A stretch of DNA of 64,000 nt from Mucilaginibacter polytrichastri. GTDB taxonomy: Bacteria; Bacteroidota; Bacteroidia; Sphingobacteriales; Sphingobacteriaceae. Below are positions 1 through 64,000 of this stretch, piece by piece. The notes beneath the pieces were generated by a model. The model did no database searches and was not told where the DNA came from. It saw nothing but the letters and a program-made list of their open reading frames with translations. Location: positions 419,105 through 483,104 of the forward strand of contig NZ_MPPL01000001.1 of assembly GCF_001911425.1 (NCBI RefSeq). The letters are read 5' to 3'. The translations under genes were made by a program, and so were the position numbers. Position 1 is the stretch's first letter; every line of letters begins with the position of its first letter.

Positions 1-77
1 ACTGTAGCATAATCGCATTGGCTTTTATAATTTATTGTCTATATATGTAAGCGACCTTAGCTGCGGGTCATGGCTGC

Positions 78-1112
78 TTAAAAGTTCCTCTCCGTGCTTT
101 GTAGCCATTGGGCAAGGCCGCTTATTTGGGCCGTATTTTCTTTAGCCCATTTGGCATTATCGGCCTTGGTATCTGTTAAGGCTACAGTATGGGTAAGCGC
201 CGGCATATAACTGGTTTGTGATAGCTTGTAGAAATAGTCGGCATAAAACTTATCGAAGAATGTTTTATCGGTTTTCTTTTCGGCCAGCTGGCCTGCTAAT
301 TCAAATATGCTTTTCAACTCGTACTCCAGCAGGTTTAAACCGGTAAGGTTTTTTGCCTGGCCCGCCTGCACAACCAGGGAGATCCCCAAATTAAGCGCAC
401 CCATTTCTTTCTGGTCGTTAAGCGATACGGCAATTGTTGTATTGCCGTTATTGTCTTTAAATGTACCGCCTTGCATAATGTGGCCAATATTGGCATAGGC
501 TTCGGCAGCGCGCTGGCCTGTGGGTTCTAGTAATATAAAACTGCAAAGGGCAAGTAAGGCATTGGCCCTTTTGTTTTGATGTAGGGTAACCAATGCGTAA
601 AGGCGTTGGTTGCTGGCGCTTTTAGGGTTGTGTTTAATAGCCTCTATAGCACTGCTTTCGGCCTCGGCATACTGCTGGTTTCTGAAGTAGGCTATCCCTA
701 AATTATAATAGATTTGCGGATAGTTAGGATTTATCTTTAAGGCCAGGTTATAGGTTTCTATCGCTTTTTTAGCCTGGTTACTTTCGTCATAAATGCTCGC
801 CAGTAAAGCATAAGCGGCCACGCTTAATTCGGCATTGGTTGATTTAGTTGCTTTTTCTAAATGTGGTATGGCATCATTAGGTTTTTTTGAGGCATAGAGC
901 GAAAACGCAACTTCATAATTGGCATACCCGTTTTCGGGGTCAGCTTTTAAAGCTTCATTAAATTTATCAATAGCCTCGGCATATTTGCCTTCGTTATGTA
1001 AGGCTACACCCTGTTTTATAAGGTCGTTGGTTGGGGTGGTATTTTGGGCATCTGCCAAGTGTATAAAGCAGCATACACTAAGCAGTATTAGTAATTTGTG
1101 CAGGTTTTTCAT
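78..1112 (-). CDS. Secreted TPR-repeat protein
   Basis: The first 22 residues form a signal peptide (Lys-rich start, Leu/Ile core, ending near ADA-Q), so the protein is exported, probably to the periplasm. Residues about 29-215 contain four to five tetratricopeptide repeats with the usual G.A/Y.A...P spacing (GKYAEAIDKFNEALKADP, YYNLGIAYF). The C-terminal 120 residues match nothing I recognise. TPRs are protein-docking surfaces; no partner can be named. It is followed downstream on the same strand only by the end of the window. Family call is firm, function unknown. Confidence 0.85.
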   Translation of the reverse strand: MKNLHKLLILLSVCCFIHLADAQNTTPTNDLIKQGVALHNEGKYAEAIDKFNEALKADPENGYANYEVAFSLYASKKPNDAIPHLEKATKSTNAELSVAAYALLASIYDESNQAKKAIETYNLALKINPNYPQIYYNLGIAYFRNQQYAEAESSAIEAIKHNPKSASNQRLYALVTLHQNKRANALLALCSFILLEPTGQRAAEAYANIGHIMQGGTFKDNNGNTTIAVSLNDQKEMGALNLGISLVVQAGQAKNLTGLNLLEYELKSIFELAGQLAEKKTDKTFFDKFYADYFYKLSQTSYMPALTHTVALTDTKADNAKWAKENTAQISGLAQWLQSTERNF

Positions 1113-1163
1113 TACTTAAAAATAAAAAATGCTTTCACCAAAAAGAAATATTTATGGATGAAA

Positions 1164-1922
1164 TTAATTGGCAGCAGGATATGATTGCACAAACAATTTT
1201 ACAGCATCGCCAGTAGGTGTAAAAAATGGCTGGCCGGTAAGCAGTGTTATTTTGGTTATGGGTTTTAATGTAGTTAGCCCTTTACCTTGCAGATATTGCT
1301 CTGTTTCATACGCTTCGATGGCTCCCTTTATTACATTAGTGGCTACCAGGCCAGTTGGCGAATCAATGCCGCCGTCTTTCAGGTCGCTGGCATGCGAGTA
1401 GCTGCTTACACCCAGGCGCAGGGCCTCACGCATACCAATGCGGCCAATATTGGTCATCAGTTCGGGGTTAAAATTGTTGCGGTTACCCAAACCTATCAAT
1501 AACAGCTTTTCGGCAGGGATAGTGCCCTTTGGTGGGATGATTAATAGAGTTTCCAGGGCGTGGCCTGCAAACTTTCCGCTTTTCCGCAAATCCGTTATCA
1601 GTCCGTTAAAGGCTTGGTCAACATGCAGCAAACCGTTAGCCGCAGCGGGTAATGCCTGCGCACTAGTGATATCGCCCTCTGTATATTCAAAAATACATAC
1701 AATTTGTAAGGGGGTTGGCTGGTTAGATGGGCTTTGCACCGTTGTAGCAATTTCAATATGGTCAACAGACCCTATTATTGCCGATGTACCTACAGCAGCG
1801 AGCGGTTGAGCTGTTTTTTGTGCATAAATGTTATCATTTAAAAATACAATTGCCGTTAATATCAACGCGGCTTTAAAGGCACAAAGATATGGTTGTGTTT
1901 TTGCGGGTTTAATGGGGTTCAT
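1164..1922 (-). CDS. Secreted protein resembling the M17 leucyl aminopeptidase N-terminal domain
   Basis: Starting at the internal Met (the frame reaches back to 1961) gives a signal peptide ending near IYAQ. The mature part (about 220 residues) resembles the macro-like N-terminal domain of M17 leucyl aminopeptidases: LLIIPPKG, LLLIGLG and a GMREALRLG segment. The C-terminal metallopeptidase domain with its Zn-binding NTDAEGRL-type motif is absent, so peptidase activity is not expected. The gene ends cleanly and is not obviously truncated. A role in ligand binding, or in controlling a full M17 enzyme elsewhere, is only a guess. It lies 51 bp upstream of the TPR gene on the same strand and may be co-transcribed. 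Confidence 0.6.
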   Translation of the reverse strand: MNPIKPAKTQPYLCAFKAALILTAIVFLNDNIYAQKTAQPLAAVGTSAIIGSVDHIEIATTVQSPSNQPTPLQIVCIFEYTEGDITSAQALPAAANGLLHVDQAFNGLITDLRKSGKFAGHALETLLIIPPKGTIPAEKLLLIGLGNRNNFNPELMTNIGRIGMREALRLGVSSYSHASDLKDGGIDSPTGLVATNVIKGAIEAYETEQYLQGKGLTTLKPITKITLLTGQPFFTPTGDAVKLFVQSYPAAN

Positions 1923-2136
1923 TAGTATTGGGATGTTGTTTTTGTGTGCCAAGTTAGGCAAATAATAGGCAGTTAATGTTAATAAGCGATGCCTGTTAAT
2001 GGTTTTACATTTCGCTTATAAAACCTGTCTCAATATGGTACAACTACATGCTATAAGGCGTAATAATTTGGTATACAAACACATTTGTTAATTAGATTGT
2101 ATATTGTATAATATTAAAACACCTGAAAAATTTATT

Positions 2137-4569
2137 ATGGCAAGTTGGTTAAAGTGGGTACTCAGAATATTGGCTGGGCTAATTGTTCTGATCATTATCC
2201 TTTTAGTGGGGGTAACACTTTATATTAATACCCATAAAGCCAGGGTGGTAGCCCTTATCAATACCGAACTTAATAAAAACCTGGATGGTTCATTAGCCAT
2301 AGGCGACCTTAGCCCGTCGTTTTTCAGGAGCTTCCCCGGCGTTTCATTAACGCTTAAAAATGTGCTTATCCGCGACAGAAAATGGACGCAGCACCATCAC
2401 ACCTTATTGGATGCGAAAGATTTTGATGTTTCTGTAAATACGGCGGCCCTTTTACGGGGTACCATCAGCATTAACCATATCGATATTAATGATGCCGCTA
2501 TCGATCTGTATACCGATACATCAGGTTATAGCAATACCTCGGTTTTCAAAAAAAGCAAAGATAATAAGCCTAAAGATCCAAAAGATAAAAGCAGCACCTC
2601 GGCAGAATTAGGCCACTTTAACCTTAAAAATGTTAAACTAACCATCAATAATGAGCATGCTAAAAAGCTGTTTAAATTTGATGTAAACGAATTAAGAGGA
2701 GGGATGAATTTCCCGGATTCGGGCTGGAATGCCAAAGTGCACATGAAAGTAATGGCCCGGAGCCTTGCGTTTAAATTAGAGCACGGCAGTTTTATTAAAG
2801 ATAAATTGGTGGAGGGCGATCTGGTAGCCGGTTACAATGAAACCAGTAAAAAAATTAGTGTAAAATCCGGTAATCTTGGTATCGGCGGCGATCCGTTTAC
2901 TTTGAGTGCCCTGTTTACGCCTGCCAATAATTCAATGAATTTTGCATTTCATTTAACAGCCAATCAAATACTTTGGCGCAGTGCATCATCATTGGTATCA
3001 GCCAATATTACCAAAACACTTTATAAGTTTAACCTCGATAAGCCTATTGATATTACAGCTAAAATAGAAGGCAACTTTGGCGGCGGAGACCCATTGCTGT
3101 ACATTACCGCGACGGTTAAAAACAATACGCTCACCATCCCTGGCGCTGTAATTAACAACTGTAACTTTAACGGCGTTTTTACCAATAACTATATTAAGGG
3201 GAAAGAACTGGGCGACGAAAACTCGATCATCAATTTGGTTAAGTTTACCGGCAGTTATAGCCACCTGCCTTTTGTGTTTGATACGCTAAATATTATTAAC
3301 CTGGTAAAACCTATTGCTGTAGGGGCTTTCAAGTCGAGTTTTCCGCTTACTAACCTTAACTATATGTTTGCCAAAGTAGCTCGTTTCGATGCCGGTACCG
3401 GCAGTATGAACATGCGTTTTAAGGCCGATATTATAGACCTGCGCTTAAACAAGCCATTTATTGCTGGTGATGTTATTGTGAAAAATGCAGGGGTAACCTA
3501 CTTACCCAAAAACCTGAATATAAAAAACACATCTGTGTCGCTGCACTTTGTACAGGGAACTTTAATAATGGATAATATCCGTATTCAGAGTGGTAAAAGC
3601 GTTGTAACTATGAGTGGCAGGGCTAATAACCTCATGAACCTTTACTACAATGAGCCAGAGAAAATACTGGTAAACTGGGAGATCAATAGTCCGCAGATTC
3701 ATTTGGGCGAATTTTTAGGATTTTTAAACAGGCGCAAAACCACACCTGTTAAAGGGTCGTCAAACAGTAATAATGGCAACCTGGTTGATAAAATAACCAA
3801 CGTCATCAACAAATCGCATGTTGATTTGCACATGCAGGTTGCTAATGTTTTTTACAATAAGTTTTTGGCAACTAATGCCAAAGCTAACCTCCTACTGTCT
3901 GAAGATGGGATAGAGATCAAAGATATCGGCCTTAAAACGGCCGGTGGTACATTGGCTATACGTGGGCGCATTGTGCAGGATTATACCTCCAACCGATTTG
4001 ATGTAAGCACAGTTATTAACCATGTTAGCATTCACGATTTTTTTTACGCGTTTGATAACTTTGGTTTAACCGCACCAACTTACCAAAATTTAAAAGGTCT
4101 TTTATCGGCCAAAGCTCAACTGGCGGGTACATTTAACGGGCACGGGGGTATTCTGTCAAAATCATTGAATGGCATGGTTGTCCTCAACTTAAAAAATGGT
4201 GCACTGGTTAACTTTAACCCATTGAAAACGGCGGGTAAAATTGCGTTTCCCTTCCGTAACCTTAATAATATTGAGATCCCAAACCTGGATGCGAATTTTG
4301 ACATTAAAGGCGATATGGTAACCATTAAGCCGATGCAAATTACATCGAGTGTGATAAATGCGGATGTTGCCGGTGTTTATGGCATAAACAGGGGGACGGA
4401 TATTGCCCTGGATATCCCACTGAGAAACCCTAAGAATGATACCACCATTACCGATAAAGAGGAGCTGAAAAAGAAAAGATATAAAGGTATTGTATTACAC
4501 TTAGCCGCTAAAGACGACGGAACCGGGAAGGTTAAAATAGGCTTCAACAAAGACCGTAAGAAAGACTAG
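2137..4569 (+). CDS. AsmA-like envelope protein
   Basis: An 810-residue protein with one N-terminal membrane segment (residues about 5-30) and a long, beta-rich periplasmic body. The segment after the anchor (ALINTELNKNLDGSLAIGDL) is typical of AsmA N-termini, and the C-terminal half has the AsmA_2-type pattern of repeated short beta strands. AsmA/TamB/YhdP relatives form hydrophobic grooves for phospholipid movement between membranes or affect outer-membrane assembly. I chose ATG 2137 over a TTG at 2104 because the membrane segment follows directly. It stands alone, 35 bp ahead of the DUF5009 gene, with which it may be transcribed. Confidence 0.8.
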   Translation: MASWLKWVLRILAGLIVLIIILLVGVTLYINTHKARVVALINTELNKNLDGSLAIGDLSPSFFRSFPGVSLTLKNVLIRDRKWTQHHHTLLDAKDFDVSVNTAALLRGTISINHIDINDAAIDLYTDTSGYSNTSVFKKSKDNKPKDPKDKSSTSAELGHFNLKNVKLTINNEHAKKLFKFDVNELRGGMNFPDSGWNAKVHMKVMARSLAFKLEHGSFIKDKLVEGDLVAGYNETSKKISVKSGNLGIGGDPFTLSALFTPANNSMNFAFHLTANQILWRSASSLVSANITKTLYKFNLDKPIDITAKIEGNFGGGDPLLYITATVKNNTLTIPGAVINNCNFNGVFTNNYIKGKELGDENSIINLVKFTGSYSHLPFVFDTLNIINLVKPIAVGAFKSSFPLTNLNYMFAKVARFDAGTGSMNMRFKADIIDLRLNKPFIAGDVIVKNAGVTYLPKNLNIKNTSVSLHFVQGTLIMDNIRIQSGKSVVTMSGRANNLMNLYYNEPEKILVNWEINSPQIHLGEFLGFLNRRKTTPVKGSSNSNNGNLVDKITNVINKSHVDLHMQVANVFYNKFLATNAKANLLLSEDGIEIKDIGLKTAGGTLAIRGRIVQDYTSNRFDVSTVINHVSIHDFFYAFDNFGLTAPTYQNLKGLLSAKAQLAGTFNGHGGILSKSLNGMVVLNLKNGALVNFNPLKTAGKIAFPFRNLNNIEIPNLDANFDIKGDMVTIKPMQITSSVINADVAGVYGINRGTDIALDIPLRNPKNDTTITDKEELKKKRYKGIVLHLAAKDDGTGKVKIGFNKDRKKD

Positions 4570-4604
4570 CTTGCACCTGGCTATATGCAGGCGGCCAATT
4601 ATTT

Positions 4605-5783
4605 ATGCAAAAACTACCTAAGCGACTTTTATCCATTGATGTGCTGCGGGCATTAACCATGTTCCTGATGATTTTTGTGAATGATGCCAGTGGGGTAAAA
4701 CACATCCCCGAATGGATAGATCATGCAGCCGGTAATGCAGATGGGATGGGTTTTGCTGATACCATTTTTCCGGCTTTCCTTTTTATACTTGGCTTGTCGC
4801 TGCCCTTTGCTATTAACAACAGGATTAAAAAAGGGGACTCGTCATTAAACATCCTCATCTATATTTTAACGCGCAGTGCCGCGCTGTTAATTATGGGTTT
4901 TTACCACGTAAATATCGAAACCTATAGCCTAACCAACGCTTTAATACCCCGCGCTATGTGGGTGTTAATAGTTACGGCAGCTTTCTTCCTCATCTGGCTG
5001 GATTACCCGGACACGATGGCGAAAGCCCGGAAATATACCCTGATTGGTGTAGGGTTTGCCCTGCTGATTGGTATGGCAGTGATTTATAAGGGAACCGACG
5101 AAGAAGGCCGTTCTATCGGGATGCACACTTCCTGGTGGGGGATACTGGGTATTATTGGCTGGTCGTACCTGGTATGCGCCTGTATTTACTTTGCAGCCAA
5201 AGGTAGGTTAAGCGTACTTGTTGGTGCATTAGTAGTGTTTGCGGCCATAAATATTGCAGCGCACACAGGTTTAATAACCGAAAAACTGTGGGTAATAGGT
5301 GATGCCTCATCGGTAACCTTAACTATGGGCGGCATTGTAATTTCGAGGTGGTATGCCGAATGGGCAGAGCGTGGGAAAACTAAACTGATTCCCCTGTTTT
5401 TTATTGGTGCCGGCATCTTGCTCATTGTAGCAGGTTTATTAATAAGGCCTTATGCCGATGGGGTTTCCAAAATAAGATCGACCCCGGCCTGGGTGTTTAT
5501 TTGCTCTGGCATTACCATATTGATGTTTCAGTTGTTTATTTACATTGTAGATATTGGCGGCAAAAAGGATTTCCTGAAGGCTATTCGCCCGGCGGGTACC
5601 AGTACACTCACCTGCTACCTGATGCCTTACTTCCAGGTGTTTTTGATGGAACTGCTGCATATTAAGTTTCCATACCTGCTGATGAATGGGCTTGGTGGCT
5701 TATTGCGCTCGTTCGCGGTAGCTTTTATACTAATCTGGCTGGTAGGCTTAATGGAAAAGAAACGTTTAAGATTGAAAATTTAA
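4605..5783 (+). CDS. DUF5009 / heparan-alpha-glucosaminide N-acetyltransferase-like membrane protein
   Basis: The start RLLSIDVLRALTMFLMIFVN is the hallmark of the HGSNAT/NagX (DUF5009/DUF1624) family: the first helix carries the SIDxxRxxxxxxM motif and is followed by FADTIFPAFLFILGLSLPF. About ten further hydrophobic helices follow, so this is an integral inner-membrane protein. Family members are thought to carry acetyl groups across the membrane to amino sugars; the substrate here is unknown. It lies between the AsmA-like gene and the ThuA gene, all in one direction and tightly spaced. Confidence 0.8.
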   Translation: MQKLPKRLLSIDVLRALTMFLMIFVNDASGVKHIPEWIDHAAGNADGMGFADTIFPAFLFILGLSLPFAINNRIKKGDSSLNILIYILTRSAALLIMGFYHVNIETYSLTNALIPRAMWVLIVTAAFFLIWLDYPDTMAKARKYTLIGVGFALLIGMAVIYKGTDEEGRSIGMHTSWWGILGIIGWSYLVCACIYFAAKGRLSVLVGALVVFAAINIAAHTGLITEKLWVIGDASSVTLTMGGIVISRWYAEWAERGKTKLIPLFFIGAGILLIVAGLLIRPYADGVSKIRSTPAWVFICSGITILMFQLFIYIVDIGGKKDFLKAIRPAGTSTLTCYLMPYFQVFLMELLHIKFPYLLMNGLGGLLRSFAVAFILIWLVGLMEKKRLRLKI

Positions 5784-5817
5784 CGGCTGTGTATTGTCAG
5801 CTCAGTTCTATATAGTT

Positions 5818-6576
5818 ATGAAGAAGATCGTTTTATTTTTGCTATGCTTGTTTATTAGTTACACCGGATGGGCGCAAACCAAAACTCCCCGGTTTAGGGT
5901 GATAGCGCTTTATGAAAACGGCGGACATCATGTAGCATATTCAAAAGCGGCCCGCATCTGGTTAGATTCGCTGGCTGCAACCAATAACTTCGCAATAGAT
6001 TACATCCAGAGTACAGATAAAATTGATGATGCATTTCTGGCTAACTATCAGGTGTTTATTCAGCTTGATTATGCACCTTATGCCTGGAAAGAGAAAGCCG
6101 CTGCCGCATTCGAGAAATATATTACCAAAGGTAAAGGCGGCTGGATAGGCCTGCACCATGCCACGTTATTGGGCGAGTTTGACGGATACCCCATGTGGCA
6201 ATGGTTTCATGAGTTTATGGGCGGCATCAGGTTTAAAAACTACATTGCCACTTTTGCCGAAGCCACAGTAAATATTGAAGATAAAAAGCACCCCGTAATG
6301 AATGGTGTTGCACCCGCCTTTATGGTGCAGCAAGAGGAGTGGTACACGTATGATAAGAGCCCGAGGCTTAATGTGCATGTACTGGCCTCGGTAGATGAGG
6401 CTACTTACACACCCAGCTCTGCCATTAAAATGGGCGACCATCCCGTAGTTTGGACCAACCCTAAATACAAAGCCCGTAACATTTATATTTTTATGGGCCA
6501 CTCGCCGATATTGTTTAACAACAAAAATTATAAAACACTATTAACTAACGCTATTTTTTGGGCAGCCGGAAAATAA
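5818..6576 (+). CDS. Secreted ThuA-domain protein
   Basis: ATG 5818 is preferred to the in-frame TTG 5794 because it is followed at once by a signal peptide (KKIVLFLLCLFISYTGWAQ). The rest is one ThuA (trehalose utilization, class I glutamine-amidotransferase-like) domain: YENGGHH near the start, GGWIGLHHAT in the middle, EEWYTY and a terminal TLLTNAIFWA. Secreted ThuA proteins are common in Bacteroidota near sugar-processing genes; the chemistry is not settled, with keto-sugar or glycoside processing proposed. A strong hairpin follows the stop. Confidence 0.82.
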   Translation: MKKIVLFLLCLFISYTGWAQTKTPRFRVIALYENGGHHVAYSKAARIWLDSLAATNNFAIDYIQSTDKIDDAFLANYQVFIQLDYAPYAWKEKAAAAFEKYITKGKGGWIGLHHATLLGEFDGYPMWQWFHEFMGGIRFKNYIATFAEATVNIEDKKHPVMNGVAPAFMVQQEEWYTYDKSPRLNVHVLASVDEATYTPSSAIKMGDHPVVWTNPKYKARNIYIFMGHSPILFNNKNYKTLLTNAIFWAAGK

Positions 6577-6620
6577 ATAGACCAATATAAGAGTTCGATA
6601 ATTTACATTTCTTTATTAAC

Positions 6621-6655
6621 AACAAAGCCCTTCGGAGTTAACCGGAGGGCTTTGT
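6621..6655. terminator. Bidirectional terminator hairpin
   Basis: Fifteen-base arms AACAAAGCCCTTCGG and CCGGAGGGCTTTGTT pair with one G-T wobble around a short loop. It sits between the convergent ThuA gene and araA and ends in T-rich sequence on both strands. Confidence 0.85.
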
Positions 6656-6691
6656 TGCTCATGCGCTTATTTTAAATATTGTTAAGAAAAT

Positions 6692-8182
6692 TTATTTGTA
6701 AGCTACCTCGTTCCAGCGCAGCTCGTTACGCAGCTGATCCAGGCGGGTATCTTTGCCAATGCGGATAAACTCCAGTCCGGCTATGTCGGCAAAATCTTGC
6801 AGGTGCTCGGCAGTCAGGTTTTGGCTATAGGCAGTATGGTGTGCGCCACCGGCATAGATCCAGGCTGCACAGCCGGTTTTCATATCCGGGTAAGGTTTCC
6901 ATAACACCCGCGCTACCGGCAGGTTTGGTAAGTCTTCAATGGGTTCAACAGCCAGCACTTCGTTTACAATTAAACGGAAACGGTTACCCATATCCACGAT
7001 AGATGCATTGAGTGCTTCGCCGCCGGCCACGTTAAATACCAAACGGGCAGGGTCTGCCTTGCCGCCAATACCTAAAGGATGTACCTCCAGACTTGCTTTG
7101 CCGTTAATTAAAGAGGCATCAACCTCCAGCATATGCGAGCCCAGTACCAGCGAATTATTAGGGTCGAAGTGGTAGGTATAATCTTCCATAAAGGCATTAC
7201 CGCCTTTTAGCCCGGCCCCCATTACTTTGCAGGCGCGTACTAAAGCAGCTGTCTTCCAGTCGCCCTCACCGGCAAAGCCATAGCCGTCGGCCATCAGGCG
7301 TTGTGCAGCAATACCCGGCAGCTGGATCATGCCGTGCAGGTCTTCAAACGTATCGGTGAACCCTTTAAAGTTGCCGTCTACCAAAAACTTGCGCAGGCCC
7401 AGTTCAATTTTAGCAGCCTCATATACTGACGAATGTTTGTCGCCACCTTTTTTAAGCGCGGCATCCATAGTATAAGTATTTTCATATTCGGTAAGCAGGG
7501 CATCAATCTCAGCCTCGCTTACTTCGCTGATGATTTTAACCAAATCGCCAATGCCATAAGTGTTTACAGCGTAGCCAAACTTCAACTCAGCTTCAACCTT
7601 GTCGCCGTCGGTAACGGCAACGTAGCGCATGTTATCGCCAAAACGGGCAAACCTTGCACCTTGCCAGTCGTGCCAGCCTGCGGCGGCGCGGCTCCAGGTT
7701 TCTACCTGGGCAACCACTTCGGGGTCTTGCCAATGGCCAACCACCACTTTGCGATTTTTACGCAGGCGCGATACCATAAAGCCAAACTCGCGGTCGCCGT
7801 GTGCGCTCTGGTTCAGGTTCATAAAATCCATGTCGATAGAACTCCATGGGATATCGCGGTTATACTGGGTATGCAGGTGCAGCATTGGTTTCTGCAAAAT
7901 GCTTAACCCGCGGATCCACATTTTGGCAGGCGAAAAGGTGTGCATCCAGGTGATGATCCCGATACAGCTTTCGGCTGTGTTGGCTTCCAGCAGGGTTGCA
8001 TATATTTCTTCCGGGGTTTTAACAACCGGTTTATAAACTACGGTTACCGGTATTTTTGCTTCATTGTTTAAACCGTTTGCTATGTGTTGGGCATGTTCTG
8101 CTACCAGCTTTAAGGTTTCTTCGCCATATAAATGCTGGCTACCGGTAATAAACCATACTTCAAATGTTTTTAAGTCGATCAT
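6692..8182 (-). CDS. araA: L-arabinose isomerase
   Basis: Converts L-arabinose to L-ribulose in the cytoplasm. The 496-residue length and the sequence are standard for AraA: the start [18 protein letters not shown], the [16 protein letters not shown] block, and late [12 protein letters not shown] and [14 protein letters not shown] segments (here [11 protein letters not shown]) that carry metal and substrate ligands. It is the last gene of a minus-strand araB-araD-GH27-araA operon, 19 bp behind the GH27 gene. Control is probably through the Nudix-type regulator at 12.1 kb. Confidence 0.97.
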
Positions 8183-8201
8183 GCTTATTCGTATTTAAAT
8201 T

Positions 8202-9578
8202 TTATTGATTAATGGGCGTTAGCCTCAGCAGCGCTGCACCATGTTTATTAATTTTCTGTTGATATTGTGTTTGATAGCTCCCGATGTTCTGCTTTTTCCA
8301 AAGGTCGCGCACCAGTACTTTGCCCTTAAAACCTAATGCCGGTAAATCGAGTGATACTTCGCAATTATCATTTTTCAGATTGAATACCGCGGCGTAAATA
8401 TCCTTAGAACCCGGTATTTTGGAGTACCAAACCATGCTATCATTATTGTGGCAAAGTTCTTTAGGGTTCTGGCCTTTCTGGTTTACGGCCAGTACTTCGG
8501 GGTTATTCAGCAGTTTCAGATCAAGCGGCCTGTTCTCAGGCATATTGCCGCCCATCATTAATGGCGAACGGTAAATGCACCAGAAGGTCATGTGGGTGTA
8601 CAGCTCGTCGTCGGTGAATTTACTGTAACGCTCGGGGCCAACCGGGCCGCGTTTAGAGAGCTTACCAATTTGCAGCATATCGCAATCGGGCCAGTGGCCG
8701 GGGCCGCCAATGCCCTGCCAGTTGCGGGCATAGTTAAACATATTTAAAAGCTCTTTCCAGCTATCCCAAAAATCATCGGCCATGCGCCACATATTGGCAT
8801 TTTTGGTTATATGTTCAGCTTCCTTAACCGGGGTTTCGCCTGGCGATGTACTCAGTACAATTGGCCTTTTGGTATGTACAATGGCTTTGTGATAGCCTTC
8901 AATTTCTGCGGTATGGTAAGGGCGCGAAAGATCATCTACCTTGATAAAATCGACACCCCATGAGGCATACAGATCGAGGATGGAGTTCAGGTATTCCTGT
9001 GCGCCGGGCTTGCTCATATCCAGCCCGTACATATGGTTCATCCAGTCGCATTTAGAGGTGGTATCGGCAATCATATCTGCCGTTATGCCTTTGGCACCCA
9101 GCACCGGTGACTTAGCCCAAACTGCCTGCCGTGGAATACCCCTCATTACATGGATACCAAACTTCAACCCCAGACTGTGTACATAATCGCCCAGCGGTTT
9201 AAAGCCTTTGCCGCCAAAGGCAGATGGGAATTTGGTAGGCTGGGGCAGTAACCGTCCCCATTTATCCATGGTGAGCCAGGGCACAAAAGAGCCGTCCTGC
9301 AGATTTTTTTGGAACGGGTTGCCGATGTGGCTTCCCGGCGGGTTATCATACGACCATAAAAAATCGACTACCACATATTGCCAGCCATAGGGTTTCAGGT
9401 ATTTGGCCAGGTAACGGGCGTTAGTTTTCACCTCGTCCTCATGCACGGCCGAGCCATAGCAGTTATAACTGTTCCAGCCCATGGGCGGGGTTGGGGCAAC
9501 CTGCTGGGCATGGGTAATACCCAGCGAAAGGATTAATGCCAGGATAAAGAAACAAATGGTTTTAATAGGTTTATTCAT
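8202..9578 (-). CDS. GH27 alpha-galactosidase / beta-L-arabinopyranosidase
   Basis: A signal peptide (residues 1-24, ending ITHAQ) precedes a complete GH27 TIM barrel beginning PTPPMGWNSYNCYG. The nucleophile is Asp215 in FIKVDD, and the acid/base is probably Asp268 in WRMADDFWDSW. A small beta-sandwich C-terminus follows. GH27 enzymes cleave alpha-galactosides, and some cleave the stereochemically similar beta-L-arabinopyranosides. Its place between araD and araA makes release of terminal L-arabinopyranose an attractive guess, but sequence alone does not separate the two. It is the only exported product of this operon. Confidence 0.9.
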   Translation of the reverse strand: MNKPIKTICFFILALILSLGITHAQQVAPTPPMGWNSYNCYGSAVHEDEVKTNARYLAKYLKPYGWQYVVVDFLWSYDNPPGSHIGNPFQKNLQDGSFVPWLTMDKWGRLLPQPTKFPSAFGGKGFKPLGDYVHSLGLKFGIHVMRGIPRQAVWAKSPVLGAKGITADMIADTTSKCDWMNHMYGLDMSKPGAQEYLNSILDLYASWGVDFIKVDDLSRPYHTAEIEGYHKAIVHTKRPIVLSTSPGETPVKEAEHITKNANMWRMADDFWDSWKELLNMFNYARNWQGIGGPGHWPDCDMLQIGKLSKRGPVGPERYSKFTDDELYTHMTFWCIYRSPLMMGGNMPENRPLDLKLLNNPEVLAVNQKGQNPKELCHNNDSMVWYSKIPGSKDIYAAVFNLKNDNCEVSLDLPALGFKGKVLVRDLWKKQNIGSYQTQYQQKINKHGAALLRLTPINQ

Positions 9579-9586
9579 ATTCGCGT

Positions 9587-10285
9587 TTATTGTCCGTAAT
9601 AAGAATCGGGCCCGTGTTTGCGCTGGTAATGTTTGTTAACCAGGGCATCTTTTAAGCGCGGGGCGCTGGGGTTAATCTGCTCGGTGAGGTAGGCCATTTG
9701 GGCTACTGCTTCGAGCACAGCACTGTTATAAACGGCCTTGTCTGCTGTTTTACCCCAGGTAAAGGGGGCGTGGCTGCCTACCAGTATCATTTCTACCTCT
9801 TTATAATCGAGGCCGTTTTCTTGAAAGTGATTGAGGATCTGGAAACCGGTCTGATATTCGTAATTTCCCTCGATCAGCTCATCGCTCATAGGCGGCGCGC
9901 AAGGTACATCGGTAGTCAGGTGATCTGCATGCGTGGTGCCAAAAATAGGGATATCACGTTGTGATTGCGCCCAGGCCGTAGCGTAGGTAGAGTGTGTATG
10001 CACAATGCCATTGATGGCTTCCCAATGCTTGTATAAAACAGCATGGGTTAGGGTATCTGACGATGGCCTTAAGGTTCCTTCAATAACCTCACCATCAAAA
10101 TTAACGATCACCATTTTTTCGGGGGTGAGGTCTTTATAGGGTACGCCGCTTGGTTTAATAGCAAATACGCCAAGCTCACGGTCGGCGGTGCTTACATTCC
10201 CAAAAGTAAACAGCACCAGGCCTAATTTAGGCAGCTGCATGTTGGCCTCGTAGGCTATCTGTTTAATGTGATGATACTTGCTCAT
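9587..10285 (-). CDS. araD: L-ribulose-5-phosphate 4-epimerase
   Basis: Converts L-ribulose 5-phosphate to D-xylulose 5-phosphate, the exit into the pentose phosphate pathway. The 232 residues show the class II aldolase/epimerase fold: FGNVSTADRE near the start, the Zn-binding HTHSTYATAWAQ motif near residue 97, and a later HAPFTWG segment. Its ATG overlaps the araB stop by four bases (ATGA), so translation of the two is likely coupled. The GH27 gene follows after 8 bp. Confidence 0.96.
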   Translation of the reverse strand: MSKYHHIKQIAYEANMQLPKLGLVLFTFGNVSTADRELGVFAIKPSGVPYKDLTPEKMVIVNFDGEVIEGTLRPSSDTLTHAVLYKHWEAINGIVHTHSTYATAWAQSQRDIPIFGTTHADHLTTDVPCAPPMSDELIEGNYEYQTGFQILNHFQENGLDYKEVEMILVGSHAPFTWGKTADKAVYNSAVLEAVAQMAYLTEQINPSAPRLKDALVNKHYQRKHGPDSYYGQ

Positions 10286-12000
10286 GATAATATTTTTGTG
10301 TTATCAGCCGGAGCATCTTTAGTTTGCGCAATCTGCAAGGCAATAAAATCGCCCAGGCCCTGGTACTGCTCGTAGCGTTTGGCGTATAGTTTTTGGTTGG
10401 CCTCATTCGGCTCGTACGAGACATCAAAGCCCCGGCCCATGGCTGTCATGGCATCCTCAACCGTTGGGTATATACCGGCAACAACTGCCGCAAACATGGC
10501 TGCACCTAAAGCACAGGTATGCTCAAACTCATGGATGCGGATAGGCATGCCCAAAACATCGGCCATGGTTTGCATCACAAATGGTGATTTTTTTGCCACA
10601 CCACCAATACCGATGATCCCCTTAACCGGAATGCCTTCTTGTATAAAGCGGTCTACAATGCTTTTGGCTCCAAAACAAGTGGCCTCTACCAATGCACGGA
10701 AAACCCTCGGCGCATCCGAACCTAAACTTAAACCGGTGATGGCACCTTTTAATAACTGGTTAGCGTCAGGCGTACGGCGTCCGTTAAACCAGTCGATGGC
10801 CAGTTCGTTCACATCATCCAAAGGCAGCAGGGCAGCTTGGCGGCTTAGCTCGGGGATGATCTGTGCGCTCAGTTCGGCCTTCAATGCTTCGGCTATTTCG
10901 GTATTAATTACTTTCGAGCTGTCCAGCAGGTTGTTTAACGGCCATGATATGATGTTTTTAAACCAGGCATAGGTATCGCCAAAGGCCGATTGCCCTGCTT
11001 CCAGCCCAACCATGCCGGGTATAACAGATCCGTTAACCTGCCCGCAGATACCCTTAACCAGTTTGCCTTGAATGTCGGTAGTTGGGGCAACCAAAATATC
11101 GCAGGTGGAGGTACCCATTACCTTACTCAGGTGGTAGGGTTCAATTTGGCCGCCAACGGCACCCATATGGGCATCGAATGCGCCTACGCCAATTTTTACA
11201 TCTTCGGGCAAGCCTAAACGCTGTGCCCATGCCGCGCTGATAGTACCCGCAGCTACATCAGCAGTGTAAGTGTCTTTAAATAATTTCTCGGTAAACCCTT
11301 TTAAAAGCGGGTCGAGTGAGGAGAAGAAATCGTCGGGCGGTAAGCCGTCAAATTCTTCGGCCCAAAGGGCTTTATGGCCGGCTGCGCAACGGCTGCGCTT
11401 AATATCTCTGGCATCGGTGCCGCCGGTTAGCAGGAACGGTATCCAGTCGCAATGCTCTACCCAGGAGTGGGCTGCATTTCTAACCTGCTCATCTGCCCTT
11501 AATATGTGCAGCAGCTTGGCCCAAAACCATTCGGACGAGTAGATACCGCCTACATATTTCAGGTAATTGATATCAAACCTGGTAGCATGCTCATTGATCT
11601 CGGCTGCTTCTTTTACCGAAGTATGGTCTTTCCATAAAATGAACATGGCGTTCGGGTTATTCTCAAACTCCGGCAGTAAAGCCAGGGGCTGGCCGGTGCT
11701 GTCAACAGCTACAGGAGATGAACCGGTGGTATCAACAGAAATACCTTTAATGTTGCGTGCAATGTCATCGCCGCCTGCTTGTTTAATACAATCTTTAATG
11801 GTGATCTCCAGCCCCTCAATATAATCGAGCGGATGCTGGCGAAACTGGTTGAGTGCAGGTTTACAGAATAAACCCTTTTGCCAACGGGCATAATAATATA
11901 CAGATGAAGCAAGCTCCCGGCCATTTAAGGCGTCAATAATCACGGAGCGAACAGAGTCTGACCCATAGTCGACCCCAATCACAAATTGGTTAATACTCAT
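10282..12000 (-). CDS. araB: Ribulokinase
   Basis: Phosphorylates L-ribulose with ATP. The 572-residue FGGY-family protein begins VIGVDYGSDSVRSVIID (phosphate-binding loop). It has the WKDHTS and GGIYSSEWFWAK substrate-site blocks typical of ribulokinases, and a C-terminal IGIGGVAKKSPFVMQTMADVLG ATPase segment. It is the first gene of the catabolic operon and ends with a four-base overlap with araD. A palindrome close to its start may be the operator. Confidence 0.95.
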   Translation of the reverse strand: MSINQFVIGVDYGSDSVRSVIIDALNGRELASSVYYYARWQKGLFCKPALNQFRQHPLDYIEGLEITIKDCIKQAGGDDIARNIKGISVDTTGSSPVAVDSTGQPLALLPEFENNPNAMFILWKDHTSVKEAAEINEHATRFDINYLKYVGGIYSSEWFWAKLLHILRADEQVRNAAHSWVEHCDWIPFLLTGGTDARDIKRSRCAAGHKALWAEEFDGLPPDDFFSSLDPLLKGFTEKLFKDTYTADVAAGTISAAWAQRLGLPEDVKIGVGAFDAHMGAVGGQIEPYHLSKVMGTSTCDILVAPTTDIQGKLVKGICGQVNGSVIPGMVGLEAGQSAFGDTYAWFKNIISWPLNNLLDSSKVINTEIAEALKAELSAQIIPELSRQAALLPLDDVNELAIDWFNGRRTPDANQLLKGAITGLSLGSDAPRVFRALVEATCFGAKSIVDRFIQEGIPVKGIIGIGGVAKKSPFVMQTMADVLGMPIRIHEFEHTCALGAAMFAAVVAGIYPTVEDAMTAMGRGFDVSYEPNEANQKLYAKRYEQYQGLGDFIALQIAQTKDAPADNTKILS

Positions 12001-12015
12001 ATTGGTTTATAATAC

Positions 12016-12032
12016 GTGTTGAAATAACACTT
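12016..12032. promoter_or_regulatory. Candidate AraR operator ahead of araB
   Basis: The palindrome GTGTT-GAAAT-AACAC followed by TT lies 16 bp before the araB start. Read on the minus strand it is AAGTGTT plus its inverted half. The same AAGTGTT half-site recurs in the araR-galM gap, so a shared regulator site is inferred. Confidence 0.4.
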
Positions 12033-12103
12033 ATTTATTGAGAAATAAAAATTTATTTAAGAAAAACCTTAATCCTCAGTCTCAAAAACGCCGTAAAATG
12101 CTT

Positions 12104-12808
12104 TTATAATAGATTGCCCGGGTTAGGAATAAAATTCAGAAAAGCCTGAAAATTAGCGTAGTAGTGCTGCATGTTCAGCTGGTAGTAATAGGCCCCCCGT
12201 TTCGAGGCAGACTTGTCTTTATCGTCCAGCTTAATCAGTAAACCGGTGGCTAAAACCCGCTGGCGAAAGTTCCTTTTATCGATAGTGGTGTTGTAAACGC
12301 TCTCATAAAGGCTTTGTAACTGTGGTAAGGTAAATTTGGCCGGCAGCAACTCGAACAGGATAGGGTGGAGGGCTGCTTTATACCTGATCCGCTTTTTTGC
12401 CAGCTCAACCATATCCTGCTGATCGAAGATGAGTTTAGGCACGCGCTTTAGGGGGAACCATTCGGGATGGTAATCGCTGCTAAGCTGCTGCTCATATTTG
12501 TTAATATCGATTAGTGCAAAGTAAGTGACTGATATTGTGCGTTCTATTGGATCTCTTAAAGGGTTTCCAAAGGTGTGCAGTTGTTCCAGGTATACACCCT
12601 CGAGCCCGGTAAGCTGCTTTAAAATACGGTTCGAAGCCTGGTCCAGGCTCTCGGCAGGTTGCACAAAACCGCCCATTAAGCTCCACTTGTCTTTCTCCGG
12701 CTGGAAGCCTCTTTTAATTAATAAGATTTTTAATGTGTCTCCGTCGAACCCAAATATGATACAATCTACAGCTAATAATAGTCTTGTTTGTTTGGAATAT
12801 TTGATCAT
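12104..12808 (-). CDS. araR: Nudix-family arabinose regulator (AraR type)
   Basis: Residues about 8-140 form a Nudix fold, and residues about 145-234 a winged-helix domain (NrtR/AraR arrangement). The Nudix box is degenerate: after GGFVQPAES the catalytic REUxEE core reads NRILKQL, so hydrolase activity is unlikely. The family is known in Bacteroidetes as AraR, which senses L-arabinose and controls ara genes. ATG 12808 is preferred over TTG 12829. It lies directly upstream of araB in the same direction, and galM is divergent. A TAATTTTG -7 box lies at 12856-12863 on the minus strand. Confidence 0.87.
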   Translation of the reverse strand: MIKYSKQTRLLLAVDCIIFGFDGDTLKILLIKRGFQPEKDKWSLMGGFVQPAESLDQASNRILKQLTGLEGVYLEQLHTFGNPLRDPIERTISVTYFALIDINKYEQQLSSDYHPEWFPLKRVPKLIFDQQDMVELAKKRIRYKAALHPILFELLPAKFTLPQLQSLYESVYNTTIDKRNFRQRVLATGLLIKLDDKDKSASKRGAYYYQLNMQHYYANFQAFLNFIPNPGNLL

Positions 12809-12930
12809 GTTTGGTTTTAAGCGTAGCAAATCTGATTGCGAAGTGGTAAGGTAGGCAAAATTATTAAAATAAAAATAAGATTAAAATATTGTTAATAATG
12901 CGCTTCCAAGCCATATTTGTAGCTATTGTT

Positions 12931-12975
12931 AGTGTATCCTAAACACTTTAAAAAGTGATTTTTTTTAAGTGTTTA
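12931..12975. promoter_or_regulatory. Candidate AraR operator between araR and galM
   Basis: The 302 bp gap 12809-13110 holds an inverted repeat TAAACACTT (12940-12948) / AAGTGTTTA (12967-12975). A further AGTGT half-site at 12931 pairs with ACACT at 12943-12947. The half-site is shared with the palindrome ahead of araB. The rest of the gap is AT-rich, with a near -7 box TACCTTAG around 13003-13010 pointing to galM. Confidence 0.4.
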
Positions 12976-13012
12976 TTTCACGTTTATAAAAAAAGTATTA
13001 TACCTTAGTTTT

Positions 13013-13039
13013 TAATTACCACGCTTATAGTGGCAATTA
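13013..13039 (+). promoter_or_regulatory. Hairpin in the galM leader
   Basis: TAATTACCAC and GTGGCAATTA pair with one mismatch around a seven-base loop just after the presumed start of the galM transcript. Its right arm contains AGTGGCAATTAAA, which recurs at 14310-14322. It could be a protein-binding site or an RNA structure. Confidence 0.35.
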
Positions 13040-13110
13040 AACCAAAAATAAATCTAACCAACCAAAGCATTTACAGGTATAGGCCTAGTTGCCTGTACAC
13101 GATTTTAAGG

Positions 13111-14286
13111 ATGATGAGACTGACCAAAAATCACTTTTATATAACTGCCTGGGCACTTATATTTAACTACTCGTGTTCGCAATCTGCTGATAAGAAGGCC
13201 ACCATAGCTACGGATAGCTTGAGCACTGTAGCCACGGTGCCAGACTCTGCTGCTTTTAAAGCAACCATTGCCGGTAAACAGGTAGGCTTGTTTGTGCTTA
13301 AAAACAAGAACAATGTAACTGCGGCCATTACTAACTATGGCGGCAGGCTGGTGAGCTTGCTAGTGCCCGATAATAAAGGGAAACTTACCGATGTAATATT
13401 AGGCTATGATAGCCTTAAAAGCTATCAAAAGCCTCGGGAACCTTATTTTGGTGCTATTATAGGCCGTTACGGTAACCGCATAGCCAAAGGGAAGTTTAGT
13501 ATTGATGGTAAAGCATACCAGCTGGATATTAACGATGGTGTAAATACCCTGCATGGTGGTTTTAAAGGTTTTTATGCGCAGGTGTTTGATGCCAAACAGC
13601 TTAGTACAAATGAACTGGAATTGACCTATGTATCTAAAGACGGCGAGGGCGGTTATCCCGGTAACCTGTCGGTTAAGGTTCACTATATCTTAACTGATGA
13701 TAATGCACTTAAAATAACTTACGAGGCCACAACAGACAAGCCAACTGTTTTAAATTTAACCAATCACGCTTATTTTAATTTAAATGGTGCAGGCAGTAAA
13801 ACCATTACGGATAACCAACTGCAAATTAATGCAGACCGGTTTACCCCGGTTGATAATACACTGATCCCAACCGGTAAATTGCAACCAGTTAAAGGTACCC
13901 CGTTTGATTTTACGGCTTTTAAAACCATCGGTACAGATATTGGCCAAACTGATGATCAGTTAAAGAATGGCAAGGGCTATGACCACAACTTTGTATTGAA
14001 CAAACCGAGCCTTACCGCTGCTGTAGCAACCGTAAAGAGCCCGGTAACAGGTATTGTTATGGATGTTTATACAGATGAACCAGGCCTGCAATTTTATAGC
14101 GGTAACTTTTTAACCGGTGACAAGCACGACGGTAAGCATGGGGCTGCTTATGGCTACCGGTCGGCATTGTGTTTAGAAACACAGCATTTCCCCGATGCTC
14201 CAAACCAGCCATCGTTTGCCAGTACCTTATTAAAGCCCGGGCAAATTTATAAAACCACAACCATCTATAAATTTTCGGCCAAATAA
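13111..14286 (+). CDS. galM: Aldose 1-epimerase (mutarotase), lipoprotein
   Basis: Interconverts sugar anomers. The start at ATG 13111 (or the adjacent ATG 13114) gives a short hydrophobic leader with Cys22 in a weak lipobox (NYSC), so the enzyme is probably membrane-anchored in the envelope. The fold is complete: TNYGGRLVSL, GRYGNRIAKGKF, catalytic His in LTNHAYFNL and catalytic Glu in CLETQHFPDAPN. An in-frame GTG at 13030 would add 27 residues with no leader and is not favoured. Its place between araR and the arabinanase operon suggests it prepares arabinose anomers for uptake. Confidence 0.92.
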   Translation: MMRLTKNHFYITAWALIFNYSCSQSADKKATIATDSLSTVATVPDSAAFKATIAGKQVGLFVLKNKNNVTAAITNYGGRLVSLLVPDNKGKLTDVILGYDSLKSYQKPREPYFGAIIGRYGNRIAKGKFSIDGKAYQLDINDGVNTLHGGFKGFYAQVFDAKQLSTNELELTYVSKDGEGGYPGNLSVKVHYILTDDNALKITYEATTDKPTVLNLTNHAYFNLNGAGSKTITDNQLQINADRFTPVDNTLIPTGKLQPVKGTPFDFTAFKTIGTDIGQTDDQLKNGKGYDHNFVLNKPSLTAAVATVKSPVTGIVMDVYTDEPGLQFYSGNFLTGDKHDGKHGAAYGYRSALCLETQHFPDAPNQPSFASTLLKPGQIYKTTTIYKFSAK

Positions 14287-14309
14287 AAAAGTCTTATCAG
14301 GTAAACAAG

Positions 14310-14322
14310 AGTGGCAATTAAA
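14310..14322 (+). promoter_or_regulatory. Thirteen-base element shared with the galM leader
   Basis: AGTGGCAATTAAA occurs here and at 13029-13041, upstream of the two plus-strand arabinose transcription units. It is preceded by CTTATCA-GGTAAACAAGAGTG, which resembles the leader element at 24.46 kb. It may be a regulator site or part of a leader RNA. Confidence 0.3.
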
Positions 14323-14421
14323 AACACCCAAACAATAGTACGAACTGAACCTAATATTGCGGCAATGGGTGAGAGCGTTGCCGGGTTACAAATTAGTTGA
14401 GTTATATTTAGTTGATTAACT

Positions 14422-14458
14422 AACCGGCGCTTTTAAGCGCCGGTTTTTACAAAACCGG
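14422..14458 (+). terminator. Terminator with an overlapping alternative hairpin
   Basis: AACCGGCGCTT / AAGCGCCGGTT (14422-14445) is followed by a T run (14444-14448), a standard intrinsic terminator. Bases CCGGTTTT (14440-14447) can instead pair with AAAACCGG (14451-14458), which would break the terminator stem. It lies only 12 bp before the GH51 start, so it may end the galM transcript or attenuate the GH51 operon. Confidence 0.75.
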
Positions 14459-14470
14459 TTACACATTAAC

Positions 14471-16009
14471 ATGAAAGCAAAATTACTTTCCCTTTCCTTG
14501 GTGCTATGCTGCGGGCTGGCCTCAGTTTCGCAAGCGCAAACTACCATCACAGTTGCGGCTGGCAATAACCCAGCAGATCCGGTGATTAACAAATACATTT
14601 ATAGCCACTTTGCCGAGCATTTGGGCCGTGGTATTTACGGTGGCTTTTATGTGGGCGATACCTCTAAGATCCCGAATACCAATGGGGTAAGAAATGATGT
14701 GATTGCCGCGCTGAAGAAAATGAAGATCCCTTCGCTTAGATGGCCGGGCGGTTGCTTTGCTGATACTTACCACTGGAAAGACGGCATTGGCCCTAAAGAT
14801 AAAAGGCCGGCAATTGTTAATAAATGGTGGGGAAATGCCATAGAAGATAACAGCTTTGGCACGCATGATTTTTTAAACATGTGCGAACTACTGGGTGCCG
14901 ACCCTTATATGGCCGGTAACGTAGGCAGTGGCTCGGTACAGGAACTGGCAGATTGGGTACAGTATACCACATCTGATAATAAAAACCCGATGTCGGACTT
15001 GCGCCGTGCCAATGGCCGTGAAAAACCCTGGAATGTAAAGTTTTGGGGCGTAGGCAACGAAGCCTGGGGCTGTGGCGGTAATATGACACCCGAATACTAT
15101 GTAAACGAATTTAGAAAATACTCCACCTTTATGGGCAACGGAAATATTTTCCGGGTGGCCTCGGGTGCTAACGTAGCCGATTATCACTGGACAGAAACCC
15201 TGATGAAGGGCATCCCTAAAGGTTTGATAGAAGGTATTGCACTGCACAGCTACTCATTTGTAGAATGGGATAAAAAAGGCCCGGCCACGGGTTTCAGCGA
15301 AGAGCAATATTTCAGGACGATGAAAAGCGCTTTGTTTATGGATTCGCTGATCATCAACCACTCTAAAATAATGGATAAGTATGATCCGAATAAAAAGATA
15401 GCCCTCGTTGTTGACGAGTGGGGTGGATGGTACGATGTAGAACCGAATACCAACCCAGGCTTTTTGTTTCAGCAAAACAGTATGCGCGATGCCATGATAG
15501 CAGGCGCAACACTCAATATATTTAACAACCACGCAGATAGGGTACGTATGGCTAACCTGGCGCAATGTATCAATGTGCTGCAATCTGTTATACTTACAGA
15601 TAAGGACAAAATGATATTAACGCCTACTTACCACGTAATGGAAATGTACAACGTACATCAGGATGCCACCCTGCTGCCATTAACTATTAAAAGCGATGAC
15701 TATACTTTCGGCACGGGTAAATTACCGGCCATATCGGCTTCGGCATCGAGGGATAAAAATGGGGTGATCCATATTAGTCTGGTTAATATCGACCCTAATC
15801 ATGTACAAAAACTGGCTCTTAACCTTAGTGGCGAGAAATTTAAAGGCGTAACCGGCCGTGTACTGGCATCGGCCAAAGTGGGCGATTATAACTCTTTCGC
15901 GCAGCCCGAAAAAGTAAAACCGGAAGTGTTTAAAGGCGCATCTGTAAAAGGAGAGGTGATTAATATCAGCATGCCTACAGCATCTGTAGTGGTGCTTACT
16001 TTAAACTAA
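14471..16009 (+). CDS. GH51 alpha-L-arabinofuranosidase (secreted)
   Basis: Removes L-arabinofuranosyl residues from arabinan or arabinoxylan. Residues 1-22 are a signal peptide (SVSQAQ). The barrel begins YSHFAEHLGRGIYGG and carries LRWPGGCFADTYHW. The acid/base is Glu197 in GVGNEAWG and the nucleophile Glu316 in VVDEWGGW; a C-terminal beta-sandwich follows from about residue 390. At 512 residues it has typical GH51 length. It is first in a GH51-GH51-GH43 operon (gaps 16 and 27 bp), behind a terminator-like hairpin. Confidence 0.95.
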   Translation: MKAKLLSLSLVLCCGLASVSQAQTTITVAAGNNPADPVINKYIYSHFAEHLGRGIYGGFYVGDTSKIPNTNGVRNDVIAALKKMKIPSLRWPGGCFADTYHWKDGIGPKDKRPAIVNKWWGNAIEDNSFGTHDFLNMCELLGADPYMAGNVGSGSVQELADWVQYTTSDNKNPMSDLRRANGREKPWNVKFWGVGNEAWGCGGNMTPEYYVNEFRKYSTFMGNGNIFRVASGANVADYHWTETLMKGIPKGLIEGIALHSYSFVEWDKKGPATGFSEEQYFRTMKSALFMDSLIINHSKIMDKYDPNKKIALVVDEWGGWYDVEPNTNPGFLFQQNSMRDAMIAGATLNIFNNHADRVRMANLAQCINVLQSVILTDKDKMILTPTYHVMEMYNVHQDATLLPLTIKSDDYTFGTGKLPAISASASRDKNGVIHISLVNIDPNHVQKLALNLSGEKFKGVTGRVLASAKVGDYNSFAQPEKVKPEVFKGASVKGEVINISMPTASVVVLTLN

Positions 16010-16025
16010 GCGTGCAAACTACAGC

Positions 16026-18005
16026 ATGAAGATGAATAACAGGTTATTACTGCTTCTGGCTTTAGCAGGTAGTACAACAGCTTTTGGGCAGGTAAAGCAG
16101 GCCAAAACCAAGGTATATGTTATTAAGGCCGATAGTATCAAAGCGCATGTACAGCCTACCATGTACGGCATATTTTTTGAAGATATTAACATGGCCGCCG
16201 ATGGTGGCGTGTATGCCGAGCTGGTTAAAAACCGTTCGTTTGAGTTTGGCGATAATTTGATGGGCTGGACTGTGCATCAGCAAAATGTTGGTAAAGGCAC
16301 TGTTAAGGTAATTGACCGCACTACAGAACGCCCCGAGAATCCACACTTTATCACCCTTGATGTAACCGAAGGTACTTACGGTTTAACCAACGAAGGTTTC
16401 CGTGGTATGGGGATTAAGCAGGGCGAAAACTATAGCTTCTCGGTACTGGCGCGTCAGCATGCAAGTAGTAAGGTAAAGCTGCTGGTAGAGTTGGTTGATA
16501 CGAAAGGAACCGTAATCGGCCATGCGGAGCTAAACCCCGATGATACTAATTGGAAAAGATATAACGTAAAGTTTAAAGCGACTGCAACCGTGGAAAAGGC
16601 AAGCCTGAATGTGTGGGGCAAGCATACCGGATCGATTGATCTGGATATGATCTCGCTGTTTCCGGAGCATACCTGGCGAAACCGGCCGGGTGGTTTACGT
16701 GCCGATCTTGTACAGAAACTATATGATCTGAAACCCGGCTTTCTGCGTTTCCCCGGTGGTTGTATTGTGGAGGGGCGCGACCTCACTAACCGTTATCAGT
16801 GGAAGAAATCGATAGGTGATATAGACAAGCGCGAGAACATCATTAACAGGTGGAACACCGAGTTTAAGCACCGTTTAACTACCGATTATTATCAAACCTT
16901 TGGCCTTGGTTTTATGGAGTATTTTATGACTGCCGAGGATATTGGTGCCGATCCTTTACCTATTTTAAATTGCGGTATGGCCTGCCAGTTTAATACCGGC
17001 CAGCTGGTACCGATGGATCAGTTAGACCCATACCTGCAGGATGCGCTCGATCTGATCGAATTTGCCAATGGTTCAACCGATACCAAATGGGGTAAGTTGC
17101 GTGCCGACTTGGGCCACCCAAAACCTTTTAACTTAAAGCTGATGGGCGTTGGTAACGAGCAATGGGGCGAGCAGTATATTGAACGCTGGAAGGTGTTTGA
17201 GAAAGCCATTAAAAGTAAATACCCTTACATGAAACTGGTGTCGAGCGTTGGCCCCGATCCGGATGGTTCTAAGTTTGATTTCCTGAATGCTACACTGCGT
17301 GGCTTTCATGCCGATATATTGGACGAGCACTATTACCGTGCACCTAAATGGTTCTTAGATAACGTAAAACGTTACGATAATTATGACCGCAAAGGCCCTA
17401 AAATATTTGCAGGCGAATACGCTGCGCAAAGCGTAAACGGCGGCAGCCCCGATAATAAGAACAACTGGCAATGTGCCATGTCTGAAGCCGCATTTATGAC
17501 GGGCCTCGAGCGTAATGCCGATGTGGTGAACATGGCCTCGTACGCCCCGCTGTTTGCGCACGTGGAAGGCTGGCAATGGACACCCGATCTGATCTGGTTT
17601 GATAACCTGCGATCGTACGGCACACCTAATTATTATGTACAGCAGCAATACTCCGTTAATAAGGGAACCGATGTGGTGCCTATCACCCTGAATAATGAAA
17701 CCGTTACCGGTCAGGATGGAGCATTTGCATCTGCTGTGCTCGATGGCAGGACGCATGAACTGGTAATCAAATTTATAAACACCGCTAAAACTGCACACCA
17801 GGCCAGCTTTGTGGTTAAAGGCACAAAAGGGTTAAAGCCTGCCGGTACAGTTACCACTTTGCAAAGTGATAACCTGGATGCGATAAACTCGCTTACAGGT
17901 GATACCGTAAGCCCCAAAAAGCAAAGCATAGCGACAGCAAATAATACCATTAAGCTGAACCTGAAACCCTATTCTTTTAGTGTGATCCGGGTTAAATTAA
18001 ATTAG
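16026..18005 (+). CDS. GH51 alpha-L-arabinofuranosidase with N-terminal carbohydrate-binding-like region
   Basis: A second, more distant GH51 enzyme (659 residues). Signal peptide to about residue 20 (STTAFGQ). MYGIFFEDINMAADGGVYAELVKNRSFEF is the start of the split catalytic fold and is followed by a CBM4/9-like beta insertion (about 75-220). The barrel holds LRFPGGCIVEG. The acid/base is Glu378 in GVGNEQWGEQY and the nucleophile Glu464 in FAGEYAAQS. This subgroup often acts on branched arabinan or arabinoxylan. Two unlike GH51 enzymes in one operon suggest division of labour over different linkages. Confidence 0.94.
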   Translation: MKMNNRLLLLLALAGSTTAFGQVKQAKTKVYVIKADSIKAHVQPTMYGIFFEDINMAADGGVYAELVKNRSFEFGDNLMGWTVHQQNVGKGTVKVIDRTTERPENPHFITLDVTEGTYGLTNEGFRGMGIKQGENYSFSVLARQHASSKVKLLVELVDTKGTVIGHAELNPDDTNWKRYNVKFKATATVEKASLNVWGKHTGSIDLDMISLFPEHTWRNRPGGLRADLVQKLYDLKPGFLRFPGGCIVEGRDLTNRYQWKKSIGDIDKRENIINRWNTEFKHRLTTDYYQTFGLGFMEYFMTAEDIGADPLPILNCGMACQFNTGQLVPMDQLDPYLQDALDLIEFANGSTDTKWGKLRADLGHPKPFNLKLMGVGNEQWGEQYIERWKVFEKAIKSKYPYMKLVSSVGPDPDGSKFDFLNATLRGFHADILDEHYYRAPKWFLDNVKRYDNYDRKGPKIFAGEYAAQSVNGGSPDNKNNWQCAMSEAAFMTGLERNADVVNMASYAPLFAHVEGWQWTPDLIWFDNLRSYGTPNYYVQQQYSVNKGTDVVPITLNNETVTGQDGAFASAVLDGRTHELVIKFINTAKTAHQASFVVKGTKGLKPAGTVTTLQSDNLDAINSLTGDTVSPKKQSIATANNTIKLNLKPYSFSVIRVKLN

Positions 18006-18032
18006 GCTGAATACTCTTAAGGCAGATAGTAA

Positions 18033-19013
18033 ATGAGATTGAAAGGATTAATATTTACCTGTTTGGCTTTGTTGCTGGTTTCTGAAAGCTATGCAGCCGG
18101 TGCCGATACTGTGATTCATACTACAGGTAATCCGCTGTTTAAACATCAATTTACTGCAGACCCTGCGGCTATGGTTTATAAGGGTAAAGTGTACCTGTAT
18201 ACCGGGCACGATGAAGCGCCTGCCAAAAAAAGCGATTATGTGATGCACGACTGGCAATGCTTCTCCTCATCGGACATGGTGAACTGGACCGAGCATGCCG
18301 TGCCATTAAAGGTTGCCGATTTTAAATGGGCCAAAGCCGATGCCTGGGCATCGCAGGTAATTGAGCGCAATGGTAAATTTTACTGGTATGTAGCTGTAGA
18401 GCATGGCACCATCTCCGGTAAGGCTATTGGTGTGGCGGTGTCTGATAGCCCTACCGGCCCCTTTAAAGATGCCCGCGGAAGTGCCTTGGTTACCAACGAT
18501 ATGACCAAAGCCATTACCCACAGTTGGGATGATATAGACCCAACGGTGATGATAGATGATGACGGGCAGGCCTACTTGTTTTGGGGTAACGGCACCTGCT
18601 ATTATGCCAGGCTAAAAGCCAATATGACCGAACTTGACGGCCCTATCCAAACCATTAAGCTCCCTGATTATACCGAAGCACCGTGGATCCACAAGCGGAA
18701 TGGCTGGTATTATTTATCGTATGCTTCCGGGTTTCCGGAGAAGATCTCGTATGCCATGAGCCGCAGCATTAAGGGGCCCTGGATATATAAAGGCATCATT
18801 AACGAAATAGCCGGAAACTCCAATACCAACCACCAGGCCATTATTGATTTTAAGGGTAAATCGTATTTTATTTACCACAACGGCGCTTTAGAGCCGGATG
18901 CCGGGAGCTATCACCGTTCGGTATGTATAGATTACCTATATTACAATAAAGACGGTACGATAAAACGGGTTATCATGACTAGCGAAGGAGTGAAAAGCGC
19001 AATTAAAGATTAA
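18033..19013 (+). CDS. GH43 arabinanase/arabinofuranosidase-type glycosidase (secreted)
   Basis: A single five-bladed beta-propeller of GH43 with a signal peptide ending near SYAAG. The catalytic triad can be read: base Asp43 in FTADPA, pKa-modulating Asp169 in DDIDPT, and acid Glu215 in YTEAPW. The 326-residue length means there is no accessory domain. GH43 covers arabinofuranosidases, endo-arabinanases and beta-xylosidases; the operon favours an arabinan-active enzyme, but the exact specificity is open. Confidence 0.92.
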   Translation: MRLKGLIFTCLALLLVSESYAAGADTVIHTTGNPLFKHQFTADPAAMVYKGKVYLYTGHDEAPAKKSDYVMHDWQCFSSSDMVNWTEHAVPLKVADFKWAKADAWASQVIERNGKFYWYVAVEHGTISGKAIGVAVSDSPTGPFKDARGSALVTNDMTKAITHSWDDIDPTVMIDDDGQAYLFWGNGTCYYARLKANMTELDGPIQTIKLPDYTEAPWIHKRNGWYYLSYASGFPEKISYAMSRSIKGPWIYKGIINEIAGNSNTNHQAIIDFKGKSYFIYHNGALEPDAGSYHRSVCIDYLYYNKDGTIKRVIMTSEGVKSAIKD

Positions 19014-19140
19014 TACCGGATAAGGCTAATACATTTACTAGCTTTCAGATTAATGCTGAAGGCTTTCGTGATATTGGTTGATGCCTGTAACTATTATATG
19101 ACGGACGCTACTTACCGGTCTGTTTTTATAAATTAGGTTC

Positions 19141-20712
19141 ATGAAAATTCCTCATCACCATTTGCACCTTAATAACTGGCGAAAAGTAATGCCGGCTGTT
19201 TTAGGCCTGGTACTTTGCAGCAGTATCTCTTTTGCGCAAACGCCCAATAAAGCTATTATTGATGCCATTGTAAAAGAAGAAACCGATAACTCGCAACTCG
19301 AGAAACTGGCGCACGAATTGTTTGACGGTATCGGCCCGCGATTGGTGGGTACCCCGCAAATGAAACAGGCCAATGAATGGGCCGTAGCCAAATACAAAAG
19401 CTGGGATATTGATGCCCGTAACGAAAAATGGGGCGAATGGCGCGGATGGGAGCGGGGTATATCGCACATTGATATGGTTTACCCGCGTGTAAAATCGATG
19501 GAAGGTACACAGCTGGCCTGGAGCCCGGGCATGGGTAAAAAAACAGTGACTGCCGAGGTAATTATATTGCCAGATCTGGCCGACTCTGCCGCTTATGCCG
19601 CGTGGATGCCCAGCGTAAAGGGCAAGTTTGTAATGGTATCTATGAATCAGCCAACTGGCAGGCCCGATTATAACTGGCAGGAATTTGCCACCAAAGAATC
19701 TTTCGACAAAATGAAAGCCGAGCGTACTGCCATGACGGATGCCTGGAAAAAACGCATTACTAAAACTGGTTATACTGCTAAAACATTACCTGTGGCACTA
19801 GAGAATGCAGGTGCAGCAGGTATCTTAACCAATACCTGGTCGGCAGGGTTTGGGGTGGATAAGATATTTAGCGCATATACCAAAACGGTACCTACGGTTG
19901 ATATTGCACTGGAAGATTATACCTTGCTTTACCGGTTGACCGAGGGCGGCACTATCCCTAAGCTAAGCATCCATACAGAATCGAAAGAATTGGGTGTGGT
20001 ACCAACCTTTAATACCATTGCAGAAATCAAGGGATCTGAAAAACCGGATGAGTACGTGATGCTCTCTGCCCACTTCGATTCGTGGGATGGCGGCACCGGG
20101 GCAACCGATAATGGTACCGGCACCTTAACTATGATGGAGGCTGTTCGACTGATCAAAAAATTCTATCCTCACCCAAAGCGTACCATCCTGGTAGGTCATT
20201 GGGGTAGTGAAGAAGAAGGACTGAATGGCTCGCGCGCTTTTGTAGAAGATCACCCCGAAATTGTGAAGAACTTGCAAGCCTTGTTTAATCAGGATAATGG
20301 TACCGGGCGCGTAGTTAACCTATCGGGCCAGGGTTTTGCCGAATCTAAAGACTATCTGAGCAGGTGGCTTGCCGCAGCACCGGATACTTTAAAAAACCGC
20401 ATCAAAACTAACTTCCCGGGTACGCCGGGCGGTGGCGGATCTGATTTTGCTTCGTTTGTGGCTGTTGGTGCGCCGGGCTTTTCTTTGAGTTCTTTGAACT
20501 GGTCGTACGGTTCATATACCTGGCATACCAACCGCGATACCTATGATAAGGTGATCTTTGATGACCTGCGAAACAATGCTATGTTAGCTGCAATAATGGC
20601 CTACATGGCCAGCGAAGATCCGGCCAAAACATCAACCGTTAAAACCGAAGGAGTTAAATGGCCTATCCCGGTTAAAGCCATCCGCAGGGGCGGCATGGAC
20701 CCGGTAAAATAA
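19141..20712 (+). CDS. Secreted M28-family metallopeptidase
   Basis: A signal peptide (to SISFAQ, about residue 31) is followed by a PA-domain-like insert (about 130-300) and an M28 catalytic domain. Zn ligands are visible: SAHFDSWDGGTGATDNGTG (His, Asp), HWGSEEEGLNGS (catalytic Glu pair), FNQDNGTGR and a late His in SYTWHTNRDTYDK. Relatives are aminopeptidases or glutamate carboxypeptidase-like. It is 127 bp from the GH43 gene and probably separately expressed. No hairpin follows except the small palindrome at 20735. Confidence 0.9.
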   Translation: MKIPHHHLHLNNWRKVMPAVLGLVLCSSISFAQTPNKAIIDAIVKEETDNSQLEKLAHELFDGIGPRLVGTPQMKQANEWAVAKYKSWDIDARNEKWGEWRGWERGISHIDMVYPRVKSMEGTQLAWSPGMGKKTVTAEVIILPDLADSAAYAAWMPSVKGKFVMVSMNQPTGRPDYNWQEFATKESFDKMKAERTAMTDAWKKRITKTGYTAKTLPVALENAGAAGILTNTWSAGFGVDKIFSAYTKTVPTVDIALEDYTLLYRLTEGGTIPKLSIHTESKELGVVPTFNTIAEIKGSEKPDEYVMLSAHFDSWDGGTGATDNGTGTLTMMEAVRLIKKFYPHPKRTILVGHWGSEEEGLNGSRAFVEDHPEIVKNLQALFNQDNGTGRVVNLSGQGFAESKDYLSRWLAAAPDTLKNRIKTNFPGTPGGGGSDFASFVAVGAPGFSLSSLNWSYGSYTWHTNRDTYDKVIFDDLRNNAMLAAIMAYMASEDPAKTSTVKTEGVKWPIPVKAIRRGGMDPVK

Positions 20713-20734
20713 TTCGTCGATATAATAATGGCTT

Positions 20735-20757
20735 CATCCCTCCTTGGGGAGGGGTGA
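20735..20757. repeat. Short G/C palindrome, type C repeat
   Basis: CATCCCTCC-TTGG-GGAGGGGTG lies in the 175 bp gap between convergent genes. Related cores occur at 45820-45834, 54834-54853 and 54893-54926. A half element (GGAGGGGTTGGG ... CCCTCCC) follows at about 20778-20820. Confidence 0.6.
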
Positions 20758-20887
20758 AGTGGGTTATGTAGTGGCATGGAGGGGTTGGGTATGCTAAGTT
20801 GTACTTTAAGAATCCCTCCCTGTTTTTGCGCTCAGGCGGCCGCACCCCCGATGAGGAATAGATAGTTCGGCTTACTCTTGAATAGAT

Positions 20888-21334
20888 TTAATTGCGGATC
20901 ATTTCCACATGGTCTATGCCGTCTTCGTCGTAATGTTCGCCATCAACTTTAAAACCTAATAACTCATAAAACTTAATGGCGTAAGCCTGCGCGCCGATGC
21001 GGATGGGCTGCTGGCCGAATATTTGTTTGCATTCATCGATAGAAGCCTGCACCAGTATTTTACCTGCACCCGTACCCCTTACAGATGCAGCGGTGATAAT
21101 ACGGCCAATTGAAACTTCAGCATAAGAAACCCCTGCAGGCACCAGCCTCGAGTAGGCTACCAGTTCATCACCCAGGTAAAGCATTATATGGTGGCATTTT
21201 TGATCCTTGTTGTCCGGTTCAAGGAAAACGCAGTTCTGTTCTACCACAAATACTTCGCTTCTGAGCCTGAGTATAGCATATAATTCAAAAACAGTGAGTT
21301 CCCGAAACGCCCTGGTTACTTTGGTGTATTTCAT
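20888..21334 (-). CDS. GNAT acetyltransferase, ElaA type
   Basis: A 148-residue GNAT domain of the ElaA subgroup: LYAILRLRSEVFVVEQNC near the start, the acetyl-CoA loop region IGRIITAASVRGTGAGKIL, and QAYAIKFYELLGFK near the end. It should transfer an acetyl group from acetyl-CoA to an unknown amine. The gene is divergent from the AraC regulator at 21380, 45 bp away, so a shared regulatory gap is possible. Confidence 0.85.
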   Translation of the reverse strand: MKYTKVTRAFRELTVFELYAILRLRSEVFVVEQNCVFLEPDNKDQKCHHIMLYLGDELVAYSRLVPAGVSYAEVSIGRIITAASVRGTGAGKILVQASIDECKQIFGQQPIRIGAQAYAIKFYELLGFKVDGEHYDEDGIDHVEMIRN

Positions 21335-21379
21335 ATTCTAATAATGCAAATTAGTATTTTCGCGGCATATACATAAGCT

Positions 21380-22246
21380 ATGGGCCATTTTAAACAGTTT
21401 GCTTTTAAAAAATTCGGGTACGCCGATTTTAGTCCCACCATAGGCAACCTGTTTTCGCAGCCCGACTTTAGCGGCTTTGTTAAAATTGCTTTTGTAAAGG
21501 CCGGGGTAAAGGCTGTTATTGATTTTAAAGAATACCAGCTGCTACAAGATGCCTTGTTCTTTATCAACGGCGGGCAGTATTACCAGTTTGATGAGACTAG
21601 TACCGGTACTATACTTTATTATAACCGCGATTTTTATTGTGTTGCCCTGCACGATGCAGAAGTGGCTTGCGATGGGATCTTATTTAATAATGTGTATGAT
21701 ATCCCGGTGATATTGATGGATGAAAAAACATCTGCCGAAATGGAAAGTATCTTTAAAGAGATCAAAACCGAATGGCAGGAAGAGGAAAGTAGCATGGAAG
21801 AGATGCTGCGTATTCTGTTGAAGAGGATCATCATTAAATCAACCCGCATCTGGAAAAAGGATCACCGGGTTACCACCGATGAAGCCCGGCAGGAGGTTGA
21901 ATTTTCGCGCACGTTTAGCCAACTGGTAGCGTTGCACTACAGCAAACATCATACTGTTGCAGCATATGCCGATCTGCTGCACATTACACCCAAAGCTTTA
22001 AACAAACGCATTACCCGCTACAGCGATACAACCCCTAATGATATTATTAAAAACCGGATTATCCTCGAAGCCAAAAGGCTGCTGGTGCATACTTCTTTAA
22101 GCGTAAAAGAAATTGGCTACAAGCTGGGTTATGATGATCCATCTTACTTCGTGCGGCTGTTTACCAACCAGGCCGATAACTCCCCGCAGAGTTTTAGGAT
22201 GCAATATCAAAGAGAATCAGGAATCGAAAATCAGGAATCAAGATAA
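21380..22246 (+). CDS. AraC-family transcriptional regulator
   Basis: An N-terminal cupin-like sensor domain (about 1-140) is followed by two helix-turn-helix units of AraC type (about 180-280: HTVAAYADLLHITPKALNKR and SVKEIGYKLGYDDPSYFVRLF). It probably controls the esterase gene downstream, or the divergent GNAT gene. The last ten or so residues (RESGIENQESR) are encoded by the left arm of an intergenic repeat, so the natural C-terminus seems to have been extended by repeat sequence. Confidence 0.9.
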   Translation: MGHFKQFAFKKFGYADFSPTIGNLFSQPDFSGFVKIAFVKAGVKAVIDFKEYQLLQDALFFINGGQYYQFDETSTGTILYYNRDFYCVALHDAEVACDGILFNNVYDIPVILMDEKTSAEMESIFKEIKTEWQEEESSMEEMLRILLKRIIIKSTRIWKKDHRVTTDEARQEVEFSRTFSQLVALHYSKHHTVAAYADLLHITPKALNKRITRYSDTTPNDIIKNRIILEAKRLLVHTSLSVKEIGYKLGYDDPSYFVRLFTNQADNSPQSFRMQYQRESGIENQESR

Positions 22247-22315
22247 GGAAAACGCGTTATCCCGAAGCAATTTCTTGTCTCCAGGCTCTTGTTTCTTGCC
22301 TCTTTTCTAAAAAAG
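22211..22315. repeat. Long imperfect palindrome, type D repeat
   Basis: A purine-rich arm (22211-22246, ending CAGGAATCAAGATAAG) faces a pyrimidine-rich arm (about 22271-22308) across a short centre. The 11-mer CAGGAATCAAG (22232-22242) recurs at 39191-39201. The left arm overlaps the 3' end of the AraC-type gene. Confidence 0.5.
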
Positions 22316-22348
22316 GGAAAAATGTCCTATAGGTGTCTACAACCGTGC

Positions 22349-22380
22349 CTTGAGTGGCCTTGTATTACGGCGTAATTTTG
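22349..22380 (+). promoter_or_regulatory. Bacteroidota-type promoter for the esterase gene
   Basis: CTTG at 22349-22352, a 20 bp spacer, and a perfect TAnnTTTG box (TAATTTTG, 22373-22380), 40 bp before the ATG. This fits the -33/-7 pattern of Bacteroidota housekeeping promoters. Confidence 0.6.
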
Positions 22381-22420
22381 TGGTGTTCAATAAAAGATAA
22401 ACATTCAACACGTACACAAA

Positions 22421-23467
22421 ATGAAAACTCAGATTATTCTAAAAAGCGTATCCGCAGCATTATTAGCCTTAACATTAGGCGGCGCAGCAAATGCACAGGT
22501 TGCAGACCCGGCTACCGACCCGCATATAGAAAGCAACGTAAAAGCATTTTTAAATGTACTTAACTCGGGCACGGGTAAACCAATTGAGCAACTATCGCCA
22601 AAAGATGCACGTGCTGTTTTAACAGGTGCGCAAAACTCGGTTAAGTTTAATTACTCGGATATTACAGTTACCGAAAAAACAATTACACAAGATGGCCAAA
22701 CAGTAGTGATTAATATTGTTAAACCGGCTAATGCTAAAGGAGTTTTACCTGTGTTTATGTACTTCCACGGTGGTGGCTGGGTACTGGGCGATTTTAACAC
22801 CCACGAACGTATGGTGCACGATATGGTAATCGAATCTGGCGCTGCTGCCGTATTTGTTAACTATACACCATCGCCTGAGGCACATTATCCGGTAGCTATT
22901 AACCAGGCTTATGCCGCTACTAAATGGGTAGCTGCAAATGGTAACCAGATAGGTGTTGACGGGAAACGCCTGGCCGTAGCCGGTAATAGTGTTGGCGGTA
23001 ACATGGCTGCCGTGGTTGCTTTAATGGCTAAATACAAAAAAGGCCCCGAAATTAAACTCCAGGTACTTTTATGGCCGGTTACTGATGCCAGCTTCGAAAC
23101 AGTTTCTTACAACCAGTTTGCTACAGGCCGTTTCCTGACTAAAAACATGATGGTATGGTTCTGGGATAATTATACGACCGATCTGAATGCTCGTAAAGAG
23201 ATCTATGCATCACCACTGCAGGCTACGCTCGAACAATTAAAAGGCTTGCCCGCAGCAGTAGTTGAAACAGCCGAAAACGATGTGTTGCGTGACGAAGGCG
23301 AAGCTTATGCCCGCAAACTAGACCAGGCCGGTGTTAAAGTAACTGCTGTGCGTTACAATGGTATGATACACGACTGGGGCTTGCTTAACCCATTAGCTAA
23401 AGTACCGGGTTCGCAAGCTGCCATGTTACAAGCCGGTGCAGAAATTAAAAAAGCATTAGCTAAATAA
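22421..23467 (+). CDS. Secreted alpha/beta hydrolase, HSL-type esterase/lipase
   Basis: A signal peptide (to AANAQ, about residue 26) precedes an alpha/beta-hydrolase of the hormone-sensitive-lipase group. FHGGGWVLGD gives the oxyanion HGGG, and Ser190 in GNSVGG is the nucleophile. The Asp in AENDVLRDEG and the His in MIHDWGLL complete the triad. It should hydrolyse short-chain esters outside the cytoplasm. Its own promoter and the AraC regulator just upstream suggest inducible expression. Confidence 0.9.
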   Translation: MKTQIILKSVSAALLALTLGGAANAQVADPATDPHIESNVKAFLNVLNSGTGKPIEQLSPKDARAVLTGAQNSVKFNYSDITVTEKTITQDGQTVVINIVKPANAKGVLPVFMYFHGGGWVLGDFNTHERMVHDMVIESGAAAVFVNYTPSPEAHYPVAINQAYAATKWVAANGNQIGVDGKRLAVAGNSVGGNMAAVVALMAKYKKGPEIKLQVLLWPVTDASFETVSYNQFATGRFLTKNMMVWFWDNYTTDLNARKEIYASPLQATLEQLKGLPAAVVETAENDVLRDEGEAYARKLDQAGVKVTAVRYNGMIHDWGLLNPLAKVPGSQAAMLQAGAEIKKALAK

Positions 23468-23489
23468 TTCAGCTCCCTCAATATATAGC

Positions 23490-23521
23490 AAAAGCCTCCC
23501 GGTTCATACTTGGGGGCTTTT
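23490..23521. terminator. Bidirectional terminator
   Basis: AAAAGCCTCCC and GGGGGCTTTT pair across 11 bases between two convergent genes. A-rich and T-rich flanks suit both strands. Confidence 0.8.
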
Positions 23522-23526
23522 ACGTT

Positions 23527-24213
23527 TTATATCAGGCCAAAAGCGCGGGCATACTGGTTTAATTCCATATTAGTATCCACGCTTAGCTTTTTACGGATGT
23601 TGCGGCGATGGGTTTCTGCTGTGGTGTAAGAGATGTGCATTAAACCGGCTATTTCGCTGGTATTAAACCCAACGGCTACATGCTTAAGTACTTCCTTTTC
23701 TCTTTTGCCCAGCTTGCTGAATAGTTGATATTTTTCTCTGATGAAATTATTATCCTGCCTTATCTTCTCCGCCTGGATGATGAGATCCGGTACCTGGTCA
23801 ATACGGGTGCCTATAACAATAGACAGCAGGGGCTTGCCTGCCTCATCCCAGGCAAAGATCCTGAAATCAACCATATTCCAAACCCAGTTGCCGCCTTCTT
23901 CTACATACCTTACCTGTTGAAAATAGGAGAAAGTTTCTTCGGGGTCGTTACGTTCCAATAATTCCTTTAGCCTCGGCAGGTATTCTGCAATATCTTCTGG
24001 CGGGTAATAAATGTCGATATATTTATTACCGAGCTCTTGCAAGGCTTCCAGCGTGGTGCCAATTGCTTTCAGCCCTTTGGGCGATAGATATACTACATTG
24101 AAATCAATATCATGTATCACAACAACGCCCGGCAGGTATGGAGATATTTCATGGATAGATTTTATTCGGGCTTGTATTATTGGCGAGTATTTATCTATAG
24201 AAGGTATAGGCAT
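23527..24213 (-). CDS. PAS-LuxR transcriptional regulator
   Basis: Residues about 15-140 form a PAS-like sensor (VVIHDIDFNVVYLSPKGL ... WVWNMVDFRIFAWDEAG). Residues 165-228 are a LuxR/GerE helix-turn-helix (LGKREKEVLKHVAVGFNTSEI, TAETHRRNIRKKL). There is no receiver domain or transmembrane segment, so it is a cytoplasmic one-component regulator. Target genes are not evident: the neighbours are the esterase (convergent) and a 451 bp non-coding gap. Confidence 0.87.
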   Translation of the reverse strand: MPIPSIDKYSPIIQARIKSIHEISPYLPGVVVIHDIDFNVVYLSPKGLKAIGTTLEALQELGNKYIDIYYPPEDIAEYLPRLKELLERNDPEETFSYFQQVRYVEEGGNWVWNMVDFRIFAWDEAGKPLLSIVIGTRIDQVPDLIIQAEKIRQDNNFIREKYQLFSKLGKREKEVLKHVAVGFNTSEIAGLMHISYTTAETHRRNIRKKLSVDTNMELNQYARAFGLI

Positions 24214-24420
24214 TCTTATATTTTAACTAATAGTAGCAATATAAGGTATTTTTTAGAGTCAAATTACCTGTTTCCAAGTATTGTCATCTTTTTATGGATA
24301 TGTTAATTTGGTAGTGTTGGGTTTGAGGGGGCTTGCTCAAGAATCGCTTACAGATTATTAGTTATGATAATCTTAGGGTGAATTAGACTAACTTAATCCG
24401 GATTAGATTTCATTAAAAAA

Positions 24421-24457
24421 AGAAAGCCCCCTCGCACTCGCTGCTGGGGGACTTTCA
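24421..24457 (-). terminator. Hairpin with T run on the minus strand
   Basis: GAAAGCCCCC / GGGGGACTTTC pair with a one-base bulge; on the minus strand the stem is followed by CTTTCTTTTTTT. No annotated minus-strand gene ends here, so it either belongs to an unseen short transcript or is part of the element at 24458. Bases 24214-24420 show nothing else I can name. Confidence 0.5.
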
Positions 24458-24585
24458 ACCTAAACCTTATCACAATAGGTAAGCAAGAGTGCTTACTTAC
24501 AATCAAAAACGGGAAAATATTTTAAATAGTATTTATCTGTAACATAAAAAGCTTTCGGTTAAACGCTGGAAGCTTTCTTTTTTAG
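24458..24585 (+). ncRNA. Candidate leader/small RNA with CCTAAACCTTATCA motif
   Basis: ACCTAAACCTTATCACAA (24458-24475) is followed by a perfect seven-base-pair hairpin GTAAGCA-AGAG-TGCTTAC (24479-24496). At about 24546-24585 there is a terminator-like stem ending in TTTTTT. The same motif, hairpin and terminator order recurs at 56153-56236. It may be a free small RNA or an attenuator for the gene at 24665, which starts 80 bp later. Confidence 0.4.
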
Positions 24586-24664
24586 CACTAATATTATTAA
24601 CTTATTTGTTTTCAATGAGTTTTGTTTGGGTTTCTTTTGAAAAAAATGTACTTTTATTCCCTAA

Positions 24665-25090
24665 ATGAGTAAGGTTAGTAAATATTACATTCCAAAAGCA
24701 CATATAAAATGGCTGTATATAGTTATTTTGATGCTTACGTTGGTGAATATTTCCGGCTTAGCCGTTCATGCCGGTACCAGGCTGTCTGTTCAGCAAACTA
24801 CCTTATCGTTAAATAAACCAAAAGCAATTAAAAAAAGCATTAGTTATAAGCGTGCTTCTTCTCATGCGGAAGTTAAGCAGGCATCTGATGTGTTTTTATT
24901 ATTGTTTGATGTTGATTTAAGTGATTTGCACAGCCAGCAATGTAACTTACAAATAAGCTGTAGTAAATCTTGTGCAAATGCCCTGAAATCTGTTTTGTTC
25001 TATCAGTCTAAAACGCTGCCTCAAACCAATGGCGATGAGCCTGCCATTCTGTTTAGGATACTCTCTTCTATATTGTCGCTAACGCGATAA
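24665..25090 (+). CDS. Small membrane-anchored or secreted protein, unknown
   Basis: A 141-residue protein I do not recognise. Residues about 15-37 form one hydrophobic segment (signal peptide or anchor, ending AVHAG), followed by a basic stretch (NKPKAIKKSISYKR) and a part with three Cys residues (QQCNLQISCSKSCAN) that could form disulfides outside the cytoplasm. Codon use looks like the rest of the window. It may share a transcript with the next small gene, 82 bp on. Confidence 0.55.
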   Translation: MSKVSKYYIPKAHIKWLYIVILMLTLVNISGLAVHAGTRLSVQQTTLSLNKPKAIKKSISYKRASSHAEVKQASDVFLLLFDVDLSDLHSQQCNLQISCSKSCANALKSVLFYQSKTLPQTNGDEPAILFRILSSILSLTR

Positions 25091-25172
25091 TCCCCATCCC
25101 ATTTAGTTAAAATGATCTTGTTGCTGCATAGTAATGCATCGCATCATTATGTCATTTCAAAAAATTAATATT

Positions 25173-25370
25173 ATGAAAAATTTTAAGAAGTTAATCCGTC
25201 TCTGCGGCTTAATCTCCTATATGATGCTTGCTGTTGCCGGCATTGCATTAGGCGGTGTTGCCACAGCGCTAGGTAAAAATAACAGGCTATTTATAGATAA
25301 TGAAGTTAAAATAGAGCTGGTTGAACAAAAGGAAGAAACCGATAACGGATACGAGCAATTAAAGTTGTAA
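25173..25370 (+). CDS. Small single-span membrane protein, unknown
   Basis: Starting at ATG 25173 gives 65 residues: a basic N-terminus (KNFKKLIRL), one membrane helix with small residues (GLISYMMLAVAGIALGGVATAL) and an acidic tail (VEQKEETDNGYEQ). No family is recognised. An upstream in-frame start at 25134 is possible but less natural. The following 298 bp to the TetR gene hold no convincing gene; a 66-codon TTG frame there looks spurious. Confidence 0.5.
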   Translation: MKNFKKLIRLCGLISYMMLAVAGIALGGVATALGKNNRLFIDNEVKIELVEQKEETDNGYEQLKL

Positions 25371-25639
25371 TTGTATCATCCGTTAAGCTATTGTCATCAT
25401 AAATATTACAGGGAAGAGAAAGCTACCAGTGCGTTTTATTGGGTTAATGGATTTGGTTATGCGCGTATTAATTGTCGCGCAGCGGCTTCTTCACCATGCC
25501 TAAGTGGGGCAGAATTACAGATTGGCATCATCCTGTTCGTCGACAAAAAGACCCTTTACGTCGATTATTAGAGCTAAGTATCTAAAGATGAGAATTAGTT
25601 GACAGTTAATATTAAATAAACCCGTTCTTTTGTCTGACG

Positions 25640-25663
25640 AAAGTGTCAAACTAAAGTGTTAAA
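25640..25663 (+). promoter_or_regulatory. Direct repeat ahead of the TetR gene
   Basis: AAAGTGTCAAA (25640-25650) and AAAGTGTTAAA (25653-25663) are spaced 13 bp apart and end six bases before the tetR-type start. The position suits autoregulation, though TetR sites are usually inverted. Confidence 0.35.
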
Positions 25664-25668
25664 AACTA

Positions 25669-26256
25669 ATGGCCGTAAGAGATACAGGAGCCGAACAATT
25701 AATAAAAGATACTGCAAAACGCATATTTTTTGCCGAAGGTAAAATGAGTGCTACCACGCAGGATATTGCCGATGCGGCAGGTGTAACCCGCACGCTGGTT
25801 AACTATTATTTCCGTTCTAAAGACGTACTCTTTAAACAGGTTTTTGAAGAAGGGATGAGTGATATGGGCCGGCGTATGGATGAAGTGATGTTATCAACGC
25901 TCCCTTTCAGAAAAAAGATAGAACAATTTATCGAATTGTTTTACGCCGAGCTGGTTCAATACCCCTATCGCGAAACTTTTATGATCAGCGAAATTAATAC
26001 GCATGGCTTTAATACGCCTCACAAAGAGCGGTCGCCCGTACTGGCCGAGTTTTTAAAAGAGATACAGGTTGAAATAGATAAAGGCACAGTTAAAAAAATG
26101 AAGCCGGTAAATTTTATGATGAACCTATTTTCGTTAATGGCCTATCCCTTACTTACCCGCCCGCTTTTTAAGTGGGTATTTGAATTAAATGATCTGCAAT
26201 ATGATAAGTTACTTAACGAGCGTAAGAAAACGATAATAGATGTATTATTCATTTAA
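25669..26256 (+). CDS. TetR-family regulator of the adjacent efflux operon
   Basis: A 195-residue TetR protein: the N-terminal helix-turn-helix (TTQDIADAAGVTRTLVNYYFRSKDVLFKQVF, residues 26-56) is followed by an all-helical ligand domain without recognisable specificity. It lies 73 bp upstream of the RND pump genes in the same direction, the common arrangement for a repressor controlling its pump. Ligand unknown. Confidence 0.92.
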   Translation: MAVRDTGAEQLIKDTAKRIFFAEGKMSATTQDIADAAGVTRTLVNYYFRSKDVLFKQVFEEGMSDMGRRMDEVMLSTLPFRKKIEQFIELFYAELVQYPYRETFMISEINTHGFNTPHKERSPVLAEFLKEIQVEIDKGTVKKMKPVNFMMNLFSLMAYPLLTRPLFKWVFELNDLQYDKLLNERKKTIIDVLFI

Positions 26257-26329
26257 AAAATATATGCTGAAATTGAAGAAATAGCCAACTAAAATTAAAA
26301 TCATCACATCCACACACGCAATTATACAT

Positions 26330-27526
26330 ATGAACTTCCAATTAACAAAAATGAAGAAAGCGATCTTCCCAAGTGCCATAGCAGGCATGGCCATACTCGT
26401 TTTGTCGTCATGCGGCGGCAATAGCCAACCTGGTGCAGGTGCCGGGCCTGGTGCTGCGCAACCACCGGCAAGCTACCAGGTATTTACGGTTAGCCCTCAA
26501 TCGGCTACCTTAAATAACGATTATCCTGCCACGTTGCAGGGTGAACAAAATATAGAGATCCGCCCTAAAGTAGATGGCTTTGTAGATAAGATCTACATAG
26601 ATGAAGGTTCGGTGGTAAAAAAAGGCCAGCTATTGTTTCGCCTTAGCGCGCCGCAATACCAACAAGATGTAAATAATTCTGCTGCTGCCATCAGCAGTGC
26701 CGAAGCAGATGTTAGCGTAGCGCAACTGGCTGTTAACAAAGCCAAGCCCCTGGTAGAAAAAGATATCATCAGCCATTACGAACTAGAGTCGGCAGAGTAT
26801 ACGCTGGCATCACGCAAGGCGGCACTGGCCCAGGCAAGGGCTACTTTAAACACTGCTAAAGTTAATTTAGGCTATACGGCTATTACCAGCCCGGTTAACG
26901 GTGTTGTGGGTACTATCCCTTTTAAAATAGGTAGTTTGGTAAGCAGCACCAATACACAGCCGCTTACCACGGTATCAAACATTGGCAAAGTATATGCTTA
27001 CTTTTCGCTTAATGAAAAGCAATTGCTTGAGTTTTCGCGCACTGTAAAAGGAAGTACGCTGAATCAAAAACTGGCCAACACACCGCCTGTAATATTGATA
27101 TTGAGCGACGGCACCACGTATCCCGAAAAAGGCCGTGTAGAAACCATTGCAGGTTTAATTGATACCGAAACCGGTTCGGCAAGTTTCCGTGCTACTTTTC
27201 CTAATCCGGTTGGTTTACTGCGCAGCGGTAGCAGCGCCAATGTGCGTATCCCGCAGCAAGTTAAAGATGGTATCCTGATTCCGCAACGGTCGGCTTATGA
27301 ATTACAAGGCAAGCACTTTGTATACGTATTGGGTGCCAATGACATTGTTAAAAGTGTAGAGATAGAGATTATGGATTTAACCGCAGGGCAATTCTATGTA
27401 GTAACCAGCGGACTTAAAAACGGCGATAAAATAGTTTATGATGGCACCAGCTCATTAAAAGACAGTGCTAAAATAAAACCGGAAGCCATGGATGCCGGCA
27501 AGGTTTACCAGGACATTAACAAATAA
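26330..27526 (+). CDS. RND efflux periplasmic adaptor (membrane fusion protein), lipoprotein
   Basis: An AcrA/MexA-type adaptor. A lipobox LSSC places the lipidated Cys at residue 28. Two biotinyl-lipoyl halves flank a coiled-coil hairpin (about 110-190), followed by the beta-barrel and membrane-proximal domains (IRPKVDGFVDKIYIDEGSVVKKGQLL; GYTAITSPVNGVVG). It links the inner-membrane pump to the outer-membrane channel, both encoded just downstream. The start could also be Met8 (26351). Confidence 0.95.
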   Translation: MNFQLTKMKKAIFPSAIAGMAILVLSSCGGNSQPGAGAGPGAAQPPASYQVFTVSPQSATLNNDYPATLQGEQNIEIRPKVDGFVDKIYIDEGSVVKKGQLLFRLSAPQYQQDVNNSAAAISSAEADVSVAQLAVNKAKPLVEKDIISHYELESAEYTLASRKAALAQARATLNTAKVNLGYTAITSPVNGVVGTIPFKIGSLVSSTNTQPLTTVSNIGKVYAYFSLNEKQLLEFSRTVKGSTLNQKLANTPPVILILSDGTTYPEKGRVETIAGLIDTETGSASFRATFPNPVGLLRSGSSANVRIPQQVKDGILIPQRSAYELQGKHFVYVLGANDIVKSVEIEIMDLTAGQFYVVTSGLKNGDKIVYDGTSSLKDSAKIKPEAMDAGKVYQDINK

Positions 27527-27595
27527 CCGGGACTTTCTTAACCGATGGGTGCTGCATGGCATCTGTCTTCAAAATATTCAACATAAACAATTATT

Positions 27596-30500
27596 ATGTT
27601 ACGCAAATTTATAGAACGGCCGGTACTCTCTACCGTTATATCGGTCATCATTGTTATATTAGGTATCCTGGGGTTAACCGCCTTACCTATCTCTCAGTAC
27701 CCCGAAATTGCCCCGCCAACCGTACAGGTATCAACCTCGTACCAGGGTGCCAATGCCGATGTGGTAATGAACAGCGTTATTGTGCCGCTGGAAGAGCAGA
27801 TAAACGGTGTGGAGAACATGACCTACATGACCTCTACCGCCAGTAATGACGGTACTGCCACCATTACCGTATATTTTAAACTGGGTACAGACCCCGATCT
27901 GGCTGCGGTAAACGTGCAGAACAGGGTATCAAAAGCTACCAGCTTGCTCCCTGCGGAGGTTACCAAAGCGGGTGTTACCACCGCAAAACGCCAGAGTAGT
28001 ATGGTAATGATCTTCTCGTTATACAGCGAGAACAAATCATTCGACCAAACCTTTTTGCAGAACTATGCCAACATTAACCTGTTGCCGCAAATTAAACGGA
28101 TTAGCGGTGTGGGTGATGCCAGCGTGTTTGGGTCTAAAGATTATTCGATGCGGATTTGGCTAAAACCAGATGCGATGGCTACTTATGGTTTAATACCGGA
28201 TGATGTAAATACCGCACTGGCCGAACAAAACGTAGAGGCAGCGCCGGGTAAGTTTGGCGAAAACAGCGATCAATCTTTCCAGTACACTATTAAATATAAG
28301 GGCCGCTTAAAAACACCTGCCGAGTTTGAGAACATCGTGATCAAAGCAACCGCTACCGGGCAGGTACTAAAGCTGAAAGATATTGCCAGGGTTGAGCTTG
28401 GTTCATTAAGTTATAGTGGTAACACCTTAACCAACGGATATTCTTCTATTGGTGTGGCTATTAACCAAACTGCAGGTTCAAACGCGCACGAGTTGATTAA
28501 ACAGCTGGAAACAACCATTGAAGCTGCTTCAAAAACCTTCCCTCCGGGTGTGCATTATTCGTCGCTGTTAAATGCCAACGACTTTTTAGATGCCTCGATA
28601 GAGAAGGTGATCCATACGCTGATCGAAGCGTTTATACTGGTATTTATCGTAGTGTTTATCTTCCTGCAAGATTTTAGGTCTACACTGATTCCCGCTATTG
28701 CGGTACCGGTGGCTATTGTGGGTACATTCTTCTTCCTTAACCTGTTTGGTTTTACCATCAACTTGCTTACTCTGTTTGCAATGGTATTGGCGATAGGTAT
28801 TGTGGTAGATGATGCCATTGTGGTGGTAGAGGCGGTGCACGCCAAGCTGGATCATGGCTATAAATCGGCTCGGAAGGCAACAATCCGCGCTATGGACGAT
28901 ATTAGCGGAGCCATCATCTCCATTACCCTGGTAATGGCGGCGGTGTTTGTACCGGTATCCTTTATTTCGGGTTCGGCAGGTGTGTTTTACAAGCAATTTG
29001 GTTTAACACTGGCCATCGCTATCATCATTTCGGCAGTAAACGCATTAACACTTAGCCCTGCGCTTTGTGCCTTGTTATTGAAACCGCATAATGAAGATCA
29101 GCATCACAAAACCACTTATCTGCAACGTTTTTACAATGCCTTTAACACCTCGTTCGAGTCTGTTACTGGTAAATACAAACGTTCGGTAAACTTTTTAATC
29201 GGTCGTAAATGGCTGGCTGTTTTAGGTATTGTTGTGTTTGGTGCTATCTTCTGGTTCTTGTTAAAAACCACGCCAACTGGTTTCGTGCCAAATGAAGATC
29301 AGGGTGTGTTATTTGCCAACATCAGCTTGCCGGCTGGTTCTTCTTTAGAGCGTGGTGCGGTTGTGGCTAAAGAGGTTGATGCAATTATTCATAAACTACC
29401 CGAGGTAGAAATGACTTTGCAAATTACCGGGCAAAACTTTATTGCCGGTGCGGGTGGCTCGTACGCCATGATTGTTATTAAGCTTAAACCATGGGATAAA
29501 CGTAAAGAGAAAGGGCAGGACCTCACCAGTTTAACAGGTAAGCTTTTCGGCATGACTTCGGGTATCAAATCGGCACAGGTGCTGTTCTTTGCTCCGCCAA
29601 CCTTACAGGGTTTTGGTAACAGTAACGGTTTTGAGTTTCAGCTGCAGGATAAAACAGGTGGCGATATCAGCAAATTTGCAGATGTAAGCAACAAGTTTAT
29701 TGGTGCCCTGAATCAGCGCCCCGAAATTATGTATGCGGCTACCTCATTCAACATTAATTTCCCGCAATACATGGTAGATGTTAATGTGGCTAAATGTAAA
29801 CAAGCTAATATAGCTGTAAGTACAGTGTTAGGTACGCTGCAGGGTTATTATGGAGGTTTATATGCCTCAAACTTTAACGAGTTTGGTAAACAATACCGCG
29901 TAATGATACAGGCCGATGCACAATACAGAGGTACGCCAGAGAGCTTGAACAAGATCTATGTGCGTAATAGCAATAATGTAATGTCGCCGATATCTGAGTA
30001 TGTGACGCTGAGAAGAGTATACGGCCCGGAAGCTATTAACCGCTTTAACTTGTTTACCTCTATCGCTATACAAGGCTCACCGAAACCGGGCTTCAGTTCG
30101 GGCGATGCTATTAAGGCTATTGAGCAGGTGGCTGCACAAACTTTACCGGCCGGTTACAGCTACGAATATTCTGGCTTAACCCGCGAGGAGTTAGCAGGCG
30201 GCAGCCAAACCATCTATATTTTTATGTTGTGTCTGATCTTCGTTTACTTCTTGCTAAGTGCCCAGTACGAAAGTTATATCCTGCCTTTTGCAGTATTACT
30301 TTCCTTACCTATCGGTTTGGCTGGAGCATTTATTTTCGCTAAGATCTTCGGAGTAGAGAATAACATTTATTTACAGATCACCCTGATTATGCTTATCGGT
30401 TTGCTGGCGAAAAACGCCATCCTTATTGTGGAGTATGCCGTAACCCGCCGCCGCCATGGCTTAAGTATTGTTGAGGCAGCTGTTGACGGTGCTACCGCAC

Positions 30501-30757
30501 GTTTAAGGCCAATATTGATGACATCATTTGCCTTTATATTAGGTTTGGTGCCACTAATGATAGCCAGTGGGGCCGGTGCATTGGGTAATCGTTCTATTGG
30601 TACAGGTGCTGTGGGTGGTATGCTTATTGGTACCATGTTCGGGCTATTTGTAATCCCGGTATTGTTCATCATTTTCCAAAGCCTGCAGGAACGCATTAGC
30701 GGTACGCCAAAGTTTATACCTGTGGTAGAAGATGTGGAAGACGACGACGAAGCTTAA
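27596..30757 (+). CDS. RND multidrug efflux permease, HAE1/AcrB type
   Basis: The proton-driven pump of a tripartite system, 1053 residues with 12 membrane helices and two large periplasmic loops. It starts MLRKFIERPVLSTVISVII, has ALPISQYPEIAPPTV, and the helix-4 proton-relay pair Asp-Asp in GIVVDDAIVVVEAV. The end region FAFILGLVPLMIASGAGA and GTGAVGGM are typical of HAE1 pumps. Expected substrates are lipophilic drugs or detergents; specificity cannot be read. It is the middle gene of the operon. Confidence 0.97.
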   Translation: MLRKFIERPVLSTVISVIIVILGILGLTALPISQYPEIAPPTVQVSTSYQGANADVVMNSVIVPLEEQINGVENMTYMTSTASNDGTATITVYFKLGTDPDLAAVNVQNRVSKATSLLPAEVTKAGVTTAKRQSSMVMIFSLYSENKSFDQTFLQNYANINLLPQIKRISGVGDASVFGSKDYSMRIWLKPDAMATYGLIPDDVNTALAEQNVEAAPGKFGENSDQSFQYTIKYKGRLKTPAEFENIVIKATATGQVLKLKDIARVELGSLSYSGNTLTNGYSSIGVAINQTAGSNAHELIKQLETTIEAASKTFPPGVHYSSLLNANDFLDASIEKVIHTLIEAFILVFIVVFIFLQDFRSTLIPAIAVPVAIVGTFFFLNLFGFTINLLTLFAMVLAIGIVVDDAIVVVEAVHAKLDHGYKSARKATIRAMDDISGAIISITLVMAAVFVPVSFISGSAGVFYKQFGLTLAIAIIISAVNALTLSPALCALLLKPHNEDQHHKTTYLQRFYNAFNTSFESVTGKYKRSVNFLIGRKWLAVLGIVVFGAIFWFLLKTTPTGFVPNEDQGVLFANISLPAGSSLERGAVVAKEVDAIIHKLPEVEMTLQITGQNFIAGAGGSYAMIVIKLKPWDKRKEKGQDLTSLTGKLFGMTSGIKSAQVLFFAPPTLQGFGNSNGFEFQLQDKTGGDISKFADVSNKFIGALNQRPEIMYAATSFNINFPQYMVDVNVAKCKQANIAVSTVLGTLQGYYGGLYASNFNEFGKQYRVMIQADAQYRGTPESLNKIYVRNSNNVMSPISEYVTLRRVYGPEAINRFNLFTSIAIQGSPKPGFSSGDAIKAIEQVAAQTLPAGYSYEYSGLTREELAGGSQTIYIFMLCLIFVYFLLSAQYESYILPFAVLLSLPIGLAGAFIFAKIFGVENNIYLQITLIMLIGLLAKNAILIVEYAVTRRRHGLSIVEAAVDGATARLRPILMTSFAFILGLVPLMIASGAGALGNRSIGTGAVGGMLIGTMFGLFVIPVLFIIFQSLQERISGTPKFIPVVEDVEDDDEA

Positions 30758-30789
30758 GCATCGATTGATTATTAAAAGCATTTAATAAA

Positions 30790-32196
30790 ATGACAACAAA
30801 ATATTATAAGTACCTCGCCCTTACCTTGTTTGGGGGAATGATCGTAGCCTCGTGCAACGTATCAAAAAAATACAAACGACCGGATGTAACAGCTAATAAT
30901 CTGTACCGCGACAGCACCAGCACAGATTCCACTTCCATGGCAGATTTGCCTTGGAGGCAGCTGTTTGCCGATACTGTTTTGCAAGGGCTGATACAGGAGG
31001 GGATCAATAATAACCTCGATCTGCGTACTGCTATCCTGAAGATCTCAGAATCACAGGCTACATTGCGGTCGGCTAAACTGGCTTTCTTCCCTACATTGGA
31101 TGGAGGAGTGCAGGCTACCAAAGCAAAATCGTCTCAGGCGGCATTAAATTTCCCTGCCGGGATAGGTATTAACCTAAATACCACTACCTACCAGGCCTCA
31201 TTTACGGCAAGCTGGGAATTAAATGTATGGGGGCAGTTAAGCAGTTTAAAACGCCAGGCCTTAGCTAACTTTTTACAAAGCGATGCTAATAAACGTGCCG
31301 TGCAAACACAGTTAATAGCAGATATCGCTAATGACTATTATACACTATTGGCTTACGATCAGCAGTTGGTTATTACCCAGCAAACGGTTAAAAACCGGAT
31401 CGCTGACGTAGAAACCATGAAGGCGCTGAAAGAAGGCGCTGTTGTAAATGGTGCTGCCGTAGTGCAAAGCGAGGCCAACCGTTATGCTGCCGAGGTAACT
31501 ATACCGGATATTAAACAGAGTATCCGCGAAACAGAAAATGCCTTGTGCATATTACTGGCGCGCGCTCCGGGAGCTGTTAAGCGTACCAGCCTGGCCGGGC
31601 AGCAACCGGTAACTGAGATTAAAGACGGGCTGTCAACACAGTTACTGCGTAACCGCCCCGATGTGCAGGCATCAGAGTTTGCATTCCGTTCGGCGTTTGA
31701 GAATACCAATGTAGCACACTCGTACTTTTATCCAAAGTTGACCATTACTGCAGAAGGTGGCCTTTCATCATTGCAGTTAAAGAACTTGTTTGATAACTCG
31801 ATCTTTTACAACCTTGTTGGCGGCCTTACCCAGCCTATCTTTAACCAGGGGCAAAATAAAGCACGTTACCGTATTGCACAGGCGCAGCAGTTAGAGGCTT
31901 TCAACACGTTCCAGCAAACCATATTAACTGCCGGGCAGGAAGTTTCAAACGCTTTATACTCTTACCAAAACGCGGTATCAAAACAACAAACCAGGCAAAT
32001 GCAATTGGCAGCGTTAGAAAAATCGGTTGATTTTACTAAGGAGTTATTACGCTACAGTTCGGCAACCAACTATACCGACGTGTTAACGTCTGAGCAGAGT
32101 TTGTTAGCTGCACAATTAAGTGGTGTTAATGATAAACTGCAGCAATTGCAAGCAACAGTTAATCTTTACCGTGCCCTGGGGGGCGGATGGAAATAG
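30790..32196 (+). CDS. Outer-membrane efflux channel, NodT/OprM type lipoprotein
   Basis: The TolC-like channel of the pump. The lipobox ends at Cys22 (MIVASC), followed by KKYKRPDV as in NodT proteins, and the two OEP repeats cover about 60-260 and 275-465. The second repeat contains LLRNRPDVQASEFAFRSA and GQNKARYRIAQAQQ. Length 468 is typical. Last gene of the operon, followed by a terminator. Confidence 0.95.
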   Translation: MTTKYYKYLALTLFGGMIVASCNVSKKYKRPDVTANNLYRDSTSTDSTSMADLPWRQLFADTVLQGLIQEGINNNLDLRTAILKISESQATLRSAKLAFFPTLDGGVQATKAKSSQAALNFPAGIGINLNTTTYQASFTASWELNVWGQLSSLKRQALANFLQSDANKRAVQTQLIADIANDYYTLLAYDQQLVITQQTVKNRIADVETMKALKEGAVVNGAAVVQSEANRYAAEVTIPDIKQSIRETENALCILLARAPGAVKRTSLAGQQPVTEIKDGLSTQLLRNRPDVQASEFAFRSAFENTNVAHSYFYPKLTITAEGGLSSLQLKNLFDNSIFYNLVGGLTQPIFNQGQNKARYRIAQAQQLEAFNTFQQTILTAGQEVSNALYSYQNAVSKQQTRQMQLAALEKSVDFTKELLRYSSATNYTDVLTSEQSLLAAQLSGVNDKLQQLQATVNLYRALGGGWK

Positions 32197-32301
32197 CCAT
32201 CAGTTGTCTGTTATCGGTTGTAAGTTGTGTGTGCCGATTAATGGCAGGTAATTAAGATATTGATTCGTGTGAGAACAATCAATGATAGGTGATTGATTTT
32301 A

Positions 32302-32336
32302 GGGATGGGCCTGGTAACAGGTTCATCCTTTTTTTA
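32302..32336 (+). terminator. Terminator of the efflux operon
   Basis: AGGGATGGGCCTG / CAGGTTCATCCT pair with G-T wobbles around GTAA, followed by seven or more T. It abuts the stop codon of the convergent pirin gene. Confidence 0.8.
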
Positions 32337-33230
32337 TTACTGTGGCTTCAGATGGATATTCTCCGGCGGTAGCGGGATAAACTCTGTCTCGCCGGGTACT
32401 TGCGGAAACTTCTGCTCCTGCCAATCCTTTTTGGCCTGTTCTATCAAGGCATGGTCTGATGATACAAAGTTCCAGTAAATAAAGCGCTGTTCAGGTAATG
32501 CATCCCCGCCAAAAAAGTAAATGGTTGTATTTTCATTCATCACGAATTCGCATAACTGGCTGTCTTTGGCAACCAGCAATTCTTTGGGTTCAAAGGTGGT
32601 GCCTTCGTTTTCAATACTGCCTTCCAGAATGTAAAGCCCGGCTTCGCCATACAGGTTTTTGCCAATTTTTACGGTTTGGCGGCTGGTGCTTTTTAACTCC
32701 AGAAAATACAGCGGACTATATACCGGCACCGGCGATTGTTTACCCATAAATGATCCGGCAATCAGTTTATAACTAACACTATCCTGTTCCCAAACAGGCA
32801 GTTCTTCTGTATCGGCATGAAAAAAGGAGGGTTCCATTTGCTCCAGTTCTTTGGGTAGCGCCACCCAAATCTGTAAACCGTGCAGGTTTTTTTCGGTATG
32901 ACGTAGGTATTCGGGTGCGCGTTCTGAGTGGGTAATGCCTTTGCCGGCGGTCATCCAGTTAACTTGCCCTGGTTTAATTTCCATTTCGGTACCCAGGCTG
33001 TCCTTATGCATAATGTTGCCTTCAAACAAATAAGTAAGGGTAGAAAGGCCTATATGCGGATGGGGGGCTATGTCTAAATTTTCTTCGGCTTTCAATGCCG
33101 CAGGGCCCATATGGTCGATAAATATAAAAGGGCCTACCATTCTTTTACTTTGAAAAGGCAGCAGTCTGCCTACCATAAAGTTGCCGATATTACGCGGGCG
33201 TTCTTCGATGATGAGGTTGATGTTTGACAT
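32337..33230 (-). CDS. Pirin family protein
   Basis: A two-domain cupin (297 residues). The metal-binding N-terminal cupin is complete: HMGPAALKAEENLDIAPHPHIGLSTLTYLFEG supplies the His ligands and KGITHSERAP a further His. The C-terminal pirin domain spans about 165-285. Bacterial pirins include quercetin 2,3-dioxygenases and redox-sensing regulators; this one could be either. Single gene, divergent from the YjbQ gene. Confidence 0.92.
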   Translation of the reverse strand: MSNINLIIEERPRNIGNFMVGRLLPFQSKRMVGPFIFIDHMGPAALKAEENLDIAPHPHIGLSTLTYLFEGNIMHKDSLGTEMEIKPGQVNWMTAGKGITHSERAPEYLRHTEKNLHGLQIWVALPKELEQMEPSFFHADTEELPVWEQDSVSYKLIAGSFMGKQSPVPVYSPLYFLELKSTSRQTVKIGKNLYGEAGLYILEGSIENEGTTFEPKELLVAKDSQLCEFVMNENTTIYFFGGDALPEQRFIYWNFVSSDHALIEQAKKDWQEQKFPQVPGETEFIPLPPENIHLKPQ

Positions 33231-33317
33231 TTTAAGGCAGATTTAATTCACTGCAAGATAATCAAAATAGAAAAGCGGGTGTTACATTAACAATTGCACA
33301 ATAACTAATTTAGTACC

Positions 33318-33743
33318 ATGAACATGTATCAGCAAGATATACGCCTGCGCGCAAGGCCAAGAGGTTTCCATATCATAACCGATGAAGTGCTGCAGGCGCT
33401 GCCGCAGCTACGCGAATTTAAGATGGGCATTTGCCAGGTTTTTATTCAGCATACATCGGCCTCACTTACCATTAATGAAAATGCCGACCCTACTGTGCGT
33501 AAGGATTTTGAAATGTACTTTAATAAGGCTGTGCCCGAAAACGACCCCGATTACCTGCATGATGATGAAGGCTCGGACGATATGCCCGCGCACCTAAAAG
33601 CGGCTATGCTGGGCAGTTCGGTGATGATCCCTATCCGCAATGGCAGGCTGGCTTTGGGTACCTGGCAGGGTATTTACTTGTGCGAGCACCGCAACCATGG
33701 CGGTAGCAGGGGCATTGTAATTACTGCCTGGGGAACGATTTAG
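33318..33743 (+). CDS. YjbQ/UPF0047 family protein
   Basis: A 141-residue protein of the UPF0047 (YjbQ, secondary thiamine-phosphate synthase) family: GICQVFIQHTSASLTINENADP and the late GTWQGIYLCEHR with GGSRGIVIT are diagnostic. Some homologues have weak thiamine-phosphate synthase activity; the physiological role is unclear. An alternative start is Met3 (33324). Followed by a hairpin. Confidence 0.93.
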   Translation: MNMYQQDIRLRARPRGFHIITDEVLQALPQLREFKMGICQVFIQHTSASLTINENADPTVRKDFEMYFNKAVPENDPDYLHDDEGSDDMPAHLKAAMLGSSVMIPIRNGRLALGTWQGIYLCEHRNHGGSRGIVITAWGTI

Positions 33744-33757
33744 GAAATATATAATGA

Positions 33758-33784
33758 AGGGTTCCGTTCACTACGCGGAACCCT
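33758..33784. terminator. Hairpin between convergent yjbQ-like and amt genes
   Basis: AGGGTTCCG / CGGAACCCT pair across nine bases. The flanks are only modestly T-rich, so termination is plausible rather than certain. Confidence 0.55.
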
Positions 33785-33823
33785 CCGAACTCAACTGATT
33801 AAACACTCAATAAACACTCCTGT

Positions 33824-35131
33824 TTAAAGCTCTTCACCGTGCTGGCTAATATCCAGACCGGCAATTTCTTCTTCTGCACTCACGCGCAACGGGCTAATTA
33901 AATCGGTTACCTTAAGCAACAGCAGCGAGCCAAAAAAGGCAAATGCCGATACGGCCACTAATGCTACCGTATGTGTAAAAAATAAATGGGTTTCGCCAAA
34001 AAACAAGCCATTGCCTGTTGTATTGCCGCTGTTTACATTTTGATGTGCAAATACCCCGGTTAGCAGCATGCCCACCATGCCGCCCACACCGTGGCAAGGG
34101 AATACATCTAAAGTATCATCTATAGATGTTTTGCTTCTCCATAAAACTACCAGGCTGCTTACTACTGATGCCACAATGCCAATAACCAGCGAGTGCGGGA
34201 TACTAACAAAGCCGGCTGCCGGTGTAATGGCCACCAAACCTACTACAGCACCAATACAAGCCCCCATTACGGTTGGCTTGTGGCCTCTTATCATCTCGAA
34301 AAATATCCATGCCATTGCTGCCGCTGCCGATGCTGTTGTGGTAGTAGCCAATGCCGTAGCCGCTAAAGTACCAGAGCCCAATGCAGAGCCCGCATTAAAG
34401 CCAAACCAACCAAACCATAGCAAGCCTGTACCCAATAGGATATAGCTGATACGTGCCGGGCTATGCGCCTTATCGTTACGTTGCTTAAGGTAAAGAGCCG
34501 AAGCTAATGCAGCCCAACCTGCCGACATGTGCACTACGGTACCACCTGCAAAATCCAATACACCTGCTTTAAACATTAGGCCGTCCGGGTGCCATGCCGA
34601 GTGTGCCAGCGGGGCATAAATAATAACGATGAACAGGCAAATGAAAATAAGGTATGATGTAAAACGGATCCGCTCGGCAAAGGCGCCGGTGATTAGCGCA
34701 GGGGTAATTACCGCAAATTTAAGCTGAAACATAGCAAACAGTACCAGCGGGATGGTTGGCGCCAGTTTCCAGGTTGCGTTACCCAGCATGCCCTTCATCA
34801 TAAAAAATGTGGCAGGGTTGCCAATAATGCCATGGAACGAGTCGCCAAAGGCTAAACTAAAGCCGAAGATAACCCAGATTACAGTAATTACGCCCATACA
34901 TACAAAGCTTTGCATCATGGTAGAGAGCACGTTTTTTTTACTTACCATACCGCCGTAAAAAAAGGCCAGGCCGGGTGTCATTAGCAATACCAATGCGGTA
35001 GCAGTAAGCAGCCACGCGGTATCGCCCGAATCTATTTTGCTGTCGGCAACGGTAACGGTTTCAATAGATGGAAATACAAGGGCAAGCACTATAATGAGTG
35101 CTAATATGATAAGAGGTAAAATCTTTTTCAT
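33824..35131 (-). CDS. amtB: Ammonium transporter
   Basis: An Amt/MEP/Rh channel, 435 residues from ATG 35131 (the frame extends to 35185, but the extra residues precede the natural signal-like helix KKILPLIILALIIV). Eleven membrane helices. TAWLLTATALVLLMTPGLAFFYGG is the family start; DFAGGTVVHMSAGWAAL and DVFPCHGVGGMVGML carry the twin pore His. No glnK/P-II gene is adjacent, unlike the usual glnK-amtB pair, so P-II control would act from another locus. Confidence 0.95.
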   Translation of the reverse strand: MKKILPLIILALIIVLALVFPSIETVTVADSKIDSGDTAWLLTATALVLLMTPGLAFFYGGMVSKKNVLSTMMQSFVCMGVITVIWVIFGFSLAFGDSFHGIIGNPATFFMMKGMLGNATWKLAPTIPLVLFAMFQLKFAVITPALITGAFAERIRFTSYLIFICLFIVIIYAPLAHSAWHPDGLMFKAGVLDFAGGTVVHMSAGWAALASALYLKQRNDKAHSPARISYILLGTGLLWFGWFGFNAGSALGSGTLAATALATTTTASAAAAMAWIFFEMIRGHKPTVMGACIGAVVGLVAITPAAGFVSIPHSLVIGIVASVVSSLVVLWRSKTSIDDTLDVFPCHGVGGMVGMLLTGVFAHQNVNSGNTTGNGLFFGETHLFFTHTVALVAVSAFAFFGSLLLLKVTDLISPLRVSAEEEIAGLDISQHGEEL

Positions 35132-35359
35132 TATTTGGTTTTTAAAATGGTAAACCCACAACGGCGCATGTAAAATGGGCTGCAAGGGAGGTTTAAGTGA
35201 TTGTTAGATAGCGGTTTTGAGTAGAGAGAAATATCTTGTACGATTAAAGCAGGGGCAAGCCCGTTATTTAAACACGCACAATGCCATATAACCCATTAGG
35301 ATTAATGATGGCTATGTGTGTCTTCAAAAAAAATAAAAAGATATTTCTAAAGGGGGGTA

Positions 35360-35716
35360 TTACCAAAAAACGTGGAAGGGGAATAGTATGAGCTTACAGG
35401 AGCTCAAATGCTCGGTGCCGGTGCGCAAAAAAGTTACAGTTAATGATTTAAAGCCGGTATCGAACCGGGCTGCGCTTAACAGCAGCGATTTTACAAAACT
35501 ACCACCGCGCTGCGATTGTGCGCGGTAAATTTGTAAGGTGCCATTTAAACCTAAAAAATAGATGTAGGGACTACGATTGCCTTTGGTGACACTAATTTGT
35601 GTGCCAGGCGATTGTTTAGTAAATAATGAATTGCATACACTGCTATCCTCGCCCTTAATTTGTGTGGCGAAGATGATAGAAAAAATAAAAAAGAGTTTTA
35701 AAAACTGATATTTCAT
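35360..35716 (-). CDS. Small secreted protein, unknown
   Basis: 118 residues with a signal peptide (to ATQIKG, about residue 22) and two or three Cys. No family recognised. The C-terminal half (LTVTFLRTGTEHLSSCKLILFPFHVFW) is unusual in composition, and the frame may be only partly real. The gaps on either side (35132-35359; 35717-36000, very AT-rich) show nothing I can name. Confidence 0.35.
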   Translation of the reverse strand: MKYQFLKLFFIFSIIFATQIKGEDSSVCNSLFTKQSPGTQISVTKGNRSPYIYFLGLNGTLQIYRAQSQRGGSFVKSLLLSAARFDTGFKSLTVTFLRTGTEHLSSCKLILFPFHVFW

Positions 35717-36000
35717 TATTCTAAGCAGATTTTTGCTTGTATTTTTACTAAAATAGTAAATTATATAAGTAAAATATGGTTTTATTATTTATTTAGTGAG
35801 TAGTTGTTGTAGTTTTTATGAATATTATTGAATATTGGTTATAAAAAGCCTAAAAATTAATATAATGGTATTTGTAATATGATATATCAGCTAAATAATA
35901 ATAATTAACACGTATTTTTTATTAGAGAATTAATATAAAATGCTGCCTTGCCTGTTATTGTGCATTTGATGGCTGGTACAGGATGGTATGAAAGAGATAA

Positions 36001-36411
36001 TTAGCCCTGTAAAATGTTGATGAGTGCTTCGTACCAACGTTTGTTATGGGCAATTAAGCCATTGTGGTCTATAATAAGATAAACCCGCTGCAATAAATGG
36101 CCCGCATAAAATTCAAGCCTTAGTGGCTGCCAAAATGCACCGAAATTTTTTAAAGAAGTAAGAGTAAATACATCATCAAAACCCAGGTATATTTCGTTAA
36201 TGGCATTAATGGGGATGGTAAGGTCGAGATCGCCTTCCTGCCCTTCTATAATTATTTGATTTTCTGTAAGTGCTATATAGCCCGTATGGTTATGTAATGG
36301 GTTGCCAAGCGATACAATAGCTGCGGTAAATTTTATCCCCTCGCTAATTTGGGCATACTCATCTGCGTAGCTCCACAATACTTTGCCTTGTAAAATAAAT
36401 CTGGTATCCAT
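36001..36411 (-). CDS. Small PH/GRAM-like protein, unknown
   Basis: 136 residues without a leader or membrane segment. The alternation of short strands (GYIALTENQIIIEGQ, DLTIPINAINEIYLGFDD, LRLEFYAGHLLQRVYLII) ending in a helix (NKRWYEALINIL) looks like a PH/GRAM-type barrel, by pattern only. Cytoplasmic. Divergent from dnaX, 165 bp away. Confidence 0.55.
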   Translation of the reverse strand: MDTRFILQGKVLWSYADEYAQISEGIKFTAAIVSLGNPLHNHTGYIALTENQIIIEGQEGDLDLTIPINAINEIYLGFDDVFTLTSLKNFGAFWQPLRLEFYAGHLLQRVYLIIDHNGLIAHNKRWYEALINILQG

Positions 36412-36576
36412 ACGGCTTAAATCGTTCTACTAATTTAATAAGAAAGATGGATTAACTGCTGTTGAATTAATAAACTTTAATGGCTTTTGTGACAATTATA
36501 ATAGGAGCGCCCGATTACAATAGCTTCCAAAACTTCGTTTTTCTTCTTTACCCTTTCCGCTTTTCTTGCTAACTTA

Positions 36577-38445
36577 GTGGCAGTGGATAATTTTATAGTT
36601 TCGGCCCGTAAATACCGCCCGGCTACTTTCGAAACCGTTGTAGGTCAGCAACATGTGACTAATACATTAAAAAACGCGATCAAAAGTAATCAGCTGGCGC
36701 AGGCATTTTTATTCTGCGGGCCACGTGGGGTAGGTAAAACCACATGTGCGCGTATATTGGCAAAAACCATCAATTGTACCAACCTGCAGCCAAACGGCGA
36801 GGCATGTGGTACCTGCGATTCGTGCCGTGCATTTCAAAACGGAAATTCTTTTAACGTACATGAGCTCGATGCGGCTTCAAACAACTCGGTTGATGATATC
36901 CGTAACCTGATAGACCAGGTGCGCATACCGCCGCAAGCAGGCCGTTATAAAGTGTATATTATAGATGAGGTGCACATGCTGTCTCAAGCGGCTTTTAACG
37001 CCTTTCTGAAAACATTGGAAGAACCGCCTAACTACGCCATATTTATCCTGGCTACTACAGAGAAGCACAAAATATTGCCCACTATTTTATCGCGTTGCCA
37101 GATCTTTGATTTTAACCGCATCCGGGTAGATGATATGTCTGCTCACCTGGCATCTATCGCCCAAAAAGAAAGCATTGCTTATGAGGACGACGGACTGCAC
37201 ATTATAGCCCAAAAGGCCGATGGTGGTTTGCGAGATGCCTTATCCATGTTCGATCAGATTGTGAGCTTCTCCGGGGGGAACGTAACCTATAAAACGGTAA
37301 TCGATAACCTTAACATCCTGGATTATGATTACTATTTCAGCCTTACAGATGGCCTGATGAACGAGGAAACGGCAAAGACGCTATTGATCTTTGATGAAAT
37401 CTTATCTAAAGGGTTCGATGGCAGTCACTTTATCAATGGCTTATCCAATCACTTCCGCAACCTGCTGGTAGGTAAAGACGCTGCCACGCTAAAACTGCTA
37501 GAGGTTAGTGATGGTGTTCGTCAGCGTTATTTGCAGCAATCGCAGCAGGCAACAGGCTCATTCCTGTTATCGGCCTTAAATATTGCCAACCAGTGCGAAA
37601 TTAATTACCGGCTCAGTAAAAATCAACGTTTACAAGTGGAGCTGGCGCTGCTCAAAATGTGCCATCTTACTTCGGCCTTTAATTTGGCCGCCTCACCACT
37701 GCAAAATACGCCGGCTAATGATAGCCAGCTAAAAAAAAAACCTGATACCACAGCAATAACGCCTCCGGCGCAGGCTTATGATGCCCCCAAAACGGCTACA
37801 GTAGTTAATGAAGCACCGGCGGGCTACCAATCGCCGCAGGCAGAAACGCCTAAGCAGCAGCCTGTTACTGCATCGCCGCAAATTACGCCGCCGGTTACGG
37901 CTATACCTAAAATTACGGTGGATATTGCCGTTGCTCCAAGTACGCCAACTGCACCTTCAGAGAAGCCGAAGATTGTGATGCCAACCCGGTCGTCAATGAT
38001 ACCCTCATTAAACGCTGTTAGTACCGCCACTGCCGAAATGGTTGATGAAGATGACCCTTATATTAAGGGTACAGACCAGCAGCCTTTTACCACGGATGCT
38101 TTTTTGCAAAAATGGAGTGAGTATACCGTTAGGCTGAAAAATGAGAGTAAGATGGGCCTGTTTACCATTTTTAGTGCAACAGCGCCGGTTATGGTTAGGC
38201 CTAATGAGTTTGAGGTTATAGTAAGCAATAAAGCACAGGAAAATGATTTCAGGGATGAAAAACCTGAACTGATGAACTTTTTGCGCACCGAACTAAGAAA
38301 CTTTAGTATTGAGGTAAAAGCGCGTATTGAAGAAATAACCACAGCGAGACGACCCTATACCGATATTGAAAAATTTCAGCATATGGCAGCCAAGAACCCA
38401 CAATTAACAGAGCTGTATAAGCGTTTTAATCTCGATCTTAGTTAA
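36577..38445 (+). CDS. dnaX: DNA polymerase III subunit gamma/tau
   Basis: Clamp-loader ATPase of the replisome. FIVSARKYRPATF start, Walker A GPRGVGKT at residues 48-55, zinc-binding Cys in CTNLQPNGEACGTCDSC, Walker B IIDEVHML and sensor 1 ATTEKHK. Domain III ends near residue 375, followed by a Pro/Thr-rich linker (about 385-500) and a tau-like C-terminal domain. No ATG is available; GTG 36577 or 36583 starts it. The linker begins at a run of ten A (37731-37740) that could give a short gamma form. Confidence 0.96.
   Translation: MAVDNFIVSARKYRPATFETVVGQQHVTNTLKNAIKSNQLAQAFLFCGPRGVGKTTCARILAKTINCTNLQPNGEACGTCDSCRAFQNGNSFNVHELDAASNNSVDDIRNLIDQVRIPPQAGRYKVYIIDEVHMLSQAAFNAFLKTLEEPPNYAIFILATTEKHKILPTILSRCQIFDFNRIRVDDMSAHLASIAQKESIAYEDDGLHIIAQKADGGLRDALSMFDQIVSFSGGNVTYKTVIDNLNILDYDYYFSLTDGLMNEETAKTLLIFDEILSKGFDGSHFINGLSNHFRNLLVGKDAATLKLLEVSDGVRQRYLQQSQQATGSFLLSALNIANQCEINYRLSKNQRLQVELALLKMCHLTSAFNLAASPLQNTPANDSQLKKKPDTTAITPPAQAYDAPKTATVVNEAPAGYQSPQAETPKQQPVTASPQITPPVTAIPKITVDIAVAPSTPTAPSEKPKIVMPTRSSMIPSLNAVSTATAEMVDEDDPYIKGTDQQPFTTDAFLQKWSEYTVRLKNESKMGLFTIFSATAPVMVRPNEFEVIVSNKAQENDFRDEKPELMNFLRTELRNFSIEVKARIEEITTARRPYTDIEKFQHMAAKNPQLTELYKRFNLDLS
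37731..37740 (+). promoter_or_regulatory. A10 slippage/frameshift site in dnaX
   Basis: The codons CTA AAA AAA AAA CCT (residues 385-389) contain ten consecutive A. A -1 ribosomal shift or one extra A reads ACC TGA and stops at once, giving a 389-residue product. Loss of one A stops after AAC CTG ATA CCA CAG CAA. The position is just after domain III, where gamma ends in E. coli and Thermus. Confidence 0.55.
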
Positions 38446-38466
38446 AAAAGATCTATCCACATACCT

Positions 38467-39162
38467 ATGAATAACAATTATGTAACGCTGCAAGTTGCAG
38501 ATGGCACCACTATGCGTGCCTATACCGCATTGCCGGCCAATGTAAATGAAAATACCCCTGCCATTATTGTTTTCCAGGAGGCATTTGGTGTTAACGGGCA
38601 TATCCGTAATGTAACAGATCGCTTTGCAAGCGAGGGTTACATTGCCATAGCGCCCGAGCTATTTCACCGTACAGCACCTGTAGGCTTTACAGTTGGCTAT
38701 GATAATTTTGCGGCCGCGATGCCACACTATGCTGCCCTTACAACAGAAAGCACACAGGCTGATATTAAAGCGGCTTATGAATGGCTGAATGCGCAGGAAG
38801 CTGATAAGTCACGCATTTATAGTGTTGGCTATTGCCTGGGCGGCCGTGTTTCTTTTCTGGCTAATGCTACAGTGCCTTTAAAGGCAGCAGTTTCTTACTA
38901 TGGTGGTGGTACAGATGCCCTGGTTGATAAGGCTGGCGAACTAAACGGTAAACACTTGTTTTTTTGGGGTGGCCTGGATCAGCACATCTCAAAAGAAAGT
39001 ATAGATAAGGTTACGCAAGCAGTAACTGATGCCGGCAAGCAGTTTGTAAACGTTGTTTACGCTGATGCAGAACATGGTTTTAACTGCGATGAACGCCCTA
39101 GCTTTAACGAAGCAGCTTCTAAAGAATCATGGGCTTTAACGCTGGAATTTTTTGAGGAATAA
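38467..39162 (+). CDS. Dienelactone hydrolase family protein
   Basis: 231-residue alpha/beta-hydrolase with a Cys nucleophile: Cys123 in SVGYCLGGRVSF, acid Asp in WGGLDQHIS and His in DAEHGFNC. The N-terminal VFQEAFGVNGHIRNVTDRFA block is also typical. Related enzymes open lactone rings in aromatic degradation, but many members are uncharacterised esterases. It starts 21 bp after dnaX and could be read from the same transcript. Confidence 0.92.
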   Translation: MNNNYVTLQVADGTTMRAYTALPANVNENTPAIIVFQEAFGVNGHIRNVTDRFASEGYIAIAPELFHRTAPVGFTVGYDNFAAAMPHYAALTTESTQADIKAAYEWLNAQEADKSRIYSVGYCLGGRVSFLANATVPLKAAVSYYGGGTDALVDKAGELNGKHLFFWGGLDQHISKESIDKVTQAVTDAGKQFVNVVYADAEHGFNCDERPSFNEAASKESWALTLEFFEE

Positions 39163-39184
39163 TTAAATAAGAGAAGCAAGAATT

Positions 39185-39278
39185 GAGAGCCAGGAATCAA
39201 GTTAAGCCCACTCAGCACCTTGGAATGACGTGGTTTACGTTTATATAGTTAGATGATCTATCTTGATTCTTGACTCTC
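39185..39278. repeat. Long imperfect palindrome, type D repeat
   Basis: Arms GAGAGCCAGGAATCAAG (39185-39201) and CTTGATTCTTGACTCTC (39262-39278) match in 15 of 17 positions. It lies between two convergent genes and may also end transcription. It shares CAGGAATCAAG with the repeat at 22232. Confidence 0.6.
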
Positions 39279-39285
39279 TTTCCTA

Positions 39286-39990
39286 CTACGGTGTTGTAAC
39301 CGCAACCGGCAATATTTTACCATTGAAAAACTTATGGCCGGTAAGTGCGAAATCTGCAATGTATTTACCCATCTCGAAAGCCATAACCGGCGATTCATAA
39401 CCGGGGAAGGCCTGCTCCAGCATCTCGGTTTGTGCCGAGCCTAGTGCCAGGCAGTTTACGCTAATCTTTTGTTCCTGAAGTTCCTGGGCAAGTGTTTCGG
39501 TAAAGTTATGTAATGCCGCCTTGCTGGCCGAGTAGGCGGACAGGCCTTTGAATTTTGCACTGCCTTGCACACCACCCATGCTGCCAATATTTACGATGTG
39601 CGAACCTGCGCTCATCATTGGTAACAGTGCCTGGGTAATACGTACATGAGCCAAAAAGTTGGTTTGCATCATTTCTACAAAGTCCAGCTCATCGGTTTCC
39701 ATAAATGGCTTATTAACCAATATGCCGGCATTGTTAATCAGTATATCAATATGGCCATCAAAACGGGCGTTAATAAATTGTTTCAGGTCGTTATAATCGT
39801 CATGCACCAGGTCAAAGGCTACCGGGTAAATGGTACAGCCCGGGTTAAGGCTGTTGGCAATTTCCTGCAGGCGGCTCAATTTGTTTTGTGATCGTGCCAG
39901 TACAATTATTTTGTAATGGTCTTTTAATATAAGTTCGAGTGCGGCCTCAAAGCCTACGCCGCTGCTTGCGCCGGTAATAATAATATTCAT
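39286..39990 (-). CDS. Short-chain dehydrogenase/reductase
   Basis: Classical SDR: cofactor loop TGASSGVGFEAAL (residues 6-18), NNAG at about 86-89, and the active site Ser (NIGSMGG) with YSASK. The Arg/Ser pattern after the second strand (LARSQNKL) suggests NADP(H). Substrate unknown. Its start overlaps the PIN-domain gene stop by four bases, so the two are translationally linked, which is odd for unrelated functions. Confidence 0.92.
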   Translation of the reverse strand: MNIIITGASSGVGFEAALELILKDHYKIIVLARSQNKLSRLQEIANSLNPGCTIYPVAFDLVHDDYNDLKQFINARFDGHIDILINNAGILVNKPFMETDELDFVEMMQTNFLAHVRITQALLPMMSAGSHIVNIGSMGGVQGSAKFKGLSAYSASKAALHNFTETLAQELQEQKISVNCLALGSAQTEMLEQAFPGYESPVMAFEMGKYIADFALTGHKFFNGKILPVAVTTP

Positions 39991-40349
39991 GTAGAAAATG
40001 GATTGATCAGTTTGACTTTACCATCAAGTTGTTTAAAGTCAGCTATGTTGTTGGTTAATAGGGGAAGTCCCTCTACTACTGACGTAGCATAAATAATAGC
40101 ATCAGGTAGTTTGATTTTATATTTTGTTCGAAGTCTGATAGTTTCTTCTGCTATATGGTCAGAAAGTGAAATTATTTTTAATTCATTACATATGGCAGAT
40201 AACAAGCTATGCTCTTCCGGGTCTTTGAATCCAAAACCTAAGGCTTCAATTTTAGTAACGATTGATATGGAAGAGTTTGTAGTAATGATGTCTTGAGGAT
40301 TAATGATATATTTTGAAAGATAAATAAGAATATTGGTATCAAAAATCAC
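39987..40349 (-). CDS. PIN-domain toxin (VapC-like ribonuclease)
   Basis: 120 residues with a full set of PIN acidic residues: Asp4 (MIFDTNILIYL), Glu35 (TKIEALGF), Asp83 (KLPDAIIYATS) and Asp104 (NNIADF). PIN toxins are Mg-dependent RNases that cut tRNA or rRNA. The gene overlaps the small upstream ORF by 11 bases, the usual antitoxin-toxin arrangement, and overlaps the SDR start by four. Confidence 0.88.
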   Translation of the reverse strand: MIFDTNILIYLSKYIINPQDIITTNSSISIVTKIEALGFGFKDPEEHSLLSAICNELKIISLSDHIAEETIRLRTKYKIKLPDAIIYATSVVEGLPLLTNNIADFKQLDGKVKLINPFST

Positions 40350-40590
40350 GATCCCATTCCTTTCTTATCTGTCTTTGCCATTCAGCGGGGTCTTCTATGT
40401 CTTTAAAAAGATTTTTACCTTTTGCAGCATCAAGGATTCTTTTTATGCGCATGTATGGGGCTTCTGGTTCTTGTATCAGGTCATTTGTTAAATGTTCTTC
40501 TTCAATACTTTTAACAAAAGTAACTTCGCCAAGCAGCTTTTTTAGTGCTTCTGCCTGCTCATCCTCAACCGTTACTCTTAGCGTTACCAT
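40339..40590 (-). CDS. Antitoxin partner of the PIN toxin
   Basis: 83 residues: a short N-terminal strand/helix (LRVTVEDEQAEALKKLLGEV), an acidic middle and a charged C-terminal helix (DPAEWQRQIRKEWDRDF), which typically wraps into the toxin. No firm DNA-binding motif is seen. Assigned from size, composition and its 11-base overlap with the PIN gene. It starts just downstream of the hydroxylase gene (24 bp). Confidence 0.75.
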   Translation of the reverse strand: MVTLRVTVEDEQAEALKKLLGEVTFVKSIEEEHLTNDLIQEPEAPYMRIKRILDAAKGKNLFKDIEDPAEWQRQIRKEWDRDF

Positions 40591-40613
40591 AAATCTAATT
40601 TACAAACAAATTT

Positions 40614-42389
40614 TTACACTACCAGTTTTTGCTCAACCGGATGTTTAATTAAATACAGGCCGTCGGTAATCAGTTTTTTTAATTCAGGATCGTTAACTGC
40701 TTTAGTTTCTAATGCAATTCTGATTTCATGAGCAAGCTGCGGTTCAATTTCTTCGTGATCGATGATCTCTAACAGTTCTAATGCGCAAAGCCAGTCGTTA
40801 GGGTGGTCATCCCTTAGTGCTTGCCAAATTTTGTTCAGGTCTGCATAGTCGTTATGATGCTGCCTGTAATTTCTCACCTGTTGATAAAGCTTATGCAGTT
40901 CGAGTGTGTTGCTGTCATATTGCGCATGCACCGTGTTAGTTCCAGATTTATATACGATCTCTTCGAAAGCTTCCTTATCGGCAGCGCCGCAAAAAACAGA
41001 AGTAATCTTTTCGCCCACTGCCATATCGTAAACTCCCCAGCTTGGGTCGAACAGGATGTTACCGTCAGCATCTTTAACTGTGCAATTCGTAAAACAGATC
41101 ATCTGGATTTTGTGGTTGTTAATCACCATGCCTTTAATTTTGCCTTGTACGGTAATCCCGCTTTCGAAAGTGAGGCTGGCATTTTCGCCGATCTCAATGC
41201 CGGCTTTGTCTAAATCTTCAAGATTAAAATCCTCCAAAGATTTGTCGGTACCTTTCAGCTTACCTACCGGTGAGCTGAAACCATCTTTATGGTAATCTTT
41301 GTGGTGCCCTTTCAATTGCTTATTATCAACCGATAAGCTGCTTGGTCCGGTAGTTTTAATAAATATAGCCTCTCCATTTTGCTGCGCGAAACCGGTAAAT
41401 GTACCGCTTACCTGTAAGCCCGAACTGTAAACTGCCGTACAGGTATTTTTACTGTCGACAGCCTTTTGCAAACCATAAACGCCGCCACGACGGAAGGACA
41501 TGGTATTGGCAAATTCTTCGAGCACATTGATCAGATTTTGGAAGGTTGGCGTAACAAACAACTGTGGCTGCGTTTGGGTAATGTCGTAGCTGTAATTAAT
41601 GGCATCAATGGTATAAGGCAGCTTGGCTATGTGGGCTTGCATACAACTGGCACTTTCGCCAATGGATGAAAGTAAACCGGCACCATAAATTTTCGGCTTA
41701 TCTAACGTACCTATTAAGCCATATTCAACCGTCCACCAGTGTAAGCGGCTCAGTAAGGCCATCTCAGATGGCGCGCCGATGTTTTCCTGGCGATAGGTGA
41801 CTAGTGCCTCGGCCTGGGCTATTTCTTCGGTATCGGCATCCGGCATTTCTTTTAAGATAGATAGCGCGCGGATGGCCTCATACAACTCAAAATCCTGTGC
41901 CGAAAACATGGCTTTAGCGCCTATTGAACCAAAGTAGCTCAGGTATTCGTGGTAATCTTTGTCGGCAATAATAGGGGCGTGGCCGGCCGACTCGTGGATG
42001 ATATCCGGAGCGGGGGTATATTCAATATGTTTCAGCTGGCGAATGTCGGCCGCAATAACCAGCACCCGGTAAGCCTGGTACTCCATAAAAGCAGCAGGCG
42101 GGATAAAGCCATCAACAGTAACAGCCCCCCAGCCAATTTGTGCAAGGGCATTGTTCATCTCCTGCAGGTTGGGGATTTTTTCGATAGTCAGCCCGGCTTT
42201 TTGCAAACCGGGGATATAGGGGTAGTAAGCAACATCCTTAAGGTAGGCATAGTTTTGGCGCATAACATAACGCCACACGGCATGGTCTACCGGGGTGTAA
42301 TGGTCATAATGCTGGTCTACAATAAACTGCTTTAAATGCCGCGGCAGTTTGGCCACCTGCGGGTTATCAAAATCATTAAAATCGCTCAT
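40614..42389 (-). CDS. Aromatic amino acid hydroxylase (phenylalanine 4-monooxygenase type) with long C-terminal extension
   Basis: Iron- and pterin-dependent hydroxylation of Phe to Tyr is expected. From ATG 42389 the protein has 591 residues. The catalytic domain (about 40-330) has His132 and His137 in IIHESAGHAP and the third ligand Glu in WWTVEYGLIG. Residues about 340-591 are an extra region not present in typical 270-300-residue bacterial enzymes; it starts with GLQVSGTFTGF-like beta repeats. With hpd, hmgA and the FAH-family gene at 52-56 kb it completes a Phe/Tyr degradation route. Confidence 0.9.
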   Translation of the reverse strand: MSDFNDFDNPQVAKLPRHLKQFIVDQHYDHYTPVDHAVWRYVMRQNYAYLKDVAYYPYIPGLQKAGLTIEKIPNLQEMNNALAQIGWGAVTVDGFIPPAAFMEYQAYRVLVIAADIRQLKHIEYTPAPDIIHESAGHAPIIADKDYHEYLSYFGSIGAKAMFSAQDFELYEAIRALSILKEMPDADTEEIAQAEALVTYRQENIGAPSEMALLSRLHWWTVEYGLIGTLDKPKIYGAGLLSSIGESASCMQAHIAKLPYTIDAINYSYDITQTQPQLFVTPTFQNLINVLEEFANTMSFRRGGVYGLQKAVDSKNTCTAVYSSGLQVSGTFTGFAQQNGEAIFIKTTGPSSLSVDNKQLKGHHKDYHKDGFSSPVGKLKGTDKSLEDFNLEDLDKAGIEIGENASLTFESGITVQGKIKGMVINNHKIQMICFTNCTVKDADGNILFDPSWGVYDMAVGEKITSVFCGAADKEAFEEIVYKSGTNTVHAQYDSNTLELHKLYQQVRNYRQHHNDYADLNKIWQALRDDHPNDWLCALELLEIIDHEEIEPQLAHEIRIALETKAVNDPELKKLITDGLYLIKHPVEQKLVV

Positions 42390-42520
42390 TGCGTATAATT
42401 GGTTTACAATTAAACGCAAAATTATGCAATTAGTGATATTAATATTTAGGAATTGGGATGTTTGATTTCGGATCTATTAAAAGCAGCTACACATATTTAA
42501 GTCCTCTGTTTGATCGAGTA

Positions 42521-43477
42521 TTATGCCGGATCGCTTGCTTCTACCGGAGCATTTTCGTGATCCATAGGAGGCAAGCCTTCTTCCAAACGGCTCGGTCTAA
42601 GCACATAGTAAATACCAAATAATGCTACTACCAAAGAGATAAGGTAAAACGAAATACTTAAATATACGGCTAAGCCAACCTGCATATCAAATACACCGGC
42701 CAATCGTGTAAATATAGCTTCGCGGGCGCCGGCACCACCTAATGTTGGTAAAACGGCTGCCAAGGCAGATATCAGGAATGAGAGTAGGTAAGGCGCAAAT
42801 TTTCCGTGAAAATCTTGTCCAAGCAGCACAAATAAAATAGTTAATACCTGTAAAGACTGTACCATTACCGCCTTGATGTGCGCCGTGAAAAAATAGCGGC
42901 CATAATCTTTAAAAAAGAAGTGTACAACACCATAGTAAATGATGCTGCCCACAATAAATATACTGCCGGGGATAGCAAAGTGAAGGTCTATCTGTGGTAT
43001 AAATATAATAAGGGCACACACAATTAAGCCGATGGCCCACAAGCCGCTCAACCTGTCGAATAATAAGGCCCAGAATACTTTTTTAGCCGGTAATTTGTAG
43101 CGTTTGTTTAATAGCCATATTTTGTAACCATCGCCGCCAATACCGCCCGGAAGCAGGAAATTATAGAACATGCCTAGCAGGTATAAACGCAGGTTAAAGC
43201 GCCAGTCGAGTTTTAAACCGATTGATTTAATGAAGCTAAGCAAACGCCATGAAGAAACAAGAGTAGAAACCATAAAGGTAACCAGGGCTGCGGCCATCCA
43301 CCAATAATTGGCATGTACCAGCCTGTCTTTTACCTCCAAAATTGGAACCTTACTGAAAACATACCAGAGCAAAGCACCGGTAACAACTATTTTCAGGATT
43401 AGCTTAGCGGCATCCCATAACTTCTGTTTAGGAGTTTTGGGTGTTTTAGGGGCAACAAAATCTTCCGTTTCACTCAT
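42521..43477 (-). CDS. Lysylphosphatidylglycerol synthase TM-domain-like flippase (UPF0104)
   Basis: 318 residues with about eight membrane helices; the pattern GALLWYVFSKVP, LRLYLLGMFYNFLLPGGIGGDGYKIWLLNKRY and LPTLGGAGAREAIF is the core of the LPG_synthase_TM (YbhN/AglD) family. No synthase domain is attached. Members are thought to flip or transport lipids, or support isoprenoid/lipid glycosylation. Single gene on the minus strand. Confidence 0.9.
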   Translation of the reverse strand: MSETEDFVAPKTPKTPKQKLWDAAKLILKIVVTGALLWYVFSKVPILEVKDRLVHANYWWMAAALVTFMVSTLVSSWRLLSFIKSIGLKLDWRFNLRLYLLGMFYNFLLPGGIGGDGYKIWLLNKRYKLPAKKVFWALLFDRLSGLWAIGLIVCALIIFIPQIDLHFAIPGSIFIVGSIIYYGVVHFFFKDYGRYFFTAHIKAVMVQSLQVLTILFVLLGQDFHGKFAPYLLSFLISALAAVLPTLGGAGAREAIFTRLAGVFDMQVGLAVYLSISFYLISLVVALFGIYYVLRPSRLEEGLPPMDHENAPVEASDPA

Positions 43478-43540
43478 TTGGGCGCAAAGATAGTATTTTT
43501 TGCTTTTTGGCTAATTAATTGATTATGTGGTAAAAGTTAA

Positions 43541-43680
43541 ATTAAGTTAATTGTTTGGGTGAATGGTTGATTTGAGAGCAGTTGATTGCATTAAGTGCGA
43601 TCAACCTAATCAAAATCTACTTATCCCCAAACCTTTACAAATAGGCGACAACAACTCACTATTCAGCCAATCAACTTAAT
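43541..43680. repeat. Nested palindrome, type D repeat
   Basis: Outer arms ATTAAGTTAATTG (43541-43553) and CAATCAACTTAAT (43668-43680) match 12 of 13. An inner hairpin GTTGATTGCA-TTAAG-TGCGATCAAC lies at 43581-43605. It fills the 239 bp gap between divergent genes; promoters must overlap it. Confidence 0.5.
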
Positions 43681-43716
43681 CAACTAATCCGTATTTTTGC
43701 GGCAAATTTTAAGCAG

Positions 43717-44586
43717 ATGAGTAAAGTAAATGTTGGCCTTGTGCAAATGAGTTGTACTGCAGATAAGCAGCAAAACTTGCAAAAGGCTATTGAGAAGGTG
43801 CGTGAGGCTGCCCAAAAGGGTGCGCAGATCGTTTGTTTGCAGGAGCTTTTTACCTCCCTTTATTTTTGTGATGTAGAAGATTACGATAACTTTAAGCTAG
43901 CCGAAACCATCCCCGGCCCGTCTACAGATGAGTTGTCTAAGCTGGCTGCCGAGCTAGGTGTGGTAATTATTGCCTCATTGTTTGAGAAACGCGCGCAGGG
44001 CCTTTACCACAATACCACTGCTATTTTAGACGCCGACGGGCAGTATTTGGGTAAGTATCGTAAGATGCACATTCCAGATGATCCGGGCTTTTACGAAAAA
44101 TTCTACTTCACCCCGGGCGATCTGGGTTATAAGGTTTTCAAAACCAAATTTGCCACCATCGGTGTGCTAATCTGCTGGGACCAATGGTATCCTGAGGCAG
44201 CCCGTATCACGGCGTTAATGGGTGCCGAAATATTATTCTACCCAACCGCAATAGGCTGGGCTACAACACAGGATGCCGATACCAACACCGAGCAATACAA
44301 TGCCTGGCAAACCATCCAGCGTTCGCATTCAATAGCCAATGGCGTACACGTAGTAAGCGTAAACCGGGTGGGCGAAGAAGCCGGCGTTGAATTCTGGGGC
44401 GGGTCGTTTGTATCAAATCCTTTCGGTAAAGTAATGTACCAGGCTTCGCACAGTGCAGAAGAAGTTACGATTGTTGAACTGGATTTAAATAAAACAGATC
44501 ATTACCGCACGCACTGGCCGTTTTTACGCGACAGAAGAATTGACTCTTATCAGCCAATAACTAAACGTTTAATCGACGGGGACTAA
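43717..44586 (+). CDS. aguB: N-carbamoylputrescine amidase
   Basis: Nitrilase-superfamily enzyme turning N-carbamoylputrescine into putrescine, CO2 and ammonia. The triad is visible: Glu in LQELFTSLYFC, Lys in GKYRKMHIPDDP, and Cys153 in GVLICWDQWYPEAAR. The sequence is close to plant and bacterial AguB, including EQYNAWQTIQRSHSIANGV. Its partner aguA follows 129 bp downstream with a palindromic repeat between them. Confidence 0.96.
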   Translation: MSKVNVGLVQMSCTADKQQNLQKAIEKVREAAQKGAQIVCLQELFTSLYFCDVEDYDNFKLAETIPGPSTDELSKLAAELGVVIIASLFEKRAQGLYHNTTAILDADGQYLGKYRKMHIPDDPGFYEKFYFTPGDLGYKVFKTKFATIGVLICWDQWYPEAARITALMGAEILFYPTAIGWATTQDADTNTEQYNAWQTIQRSHSIANGVHVVSVNRVGEEAGVEFWGGSFVSNPFGKVMYQASHSAEEVTIVELDLNKTDHYRTHWPFLRDRRIDSYQPITKRLIDGD

Positions 44587-44618
44587 GTTAGTCCGTTAGT
44601 CAAATCAAAATAAATATT

Positions 44619-44698
44619 GTCATTGCGAGGAACGAAGCAATCCCAAACTATGCAGAGCTGCTCTGTGGATCGGGGATTGCTTCGTACCTCGCAATGAC
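44619..44698. repeat. Palindromic repeat, type A
   Basis: Two 26-base arms beginning GTCATTGCGAGG and ending CCTCGCAATGAC pair with one mismatch around a 28-base centre that holds a further CAGAG/CTCTG hairpin. A diverged copy lies at 63107-63198. It sits inside the aguB-aguA unit and may affect read-through. Confidence 0.85.
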
Positions 44699-44715
44699 GG
44701 TTGAACTATAGAATA

Positions 44716-45807
44716 ATGAATCACGATCAACAAGATAATCTTCCGGACTTCCGGACTTCCGGACTTTCGGACTTGAAGCCCGGCCAAGCCGGTTTTACTT
44801 TTCCTGCCGAATGGGCGCCGCATACCGCTACATGGCTAAGCTGGCCTCACAAGGAAGAATCATGGCCGGGTAAAATCGGGCTTATCTACAGCAAATACTG
44901 CGAATTTATCAAAGTAGTTGCTGAGGGCGAGCTGGTACGCATTAACGTAAAAGACGAACTGATGATGGCTTTTGCCAAACAACAGTTAGAATTAGTTGGC
45001 GCAGATTTGAGTAAGATCGAGTTCTACGAATTTCCTACCAATGATGCCTGGTGCCGCGATCACGGTCCCGCGTTTTTGATTAATGCCGAGACTAAGGAGA
45101 AAGTAATTGTTGACTGGGGCTACAACGCCTGGGGTGGCAAATATCCGCCCTTTGACCTGGATGATGTGATCCCTACCCGCATTGCTTACCAGTTTGGCTT
45201 ACCGGTATACCATCCAGGTATTGTGATGGAAGGTGGCTCGGTTGATTTTAACGGTGCAGGTACGGTGTTAACTACTACTGCTTGTTTGTTGAATGAAAAC
45301 CGTAACCCGCATTTAACCAAAGAACAGATTGAAGCATACCTGCAAAACTATTACGGCGTTAAGCAGGTACTTTGGCTGGGCGATGGCATTATCGGTGACG
45401 ATACCGACGGCCACATTGATGATATTACCCGCTTTATTAACGAGGATACCGTAGTTACGGTTGTAGAAGATAACCCCGAAGATGAGAATTACCACATTTT
45501 GCAGGAGAACCTCGAGACGTTAAAAACCATGCGCCTGCCTGATGGCCGCCCACTGAATATAGTTGAACTACCAATGCCCGATGCGGTGATCTACGACGAT
45601 CAGCGTTTACCGGCATCATATGCCAATTTCTACATTGCCAACAGTGCCGTAATAGTACCCACTTACCGTTGCAATAAAGATGCCCTGGCATTAGAGATCA
45701 TTCAAAATTGCTTCCCTGACCGTAAAGTTGTAGGCATCGATTCTACAGATATTATCTGGGGATTGGGTAGTTTCCATTGCCTGAGCCAACAGGAACCGGC
45801 AGTTTAA
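44716..45807 (+). CDS. aguA: Agmatine deiminase
   Basis: Converts agmatine to N-carbamoylputrescine and ammonia, the step before AguB. Porphyromonas-type peptidyl-arginine deiminase fold: TWLSWPHKEESWPG near the start, NDAWCRDHGPAF, DGHIDDITRF, and the nucleophile Cys355 in GLGSFHCLSQQEP. ATG 44716 is chosen; an in-frame TTG at 44701 is less likely. Residues about 9-20 (LPDFRTSGLSDL) come from an octamer repeat and are not part of the conserved enzyme, which starts at GFTFPAEWAPH. Confidence 0.95.
   Translation: MNHDQQDNLPDFRTSGLSDLKPGQAGFTFPAEWAPHTATWLSWPHKEESWPGKIGLIYSKYCEFIKVVAEGELVRINVKDELMMAFAKQQLELVGADLSKIEFYEFPTNDAWCRDHGPAFLINAETKEKVIVDWGYNAWGGKYPPFDLDDVIPTRIAYQFGLPVYHPGIVMEGGSVDFNGAGTVLTTTACLLNENRNPHLTKEQIEAYLQNYYGVKQVLWLGDGIIGDDTDGHIDDITRFINEDTVVTVVEDNPEDENYHILQENLETLKTMRLPDGRPLNIVELPMPDAVIYDDQRLPASYANFYIANSAVIVPTYRCNKDALALEIIQNCFPDRKVVGIDSTDIIWGLGSFHCLSQQEPAV
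44740..44771 (+). repeat. Octamer tandem repeat inside aguA
   Basis: Three copies of CTTCCGGA and one CTTTCGGA follow each other at codons 9-19 of aguA. Because the unit is not a multiple of three, a copy change would shift the reading frame ahead of the catalytic domain. AAGTCCGGAAG at 62611 is the same sequence inverted. Confidence 0.7.
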
Positions 45808-45840
45808 CCCCTCCCAACTCTCCCCTTAGGGGAGGGCTTT
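45808..45840. repeat. G/C palindrome, type C repeat, after aguA
   Basis: Core CTCCCC-TTA-GGGGAG (45820-45834) followed by GGCTTT; it starts right after the aguA stop and could end the transcript. Confidence 0.6.
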
Positions 45841-45893
45841 AGAAATTTTGTCATTTCTCACATACGTTCGAAATGATATACCTTTATAAAACG

Positions 45894-46367
45894 ATGCCCC
45901 AGATTAGCTTACAAACCTTTATTGCAGCACCGCCAAAGGTTTGTTTTGATCTTTCACTCAACATCGATCTCCATAAAATTTCTACAGTTCACACCAACGA
46001 AGAAGCTATAGCAGGCACAACCACCGGCCTCATCAAACTTGGCGAATTTGTAACCTGGCGCGCCCGGCACTTTGGTGTTTGGTTTAAGATGACCTCCAAA
46101 ATCACCAGCCTGGTATCTAATGAATCTTTTACCGATGAAATGGTGAAAGGTCCGTTTAAATATATCGTTCATACCCATACTTTTCAGTCTCAAGTTGGCG
46201 GTACAATGATGACGGATGTATTTAGTTTCCAATCACCTTTTGGCGTATTAGGGTTTATTGTGGATAAATTTATTCTGACTGCTTACCTCGAAAAATTATT
46301 GATTGATCGTAATGCTGTTATTAAAAAATATGCGGAGGATGGGATGTGGAAGAGGTTGGTGAAGTGA
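45894..46367 (+). CDS. SRPBCC family protein
   Basis: A 157-residue START/Bet v 1-like domain: LQTFIAAPPKVCFDLSLNIDLHKIST at the start is typical of the SRPBCC cell-division-inhibitor-like subgroup, followed by GEFVTWRARHFGVWFKMTSKI and a long C-terminal helix. These domains bind hydrophobic ligands; no ligand or role can be assigned. Start at ATG 45894 matches family N-termini; 45873 is the alternative. The stop codon directly touches that of the convergent gene. Confidence 0.85.
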   Translation: MPQISLQTFIAAPPKVCFDLSLNIDLHKISTVHTNEEAIAGTTTGLIKLGEFVTWRARHFGVWFKMTSKITSLVSNESFTDEMVKGPFKYIVHTHTFQSQVGGTMMTDVFSFQSPFGVLGFIVDKFILTAYLEKLLIDRNAVIKKYAEDGMWKRLVK

Positions 46368-47552
46368 TTAATTATTTGATAAAAAATACCATGGGATGTT
46401 CAATCTCCCTGGCTTAACGTAAACATTTATACTTTGTCCGGATTTAACATTGTTGTATATAGAACTCGGTACGCTCTCATCTTCAGAAGTTTTTCTTAAT
46501 CCCCATTTAGTAATTTCTAAATAATAGGTTGTTGTTTTACCGTGCGAAATATGCTTGCTTAAAACCGTAGCCTGGTATGTTTTTGCAGTGCCGTTATCAA
46601 ACACACAGTTTACAGCAACAAATCCGGCATAGCTGTATATCGCAATAATTATAGCAAGGGTATAACTAAATTTATATGGTTTTCTCAATTTATAAATCAG
46701 GAAAAAAACAAAGGCTAATGATGAAGCAATAATGATAACGGGTGTAATACATTGTGTATAATCAAGCAAATCATAATCTATCATCATTCTAAGTAACAAT
46801 GCTCCTACCAAAAAAAACAATGCTGTTGAAAGGGTTGGGTAAGCATTCTTTTTACTATCATCAACCATAGTTATTGTACCCGCATTTACGTAAAAAACAA
46901 TAATGCAAATCATGGGCATTAGCAACGCAATTGATATCATTAACTGGTAAGGACGCGGAAACATAAGGAGTACAAAAAATAGAATAATGCCTGCTATGTT
47001 AAAATAAGTACATATTTTTTTAGCAGATGCCAATTTTTGTTGCCTGTCTTCAGTTGTGATGCCAAGGCCTTTATCTTCTAATATTGTTTGTAGTTCTTCT
47101 TCGTAAGCAGCAGAATCGAGATCAATGAGGTTGGTTTGCAGCCAATGTTGTATTTCTTGCGAATTTTGCCAATAGCTTATTCCGCTGATGGATATTTGGG
47201 GGTAGGCAGAAGAAATTGGTTTGATAAAAATATTGTCCTTATTTATATTATATCCTTTAATGTGTCTGATGGCTAATTCTTTCCGCTTAATAAAGCTTCG
47301 CCTGGTAATGCTGTCATTCGTTATTACAATTTTGTTTTTGTCGGTATCAAGCCAGGCGCAGTAAGCCAAAACACTTACCGGTATGGCAACAGCAAGTAAT
47401 ATGTAAGGATTTTCATTTTTCTGCGTTAAAAGATACAGGCAATAACCTGCCCCGGCAAACATGAGTAGAGCAAAGCCTTTAACAAATATCTTCCATCCGG
47501 GTTTAATTGTATATTCTTTTTCTGTGTACGATAAGGTGGTTGAGGAATTCAT
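46368..47552 (-). CDS. Multi-span membrane protein with PH-like insert, unknown
   Basis: 394 residues, about eight membrane helices. Two N-terminal helices (about 25-70) are followed by a soluble PH-like segment (KIVITNDSITRRSFIKRKELAIRHIKGYN) and six more helices (about 185-320). The extracytoplasmic tail (SGQSINVYVKPG) resembles the ending of DUF3592-type proteins. No function recognised. Convergent with the SRPBCC gene with no bases between the stops and no terminator. Confidence 0.65.
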   Translation of the reverse strand: MNSSTTLSYTEKEYTIKPGWKIFVKGFALLMFAGAGYCLYLLTQKNENPYILLAVAIPVSVLAYCAWLDTDKNKIVITNDSITRRSFIKRKELAIRHIKGYNINKDNIFIKPISSAYPQISISGISYWQNSQEIQHWLQTNLIDLDSAAYEEELQTILEDKGLGITTEDRQQKLASAKKICTYFNIAGIILFFVLLMFPRPYQLMISIALLMPMICIIVFYVNAGTITMVDDSKKNAYPTLSTALFFLVGALLLRMMIDYDLLDYTQCITPVIIIASSLAFVFFLIYKLRKPYKFSYTLAIIIAIYSYAGFVAVNCVFDNGTAKTYQATVLSKHISHGKTTTYYLEITKWGLRKTSEDESVPSSIYNNVKSGQSINVYVKPGRLNIPWYFLSNN

Positions 47553-47621
47553 GATTCTAATATAACAGATATAAACTTTTTTACATAGTCAACTCGATCA
47601 ACAATTAAGTAATTTAGTAAT

Positions 47622-48029
47622 ATGGAAACCCTTGCAGCCAAAATTCCCAAAAAGATCTTCGCGCGCCAGCACGAAATTACTGCCGATTACCTGAAGGCGA
47701 TAGATAAGCACCTCGATGATATTTTGAGCGGTGCTGCTATTGATATGTATGAGATCAGGGACTTTGCAGAGCATCTGCATATTCACCCTACTCATTTAAG
47801 TAATACCATTAAGCTTACTACCGGAAAAGCGCCTTGTTATTTCATCGAGCACCGTATCCTGGATATTGTGCGCGATCAGTTGGTGAATACCAATATGCCG
47901 ATAGCCGAGATTGCCAGGAAGCTAACTTATGATCCATCCAACTTTACCAAGTTTTTCAAACACTTTGAGGGGATCACACCGAACAAATACCGTCAATCGA
48001 ACCAAAAAACTGAAACAGTCACCATTTAA
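47622..48029 (+). CDS. Minimal AraC-type DNA-binding protein
   Basis: 135 residues, essentially only the AraC double helix-turn-helix: MYEIRDFAEHLHIHPTHLSNTIKLTTG and MPIAEIARKLTYDPSNFTKFFKHFEGITPNKYRQ. No sensor domain. It is 73 bp upstream of an SDR gene in the same direction and probably regulates it. Confidence 0.88.
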   Translation: METLAAKIPKKIFARQHEITADYLKAIDKHLDDILSGAAIDMYEIRDFAEHLHIHPTHLSNTIKLTTGKAPCYFIEHRILDIVRDQLVNTNMPIAEIARKLTYDPSNFTKFFKHFEGITPNKYRQSNQKTETVTI

Positions 48030-48102
48030 ACTGAAACAGTCACCATAATATAACTTGTAACTATTTGGACATTTGTATTGTTCATTTAACAATCAAGACA
48101 TT

Positions 48103-48864
48103 ATGGAAGCAACAAACAAAATAGCACTGGTAACCGGCAGCAGCCGCGGACTAGGCAAAAACGAAGCCCTTGCACTGGCTAAAAAAGGCAACGACGTAAT
48201 TATTACCTATAACAGCCGTAAAGACGAAGCCGATAAGGTAGTGGCCGAAATTGAAGGCTTAGGCCGCAAAGCCGCCGCCCTGCAACTCAATGCCGGCGAT
48301 GTTAAAACCTTCGATGCTTTTAAGGCAGAATTGTTAGTAACCCTGCAAAAAGTATGGGGCGTAACCCAGTTTAACTTTTTGATAAACAATGCCGGTATAG
48401 ATGCAGCCGCACCATTTGCACAAGCTACCGAAGCAGATTTCGATAATTTGTTTAACATTCACTTTAAAGGCGTTTTCTTTTTAACCCAAACTTTACTAAC
48501 GGTAATTGCCGATGGTGGCCGTATTGTTAACACTTCAACAGGTTTAACCCGCTTTGCAACCCCTGGCTATGCAGCTTATGCATCTATGAAAGGTGCTATA
48601 GAGGTATTAACCAAATACCTGGCTAAAGAGTTAGGCTCGCGAGGCATAACTGTTAACCTGATTGCCCCTGGCATTATAGAGACAGATTTTACAGCAGCAG
48701 CCAGGGAACACCCGGGTGTGATCGAATTTCTGTCATCACAAACTGCGCTTGGCCGTATTGGCCAGCCCGATGATATTGGTGGCGTAGTGGCCTTCTTATG
48801 TTCAGACGATGCCCGCTGGATCACCGCGCAGCGTATTGAAGCATCGGGCGGGATGTTTTTATAA
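48103..48864 (+). CDS. SDR family oxidoreductase (FabG-like)
   Basis: 253 residues from ATG 48103. Cofactor loop VTGSSRGLGKNEAL, NNAGID, active-site Ser in NTSTGL, YAAYASMK, and the C-terminal GQPDDIGGVVAFLCSDDARWITAQRIEASGG typical of 3-oxoacyl-ACP-reductase-like SDRs. Substrate unknown. The small AraC-type gene precedes it, a common pattern for inducible SDRs. Confidence 0.93.
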   Translation: MEATNKIALVTGSSRGLGKNEALALAKKGNDVIITYNSRKDEADKVVAEIEGLGRKAAALQLNAGDVKTFDAFKAELLVTLQKVWGVTQFNFLINNAGIDAAAPFAQATEADFDNLFNIHFKGVFFLTQTLLTVIADGGRIVNTSTGLTRFATPGYAAYASMKGAIEVLTKYLAKELGSRGITVNLIAPGIIETDFTAAAREHPGVIEFLSSQTALGRIGQPDDIGGVVAFLCSDDARWITAQRIEASGGMFL

Positions 48865-48876
48865 GAGAGTTATTAA

Positions 48877-48974
48877 GTTATTCGTTATTGAGTTATTAGG
48901 TGCGGTCAAGCACTTAATAACTCTTTTTGCTTATAACTAATATCCATTAACCTAATAACTCAATAGCAAATAAC
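48877..48974. repeat. Three-arm palindrome, type D repeat
   Basis: The 24-base left arm (48877-48900) matches the inverse of the far arm (48951-48974) in 21 of 24 positions. Part of it, GAGTTATTAGGTGC (48890-48903), pairs with the nearer GCACTTAATAACTC (48910-48923). The two hairpins exclude each other. It lies just after the SDR gene. Confidence 0.6.
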
Positions 48975-49042
48975 CGCTCAACAACTTTCACCGAGCCATC
49001 AACCCTGTTTACCGAGTTTTTATTACTAACAGCCAGTTATTA

Positions 49043-49074
49043 ATTGGCATATATGCATTGTTATTATAGTTTTG
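49043..49074 (+). promoter_or_regulatory. Promoter of the LiaF-like/two-component operon
   Basis: ATTG (49043-49046), 20 bp spacer, TAGTTTTG (49067-49074, a perfect TAnnTTTG), 22 bp before the ATG. Confidence 0.55.
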
Positions 49075-49096
49075 GATAAGATTTTAATTCAGAACA

Positions 49097-49918
49097 ATGA
49101 ACAACGACACAATATATCCTCAAAAGCCCGGCAAAGGAAAGGCCATCGCCGGACTTGTACTGTTGATTTTTGGCGGCATCTTGCTGTTTCAACAGTTAAA
49201 CTATTTAGTTGCCCCATGGTGGTTATTCAGGTGGCCTGTTATCCTCATCGTGGTTGGTATCTACAGTGGTGCCAAGCATAATTTCAGAAACACGGGTTCA
49301 ATTATCATGATCGTTATCGGCGCCCTGTTTTTGGCCGACGATATTTTCCCAGGTTTCGACCTGTCACATTTTATCTGGCCGGTTATTTTAATCATTCTTG
49401 GCCTTTGGGTAATTATGGGTAAAGATAAGTTCAACAAGAGCTTCAGACACAAATGGGGTACTTACAACAATGTTAATGCCTATGCAACGCCAGAGTGGGA
49501 TGCTAAAGTAAATGTAGACGAGCAGGGCAACCCCATAGCAACCGAGCAGGTATTTGGTACATCAAATCACGCAACCGGTGATGACCATATTGATACCACC
49601 TCTGTTTTTGGCAGTGTACATAAAACAATCCTTTCTAAAGATTTTAAAGGCGGCGAGGTGGTCAACATCTTCGGCGGAACAGAACTCAACTTTACCCAGG
49701 CCGATATTAGCGGCCGTGTATATATAGACATTACCCAGCTGTTTGGCGGCATTAAAATTATAGTACCACCACACTGGCAGGTAACATCGGACCTGGCCGC
49801 TGTATTTGCCGGTATTGATGATAAACGCCGCCCCGGAGCTATACCGCTAAGCACAGAAAAGATATTGGTACTCAAAGGCACATCGATATTTGCCGGTGTA
49901 GAAGTAAAAAGTTACTAA
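49097..49918 (+). CDS. LiaF-like envelope-stress membrane protein
   Basis: 273 residues. Four N-terminal helices in two pairs (about 14-120: AGLVLLIFGGILLFQQLNYL, FIWPVILIILGLWVIMG) are the DUF5668/LiaI-like region. A soluble C-terminal beta-helix-like domain (about 175-273) has the LiaF/DUF2154 pattern (GGEVVNIFGGTELNFTQADI, LFGGIKIIVPPHWQV). LiaF proteins restrain cell-envelope-stress two-component systems; the LytS/LytR pair in the same operon fits a signalling role. Confidence 0.88.
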   Translation: MNNDTIYPQKPGKGKAIAGLVLLIFGGILLFQQLNYLVAPWWLFRWPVILIVVGIYSGAKHNFRNTGSIIMIVIGALFLADDIFPGFDLSHFIWPVILIILGLWVIMGKDKFNKSFRHKWGTYNNVNAYATPEWDAKVNVDEQGNPIATEQVFGTSNHATGDDHIDTTSVFGSVHKTILSKDFKGGEVVNIFGGTELNFTQADISGRVYIDITQLFGGIKIIVPPHWQVTSDLAAVFAGIDDKRRPGAIPLSTEKILVLKGTSIFAGVEVKSY

Positions 49919-49946
49919 TCACTCAATCACACTAAAACAATCATTC

Positions 49947-50282
49947 ATGAACTGGTACGTTGCAAAAGTAATTTTCCGCATCATTAGTAATGAAGGTAAC
50001 CACCAGGCGCAGTTCGATGAGCAACTGCGCCTGATTAGTGCCGAAAGCAAGTGCGAAGCTTTTGAAAAAGCAGCGAAGATTGGCCGGGATAATGAAAACC
50101 GGTTTTTAAATGATGCCAAGCAAACTGTAAAGTGGCAGTTTGTAAACGTAGCCGAAGTTAAACAGCTTGCTGCACTAACCGATGGCGCCGAATTGTACTA
50201 CAACATCCACAAGGCAGATAATGCCGACCTGTACATGGCCTGGGCAAACCATAAAGCTGCCCTGATAGAACTGAACAATTAA
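49947..50282 (+). CDS. DUF4288 protein
   Basis: 111 residues, DUF4288: NWYVAKVIFRIISNEGNHQAQFDEQLRLI start, central AFEKAAKIGRDNE and VKWQFVNVAEVKQL. Cytoplasmic, function unknown. It lies 28 bp after the LiaF-like gene and 15 bp before the histidine kinase, so it is part of the operon. Confidence 0.88.
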   Translation: MNWYVAKVIFRIISNEGNHQAQFDEQLRLISAESKCEAFEKAAKIGRDNENRFLNDAKQTVKWQFVNVAEVKQLAALTDGAELYYNIHKADNADLYMAWANHKAALIELNN

Positions 50283-50297
50283 AAAAACTGACCCGTT

Positions 50298-51332
50298 TTG
50301 AGTGCACCTGTATCAACCTTTGTAAACCTTCGCTGGGGCTTTGTGGCCTGCGGCGTTATCTGGACTGCATTGCAGGTGTATCTGATACACAGCTATGGTT
50401 TTACCTGGTATGTAGCCTTTACAGATAGCGTGATCAGCTCGGTAGCCCTGGCAGGTGCCTGCTGGCTAATTGATAATACGCTAAGATTCTATCAACCATC
50501 CAAAAGCAGTTACTTAAACCTGCTGATCTGGTGCGCTTTGCTGGCTGGCATTTGTTTAGCTATTTCCCGCTTTGCATTGCCGCAAATTATTGGCGACGGC
50601 GAATATTTTGTATTCGTAATAAAATCATTGATCATCCGCTACTTTACCAACTTTTTGGCCATCGGCTGGATGGCCATGATCAGCCTGGTGTGGTATGCCC
50701 AGCAGGACAATAAGGAGAATGAGAAGCGTAAAGCAGAAGCCGAAAAACTGGCTAAAGAGGCCGAGTTATACAACCTACGCCAGCAATTACAACCCCACTT
50801 TTTATTTAATAGTTTAAACTCTATTAACGCGCTAATAGGTTTTAAACCAGAGGAGGCCCGGAAGATGATCCACCAATTGTCGGACTTTTTGCGGGGGACT
50901 TTAAAGAAAGATGACCAACAACAGGTTACGCTAAACGAAGAACTGGCGCATCTGCAATTATATCTTGATATTGAAAAGGTACGTTTCGGGCATCGCTTGC
51001 AAACCGAAATTAGCTGTGATGAACAATGCCGCACAGCAGTAATGCCGCCATTACTTTTGCAACCTGTGGTAGAAAATGCCATTAAATTTGGCTTGTATGA
51101 TACCACCGGCGATGTGGTGGTAAGTTTAAGGGGAGAGGTTGATGAAGGTTACCTGGTGATCATCGTACAAAATCCGTACGATCCACAAACCGCTAAACCG
51201 CGCCAGGGTACAGGTTTTGGCTTAAGTGGCATGCAGCGCCGCTTATATTTAATATATACCCGTAATGACTTGGTTGAAACTTATGTAAATGATAATATCT
51301 TTACAACCATAATAAAAATACCTCAGCCCTAA
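50298..51332 (+). CDS. LytS-type sensor histidine kinase
   Basis: 344 residues with four membrane helices (about 10-140), a short coiled linker (KENEKRKAEAEKLAKEAE) and a His_kinase domain with His167 in LQPHFLFNSLNSINAL. The HATPase_c domain is shown by VVENAIKFGL and GTGFGLSGMQRRL. No periplasmic sensor domain, so it may sense the membrane or its LiaF-like neighbour. Start is TTG 50298; no better in-frame codon precedes the first helix. Stop overlaps the regulator ATG by one base (TAATG). Confidence 0.92.
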   Translation: MSAPVSTFVNLRWGFVACGVIWTALQVYLIHSYGFTWYVAFTDSVISSVALAGACWLIDNTLRFYQPSKSSYLNLLIWCALLAGICLAISRFALPQIIGDGEYFVFVIKSLIIRYFTNFLAIGWMAMISLVWYAQQDNKENEKRKAEAEKLAKEAELYNLRQQLQPHFLFNSLNSINALIGFKPEEARKMIHQLSDFLRGTLKKDDQQQVTLNEELAHLQLYLDIEKVRFGHRLQTEISCDEQCRTAVMPPLLLQPVVENAIKFGLYDTTGDVVVSLRGEVDEGYLVIIVQNPYDPQTAKPRQGTGFGLSGMQRRLYLIYTRNDLVETYVNDNIFTTIIKIPQP

Positions 51333-52084
51333 TGAAACAAGTACTTATCATTGATGACGAACCACTGGCGCGTATGGTGGTTCTGGAATATTTGCAGGAT
51401 TATAAAGACCAGATACAGGTAATACAGGAGTGCGGCGACGGCTTTGAAGGCATGAAAGCTATTATGCAATCGCAACCCGACCTGATATTTCTGGATGTGC
51501 AGATGCCCAAGATCAATGGTTTTGAGATGCTTGAATTATTAGAGCAGCCACCCGCAGTAATTTTTACCACCGCCTTTGACGAATTTGCCATTAAGGCTTT
51601 TGAAGCCCATGCGATAGATTATCTGCTGAAACCTTTCAGTAAAGAACGTTTTCATAAGGCGGTTGATAAATACCTGGCACAAAGCGGTACGGTTGTCCAG
51701 TATCAAAAACAGACAGAGAATTTATTGGAGGAAGTTGCTACGCAGTCGCCAATACAACACGATCGTATTGTGGTGAAGACGGGTACCAAGGTGAAAATCA
51801 TCCCTGTACACGATGTGATTTATCTGGAAGCTGATGATGATTACGTTAGCGTACACACCGCCGAAGGTTCTTTCCTTAAAAATAAAACCATGAGTTTCTT
51901 CGAGAAAGTGCTCGATGTTCGACAGTTTGTTCGGGTGCATCGTTCCTACATTGTGGCCATAGATCAGATCACCCGTATAGATCCTTACGAAAAGGATTCA
52001 CACATTGCCATCCTCAAATCAGGCGCTAAAATTCCGGTTAGTAAATCTGGTTATGTGAAATTGAAGCAGGTTTTGGGCATATAA
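51332..52084 (+). CDS. LytTR-family response regulator
   Basis: 250 residues. Receiver domain with Asp8/Asp9 and phosphoacceptor Asp55 (DLIFLDVQMPKINGFE), Thr in FTTAFDEFA and Lys in LLKPF. LytTR DNA-binding domain from about residue 145 (KIIPVHDVIYLEADDDYVSVHT ... RVHRSYIVAIDQI). Partner of the preceding kinase by translational overlap. Likely targets are envelope genes, including its own operon. Confidence 0.95.
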   Translation: MKQVLIIDDEPLARMVVLEYLQDYKDQIQVIQECGDGFEGMKAIMQSQPDLIFLDVQMPKINGFEMLELLEQPPAVIFTTAFDEFAIKAFEAHAIDYLLKPFSKERFHKAVDKYLAQSGTVVQYQKQTENLLEEVATQSPIQHDRIVVKTGTKVKIIPVHDVIYLEADDDYVSVHTAEGSFLKNKTMSFFEKVLDVRQFVRVHRSYIVAIDQITRIDPYEKDSHIAILKSGAKIPVSKSGYVKLKQVLGI

Positions 52085-52118
52085 TGGAGAGTTAGCAGGG
52101 GTTAATGGCGGTAGCAGT

Positions 52119-52323
52119 ATAAGCTGTAAAAGTATAAACCCGTCATGCTGAACTTGTTTCAGCACCCCACAGAACGGGTATGCAACTTGCATAGTTTGCT
52201 TAGCAAGATAAGCTGTAAAAGTATAAACCCGTCATGCTGAACTTGTTTCAGCACCCCACAGGACAGGTGTGCAACTTGCATAGTTTGCTTAGCAAGTGGG
52301 TTCCCGAAACAAGTTCGGGATGA
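52119..52323. repeat. Tandem 89 bp repeat of the type B palindrome
   Basis: Two copies (52119-52207 and 52208-52296) differ at about three positions; each starts ATAAGCTGTAAAAG and carries GTCATGCTGAACTTGTTTCAGC. The array is closed by an inverted element TTCCCGAAACAAGTTCGGGA-TGACG (52301-52325). It fills the 250 bp gap between convergent genes. Confidence 0.85.
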
Positions 52324-52334
52324 CGTCAGCGCGC

Positions 52335-53330
52335 TTACTTCTTCTTCCCCAGGATACTCCAATCACTATCCACCTTCGTAATCACATTACCCAGCATCCC
52401 CAAACCTGTAACATCCATCTCAATCAAATCGCCGGATTGTAACCATTGCACGGGGTAGTTGGGGTCATTTAGTAAGCCGGTACCGTTTAGTTCCAGGAAA
52501 CAGCCGGTGCCTACTGTGCCCGAGCCTATCACATCGCCGGGAAGGATATCGCAACCGTAAGAACAGCGTTCTATGATCTCGGCAAAGGTCCAATTCATGT
52601 CGGCAAAGTTGCCGGCAGATACTTGATTGCCATTAACACGGCAATTCATTTGCAGGTTGTAGGCATTGCCGGTGTGGCCGGGCTGGGCGGCAACTTTGTA
52701 AGGTTCCAGTTCATCGACCGTAACCAGCCAGGGGCCAATTACGGTCGAGAAATCTTTTCCTTTAGCGGGGCCCAGGTTAAGCAGCATTTCGTCCATTTGC
52801 AGGGTGCGTGCGCTCATGTCGTTCATAATCATATAACCGGCAATATAGCTGTCGGCCTCAGCAGCTTTAATGTTGCGGCCTTTTTTATTAATCACAATGG
52901 CTACTTCCAGTTCAAAATCGAGCTTATCAAAATGGTCGGGCATGCAGGCTATTTCACCGGGGCCTTGTATGGCATTGTGGTTGGTAAAGTAAAATACAGG
53001 ATACTGGTCAAACTCTGGTATCATGGGCACTTTACGATTGCGGCGGGCAGTTTCTACATGCTGCCTGAAGGCGTATCCATCCCTGCATGAGGCAGGGTGG
53101 GGTACTGGCGCCATCAGCTCGAAAAACAATTCTTCGCGGGCATCTAATTTGCCGTTGCTAATGGACTGGTGTACACGCTGGGCATGTTCCATTAGCTCGT
53201 CGCCTTCTTGTAAAAAGGCATTCATATTATCGGGTATCAGCTTATCGCACGAGTGCAGGTTGTAAATGTGGCCATTAACAAAAATACCCAGATGCTCCCG
53301 GTCTTCGGTTTTGTAGGATACTAACTTCAT
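52335..53330 (-). CDS. Fumarylacetoacetate hydrolase family protein
   Basis: 331 residues with the FAH fold: metal-binding Glu pair in DKLDFELEVAIVINKKGRNI, YMIMNDMSARTLQ, KGKDFSTVIGPWLVTVDEL and GDVIGSGTVGTGCFLEL. FAH enzymes cleave fumarylacetoacetate to fumarate and acetoacetate, the last step of tyrosine degradation. Divergence from hmgA-hpd supports that role, though the family also contains other acylpyruvases. No maleylacetoacetate isomerase gene is seen here. A -7 box TAGTTTTG lies at 53356-53363 on the minus strand. Confidence 0.92.
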   Translation of the reverse strand: MKLVSYKTEDREHLGIFVNGHIYNLHSCDKLIPDNMNAFLQEGDELMEHAQRVHQSISNGKLDAREELFFELMAPVPHPASCRDGYAFRQHVETARRNRKVPMIPEFDQYPVFYFTNHNAIQGPGEIACMPDHFDKLDFELEVAIVINKKGRNIKAAEADSYIAGYMIMNDMSARTLQMDEMLLNLGPAKGKDFSTVIGPWLVTVDELEPYKVAAQPGHTGNAYNLQMNCRVNGNQVSAGNFADMNWTFAEIIERCSYGCDILPGDVIGSGTVGTGCFLELNGTGLLNDPNYPVQWLQSGDLIEMDVTGLGMLGNVITKVDSDWSILGKKK

Positions 53331-53391
53331 AAGGTTGATAATAATGGTGGTTAACCAAAACTAAAACAAATTTTGCTTCGTTAATATTATG

Positions 53392-53422
53392 CTTGCATAT
53401 TAATTTTTATAAGCTACCTTAG
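53392..53422 (+). promoter_or_regulatory. Candidate promoter ahead of the hmgA leader
   Basis: CTTG (53392-53395), 19 bp spacer, TACCTTAG (53415-53422; one mismatch to TAnnTTTG). It lies 240 bp before hmgA, so the transcript would have a long leader. Confidence 0.45.
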
Positions 53423-53439
53423 CTTCACCAAAAACACCC

Positions 53440-53559
53440 ATGAACCTGTTTAAACAGACATACCGCGTACAAAGGCTTCTCTCGATGCAAATCGTTGTTG
53501 CTTTTCGTTATGCTATGCTGTCCAAAATAGTGTTCGCTCAATACTCGGTTACTCTTTAA
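53440..53559 (+). CDS. Short ORF in the hmgA leader (39 codons)
   Basis: ATG 53440 to TAA 53557-53559 encodes 39 residues with three Phe and three Tyr. It starts 17 bp after the -7 box and ends 102 bp before hmgA. Two readings are possible: a leader peptide sensing aromatic amino acids, or the decayed start of a SusC-type gene, since the middle (LLSMQIVVAF ... KIVFAQ) resembles a signal peptide. Bases 53560-53661 hold small hairpins (CCTCA/TGAGG, CAGCC/GGCTG). Confidence 0.3.
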   Translation: MNLFKQTYRVQRLLSMQIVVAFRYAMLSKIVFAQYSVTL

Positions 53560-53661
53560 CCGGTCTGTTTGCCCAGCCTCATTGAGGTATTGGCTGCAGT
53601 ATACTCAGGTACAACCATTTACTTGCTGTAACGTTTTACTACTAACCAATTAGTAACTATT

Positions 53662-54819
53662 ATGCCATTTTACCATACGCTGGGAGAAATCCCTCATAAG
53701 CGTCATACCATTTTCCGTAAACCGGATGGTTCGCTTTATGCCGAAGAACTGGTTTCTACCGAAGGTTTTTCGAGCATGTATTCGCTGGTATACCACTGTT
53801 ATCCGCCAACTATTGTTAAAGAACTGGGCGAGCCTTACAGTGTAGAACCAAAGATAGCCCGCGAAAAACACCTGAAACATACCAGCCTCATCGGCTTCAA
53901 CATCCGGCCCGAAGATGATTATCTGCAAAGCCGTAAACCGGTGCTGGTAAACAGCGATCTGCATATTTCCCTGGCGGCACCCCGCCAAAGCATGACGGAT
54001 TATTTTTATAAGAACAGCCAGGCCGATGAAGTAATCTTTATCCACAAAGGTTCAGGCGAATTGAAAACCGGCTTCGGCAATATCAAATTCGAATACGGCG
54101 ACTACCTCGTTATCCCTCGCGGAACCATTTACCAGCTGCATTTTAACGATACCGATAACCGCCTGTTTATTGTAGAGAGCTTTAGCCCCATCCGTACGCC
54201 AAAACGTTACCGCAATGCTTTTGGCCAGCTGATGGAGCATTCGCCTTATTGCGAGCGGGACATTAAACGCCCGCAAAACCTGGAAACGCACGATGAAAGG
54301 GGCGATTTTAAAGTACTCATCAAAAAACAAGGATTGATATACCCGTATGTTTACGGCACCCATCCTTTTGATTTTATTGGCTGGGATGGCCTGCATTATC
54401 CCTGGGCATTTTCCATTCACGATTTCGAGCCGATAACCGGCCGCTTGCACCAGCCGCCACCGGTGCACCAGACTTTCGAGGGCAATAACTTTGTGATCTG
54501 CTCTTTTGTGCCGCGCAAGTTCGATTACCATCCGCAGTCTATTCCCGCACCTTACAACCACAGTAATGTAGATAGCGACGAACTGCTTTACTATGTAGAC
54601 GGTGATTTTATGAGCCGTAAAAATATGGTGAAAGGGCAAATTACGCTGCATCCGGGCGGTATCCCGCATGGCCCGCATCCGGGTTCGGTAGAGAAATCAA
54701 TCGGGAAGGAAAGTACAGAAGAATTGGCGGTAATGATAGATCCATTTCATCCGCTGATGCTGACTGAAGATGCGATAAAAATCGAAGACCCGAATTATTA
54801 TAAGAGTTGGGCGGAGTAA
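53662..54819 (+). CDS. hmgA: Homogentisate 1,2-dioxygenase
   Basis: Opens the ring of homogentisate to maleylacetoacetate with O2 and Fe(II). 385 residues, the compact bacterial form: MPFYHTLGEIPHKRHTIFRK start, a cupin core, and metal ligands in the block NHSNVDSDELLYY (His, Glu) and HPGGIPHGPHPG (His). It precedes hpd with a 109 bp gap filled by type C palindromes. Together they take 4-hydroxyphenylpyruvate to the substrate of the FAH branch. Confidence 0.96.
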   Translation: MPFYHTLGEIPHKRHTIFRKPDGSLYAEELVSTEGFSSMYSLVYHCYPPTIVKELGEPYSVEPKIAREKHLKHTSLIGFNIRPEDDYLQSRKPVLVNSDLHISLAAPRQSMTDYFYKNSQADEVIFIHKGSGELKTGFGNIKFEYGDYLVIPRGTIYQLHFNDTDNRLFIVESFSPIRTPKRYRNAFGQLMEHSPYCERDIKRPQNLETHDERGDFKVLIKKQGLIYPYVYGTHPFDFIGWDGLHYPWAFSIHDFEPITGRLHQPPPVHQTFEGNNFVICSFVPRKFDYHPQSIPAPYNHSNVDSDELLYYVDGDFMSRKNMVKGQITLHPGGIPHGPHPGSVEKSIGKESTEELAVMIDPFHPLMLTEDAIKIEDPNYYKSWAE

Positions 54820-54833
54820 AAGCCCCACCCAAA

Positions 54834-54926
54834 CCCTCCCCTGAAGGGGAAGGCTTAAAAAGCAAGAATTAACAAAAATATAAAAATAAAAAAGTCTCCC
54901 CTGTCGGGGGAGATTTAGAGGGGGCT
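54834..54926. repeat. Two type C palindromes between hmgA and hpd
   Basis: CCCTCCCCTGAAGGGGAAGG (54834-54853) and a second, CTCCCC-TGTC-GGGGGAG (about 54895-54912), followed by AGAGGGGG. The last purine run ends five bases before the hpd ATG and may serve as its ribosome binding site. Confidence 0.7.
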
Positions 54927-54928
54927 AT

Positions 54929-56053
54929 ATGGAAACATTAACAATAGAACAAACAACAAAAACTGCAGATTTCCTGCCGTTGAACGGTACGGATTACATC
55001 GAATTTTATGTGGGCAATGCCAAGCAGGCGGCTCACTTTTATAAAACTGCCTTCGGGTTTCAGAGCCTGGCGTATGCAGGGCCGGAGACGGGTGTGCGCG
55101 ACAGGGTATCGTACGTATTAAAGCAGGACAAGATCAGGCTGGTGCTTACCACGCCGCTGCACTCAGACCATCCCATTGCCGAGCACGTTAAAAAACACGG
55201 CGACGGTGTAAAAGCGCTGGCCCTTTGGGTTGATGATGCTTACGATGCCTTTGAGCAAACCACCAAGCGTGGCGCAGTTGCCTATCAGCAGCCGCAAACA
55301 TTAACCGATGAGCATGGCGAGGTGCGTACCAGCGGTATTGTATTATATGGCGAAACGGTGCATCTTTTCATTGAACGTAAAAATTACAACGGTGCATTTT
55401 TACCAGGTTATAAAGAATGGAAATCTGACTATAACCCCGAGCCTACCGGCTTGCTTTATGTAGACCATTGCGTGGGCAACGTGGGCTGGCATAAAATGAA
55501 CGAATGGGTTAACTTTTATGAAGATATTATGGGCTTCCGTAACATCCTTACGTTTGATGATAAAATGATCTCTACCGAATATTCGGCCCTGATGAGTAAG
55601 GTAATGAGCAATGGTAACGGCTATGTTAAATTTCCGATCAATGAACCTGCCGAGGGTAAACGGAAATCGCAGATAGAAGAGTATTTGGAGTTTTACGAAG
55701 GTGAAGGCGTACAGCACATGGCCCTGGCCACGCATGATATTGTTGAAACGGTAACTGCATTGAAAAACCGAGGGGTAGAATTTTTAACAGTACCCAATAC
55801 TTACTATGATGATCTTTTAGATCGCGTGGGCCATATTGACGAAGACCTTGAGCCGCTTAAAAAGCTGGGTATATTGGTTGACCGTGACGATGAAGGATAC
55901 CTGCTGCAGATTTTTACCAAACCGGTAGAAGACAGACCGACGGTTTTCTTTGAGATCATACAGCGTAAGGGTGCACGCTCATTTGGTGCAGGCAACTTTA
56001 AAGCATTATTTGAAGCTATAGAACGCGAACAGGAATTAAGGGGAAACTTGTAA
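54929..56053 (+). CDS. hpd: 4-hydroxyphenylpyruvate dioxygenase
   Basis: Converts 4-hydroxyphenylpyruvate to homogentisate. 374 residues, two VOC domains; iron ligands are in the C-terminal one: His in LYVDHCVGNV, His in VQHMALAT and Glu in FFEIIQRKGARSFG. The family end GNFKALFEAIEREQ is present. It follows hmgA and probably shares its transcript. The upstream Tyr aminotransferase is not in this window. Confidence 0.97.
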   Translation: METLTIEQTTKTADFLPLNGTDYIEFYVGNAKQAAHFYKTAFGFQSLAYAGPETGVRDRVSYVLKQDKIRLVLTTPLHSDHPIAEHVKKHGDGVKALALWVDDAYDAFEQTTKRGAVAYQQPQTLTDEHGEVRTSGIVLYGETVHLFIERKNYNGAFLPGYKEWKSDYNPEPTGLLYVDHCVGNVGWHKMNEWVNFYEDIMGFRNILTFDDKMISTEYSALMSKVMSNGNGYVKFPINEPAEGKRKSQIEEYLEFYEGEGVQHMALATHDIVETVTALKNRGVEFLTVPNTYYDDLLDRVGHIDEDLEPLKKLGILVDRDDEGYLLQIFTKPVEDRPTVFFEIIQRKGARSFGAGNFKALFEAIEREQELRGNL

Positions 56054-56152
56054 TGATAATTGCAAAGGGTGTTTTCACGGTATTTATTGAGTGATAATAC
56101 GGATTGCGCATTTTATTCATTTTTCGTCAATTCGATCATATTTGTTTAATAC

Positions 56153-56236
56153 ACCTAAACCTTATCAAAACCCATAGAAGAGCCCTCTTCTACATCATCG
56201 CAGAATGCAAAGCCCGTGTAAGCGGGCTTTTGCATT
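56153..56236 (+). ncRNA. Candidate leader/small RNA with CCTAAACCTTATCA motif and terminator
   Basis: ACCTAAACCTTATCAAAA (56153-56170) is followed by a perfect hairpin TAGAAGAG-CC-CTCTTCTA (56175-56192). An intrinsic terminator TGCAAAGCCCG / CGGGCTTTTGCA lies at 56206-56234. A near -7 box CATATTTG lies just upstream. The order matches 24458-24585. The terminator also serves as the end of hpd. Confidence 0.45.
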
Positions 56237-56271
56237 TATAAGGTTTTTAGTAATTTAAGGTCCCAATTTTA

Positions 56272-56544
56272 ACGGTTGAGAATAATAAACAAGGTATTAA
56301 GCCGGTTAAGCTTAAACCAGCAGTAGCAACCAAGGCAGAACTGGCCGTGCCGGATGATTTTGAAGATCTGCTGGCTACGAATATAAATGAAAAGCAATAT
56401 TTCGAGGCTTTTAGCTACTCAAAACGCAAGGAATACCTCGAATGGTTTGTTGATACCAAAACAGAGGCCACCCGGCAGAAGCGTATGAACACTGCTGTGG
56501 AGTGGCTTGCTGAAGGTAAATCCAGGAACTGGAAGTACCAGTGA
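56272..56544 (+). CDS. YdeI/OmdA-type protein without a standard start codon
   Basis: The OmdA signature is clear: VPDDFEDLLATNINEKQYFEAFSYSKRKEYLEWF, then TEATRQKRMNTAVEWLAEGKSRNW. GTG 56347 would start within that domain. Protein-like sequence (KPVKLKPAVATKAEL) continues in frame upstream to about 56272, where ACG-GTT-GAG occurs and no ATG, GTG or TTG exists before a stop at 56251. Either an ATG has mutated to ACG, or a non-standard start (ACG/ATT) or GTG 56347 is used. Function of such proteins is unknown (named for bacteriocin protection). Confidence 0.6.
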   Translation, partial: TVENNKQGIKPVKLKPAVATKAELAVPDDFEDLLATNINEKQYFEAFSYSKRKEYLEWFVDTKTEATRQKRMNTAVEWLAEGKSRNWKYQ

Positions 56545-56546
56545 AG

Positions 56547-56796
56547 TATAAATCCGTAATGCCGAACTTGTTTCGGCATCCCACTTACTAAGCGAACTAT
56601 TCAGGTGTAAATCTGTCCTATGGGTTGCTGAAACAAGTTCAGCATGACGTATGGTGTAAAAGAGAAAAAAATATAAATCCGTCATGCCGAACTTGTTTCG
56701 GCATCCCACTTGCTAAGCGAAATATGCAGGTGTAAATCTGTCCTGTGGGGTGCTGAAACAAGTTCAGCATGACGGATGGTGTAAAAGAGAAAAAAA
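56547..56796. repeat. Tandem 125 bp repeat of the type B palindrome
   Basis: Copies at 56547-56671 and 56672-56796, each beginning TATAAATCCGT. Each contains ATGCCGAACTTGTTTCGGCAT and, inverted, TGCTGAAACAAGTTCAGCATGACG, so each unit folds back on itself. The array fills the space between the OmdA-like gene and the manA stop codon. Confidence 0.88.
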
Positions 56797-56798
56797 GA

Positions 56799-57779
56799 TT
56801 ACGCTATATAACTTTCCAGAATTTTAAACCCTGTAGAAGTAATCAACTCAACTTTGTCAATGGTTTTGGGCAGCAAAATGCAATCACCCATTTTTACATG
56901 GTAGCTTTGGTCTGCGTATTGAAGTTCGTACGCACCCTCTACACAAACATGGATCACGAATGAATCCAGGTTGCTGTAATCTTTTGCGGTGTTTTCGGTA
57001 AAATCAAGTATGTTGGTGGTAAAGTATGGGCAGGTTACCAAATGTACGTCCTGGTTTTTTTCTGCGCGATACTTAGTTTTATACTCATCATAAAACTTAT
57101 AATCAATGGCAGCCAGAGCTTCTTCGGTATGCAATTCGCGTTTGTTGCCTTTATCATCAACCCGGTCGAAATCGTAAATACGATAGGTTATATCAGAAGT
57201 TTGCTGAATTTCGGCAATCAGTAATCCCTTACCAATGGTATGCACACGGCCTGCCGGTAAAAAGAATACATCACCCGCCTCAACCTGCTCGCGGTTCAGG
57301 ATGTCCATTAAGTGGCCGCTATTAAATTTCTCCAAATAAACCTGCTCGTTAACTTCCTGGTTAAAACCGGTAATTAGTGACGAACCTGGATCGGCCTCGA
57401 TAACATACCACATTTCTGTTTTGCCAAATGAATTATGGCGTTTCTTAGCCAGTTCATCATTAGGGTGTACCTGGATAGACAGGTCATCATTGGCATCGAT
57501 AAACTTAATCAACAAAGGAAAAATATTACCGAAGTGATCATACACTTTTTTGCCCACCAGCTCATCTTTGTACTGCTCTAACAAATCGGCTAACGACTGG
57601 CCATCCAGCGCACCGCCATCAACCACAGAAACATCGCTTTTAACGCCCGATATTTCCCAGGTTTCGCCGCAATTAGGCAAGTCGCCAAAATCTTTGTGCA
57701 GGTAAGTCTCAATTTTGTGTCCGCCCCAAATCTTGTCTTTGTAAATGGTTTTAAATTTTAATGGATATAATGATGACAT
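56799..57779 (-). CDS. manA: Mannose-6-phosphate isomerase, class I
   Basis: Zn-dependent interconversion of mannose 6-phosphate and fructose 6-phosphate. 326 residues, the short Firmicutes/Bacteroidota form: KIWGGHKIETYL start, Zn ligands in LSIQVHPNDELAKKRHNSFGKTEMWY (Gln, His, Glu) and AGRVHTIGKGLLIAEIQQTSD (His). A C-terminal cupin half follows. It is preceded on its strand by the hepT remnant, with no clear shared function. Confidence 0.95.
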   Translation of the reverse strand: MSSLYPLKFKTIYKDKIWGGHKIETYLHKDFGDLPNCGETWEISGVKSDVSVVDGGALDGQSLADLLEQYKDELVGKKVYDHFGNIFPLLIKFIDANDDLSIQVHPNDELAKKRHNSFGKTEMWYVIEADPGSSLITGFNQEVNEQVYLEKFNSGHLMDILNREQVEAGDVFFLPAGRVHTIGKGLLIAEIQQTSDITYRIYDFDRVDDKGNKRELHTEEALAAIDYKFYDEYKTKYRAEKNQDVHLVTCPYFTTNILDFTENTAKDYSNLDSFVIHVCVEGAYELQYADQSYHVKMGDCILLPKTIDKVELITSTGFKILESYIA

Positions 57780-57797
57780 GGTAATATGTGTGTTGTG

Positions 57798-58141
57798 TTA
57801 ATCTGTAACGTTTAATTTATTTTTTATTGCAATGATCAAACCAGGTAATAGTTCATCTTTTGTAGCCCATACAATTTTATAATCTATCCCAAAATAGTCA
57901 TGTACAGTCGGTTTCTAAATCCTCTGATTTTGTTCCATTCAACTTCTGGGATTTCGACTTTAATATCAATAGAAAGGCGATTTGCTGCTTCTCCAATAAT
58001 TTCAAAATTACGAATTACGGCATCTATTGTTTTTCTGTCCTCCAGAAACTGTTCATAATTGTAACCTAAAGTGTAATCAATAATTGATTGTGCACTTACT
58101 AAAATATCGCTGAGCAATAATTCAGGGTCTCGTTTAGACAT
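57798..58141 (-). pseudogene. hepT: HepT-like toxin gene with a frameshift in its active-site motif
   Basis: The intact part (85 codons, ending at 57884) is the HepT (DUF86) fold: MSKRDPELLLSDILVSAQSI, TIDAVIRNFEIIGEAANRL and WNKIRGFRNRL. After RNRL the frame reads YMTILG and stops. In the next frame the sequence continues HDYFGIDYKIVW ... NVTD to a stop at 57798-57800. One missing base near 57901-57907 splits the RX4HXY ribonuclease motif. Restored length would be about 114 residues, normal for HepT. It overlaps mntA by eight bases. Confidence 0.85.
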
Positions 58142-58424
58142 AGATTACTTCAGGTTCAATAAATTCCCAATACTTTGGTTTTATTCCGTTTCTCGACACG
58201 AGATCAACTTTGCGCTGAAACCTGTCTTCAAGTTCATCAGCTAAAGTTATAAACTCTGATCCTATTGGTCTGCTAAATGAAACTACAATATCGATATCGC
58301 TTTCATCTGTAAAATCATTACGCACAATAGAGCCAAATAAGCCTAAGGTACTCACACCATATCTGGTAGAAAGATCTGGCTTTAGTTGCTTTAGTGTAGA
58401 TTGTATGCTTTCCAGGTAAGTCAT
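58134..58424 (-). CDS. mntA: MntA-like nucleotidyltransferase antitoxin
   Basis: 96 residues of the minimal nucleotidyltransferase fold with the GSx10DxD motif complete (GSIVRNDFTDESDID) and a later VDLVSR strand with the third acidic residue. In MNT-HepT (type VII) pairs this enzyme AMPylates the HepT tyrosine and neutralises it. Start at ATG 58424; the open frame runs up to 58583 without similarity. Its partner downstream is frameshifted. Confidence 0.88.
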   Translation of the reverse strand: MTYLESIQSTLKQLKPDLSTRYGVSTLGLFGSIVRNDFTDESDIDIVVSFSRPIGSEFITLADELEDRFQRKVDLVSRNGIKPKYWEFIEPEVIYV

Positions 58425-58444
58425 ATAACAAATATAAGTATTAA

Positions 58445-58482
58445 ACAACAAAGCCCGCTTAATGTTAAGCAGGCTTTGTTGT
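58445..58482 (-). terminator. Long hairpin between the small ORF and mntA
   Basis: An 18-base-pair stem from ACAACAAAGCCCGCTTAA to its inverse with one mismatch and a two-base loop. It lies 59 bp downstream of the 27-codon ORF and ahead of mntA. Confidence 0.75.
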
Positions 58483-58540
58483 ATATAGCCAATAAAGGCA
58501 AGTAAATTATTGTTGAGAATTGGTTGCCGGGTATTACTTT

Positions 58541-58624
58541 TTAGGCGGGTAATATCATATACATTAACAAAAACATCATACACAATATTAACAACAAACC
58601 AACAGTTTCTAACGATTTAGACAT
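58541..58624 (-). CDS. Candidate 27-residue membrane protein
   Basis: ATG 58624 to TAA 58541 encodes 27 residues: a short polar start (MSKSLETV) and one membrane helix (GLLLILCMMFLLMYMILP). It sits between two terminators (58691-58719 behind icd and 58445-58482), so it would be its own transcription unit. The 321 bp gap 58425-58745 holds nothing else except these hairpins. No family recognised; small size keeps confidence low. Confidence 0.45.
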   Translation of the reverse strand: MSKSLETVGLLLILCMMFLLMYMILPA

Positions 58625-58690
58625 ATTCTATTTCTATTCTTATATAACCAATACGGGCTTGTTTTGTGTAGTGATACACTAAATAAAACA

Positions 58691-58719
58691 ATAATGCCCT
58701 GCATAAAGCAGGGCATTAT
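58691..58719 (-). terminator. Terminator of icd
   Basis: Perfect 12-base-pair stem ATAATGCCCTGC / GCAGGGCATTAT with loop ATAAA; on the minus strand it is followed by TGTTTTATTT. Confidence 0.85.
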
Positions 58720-58745
58720 GATGTATCGTAAAGATTATGAATTAA

Positions 58746-59975
58746 TTACTTACCTAACTTAACTTTCAGGTTTTCGTTAATTGCTTCTAAAAACTCTTCG
58801 GTGTACAGGTAATCGGTACCATGTTCTACTTTAGCCTTAACGGTAATAGCCAAATCTTTGGTCATTTTGCCGCTTTCTACCGTTTCAATACAAACTTCTT
58901 CCAGTGCTTTACAGAAGTTAATTAACTCCCGGTTGTTATCTAAAATACCACGGAACTCTAAACCACGGGTCCATGCAAAAATAGAGGCAATTGGGTTAGT
59001 TGAAGTTTGGCGGCCTGCCTGGTACTCGCGGAAGTGACGGGTAACGGTACCGTGTGCTGCTTCTGCCTCCATAACGGTACCATCTGGTGTAACCAGGGTA
59101 GATGTCATTAAACCTAATGAACCAAAACCTTGTGCTACGGTGTCAGACTGTACGTCGCCGTCATAGTTTTTACAAGCCCAAACAAAGTTACCGTTCCATT
59201 TAAGGGCCGATGCGACCATGTCATCAATTAAACGATGCTCATAAGTGATACCTGCGGTAGCAAATTTTTGTTTATAATCTGCCTGGTAGATCTCTTCAAA
59301 GATATCTTTAAAGCGGCCATCATATTTTTTAAGAATGGTATTTTTGGTAGAAAGGTATAAAGGCCAGCCTTTCATTAATGCCTGGTTAAAACAAGCATGC
59401 GCAAAACCGCGGATAGATTCGTCTGTGTTGTACATTGCCAAAGCAACGCCGTCACCTTTAAAGTTATAAACCTCAAATGATTGCTCTTCGCCGCCATCTT
59501 CCGGTGTAAATTTAATAGTCAGTTTACCTTTTCCTTTGGTTACAAAATCAGTAGCACGGTACTGGTCGCCAAAAGCATGGCGGCCAATGCAGATAGGTGC
59601 AGTCCAGTTTGGTACCAAACGGGGTACATTATTCATCAAAATAGGCTCACGGAATACAGTACCATCTAAAATGTTACGGATAGTGCCGTTTGGCGATTTC
59701 CACATTTGTTTCAAACCAAACTCTTCTACACGGGCTTCATCCGGTGTAATGGTAGCGCATTTAATACCTACACCATATTGTTTAATGGCATTAGCAGCAT
59801 CAATGGTTACCTGGTCGTTAGTTTCGTCGCGGTACTCAATGCCCAGATCATAGTATTTGATATCCAGATCTAGATAAGGCAGGATTAGTTTATCTTTTAT
59901 AAACTTCCATATAATGCGGGTCATTTCATCGCCGTCCAGTTCTACAACCGGATTTTCTACTTTAATTTTTGACAT
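58746..59975 (-). CDS. icd: NADP-dependent isocitrate dehydrogenase
   Basis: TCA-cycle enzyme making 2-oxoglutarate. From ATG 59975 it has 409 residues, close to the eukaryote-like homodimeric form: [20 protein letters not shown] start, [27 protein letters not shown], substrate loop NVPRLVPNW, and [12 protein letters not shown] with [12 protein letters not shown] at the nucleotide site. Ten extra codons back to 60005 are not needed. A -7 box TATATTTG (60003-60010) leaves a leader of about 20 bases. Single-gene unit. Confidence 0.96.
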
Positions 59976-60002
59976 TTTTGATAACTTTTCGGTTAGTGGT
60001 TC

Positions 60003-60010
60003 CAAATATA
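60003..60010 (-). promoter_or_regulatory. -7 box of icd
   Basis: Reads TATATTTG on the minus strand, a perfect TAnnTTTG, 28 bp before the ATG. No good -33 TTTG at the right distance. Confidence 0.5.
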
Positions 60011-60181
60011 TAAAATTGAGTTAATCAATATTTAATTAAAACCAAATTGTATCATTTTGTAAATACATTTATACATGGTTTTAAAATCATTGATGATTGA
60101 GAGCCAGTAATATCCCTGTAAATTGCACAATCGCGATGATGATATTTTAATACGAATTGATTAGATCAAAACAAATATAAA

Positions 60182-60739
60182 ATGGAAAATACACAAAGTA
60201 CCGCCCTTTTGGTAATGGACATGCAAGCCGGAGTTTTGGCTATGTTGCCAAATGCTACAGATTTTATTGACCACGTTGCTAAGGCTATTGCAATTGCCCG
60301 GGGAAATAAGATCCCTGTTATATATGTAGTGGTGGGCTTTAGGGAAAGTATGCTAGAAATAAGCCCTAATAATAAGAGTTTTGCCGGTACTAAAGAACGG
60401 TCGGCCGGCAAAATAATGGGCGATTTTACAAAAGTACACCCAGCTGTAGCGCCGCAGGGCGATGAAGCAACCGTTACCAAACGCCGTTTCAGTGCATTTA
60501 CAGGCAGCGATTTGGAGGTGATTTTAAGGTCGCAGGGTATTCAGCATCTCGTACTTACTGGTATAGCCACCAGTGGGGTGGTGCTGTCAACCCTGCGCGA
60601 AGCTGCGGATAAGGATTATCGCTTAACTGTACTGACTGATTGTTGTGCCGATAGCGATGACGAAGTGCATCGTGTATTGACAACCAAGGTTTTTCCCCGC
60701 CAGGCAGATGTGATAACGCTAGAGGAATGGGGCAGATAA
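60182..60739 (+). CDS. Isochorismatase-family hydrolase lacking the usual Cys
   Basis: 185 residues of the isochorismatase/nicotinamidase fold: LLVMDMQAGVL gives the catalytic Asp, and KRRFSAFTGSDLEVILRSQGIQHLVLTGIATSGVV follows. In cysteine hydrolases the last segment ends in a nucleophilic Cys (typically NICV); here it reads TSGVVLSTLREA with no Cys. This variant may act like true isochorismatases, which lack the Cys, or on an unknown substrate. Confidence 0.87.
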   Translation: MENTQSTALLVMDMQAGVLAMLPNATDFIDHVAKAIAIARGNKIPVIYVVVGFRESMLEISPNNKSFAGTKERSAGKIMGDFTKVHPAVAPQGDEATVTKRRFSAFTGSDLEVILRSQGIQHLVLTGIATSGVVLSTLREAADKDYRLTVLTDCCADSDDEVHRVLTTKVFPRQADVITLEEWGR

Positions 60740-60880
60740 CAGGCAAGTTTGAAGGGAGAGGATAAGGATGAAATAATTGAATAATAATTACTCATTCTTT
60801 TTTTCACTAACTTGCTAACACAAACACCAAACTACTGCGTTTTACAAATACAGTTTACTGTGATATTAAAACTACTACCT

Positions 60881-61321
60881 ATGAACAAAGACCAATTTGA
60901 CCCGGAGTTGAACGATGAAAACCTTGACAGGGATAAAACATTAAAAGACGATTTGGGTGAAGAATCTGCCGCCCAGGACCTGAAATACGACCCTGAAACC
61001 GATAGCTACGAAATAGAGGTGGAAAGCGACGACCCGGATTATGACCCGCCCGCATTGTTTGATACTGCTGCACCGGGTGGTAGCGATGCTAACTCTGACT
61101 ATGATGAGGCCAACCCTTATGATACGCGTGGCGAATATGACAGAACCCGTTCGATAGAAACCGATGCAGATTCGTTAGGGATGCATATTGATGATGGCGG
61201 GATTGCTGAACTGAGTCCATTAGATGAAGAATTATCCCGCACGCCCGAAGATGACCGTGATGATCTGGATGAAGAAGGCTATCCAAAAAACGATATCAAA
61301 GATGATGATGATCTGAAATAA
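60881..61321 (+). CDS. Highly acidic soluble protein, unknown
   Basis: 146 residues from ATG 60881, with 35 Asp and 17 Glu by my count (36%). No hydrophobic core, leader or membrane helix; probably largely disordered. The repeated D/E-P-Y patterns (DDPDYDPPAL, DYDEANPYDTRGEYD) are conserved-looking but match no family I know. Such proteins may bind cations or basic partners. Followed by a strong terminator. Confidence 0.65.
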   Translation: MNKDQFDPELNDENLDRDKTLKDDLGEESAAQDLKYDPETDSYEIEVESDDPDYDPPALFDTAAPGGSDANSDYDEANPYDTRGEYDRTRSIETDADSLGMHIDDGGIAELSPLDEELSRTPEDDRDDLDEEGYPKNDIKDDDDLK

Positions 61322-61337
61322 TAACAGATTTCGATAC

Positions 61338-61370
61338 AGCAGAGGCAGGCGAATTTTGCCTGCCTCTGCT
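61338..61370 (+). terminator. Terminator
   Basis: Perfect 13-base-pair stem AGCAGAGGCAGGC / GCCTGCCTCTGCT with a seven-base loop, after the acidic-protein gene. Confidence 0.8.
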
Positions 61371-61515
61371 ATTGAAAATTATTATTATCATCAAAAATGC
61401 TGAAAATAGCTTTTATCAAGCTGTTTTAGTAGCACTAATTTCACAGTAATTTCATTTAATTATTACAAATGTAAAGGAATAAAAAGTGTTTCATTCCTTT
61501 ACATTTGATAGCATT

Positions 61516-62589
61516 ATGGCAAATTTATTTTCTCCGATAACAATAAAAAATATAGAATTAAAAAACCGCATAGTGGTATCGCCCATGTGCGAATATTCGA
61601 GCACAGATGGTTTTGCCAACAACTGGCACCTGGTGCATTTAGGCGGCAGGGCAGTAGGCGGTGCCTCATTAATAATTACTGAAGCCGCTGCGGTATCGCC
61701 CGAAGGCCGTATTACGTATGCCGATCTGGGCATCTGGAAGGATGAGCACATCGAAAAGCTGAAAGAGATCAATGATTTTGTACACCAGCAAGGTGTTTAC
61801 ATTGGCACCCAACTGGCACATGCCGGCCGTAAGGCCAGCCACGAAAAACCATGGCTAGGTGGTGCGCAAATACCGTTCGATCAGCCTAACGGGTGGAAAA
61901 CATTTGCCGCCAGCGCAGTGCCATTTACAGATAGCGAAGAAGCCCCTGTGGCTTTAGATAAAGCAGGTATTGAAAAAGTAATAGCCGACTTTAAGGCCGC
62001 TGCTATCCGTGCCGATAAGGCAGGTTTCGACCTCATTGAACTGCATGCTGCACATGGTTATTTAATTAACCAGTTTTTATCGCCCTGGAGTAACCACCGT
62101 ACCGACGAGTATGGCGGATCATTTGAAAACCGCATCCGTTTACTGCTGGAAATTATCGAAGCCATCCACGAAGTTTGGCCGCAGGAAAAGCTGTTGTTTG
62201 TACGCATCTCAGCCACTGAATGGACCGAAGGCGCATGGACTGCAGATGATTCTGTTGCCCTTGCGAAAGTGTTAAAAACAAAAGGCGTAGACCTGGTAGA
62301 TTGTTCTACCGGCGGTAATGTATCAACTGCTAAAATTCCGTTGAAACTGGGTTACCAGGTTGAGTTTGCCGAAAAGGTAAAACGCGAAGCCGATATATTA
62401 ACAGGAGCAGTAGGTTTAATTGTAAAAAGCGACCAGGCCAACGAGATTATCAGCAGCGGCCAGGCTGACCTTGTATTTCTAGCGCGCGAACTACTGCGCG
62501 ACCCATACTTCCCGCTTCGTGCAGCGCACGAACTGGAGGTAGAAGTTAAATGGCCCGAGCAATACGAACGGGCAAAATTTCATAAGTAA
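61516..62589 (+). CDS. Old Yellow Enzyme family NADPH dehydrogenase (YqjM-like)
   Basis: FMN-dependent ene-reductase, 357 residues from ATG 61516 (a GTG at 61486 is less likely). LFSPITIKNIELKNRIVVSPMCEYSS start with the Cys that tunes the flavin in YqjM, HLGGRAVGGASLIITEA, LAHAGRKAS, catalytic HAAHGYLINQFLSPWSNHRTDEYGGS, and a late ARELLRDPYFPLRAA. It likely reduces electrophilic enones and may pair with the OsmC protein in stress defence. Confidence 0.95.
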   Translation: MANLFSPITIKNIELKNRIVVSPMCEYSSTDGFANNWHLVHLGGRAVGGASLIITEAAAVSPEGRITYADLGIWKDEHIEKLKEINDFVHQQGVYIGTQLAHAGRKASHEKPWLGGAQIPFDQPNGWKTFAASAVPFTDSEEAPVALDKAGIEKVIADFKAAAIRADKAGFDLIELHAAHGYLINQFLSPWSNHRTDEYGGSFENRIRLLLEIIEAIHEVWPQEKLLFVRISATEWTEGAWTADDSVALAKVLKTKGVDLVDCSTGGNVSTAKIPLKLGYQVEFAEKVKREADILTGAVGLIVKSDQANEIISSGQADLVFLARELLRDPYFPLRAAHELEVEVKWPEQYERAKFHK

Positions 62590-62670
62590 GCAGGAAGTCT
62601 GGAAGCAGGGAAGTCCGGAAGAAAGTATTAACAAATCGACAAATTATAATCATCAAATTAAAACATTAAT

Positions 62671-63093
62671 ATGAAACGTACAGCAAACGCCCATTGGGCA
62701 GGCACATTAAAAGAAGGTAAAGGCGAAATTACTACCCAAAGCACCACGCTTAACAAAACGCAATATTCTTTCAAAACCCGTTTTGAAGATGGCATAGGTA
62801 CCAACCCCGAAGAACTGATTGCAGCTGCACATGCAGGTTGCTTTACCATGGCAGTTGGCGCGGCGCTAAGTCAGCAGGGCATCACTCCCGGCGACCTGAC
62901 CACCGATGCTATTTTAGACCTGGATATGGTTGCTTTAGAAATTAAAGGCATCCACCTGGAACTTAAAGCATCAGCTATTGACGGTGTAACCGAAGAGCAG
63001 TTTAAACAAGTTGCCGAAGGCGCTAAAGCCGGTTGTATTGTATCAAAAGCATTAAGCGTGCCTATTACTTTAAGTGTAACTTACGGAGGATAA
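62671..63093 (+). CDS. OsmC-family organic hydroperoxide reductase
   Basis: 140 residues, OsmC subgroup: TRFEDGIGTNPEELIAAAHAGCFTMA with peroxidatic Cys57, and resolving Cys122 in AKAGCIVSKAL. It reduces organic hydroperoxides through its Cys pair. It starts 81 bp after the OYE gene; the gap contains part of a repeat arm (AAGTCCGGAAG at 62611). Confidence 0.93.
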   Translation: MKRTANAHWAGTLKEGKGEITTQSTTLNKTQYSFKTRFEDGIGTNPEELIAAAHAGCFTMAVGAALSQQGITPGDLTTDAILDLDMVALEIKGIHLELKASAIDGVTEEQFKQVAEGAKAGCIVSKALSVPITLSVTYGG

Positions 63094-63106
63094 TAAAGCA
63101 CCAGAT

Positions 63107-63198
63107 TGCCATTGCGAGGAGGTACGACGAAGCAATCTCGTAGCCAATGCATAAACGATATGCTTGCGACGAGATTGCTACACTACGTTGGCAATGAC
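63107..63198. repeat. Palindromic repeat, type A (diverged copy)
   Basis: Left arm GCCATTGCGAGGAGGTACGA plus AAGCAATCTCGTAGC faces GCGACGAGATTGCT ... GGCAATGAC. It shares ATTGCGAGG, ACGAAGCAATC and GCAATGAC with the copy at 44619-44698. Confidence 0.75.
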
Positions 63199-63206
63199 AA
63201 AAATTA

Positions 63207-63240
63207 ACAAAAGAGCCGGTAAACTTATCGGCTCTTTTGT
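63207..63240 (+). terminator. Terminator of osmC-like gene
   Basis: Perfect 12-base-pair stem ACAAAAGAGCCG / CGGCTCTTTTGT around ten bases, right after the type A repeat. Confidence 0.85.
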
Positions 63241-63265
63241 TGTCTAATCAGTATATTTAATCATC

Positions 63266-63862
63266 ATGCCCCAAACCTCCCGTTCGCGCGTATCTTACAG
63301 CCTCATCGTATCCCTGGTGATCGTTGGCTTTCTTGTATTTTTATTCATTTACCTCAAACATCAATTTACAACAGTACGTACCGAAGTAAATGAAGATGTG
63401 ATGGTGCAAAAGATCACCAGCATGGGCAAGCTCGAGCTGGTTAAATACTCCATGAAGGATGTGATTGAGAAAAAACAGATCCACACCATACTGCCCGATG
63501 AACGGGTACTGTTTTTAGCAGTTGGTGAGGTAACCGCCTGTATCGACCTTACCCAAATAAAAAAGGCCGACATCACCCAAAACCTCAAACATGATACGGT
63601 GACTGTACTACTACCCAAAGCCGAGATCTGCTATGTAAAGCTGGACCACCAGCGGTCGAAAGTGTATGATATTACCGGCGCCATCTTCCCCGGCAATGCC
63701 AAAAATATGGTAGAAGATATTTACAAACTCGCTGAAAAGCGCCTGCTGGATAATGCCAATGATATGAAGATTGTAAGCAAAGCAGAAGATAATGCACAGT
63801 TGATCTTTAAGCCGATGCTCGAGAACGTGTCGGGTAAGGTGGTGGTGATTAGGTTTAAGTAG
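63266..63862 (+). CDS. DUF4230 membrane-anchored protein
   Basis: 198 residues: one N-terminal membrane helix (about 11-30) and a soluble DUF4230 domain (GKLELVKYSMKDVIEKK, DERVLFLAVGEVTACIDL, DTVTVLLPKAEICYVKLD). Function unknown; probably faces the periplasm. 26 bp after its stop a further small gene starts and is cut by the window end. Confidence 0.85.
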   Translation: MPQTSRSRVSYSLIVSLVIVGFLVFLFIYLKHQFTTVRTEVNEDVMVQKITSMGKLELVKYSMKDVIEKKQIHTILPDERVLFLAVGEVTACIDLTQIKKADITQNLKHDTVTVLLPKAEICYVKLDHQRSKVYDITGAIFPGNAKNMVEDIYKLAEKRLLDNANDMKIVSKAEDNAQLIFKPMLENVSGKVVVIRFK

Positions 63863-63888
63863 GATGTCAAAAACAAACACAGTTGTAT

Positions 63889-64000
63889 ATGGATTTTAAG
63901 TTCTTAGCTGTAGGTATCATTTTCTTGATTGTTGGATTATTAATGTACAATAATGTTAGAAAGAGAAAGCCGGCTTCTGAAGAAACAAACTGGAATGGAC
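63889..64000 (+). CDS. Start of a small membrane protein, cut by the window
   Basis: ATG 63889 opens a frame with one hydrophobic helix (FLAVGIIFLIVGLLMY) followed by a basic and polar tail (NNVRKRKPASEETN); only 37 codons are visible. Likely the next gene behind the DUF4230 gene. No family can be assigned. Confidence 0.5.
   Translation, partial: MDFKFLAVGIIFLIVGLLMYNNVRKRKPASEETNWNG

Follow-up and report, generated by a model that had tools for sequence, protein, structure and literature searches.

The dnaX gene of Mucilaginibacter polytrichastri carries ten A's in a row between the part shared by gamma and tau and the part that belongs to tau only. The comparisons described below suggest that RNA polymerase slips on this run with the help of a predicted RNA hairpin on its 5' side, so that both gamma and tau are obtained from one gene. 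We give this reading, which is drawn from sequence, a probability of about 0.8.

The A10 run of dnaX and its conservation

The window (the whole stretch of 64,000 nucleotides that was analysed) contains a dnaX open reading frame that matches NF011531 with an E value of 2.9e-259. Residues 8-362 match TIGR02397, and Pfam recognizes DNA_pol3_delta2, an ATPase lid and gamma3, with the clamp-loader domains ending at residue 368. The features referred to in the text are the following.

36577..38445, + strand: dnaX, zero-frame product tau of 622 aa, GTG start according to the ORF tool (ORF list, NF011531, TIGR02397, Pfam).
37306..37680, + strand: DnaX domain III (residues 244-368), the last domain common to gamma and tau (Pfam PF12169).
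37710..37729, + strand: predicted RNA hairpin with 7 pairs, one C.A mismatch, a 4-nt loop and a 1-nt spacer to the run (folding).
37731..37740, + strand: A10, putative slippage run, codons 385-388 of 622 (sequence, conservation among relatives).
37741..38442, + strand: tau-only part (linker and C-terminal region), missing from the short product (ORF; tau C-terminus profile in relatives).
37743..37745, + strand: TGA reached with one extra A or a -1 shift, 2 nt past the run; gamma-like product of 389 aa.
37757..37759, + strand: TAA reached with one A lost, 16 nt past the run; six new codons, product of 393 aa.

The preliminary description had placed an A10 tract at these positions and codons of dnaX, and had derived from it a 389-residue product ending at TGA after an extra A or a -1 shift and a TAA after six codons when one A is lost; the sequence bears out each of these points. 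It had also set the tract past domain III, and the run indeed starts 17 residues beyond the Pfam match to that domain, in the context CTA AAA AAA AAA CCT GAT. Two marks of the Thermus type of dnaX are thus present in the window: at the gamma/tau boundary it has an A run at least about 9 long, and both other frames stop early. Since tau is encoded in the zero frame, the two-ORF (reversed) arrangement is absent from the window.

Runs of this length are rare in the genome. Over 5.84 Mb and both strands there are 3608 A runs of at least 7, 751 of at least 8, 109 of at least 9 and 8 of at least 10 (numbers computed from overlapping counts; the 109 runs were checked independently). Of the eight longest, three are in sense within long open frames (a lipoprotein-like frame and those of dnaX and mfd), and a fourth falls in an open frame, shortly before an ATG. 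Elsewhere within the gene, the longest A run was 9 in 5 and 10 in none of 187 dnaX genes with zero-frame tau (family and named sets). With only eight such runs in 5.84 Mb and no second A10 in these 187 genes, the A10 of dnaX is more than expected by chance. By anticodon pattern match, one tRNA-Lys (CTT) was found in the genome.

Two side observations may be recorded here. The A10 of the lipoprotein-like frame (C1:1689966-1689975, minus strand, L003/L418) lies in sense after a lipobox-like Cys and is possibly length-variable. At 39987-40590 of the window, on the minus strand, there are two small overlapping ORFs which, by the look of their translations, we take to be a PIN-type toxin and its antitoxin.

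To follow the run among relatives, dnaX was read in four sets of genomes. For the family, 151 genomes were searched (4 gave weak partial matches and 1 none), and the other 146 yielded 147 dnaX loci. All 147 carry a run of 9-13 A's, the lengths 9, 10, 11, 12 and 13 occurring in 6, 131, 9, 0 and 1 loci. For the genus, 118 of 120 genomes searched gave a match and 49 loci were read, 47 of them from further genomes; the run was at least 9 in all 49 and exactly 10 in 41. The preliminary description had proposed an alignment of close relatives, in which an interrupted run would speak against slippage; a run shorter than 9 was found in 0 of the 147 family loci and 0 of the 49 genus loci. Among named Bacteroidota, represented by the best 80 of 593 confirmed candidate loci and headed by those of Mucilaginibacter, 64 carry a run of at least 9. 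The phylum sample comprised 109 genomes, of which 39 remained unread; 70 loci were read and 4 repeats dropped, and 45 of the resulting 66 loci carry a run of at least 9.

When all 293 loci were compared, a length of 10 was found in 207 of the 256 with at least 9, a length of 8 in none, and 256 of the 259 loci with a run of at least 7 had at least 9. The run is missing from 37 loci. These are 13 Bacteroidales and 3 unplaced loci of the named set, together with one same-class locus (A7) and 20 loci from outside the class in the phylum sample. At these loci gamma may have been lost or may be made otherwise. The genes with no A run in the linker include several from Bacteroidales of the gut type and from deep branches in the phylum sample (L088, L090, L096, L118, L144, L154, L155 and others).

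Each of the three codon phases is represented among the runs. A FastTree tree of the 293 DnaX cores requires at least 17 changes for run presence, 37 for codon phase and 22 for the frame of tau. Three phases, at least 37 phase changes and at least 22 flips of the tau frame indicate that what is conserved is the run of nucleotides and not a fixed peptide. In addition, in 13 run-bearing genes with a core GC of at least 55%, the run is whole though AAA makes up only 28% of the Lys codons of the core.

A second gene was used as a comparison. The gene which, from its sequence, we take to be mfd has an A10 in the same genome (C1:5027168-5027177, L267) at a conserved KTTKKKVKD site. In the 30 mfd loci read (L314-L343) out of 61 family genomes searched, A9-A10 was present in 26 and interrupted in 4, and no hairpin was detected 5' of the run in these 30 loci (mean -0.93; 1/30 at <=-4). 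The mfd run is thus kept with neither the hairpin nor the other signs seen at dnaX, and conservation of a run alone proves nothing.

The predicted RNA hairpin 5' of the run

In the window, the 24 nt ending at 37730 fold with -9.1 kcal/mol (z -2.78), giving a predicted stem-loop that adjoins the 5' side of the motif in the manner of the Roseiflexus type. For 202 non-redundant genes the 24 nt before the run average -5.32 kcal/mol, with a z of -1.26 against dinucleotide shuffles. The same fold taken 24, 48, 72, 96 and 120 nt further upstream gives -2.02, -1.69, -2.46, -1.50 and -1.86 kcal/mol (z 0.06 to -0.31, n=202), and the value falls to -2.07 when the folded stretch ends 6 nt before the run. 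The last paired base lies 0-4 nt from the run in 145 of the 175 genes whose 36-nt fold is <=-3. Neither other A runs nor dnaX genes lacking the run shared this property: A6-8 runs in the same genes average -1.99 (n=83), the 37 dnaX genes with no run average -2.64, and 29 other A>=9 runs of the genome average -1.40, with 3 of 29 at <=-4. Among the 30 A>=9 runs read out of 109, the hairpin of dnaX is the strongest.

The stem sequences vary widely between and within genera, and several comparisons were made of the fold itself. Synonymous recoding of the same peptide gave -3.33 against the real -5.32, the real sequence being lower in 153 of 202 genes (p 1e-18; p-values ignore shared ancestry). At three of four control positions recoding had no effect, and at one the effect was small (-2.48 vs -1.99, p 0.002). 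When the substitutions of relatives were placed at random, the fold was -4.56 against -7.38 observed (126 of 144 pairs), and the same procedure in a control window gave no effect (21 pairs).

Covariation was also analysed. Two genus sub-alignments, made of 17 and 23 of 53 aligned genus sequences and picked by stem geometry, which favours structure, have 89.9% and 87.0% of their cells paired. Their double-change cells number 5 vs 1.5 and 15 vs 5.8 in shuffles, and 0 of 500 shuffles reach either value; how many pairs show a double change (1 and 3) and how many pair types occur did not exceed shuffles in these sub-alignments. Pooled over all clades (202 genes), 9 cells had z>4 vs 7 in the control window. 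In pairwise ungapped comparison double changes were modestly in excess (0.437 vs 0.33-0.40), and for all changed cells there was no excess (0.297 vs 0.28-0.34). Taken together, the folding, the synonymous-recoding and the within-genus covariation tests support the predicted hairpin before the dnaX run.

The hairpin is unevenly distributed. It reaches an MFE of <=-4 in 128 of 202 genes and is weak or missing in about a third; by group, 0/10 genes of genus g14, 2/7 of Chitinophagales, 0/2 of Saprospirales and 6/13 of Bacteroidales reach this value. Standard genes have the stronger hairpin (z -1.34, 109/169), genes of the reversed arrangement the weaker one (z -0.75, 16/29).

The 3' side of the run was inspected as well. 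An E. coli-type downstream stem-loop or Rfam element at the dnaX run was rejected on the folding controls and the Rfam search: positions +1 to +50 past the run of the window have a z of -0.33, 199 genes showed no excess of downstream structure over two control windows, and Rfam returned no frameshift element, with only two irrelevant matches at E<=5.

Reading frames, stops and reversed genes

The frame in which tau is encoded was assigned in the 293 loci. Tau is in the zero frame in 210, an extra A (or a -1 shift) is needed in 40 and one A less in 2, while 37 have no run; of the remaining loci, 3 run off the end of their contig and 1 contains two long frames. In the thinned zero-frame set, the frame entered with one extra A stops within 30 nt in 168 of 169 genes (elsewhere in the same genes, 57%), and the frame entered with one A less does so in 161 of 169 (elsewhere, 52%). 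Early stops in both frames are a prediction of two-way slippage, whereas -1 ribosomal shifting needs only one.

The reversed arrangement, with the short form encoded directly by the template and tau readable only after a change of frame, was found in 42 of 293 loci. Forty of these 42 genes were long enough to be compared with a profile of the C-terminal 150 residues of tau. The predicted shifted frame matched in 40 of 40, and none of the other 80 frames of these genes did. Reversed genes make up 5 of 5 loci of genus g29 and, in family f15, which is likely Chlorobiaceae, 6 of the 9 loci that were read. In genus g11 (L069-L073, L075) the zero frame stops right after A10, at TAG in five loci and at TAA in L072, and tau is open one frame over in all five loci that are long enough; annotation may therefore call such a gene truncated. 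The run itself is A10 in most reversed loci, and it is the bases past it that differ. Three reversed cases (L049, L060, L063) are length variants each found in a single genome, and when they are left out 39 reversed loci and at least 19 flips of the tau frame remain.

One of these three was set aside. In genome G051 both dnaX (L049, A9) and mfd (C1:993099-993997) are split at their A runs. The splitting of mfd as well suggests homopolymer sequencing errors in this genome, and L049 was rejected as a reversed gene of the window's genus because it is likely such an error.

Probable transcriptional slippage and its alternatives

The geometry of the site favours RNA polymerase over the ribosome, a choice that the preliminary description had left open: a predicted 5' hairpin abuts the run, there is no extra downstream structure, and both shifted frames have stops. 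The hybrid within RNA polymerase spans 9-10 bp, and slippage in a Roseiflexus insertion sequence is stimulated by a stem-loop that forms in the nascent RNA beside the hybrid; in Thermus, slippage on the A9 of dnaX yields gamma and tau at about 1:1 (PMC5009743, from the portion of this review available). At the dnaX run of the window, the ten A's would fill the RNA-DNA hybrid, and the rA:dT pairs could re-pair in another register. The predicted hairpin would form at the RNA exit like that of an intrinsic terminator and would favour realignment over release. The mRNAs with more or fewer A's would then give a short gamma-like protein and the rest tau, each mRNA being translated in the normal way by ribosomes. 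Because slippage shifts either way, the template may encode tau, as here, or gamma, as in reversed genes, and still give both. We infer the slippage itself, the requirement for the stem and the gamma:tau ratio from these comparisons. The preliminary description had suggested that slippage makes gamma in a Bacteroidota dnaX, and this suggestion gains strong support from the comparison of sequences: most of the phylum sample retains the run, both shifted frames soon meet a stop, and in 42 of 293 loci tau can be made only by a change of frame.

Could the run simply be a by-product of AT-rich genes encoding a lysine-rich linker, and play no part in slippage? The mfd of the family keeps A9-A10 at a conserved KKK site in 26 of 30 loci with no hairpin, as such a by-product might. 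Nevertheless, the mfd run is interrupted in 4 of the 30 loci read and that of dnaX in 0 of 147, and the occurrence of all three phases, the retention in GC-rich genes, the stops in both frames, the 42 reversed loci and the hairpin are all at odds with a by-product; we regard it as very improbable. We consider least probable of all that the run is a contingency (phase-variation) tract switching between gamma and tau at the DNA level, or that its length changes are sequencing errors. The single-genome variants L049, L060 and L063, and the split mfd in the genome of L049, would be in keeping with it, but 131 of the 147 family loci and 41 of the 49 genus loci have exactly ten A's, and most reversed loci keep A10 and vary past the run, for example by the TAG or TAA directly after it in g11. 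Moreover, tau should be needed in every cell, which does not agree with switching.

A more serious competitor, although we judge it unlikely, is that the ribosome makes gamma by a programmed -1 frameshift on the A run, as it does in E. coli dnaX. In its favour, the run contains the -1 slippery heptamer A_AAA_AAA, translation in the -1 frame ends at once, and 40 of the 42 reversed loci have tau in that frame. There is also a mild excess of SD-like motifs ahead of the run, present in 19% of 190 genes against 8-12% in controls; of 111 motif hits, 70 end 1-4 nt short of it. Such a heptamer needs only seven A's, yet nearly all loci with at least seven have at least nine (256/259), and the +1 frame also stops early (161/169), with no signal of downstream structure (p 0.79 and 0.11). 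The 5' hairpin abuts the run at a place that would be covered by a ribosome positioned there. In addition, -1 shifting is known to be attenuated by upstream hairpins, a 70S system included (PMC6321510, as far as the accessible text goes). The available part of PMC5009743 mentions E. coli-like signals for one Chlorobium, as unpublished data, and gives a following G as the most shift-prone E. coli context; here only 32 of 212 genes have a G at that place. The hairpin and run in Roseiflexus-like geometry, the covering of the stem by the ribosome and the attenuation by upstream hairpins are the reasons why hairpin-assisted transcriptional slippage was chosen.

The E. coli dnaX signal consists of A_AAA_AAG with an upstream SD and a downstream stem-loop. 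The likeness to the present case lies in the gene, the break between shared and tau parts and the gamma/tau outcome; the difference lies in the longer run, the predicted upstream hairpin and the lack of a downstream signal. The following comparisons hold for the parts of the cited sources that were available. Thermus thermophilus dnaX, like the gene described here, has an A run late in dnaX, tau in the zero frame and near stops in both other frames (PMC5009743, PMC1088944). Its gamma comes from slipped mRNAs of A9, whereas slippage here is what the sequence suggests, and our gene has A10, a predicted 5' hairpin, a spread over most of another phylum's sample and many reversed relatives, Thermus being compared by run, frames and stops only. 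Two-ORF dnaX genes were collected by GeneTack (PMC3711429): 17 genes from 12 genera, 12 with poly-A and nine of them with 10 A's, for which transcriptional realignment was proposed. In these genes, from Chlorobi and others, the zero frame does not extend past the A run and tau depends on a shift of frame, as in our reversed genes. That set holds reversed genes only (its nine 10-A genes may include Bacteroidota), whereas here reversed and standard genes interchange round one conserved run with a 5' hairpin. The IS630 element of Roseiflexus has a stem-loop of the nascent RNA 5' adjacent to its motif, with the terminator-like geometry predicted here; its motif is T5C5 in a mobile element and loses one C, whereas here A9-A11 lies in a housekeeping gene and gain or loss of an A can end translation (PMC5009743). 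In Blochmannia a frameshift in an A/T tract of dnaX is likewise thought to be corrected by transcriptional slippage, but this tract lies within the tau part, past the gamma site, and stems from genome decay in an AT-rich endosymbiont (PMC3017870).

Slippage in Thermus dnaX, two-ORF dnaX, the Blochmannia tract frameshift and hairpin-stimulated slippage in one insertion sequence were therefore known already. A literature search, which took in few subscription papers, found no title or abstract on this dnaX element in Bacteroidota. A phylum-wide run with zero-frame tau, a 5' hairpin and repeated swaps of the templated product were not met in that literature, to the extent that its text was available. 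The 5' hairpin, the phylum-wide spread and the reversed genes also go beyond what the preliminary description had noticed.

A wider proposal, towards which we lean with less assurance, is that Bacteroidota and Chlorobi share an ancient dnaX cassette, a terminator-like hairpin with A9-A11, which would turn polymerase pausing into slippage rather than release and so set gamma:tau, the templated protein having been swapped about twenty times while the cassette was kept. If true, hairpin-stimulated slippage on the chromosome would be added to the one insertion-sequence example of the review (PMC5009743, in its available part). Hundreds of natural variants would be at hand to probe why RNA polymerase slips rather than terminates. 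Automatic annotation may label reversed dnaX genes as frameshifted or truncated. The importance of the short form gamma has long been disputed (PMC5009743, same part); a slippage cassette that has outlasted about twenty swaps of the templated frame and is retained by most of the phylum sample is an argument that both forms are needed in the cell.
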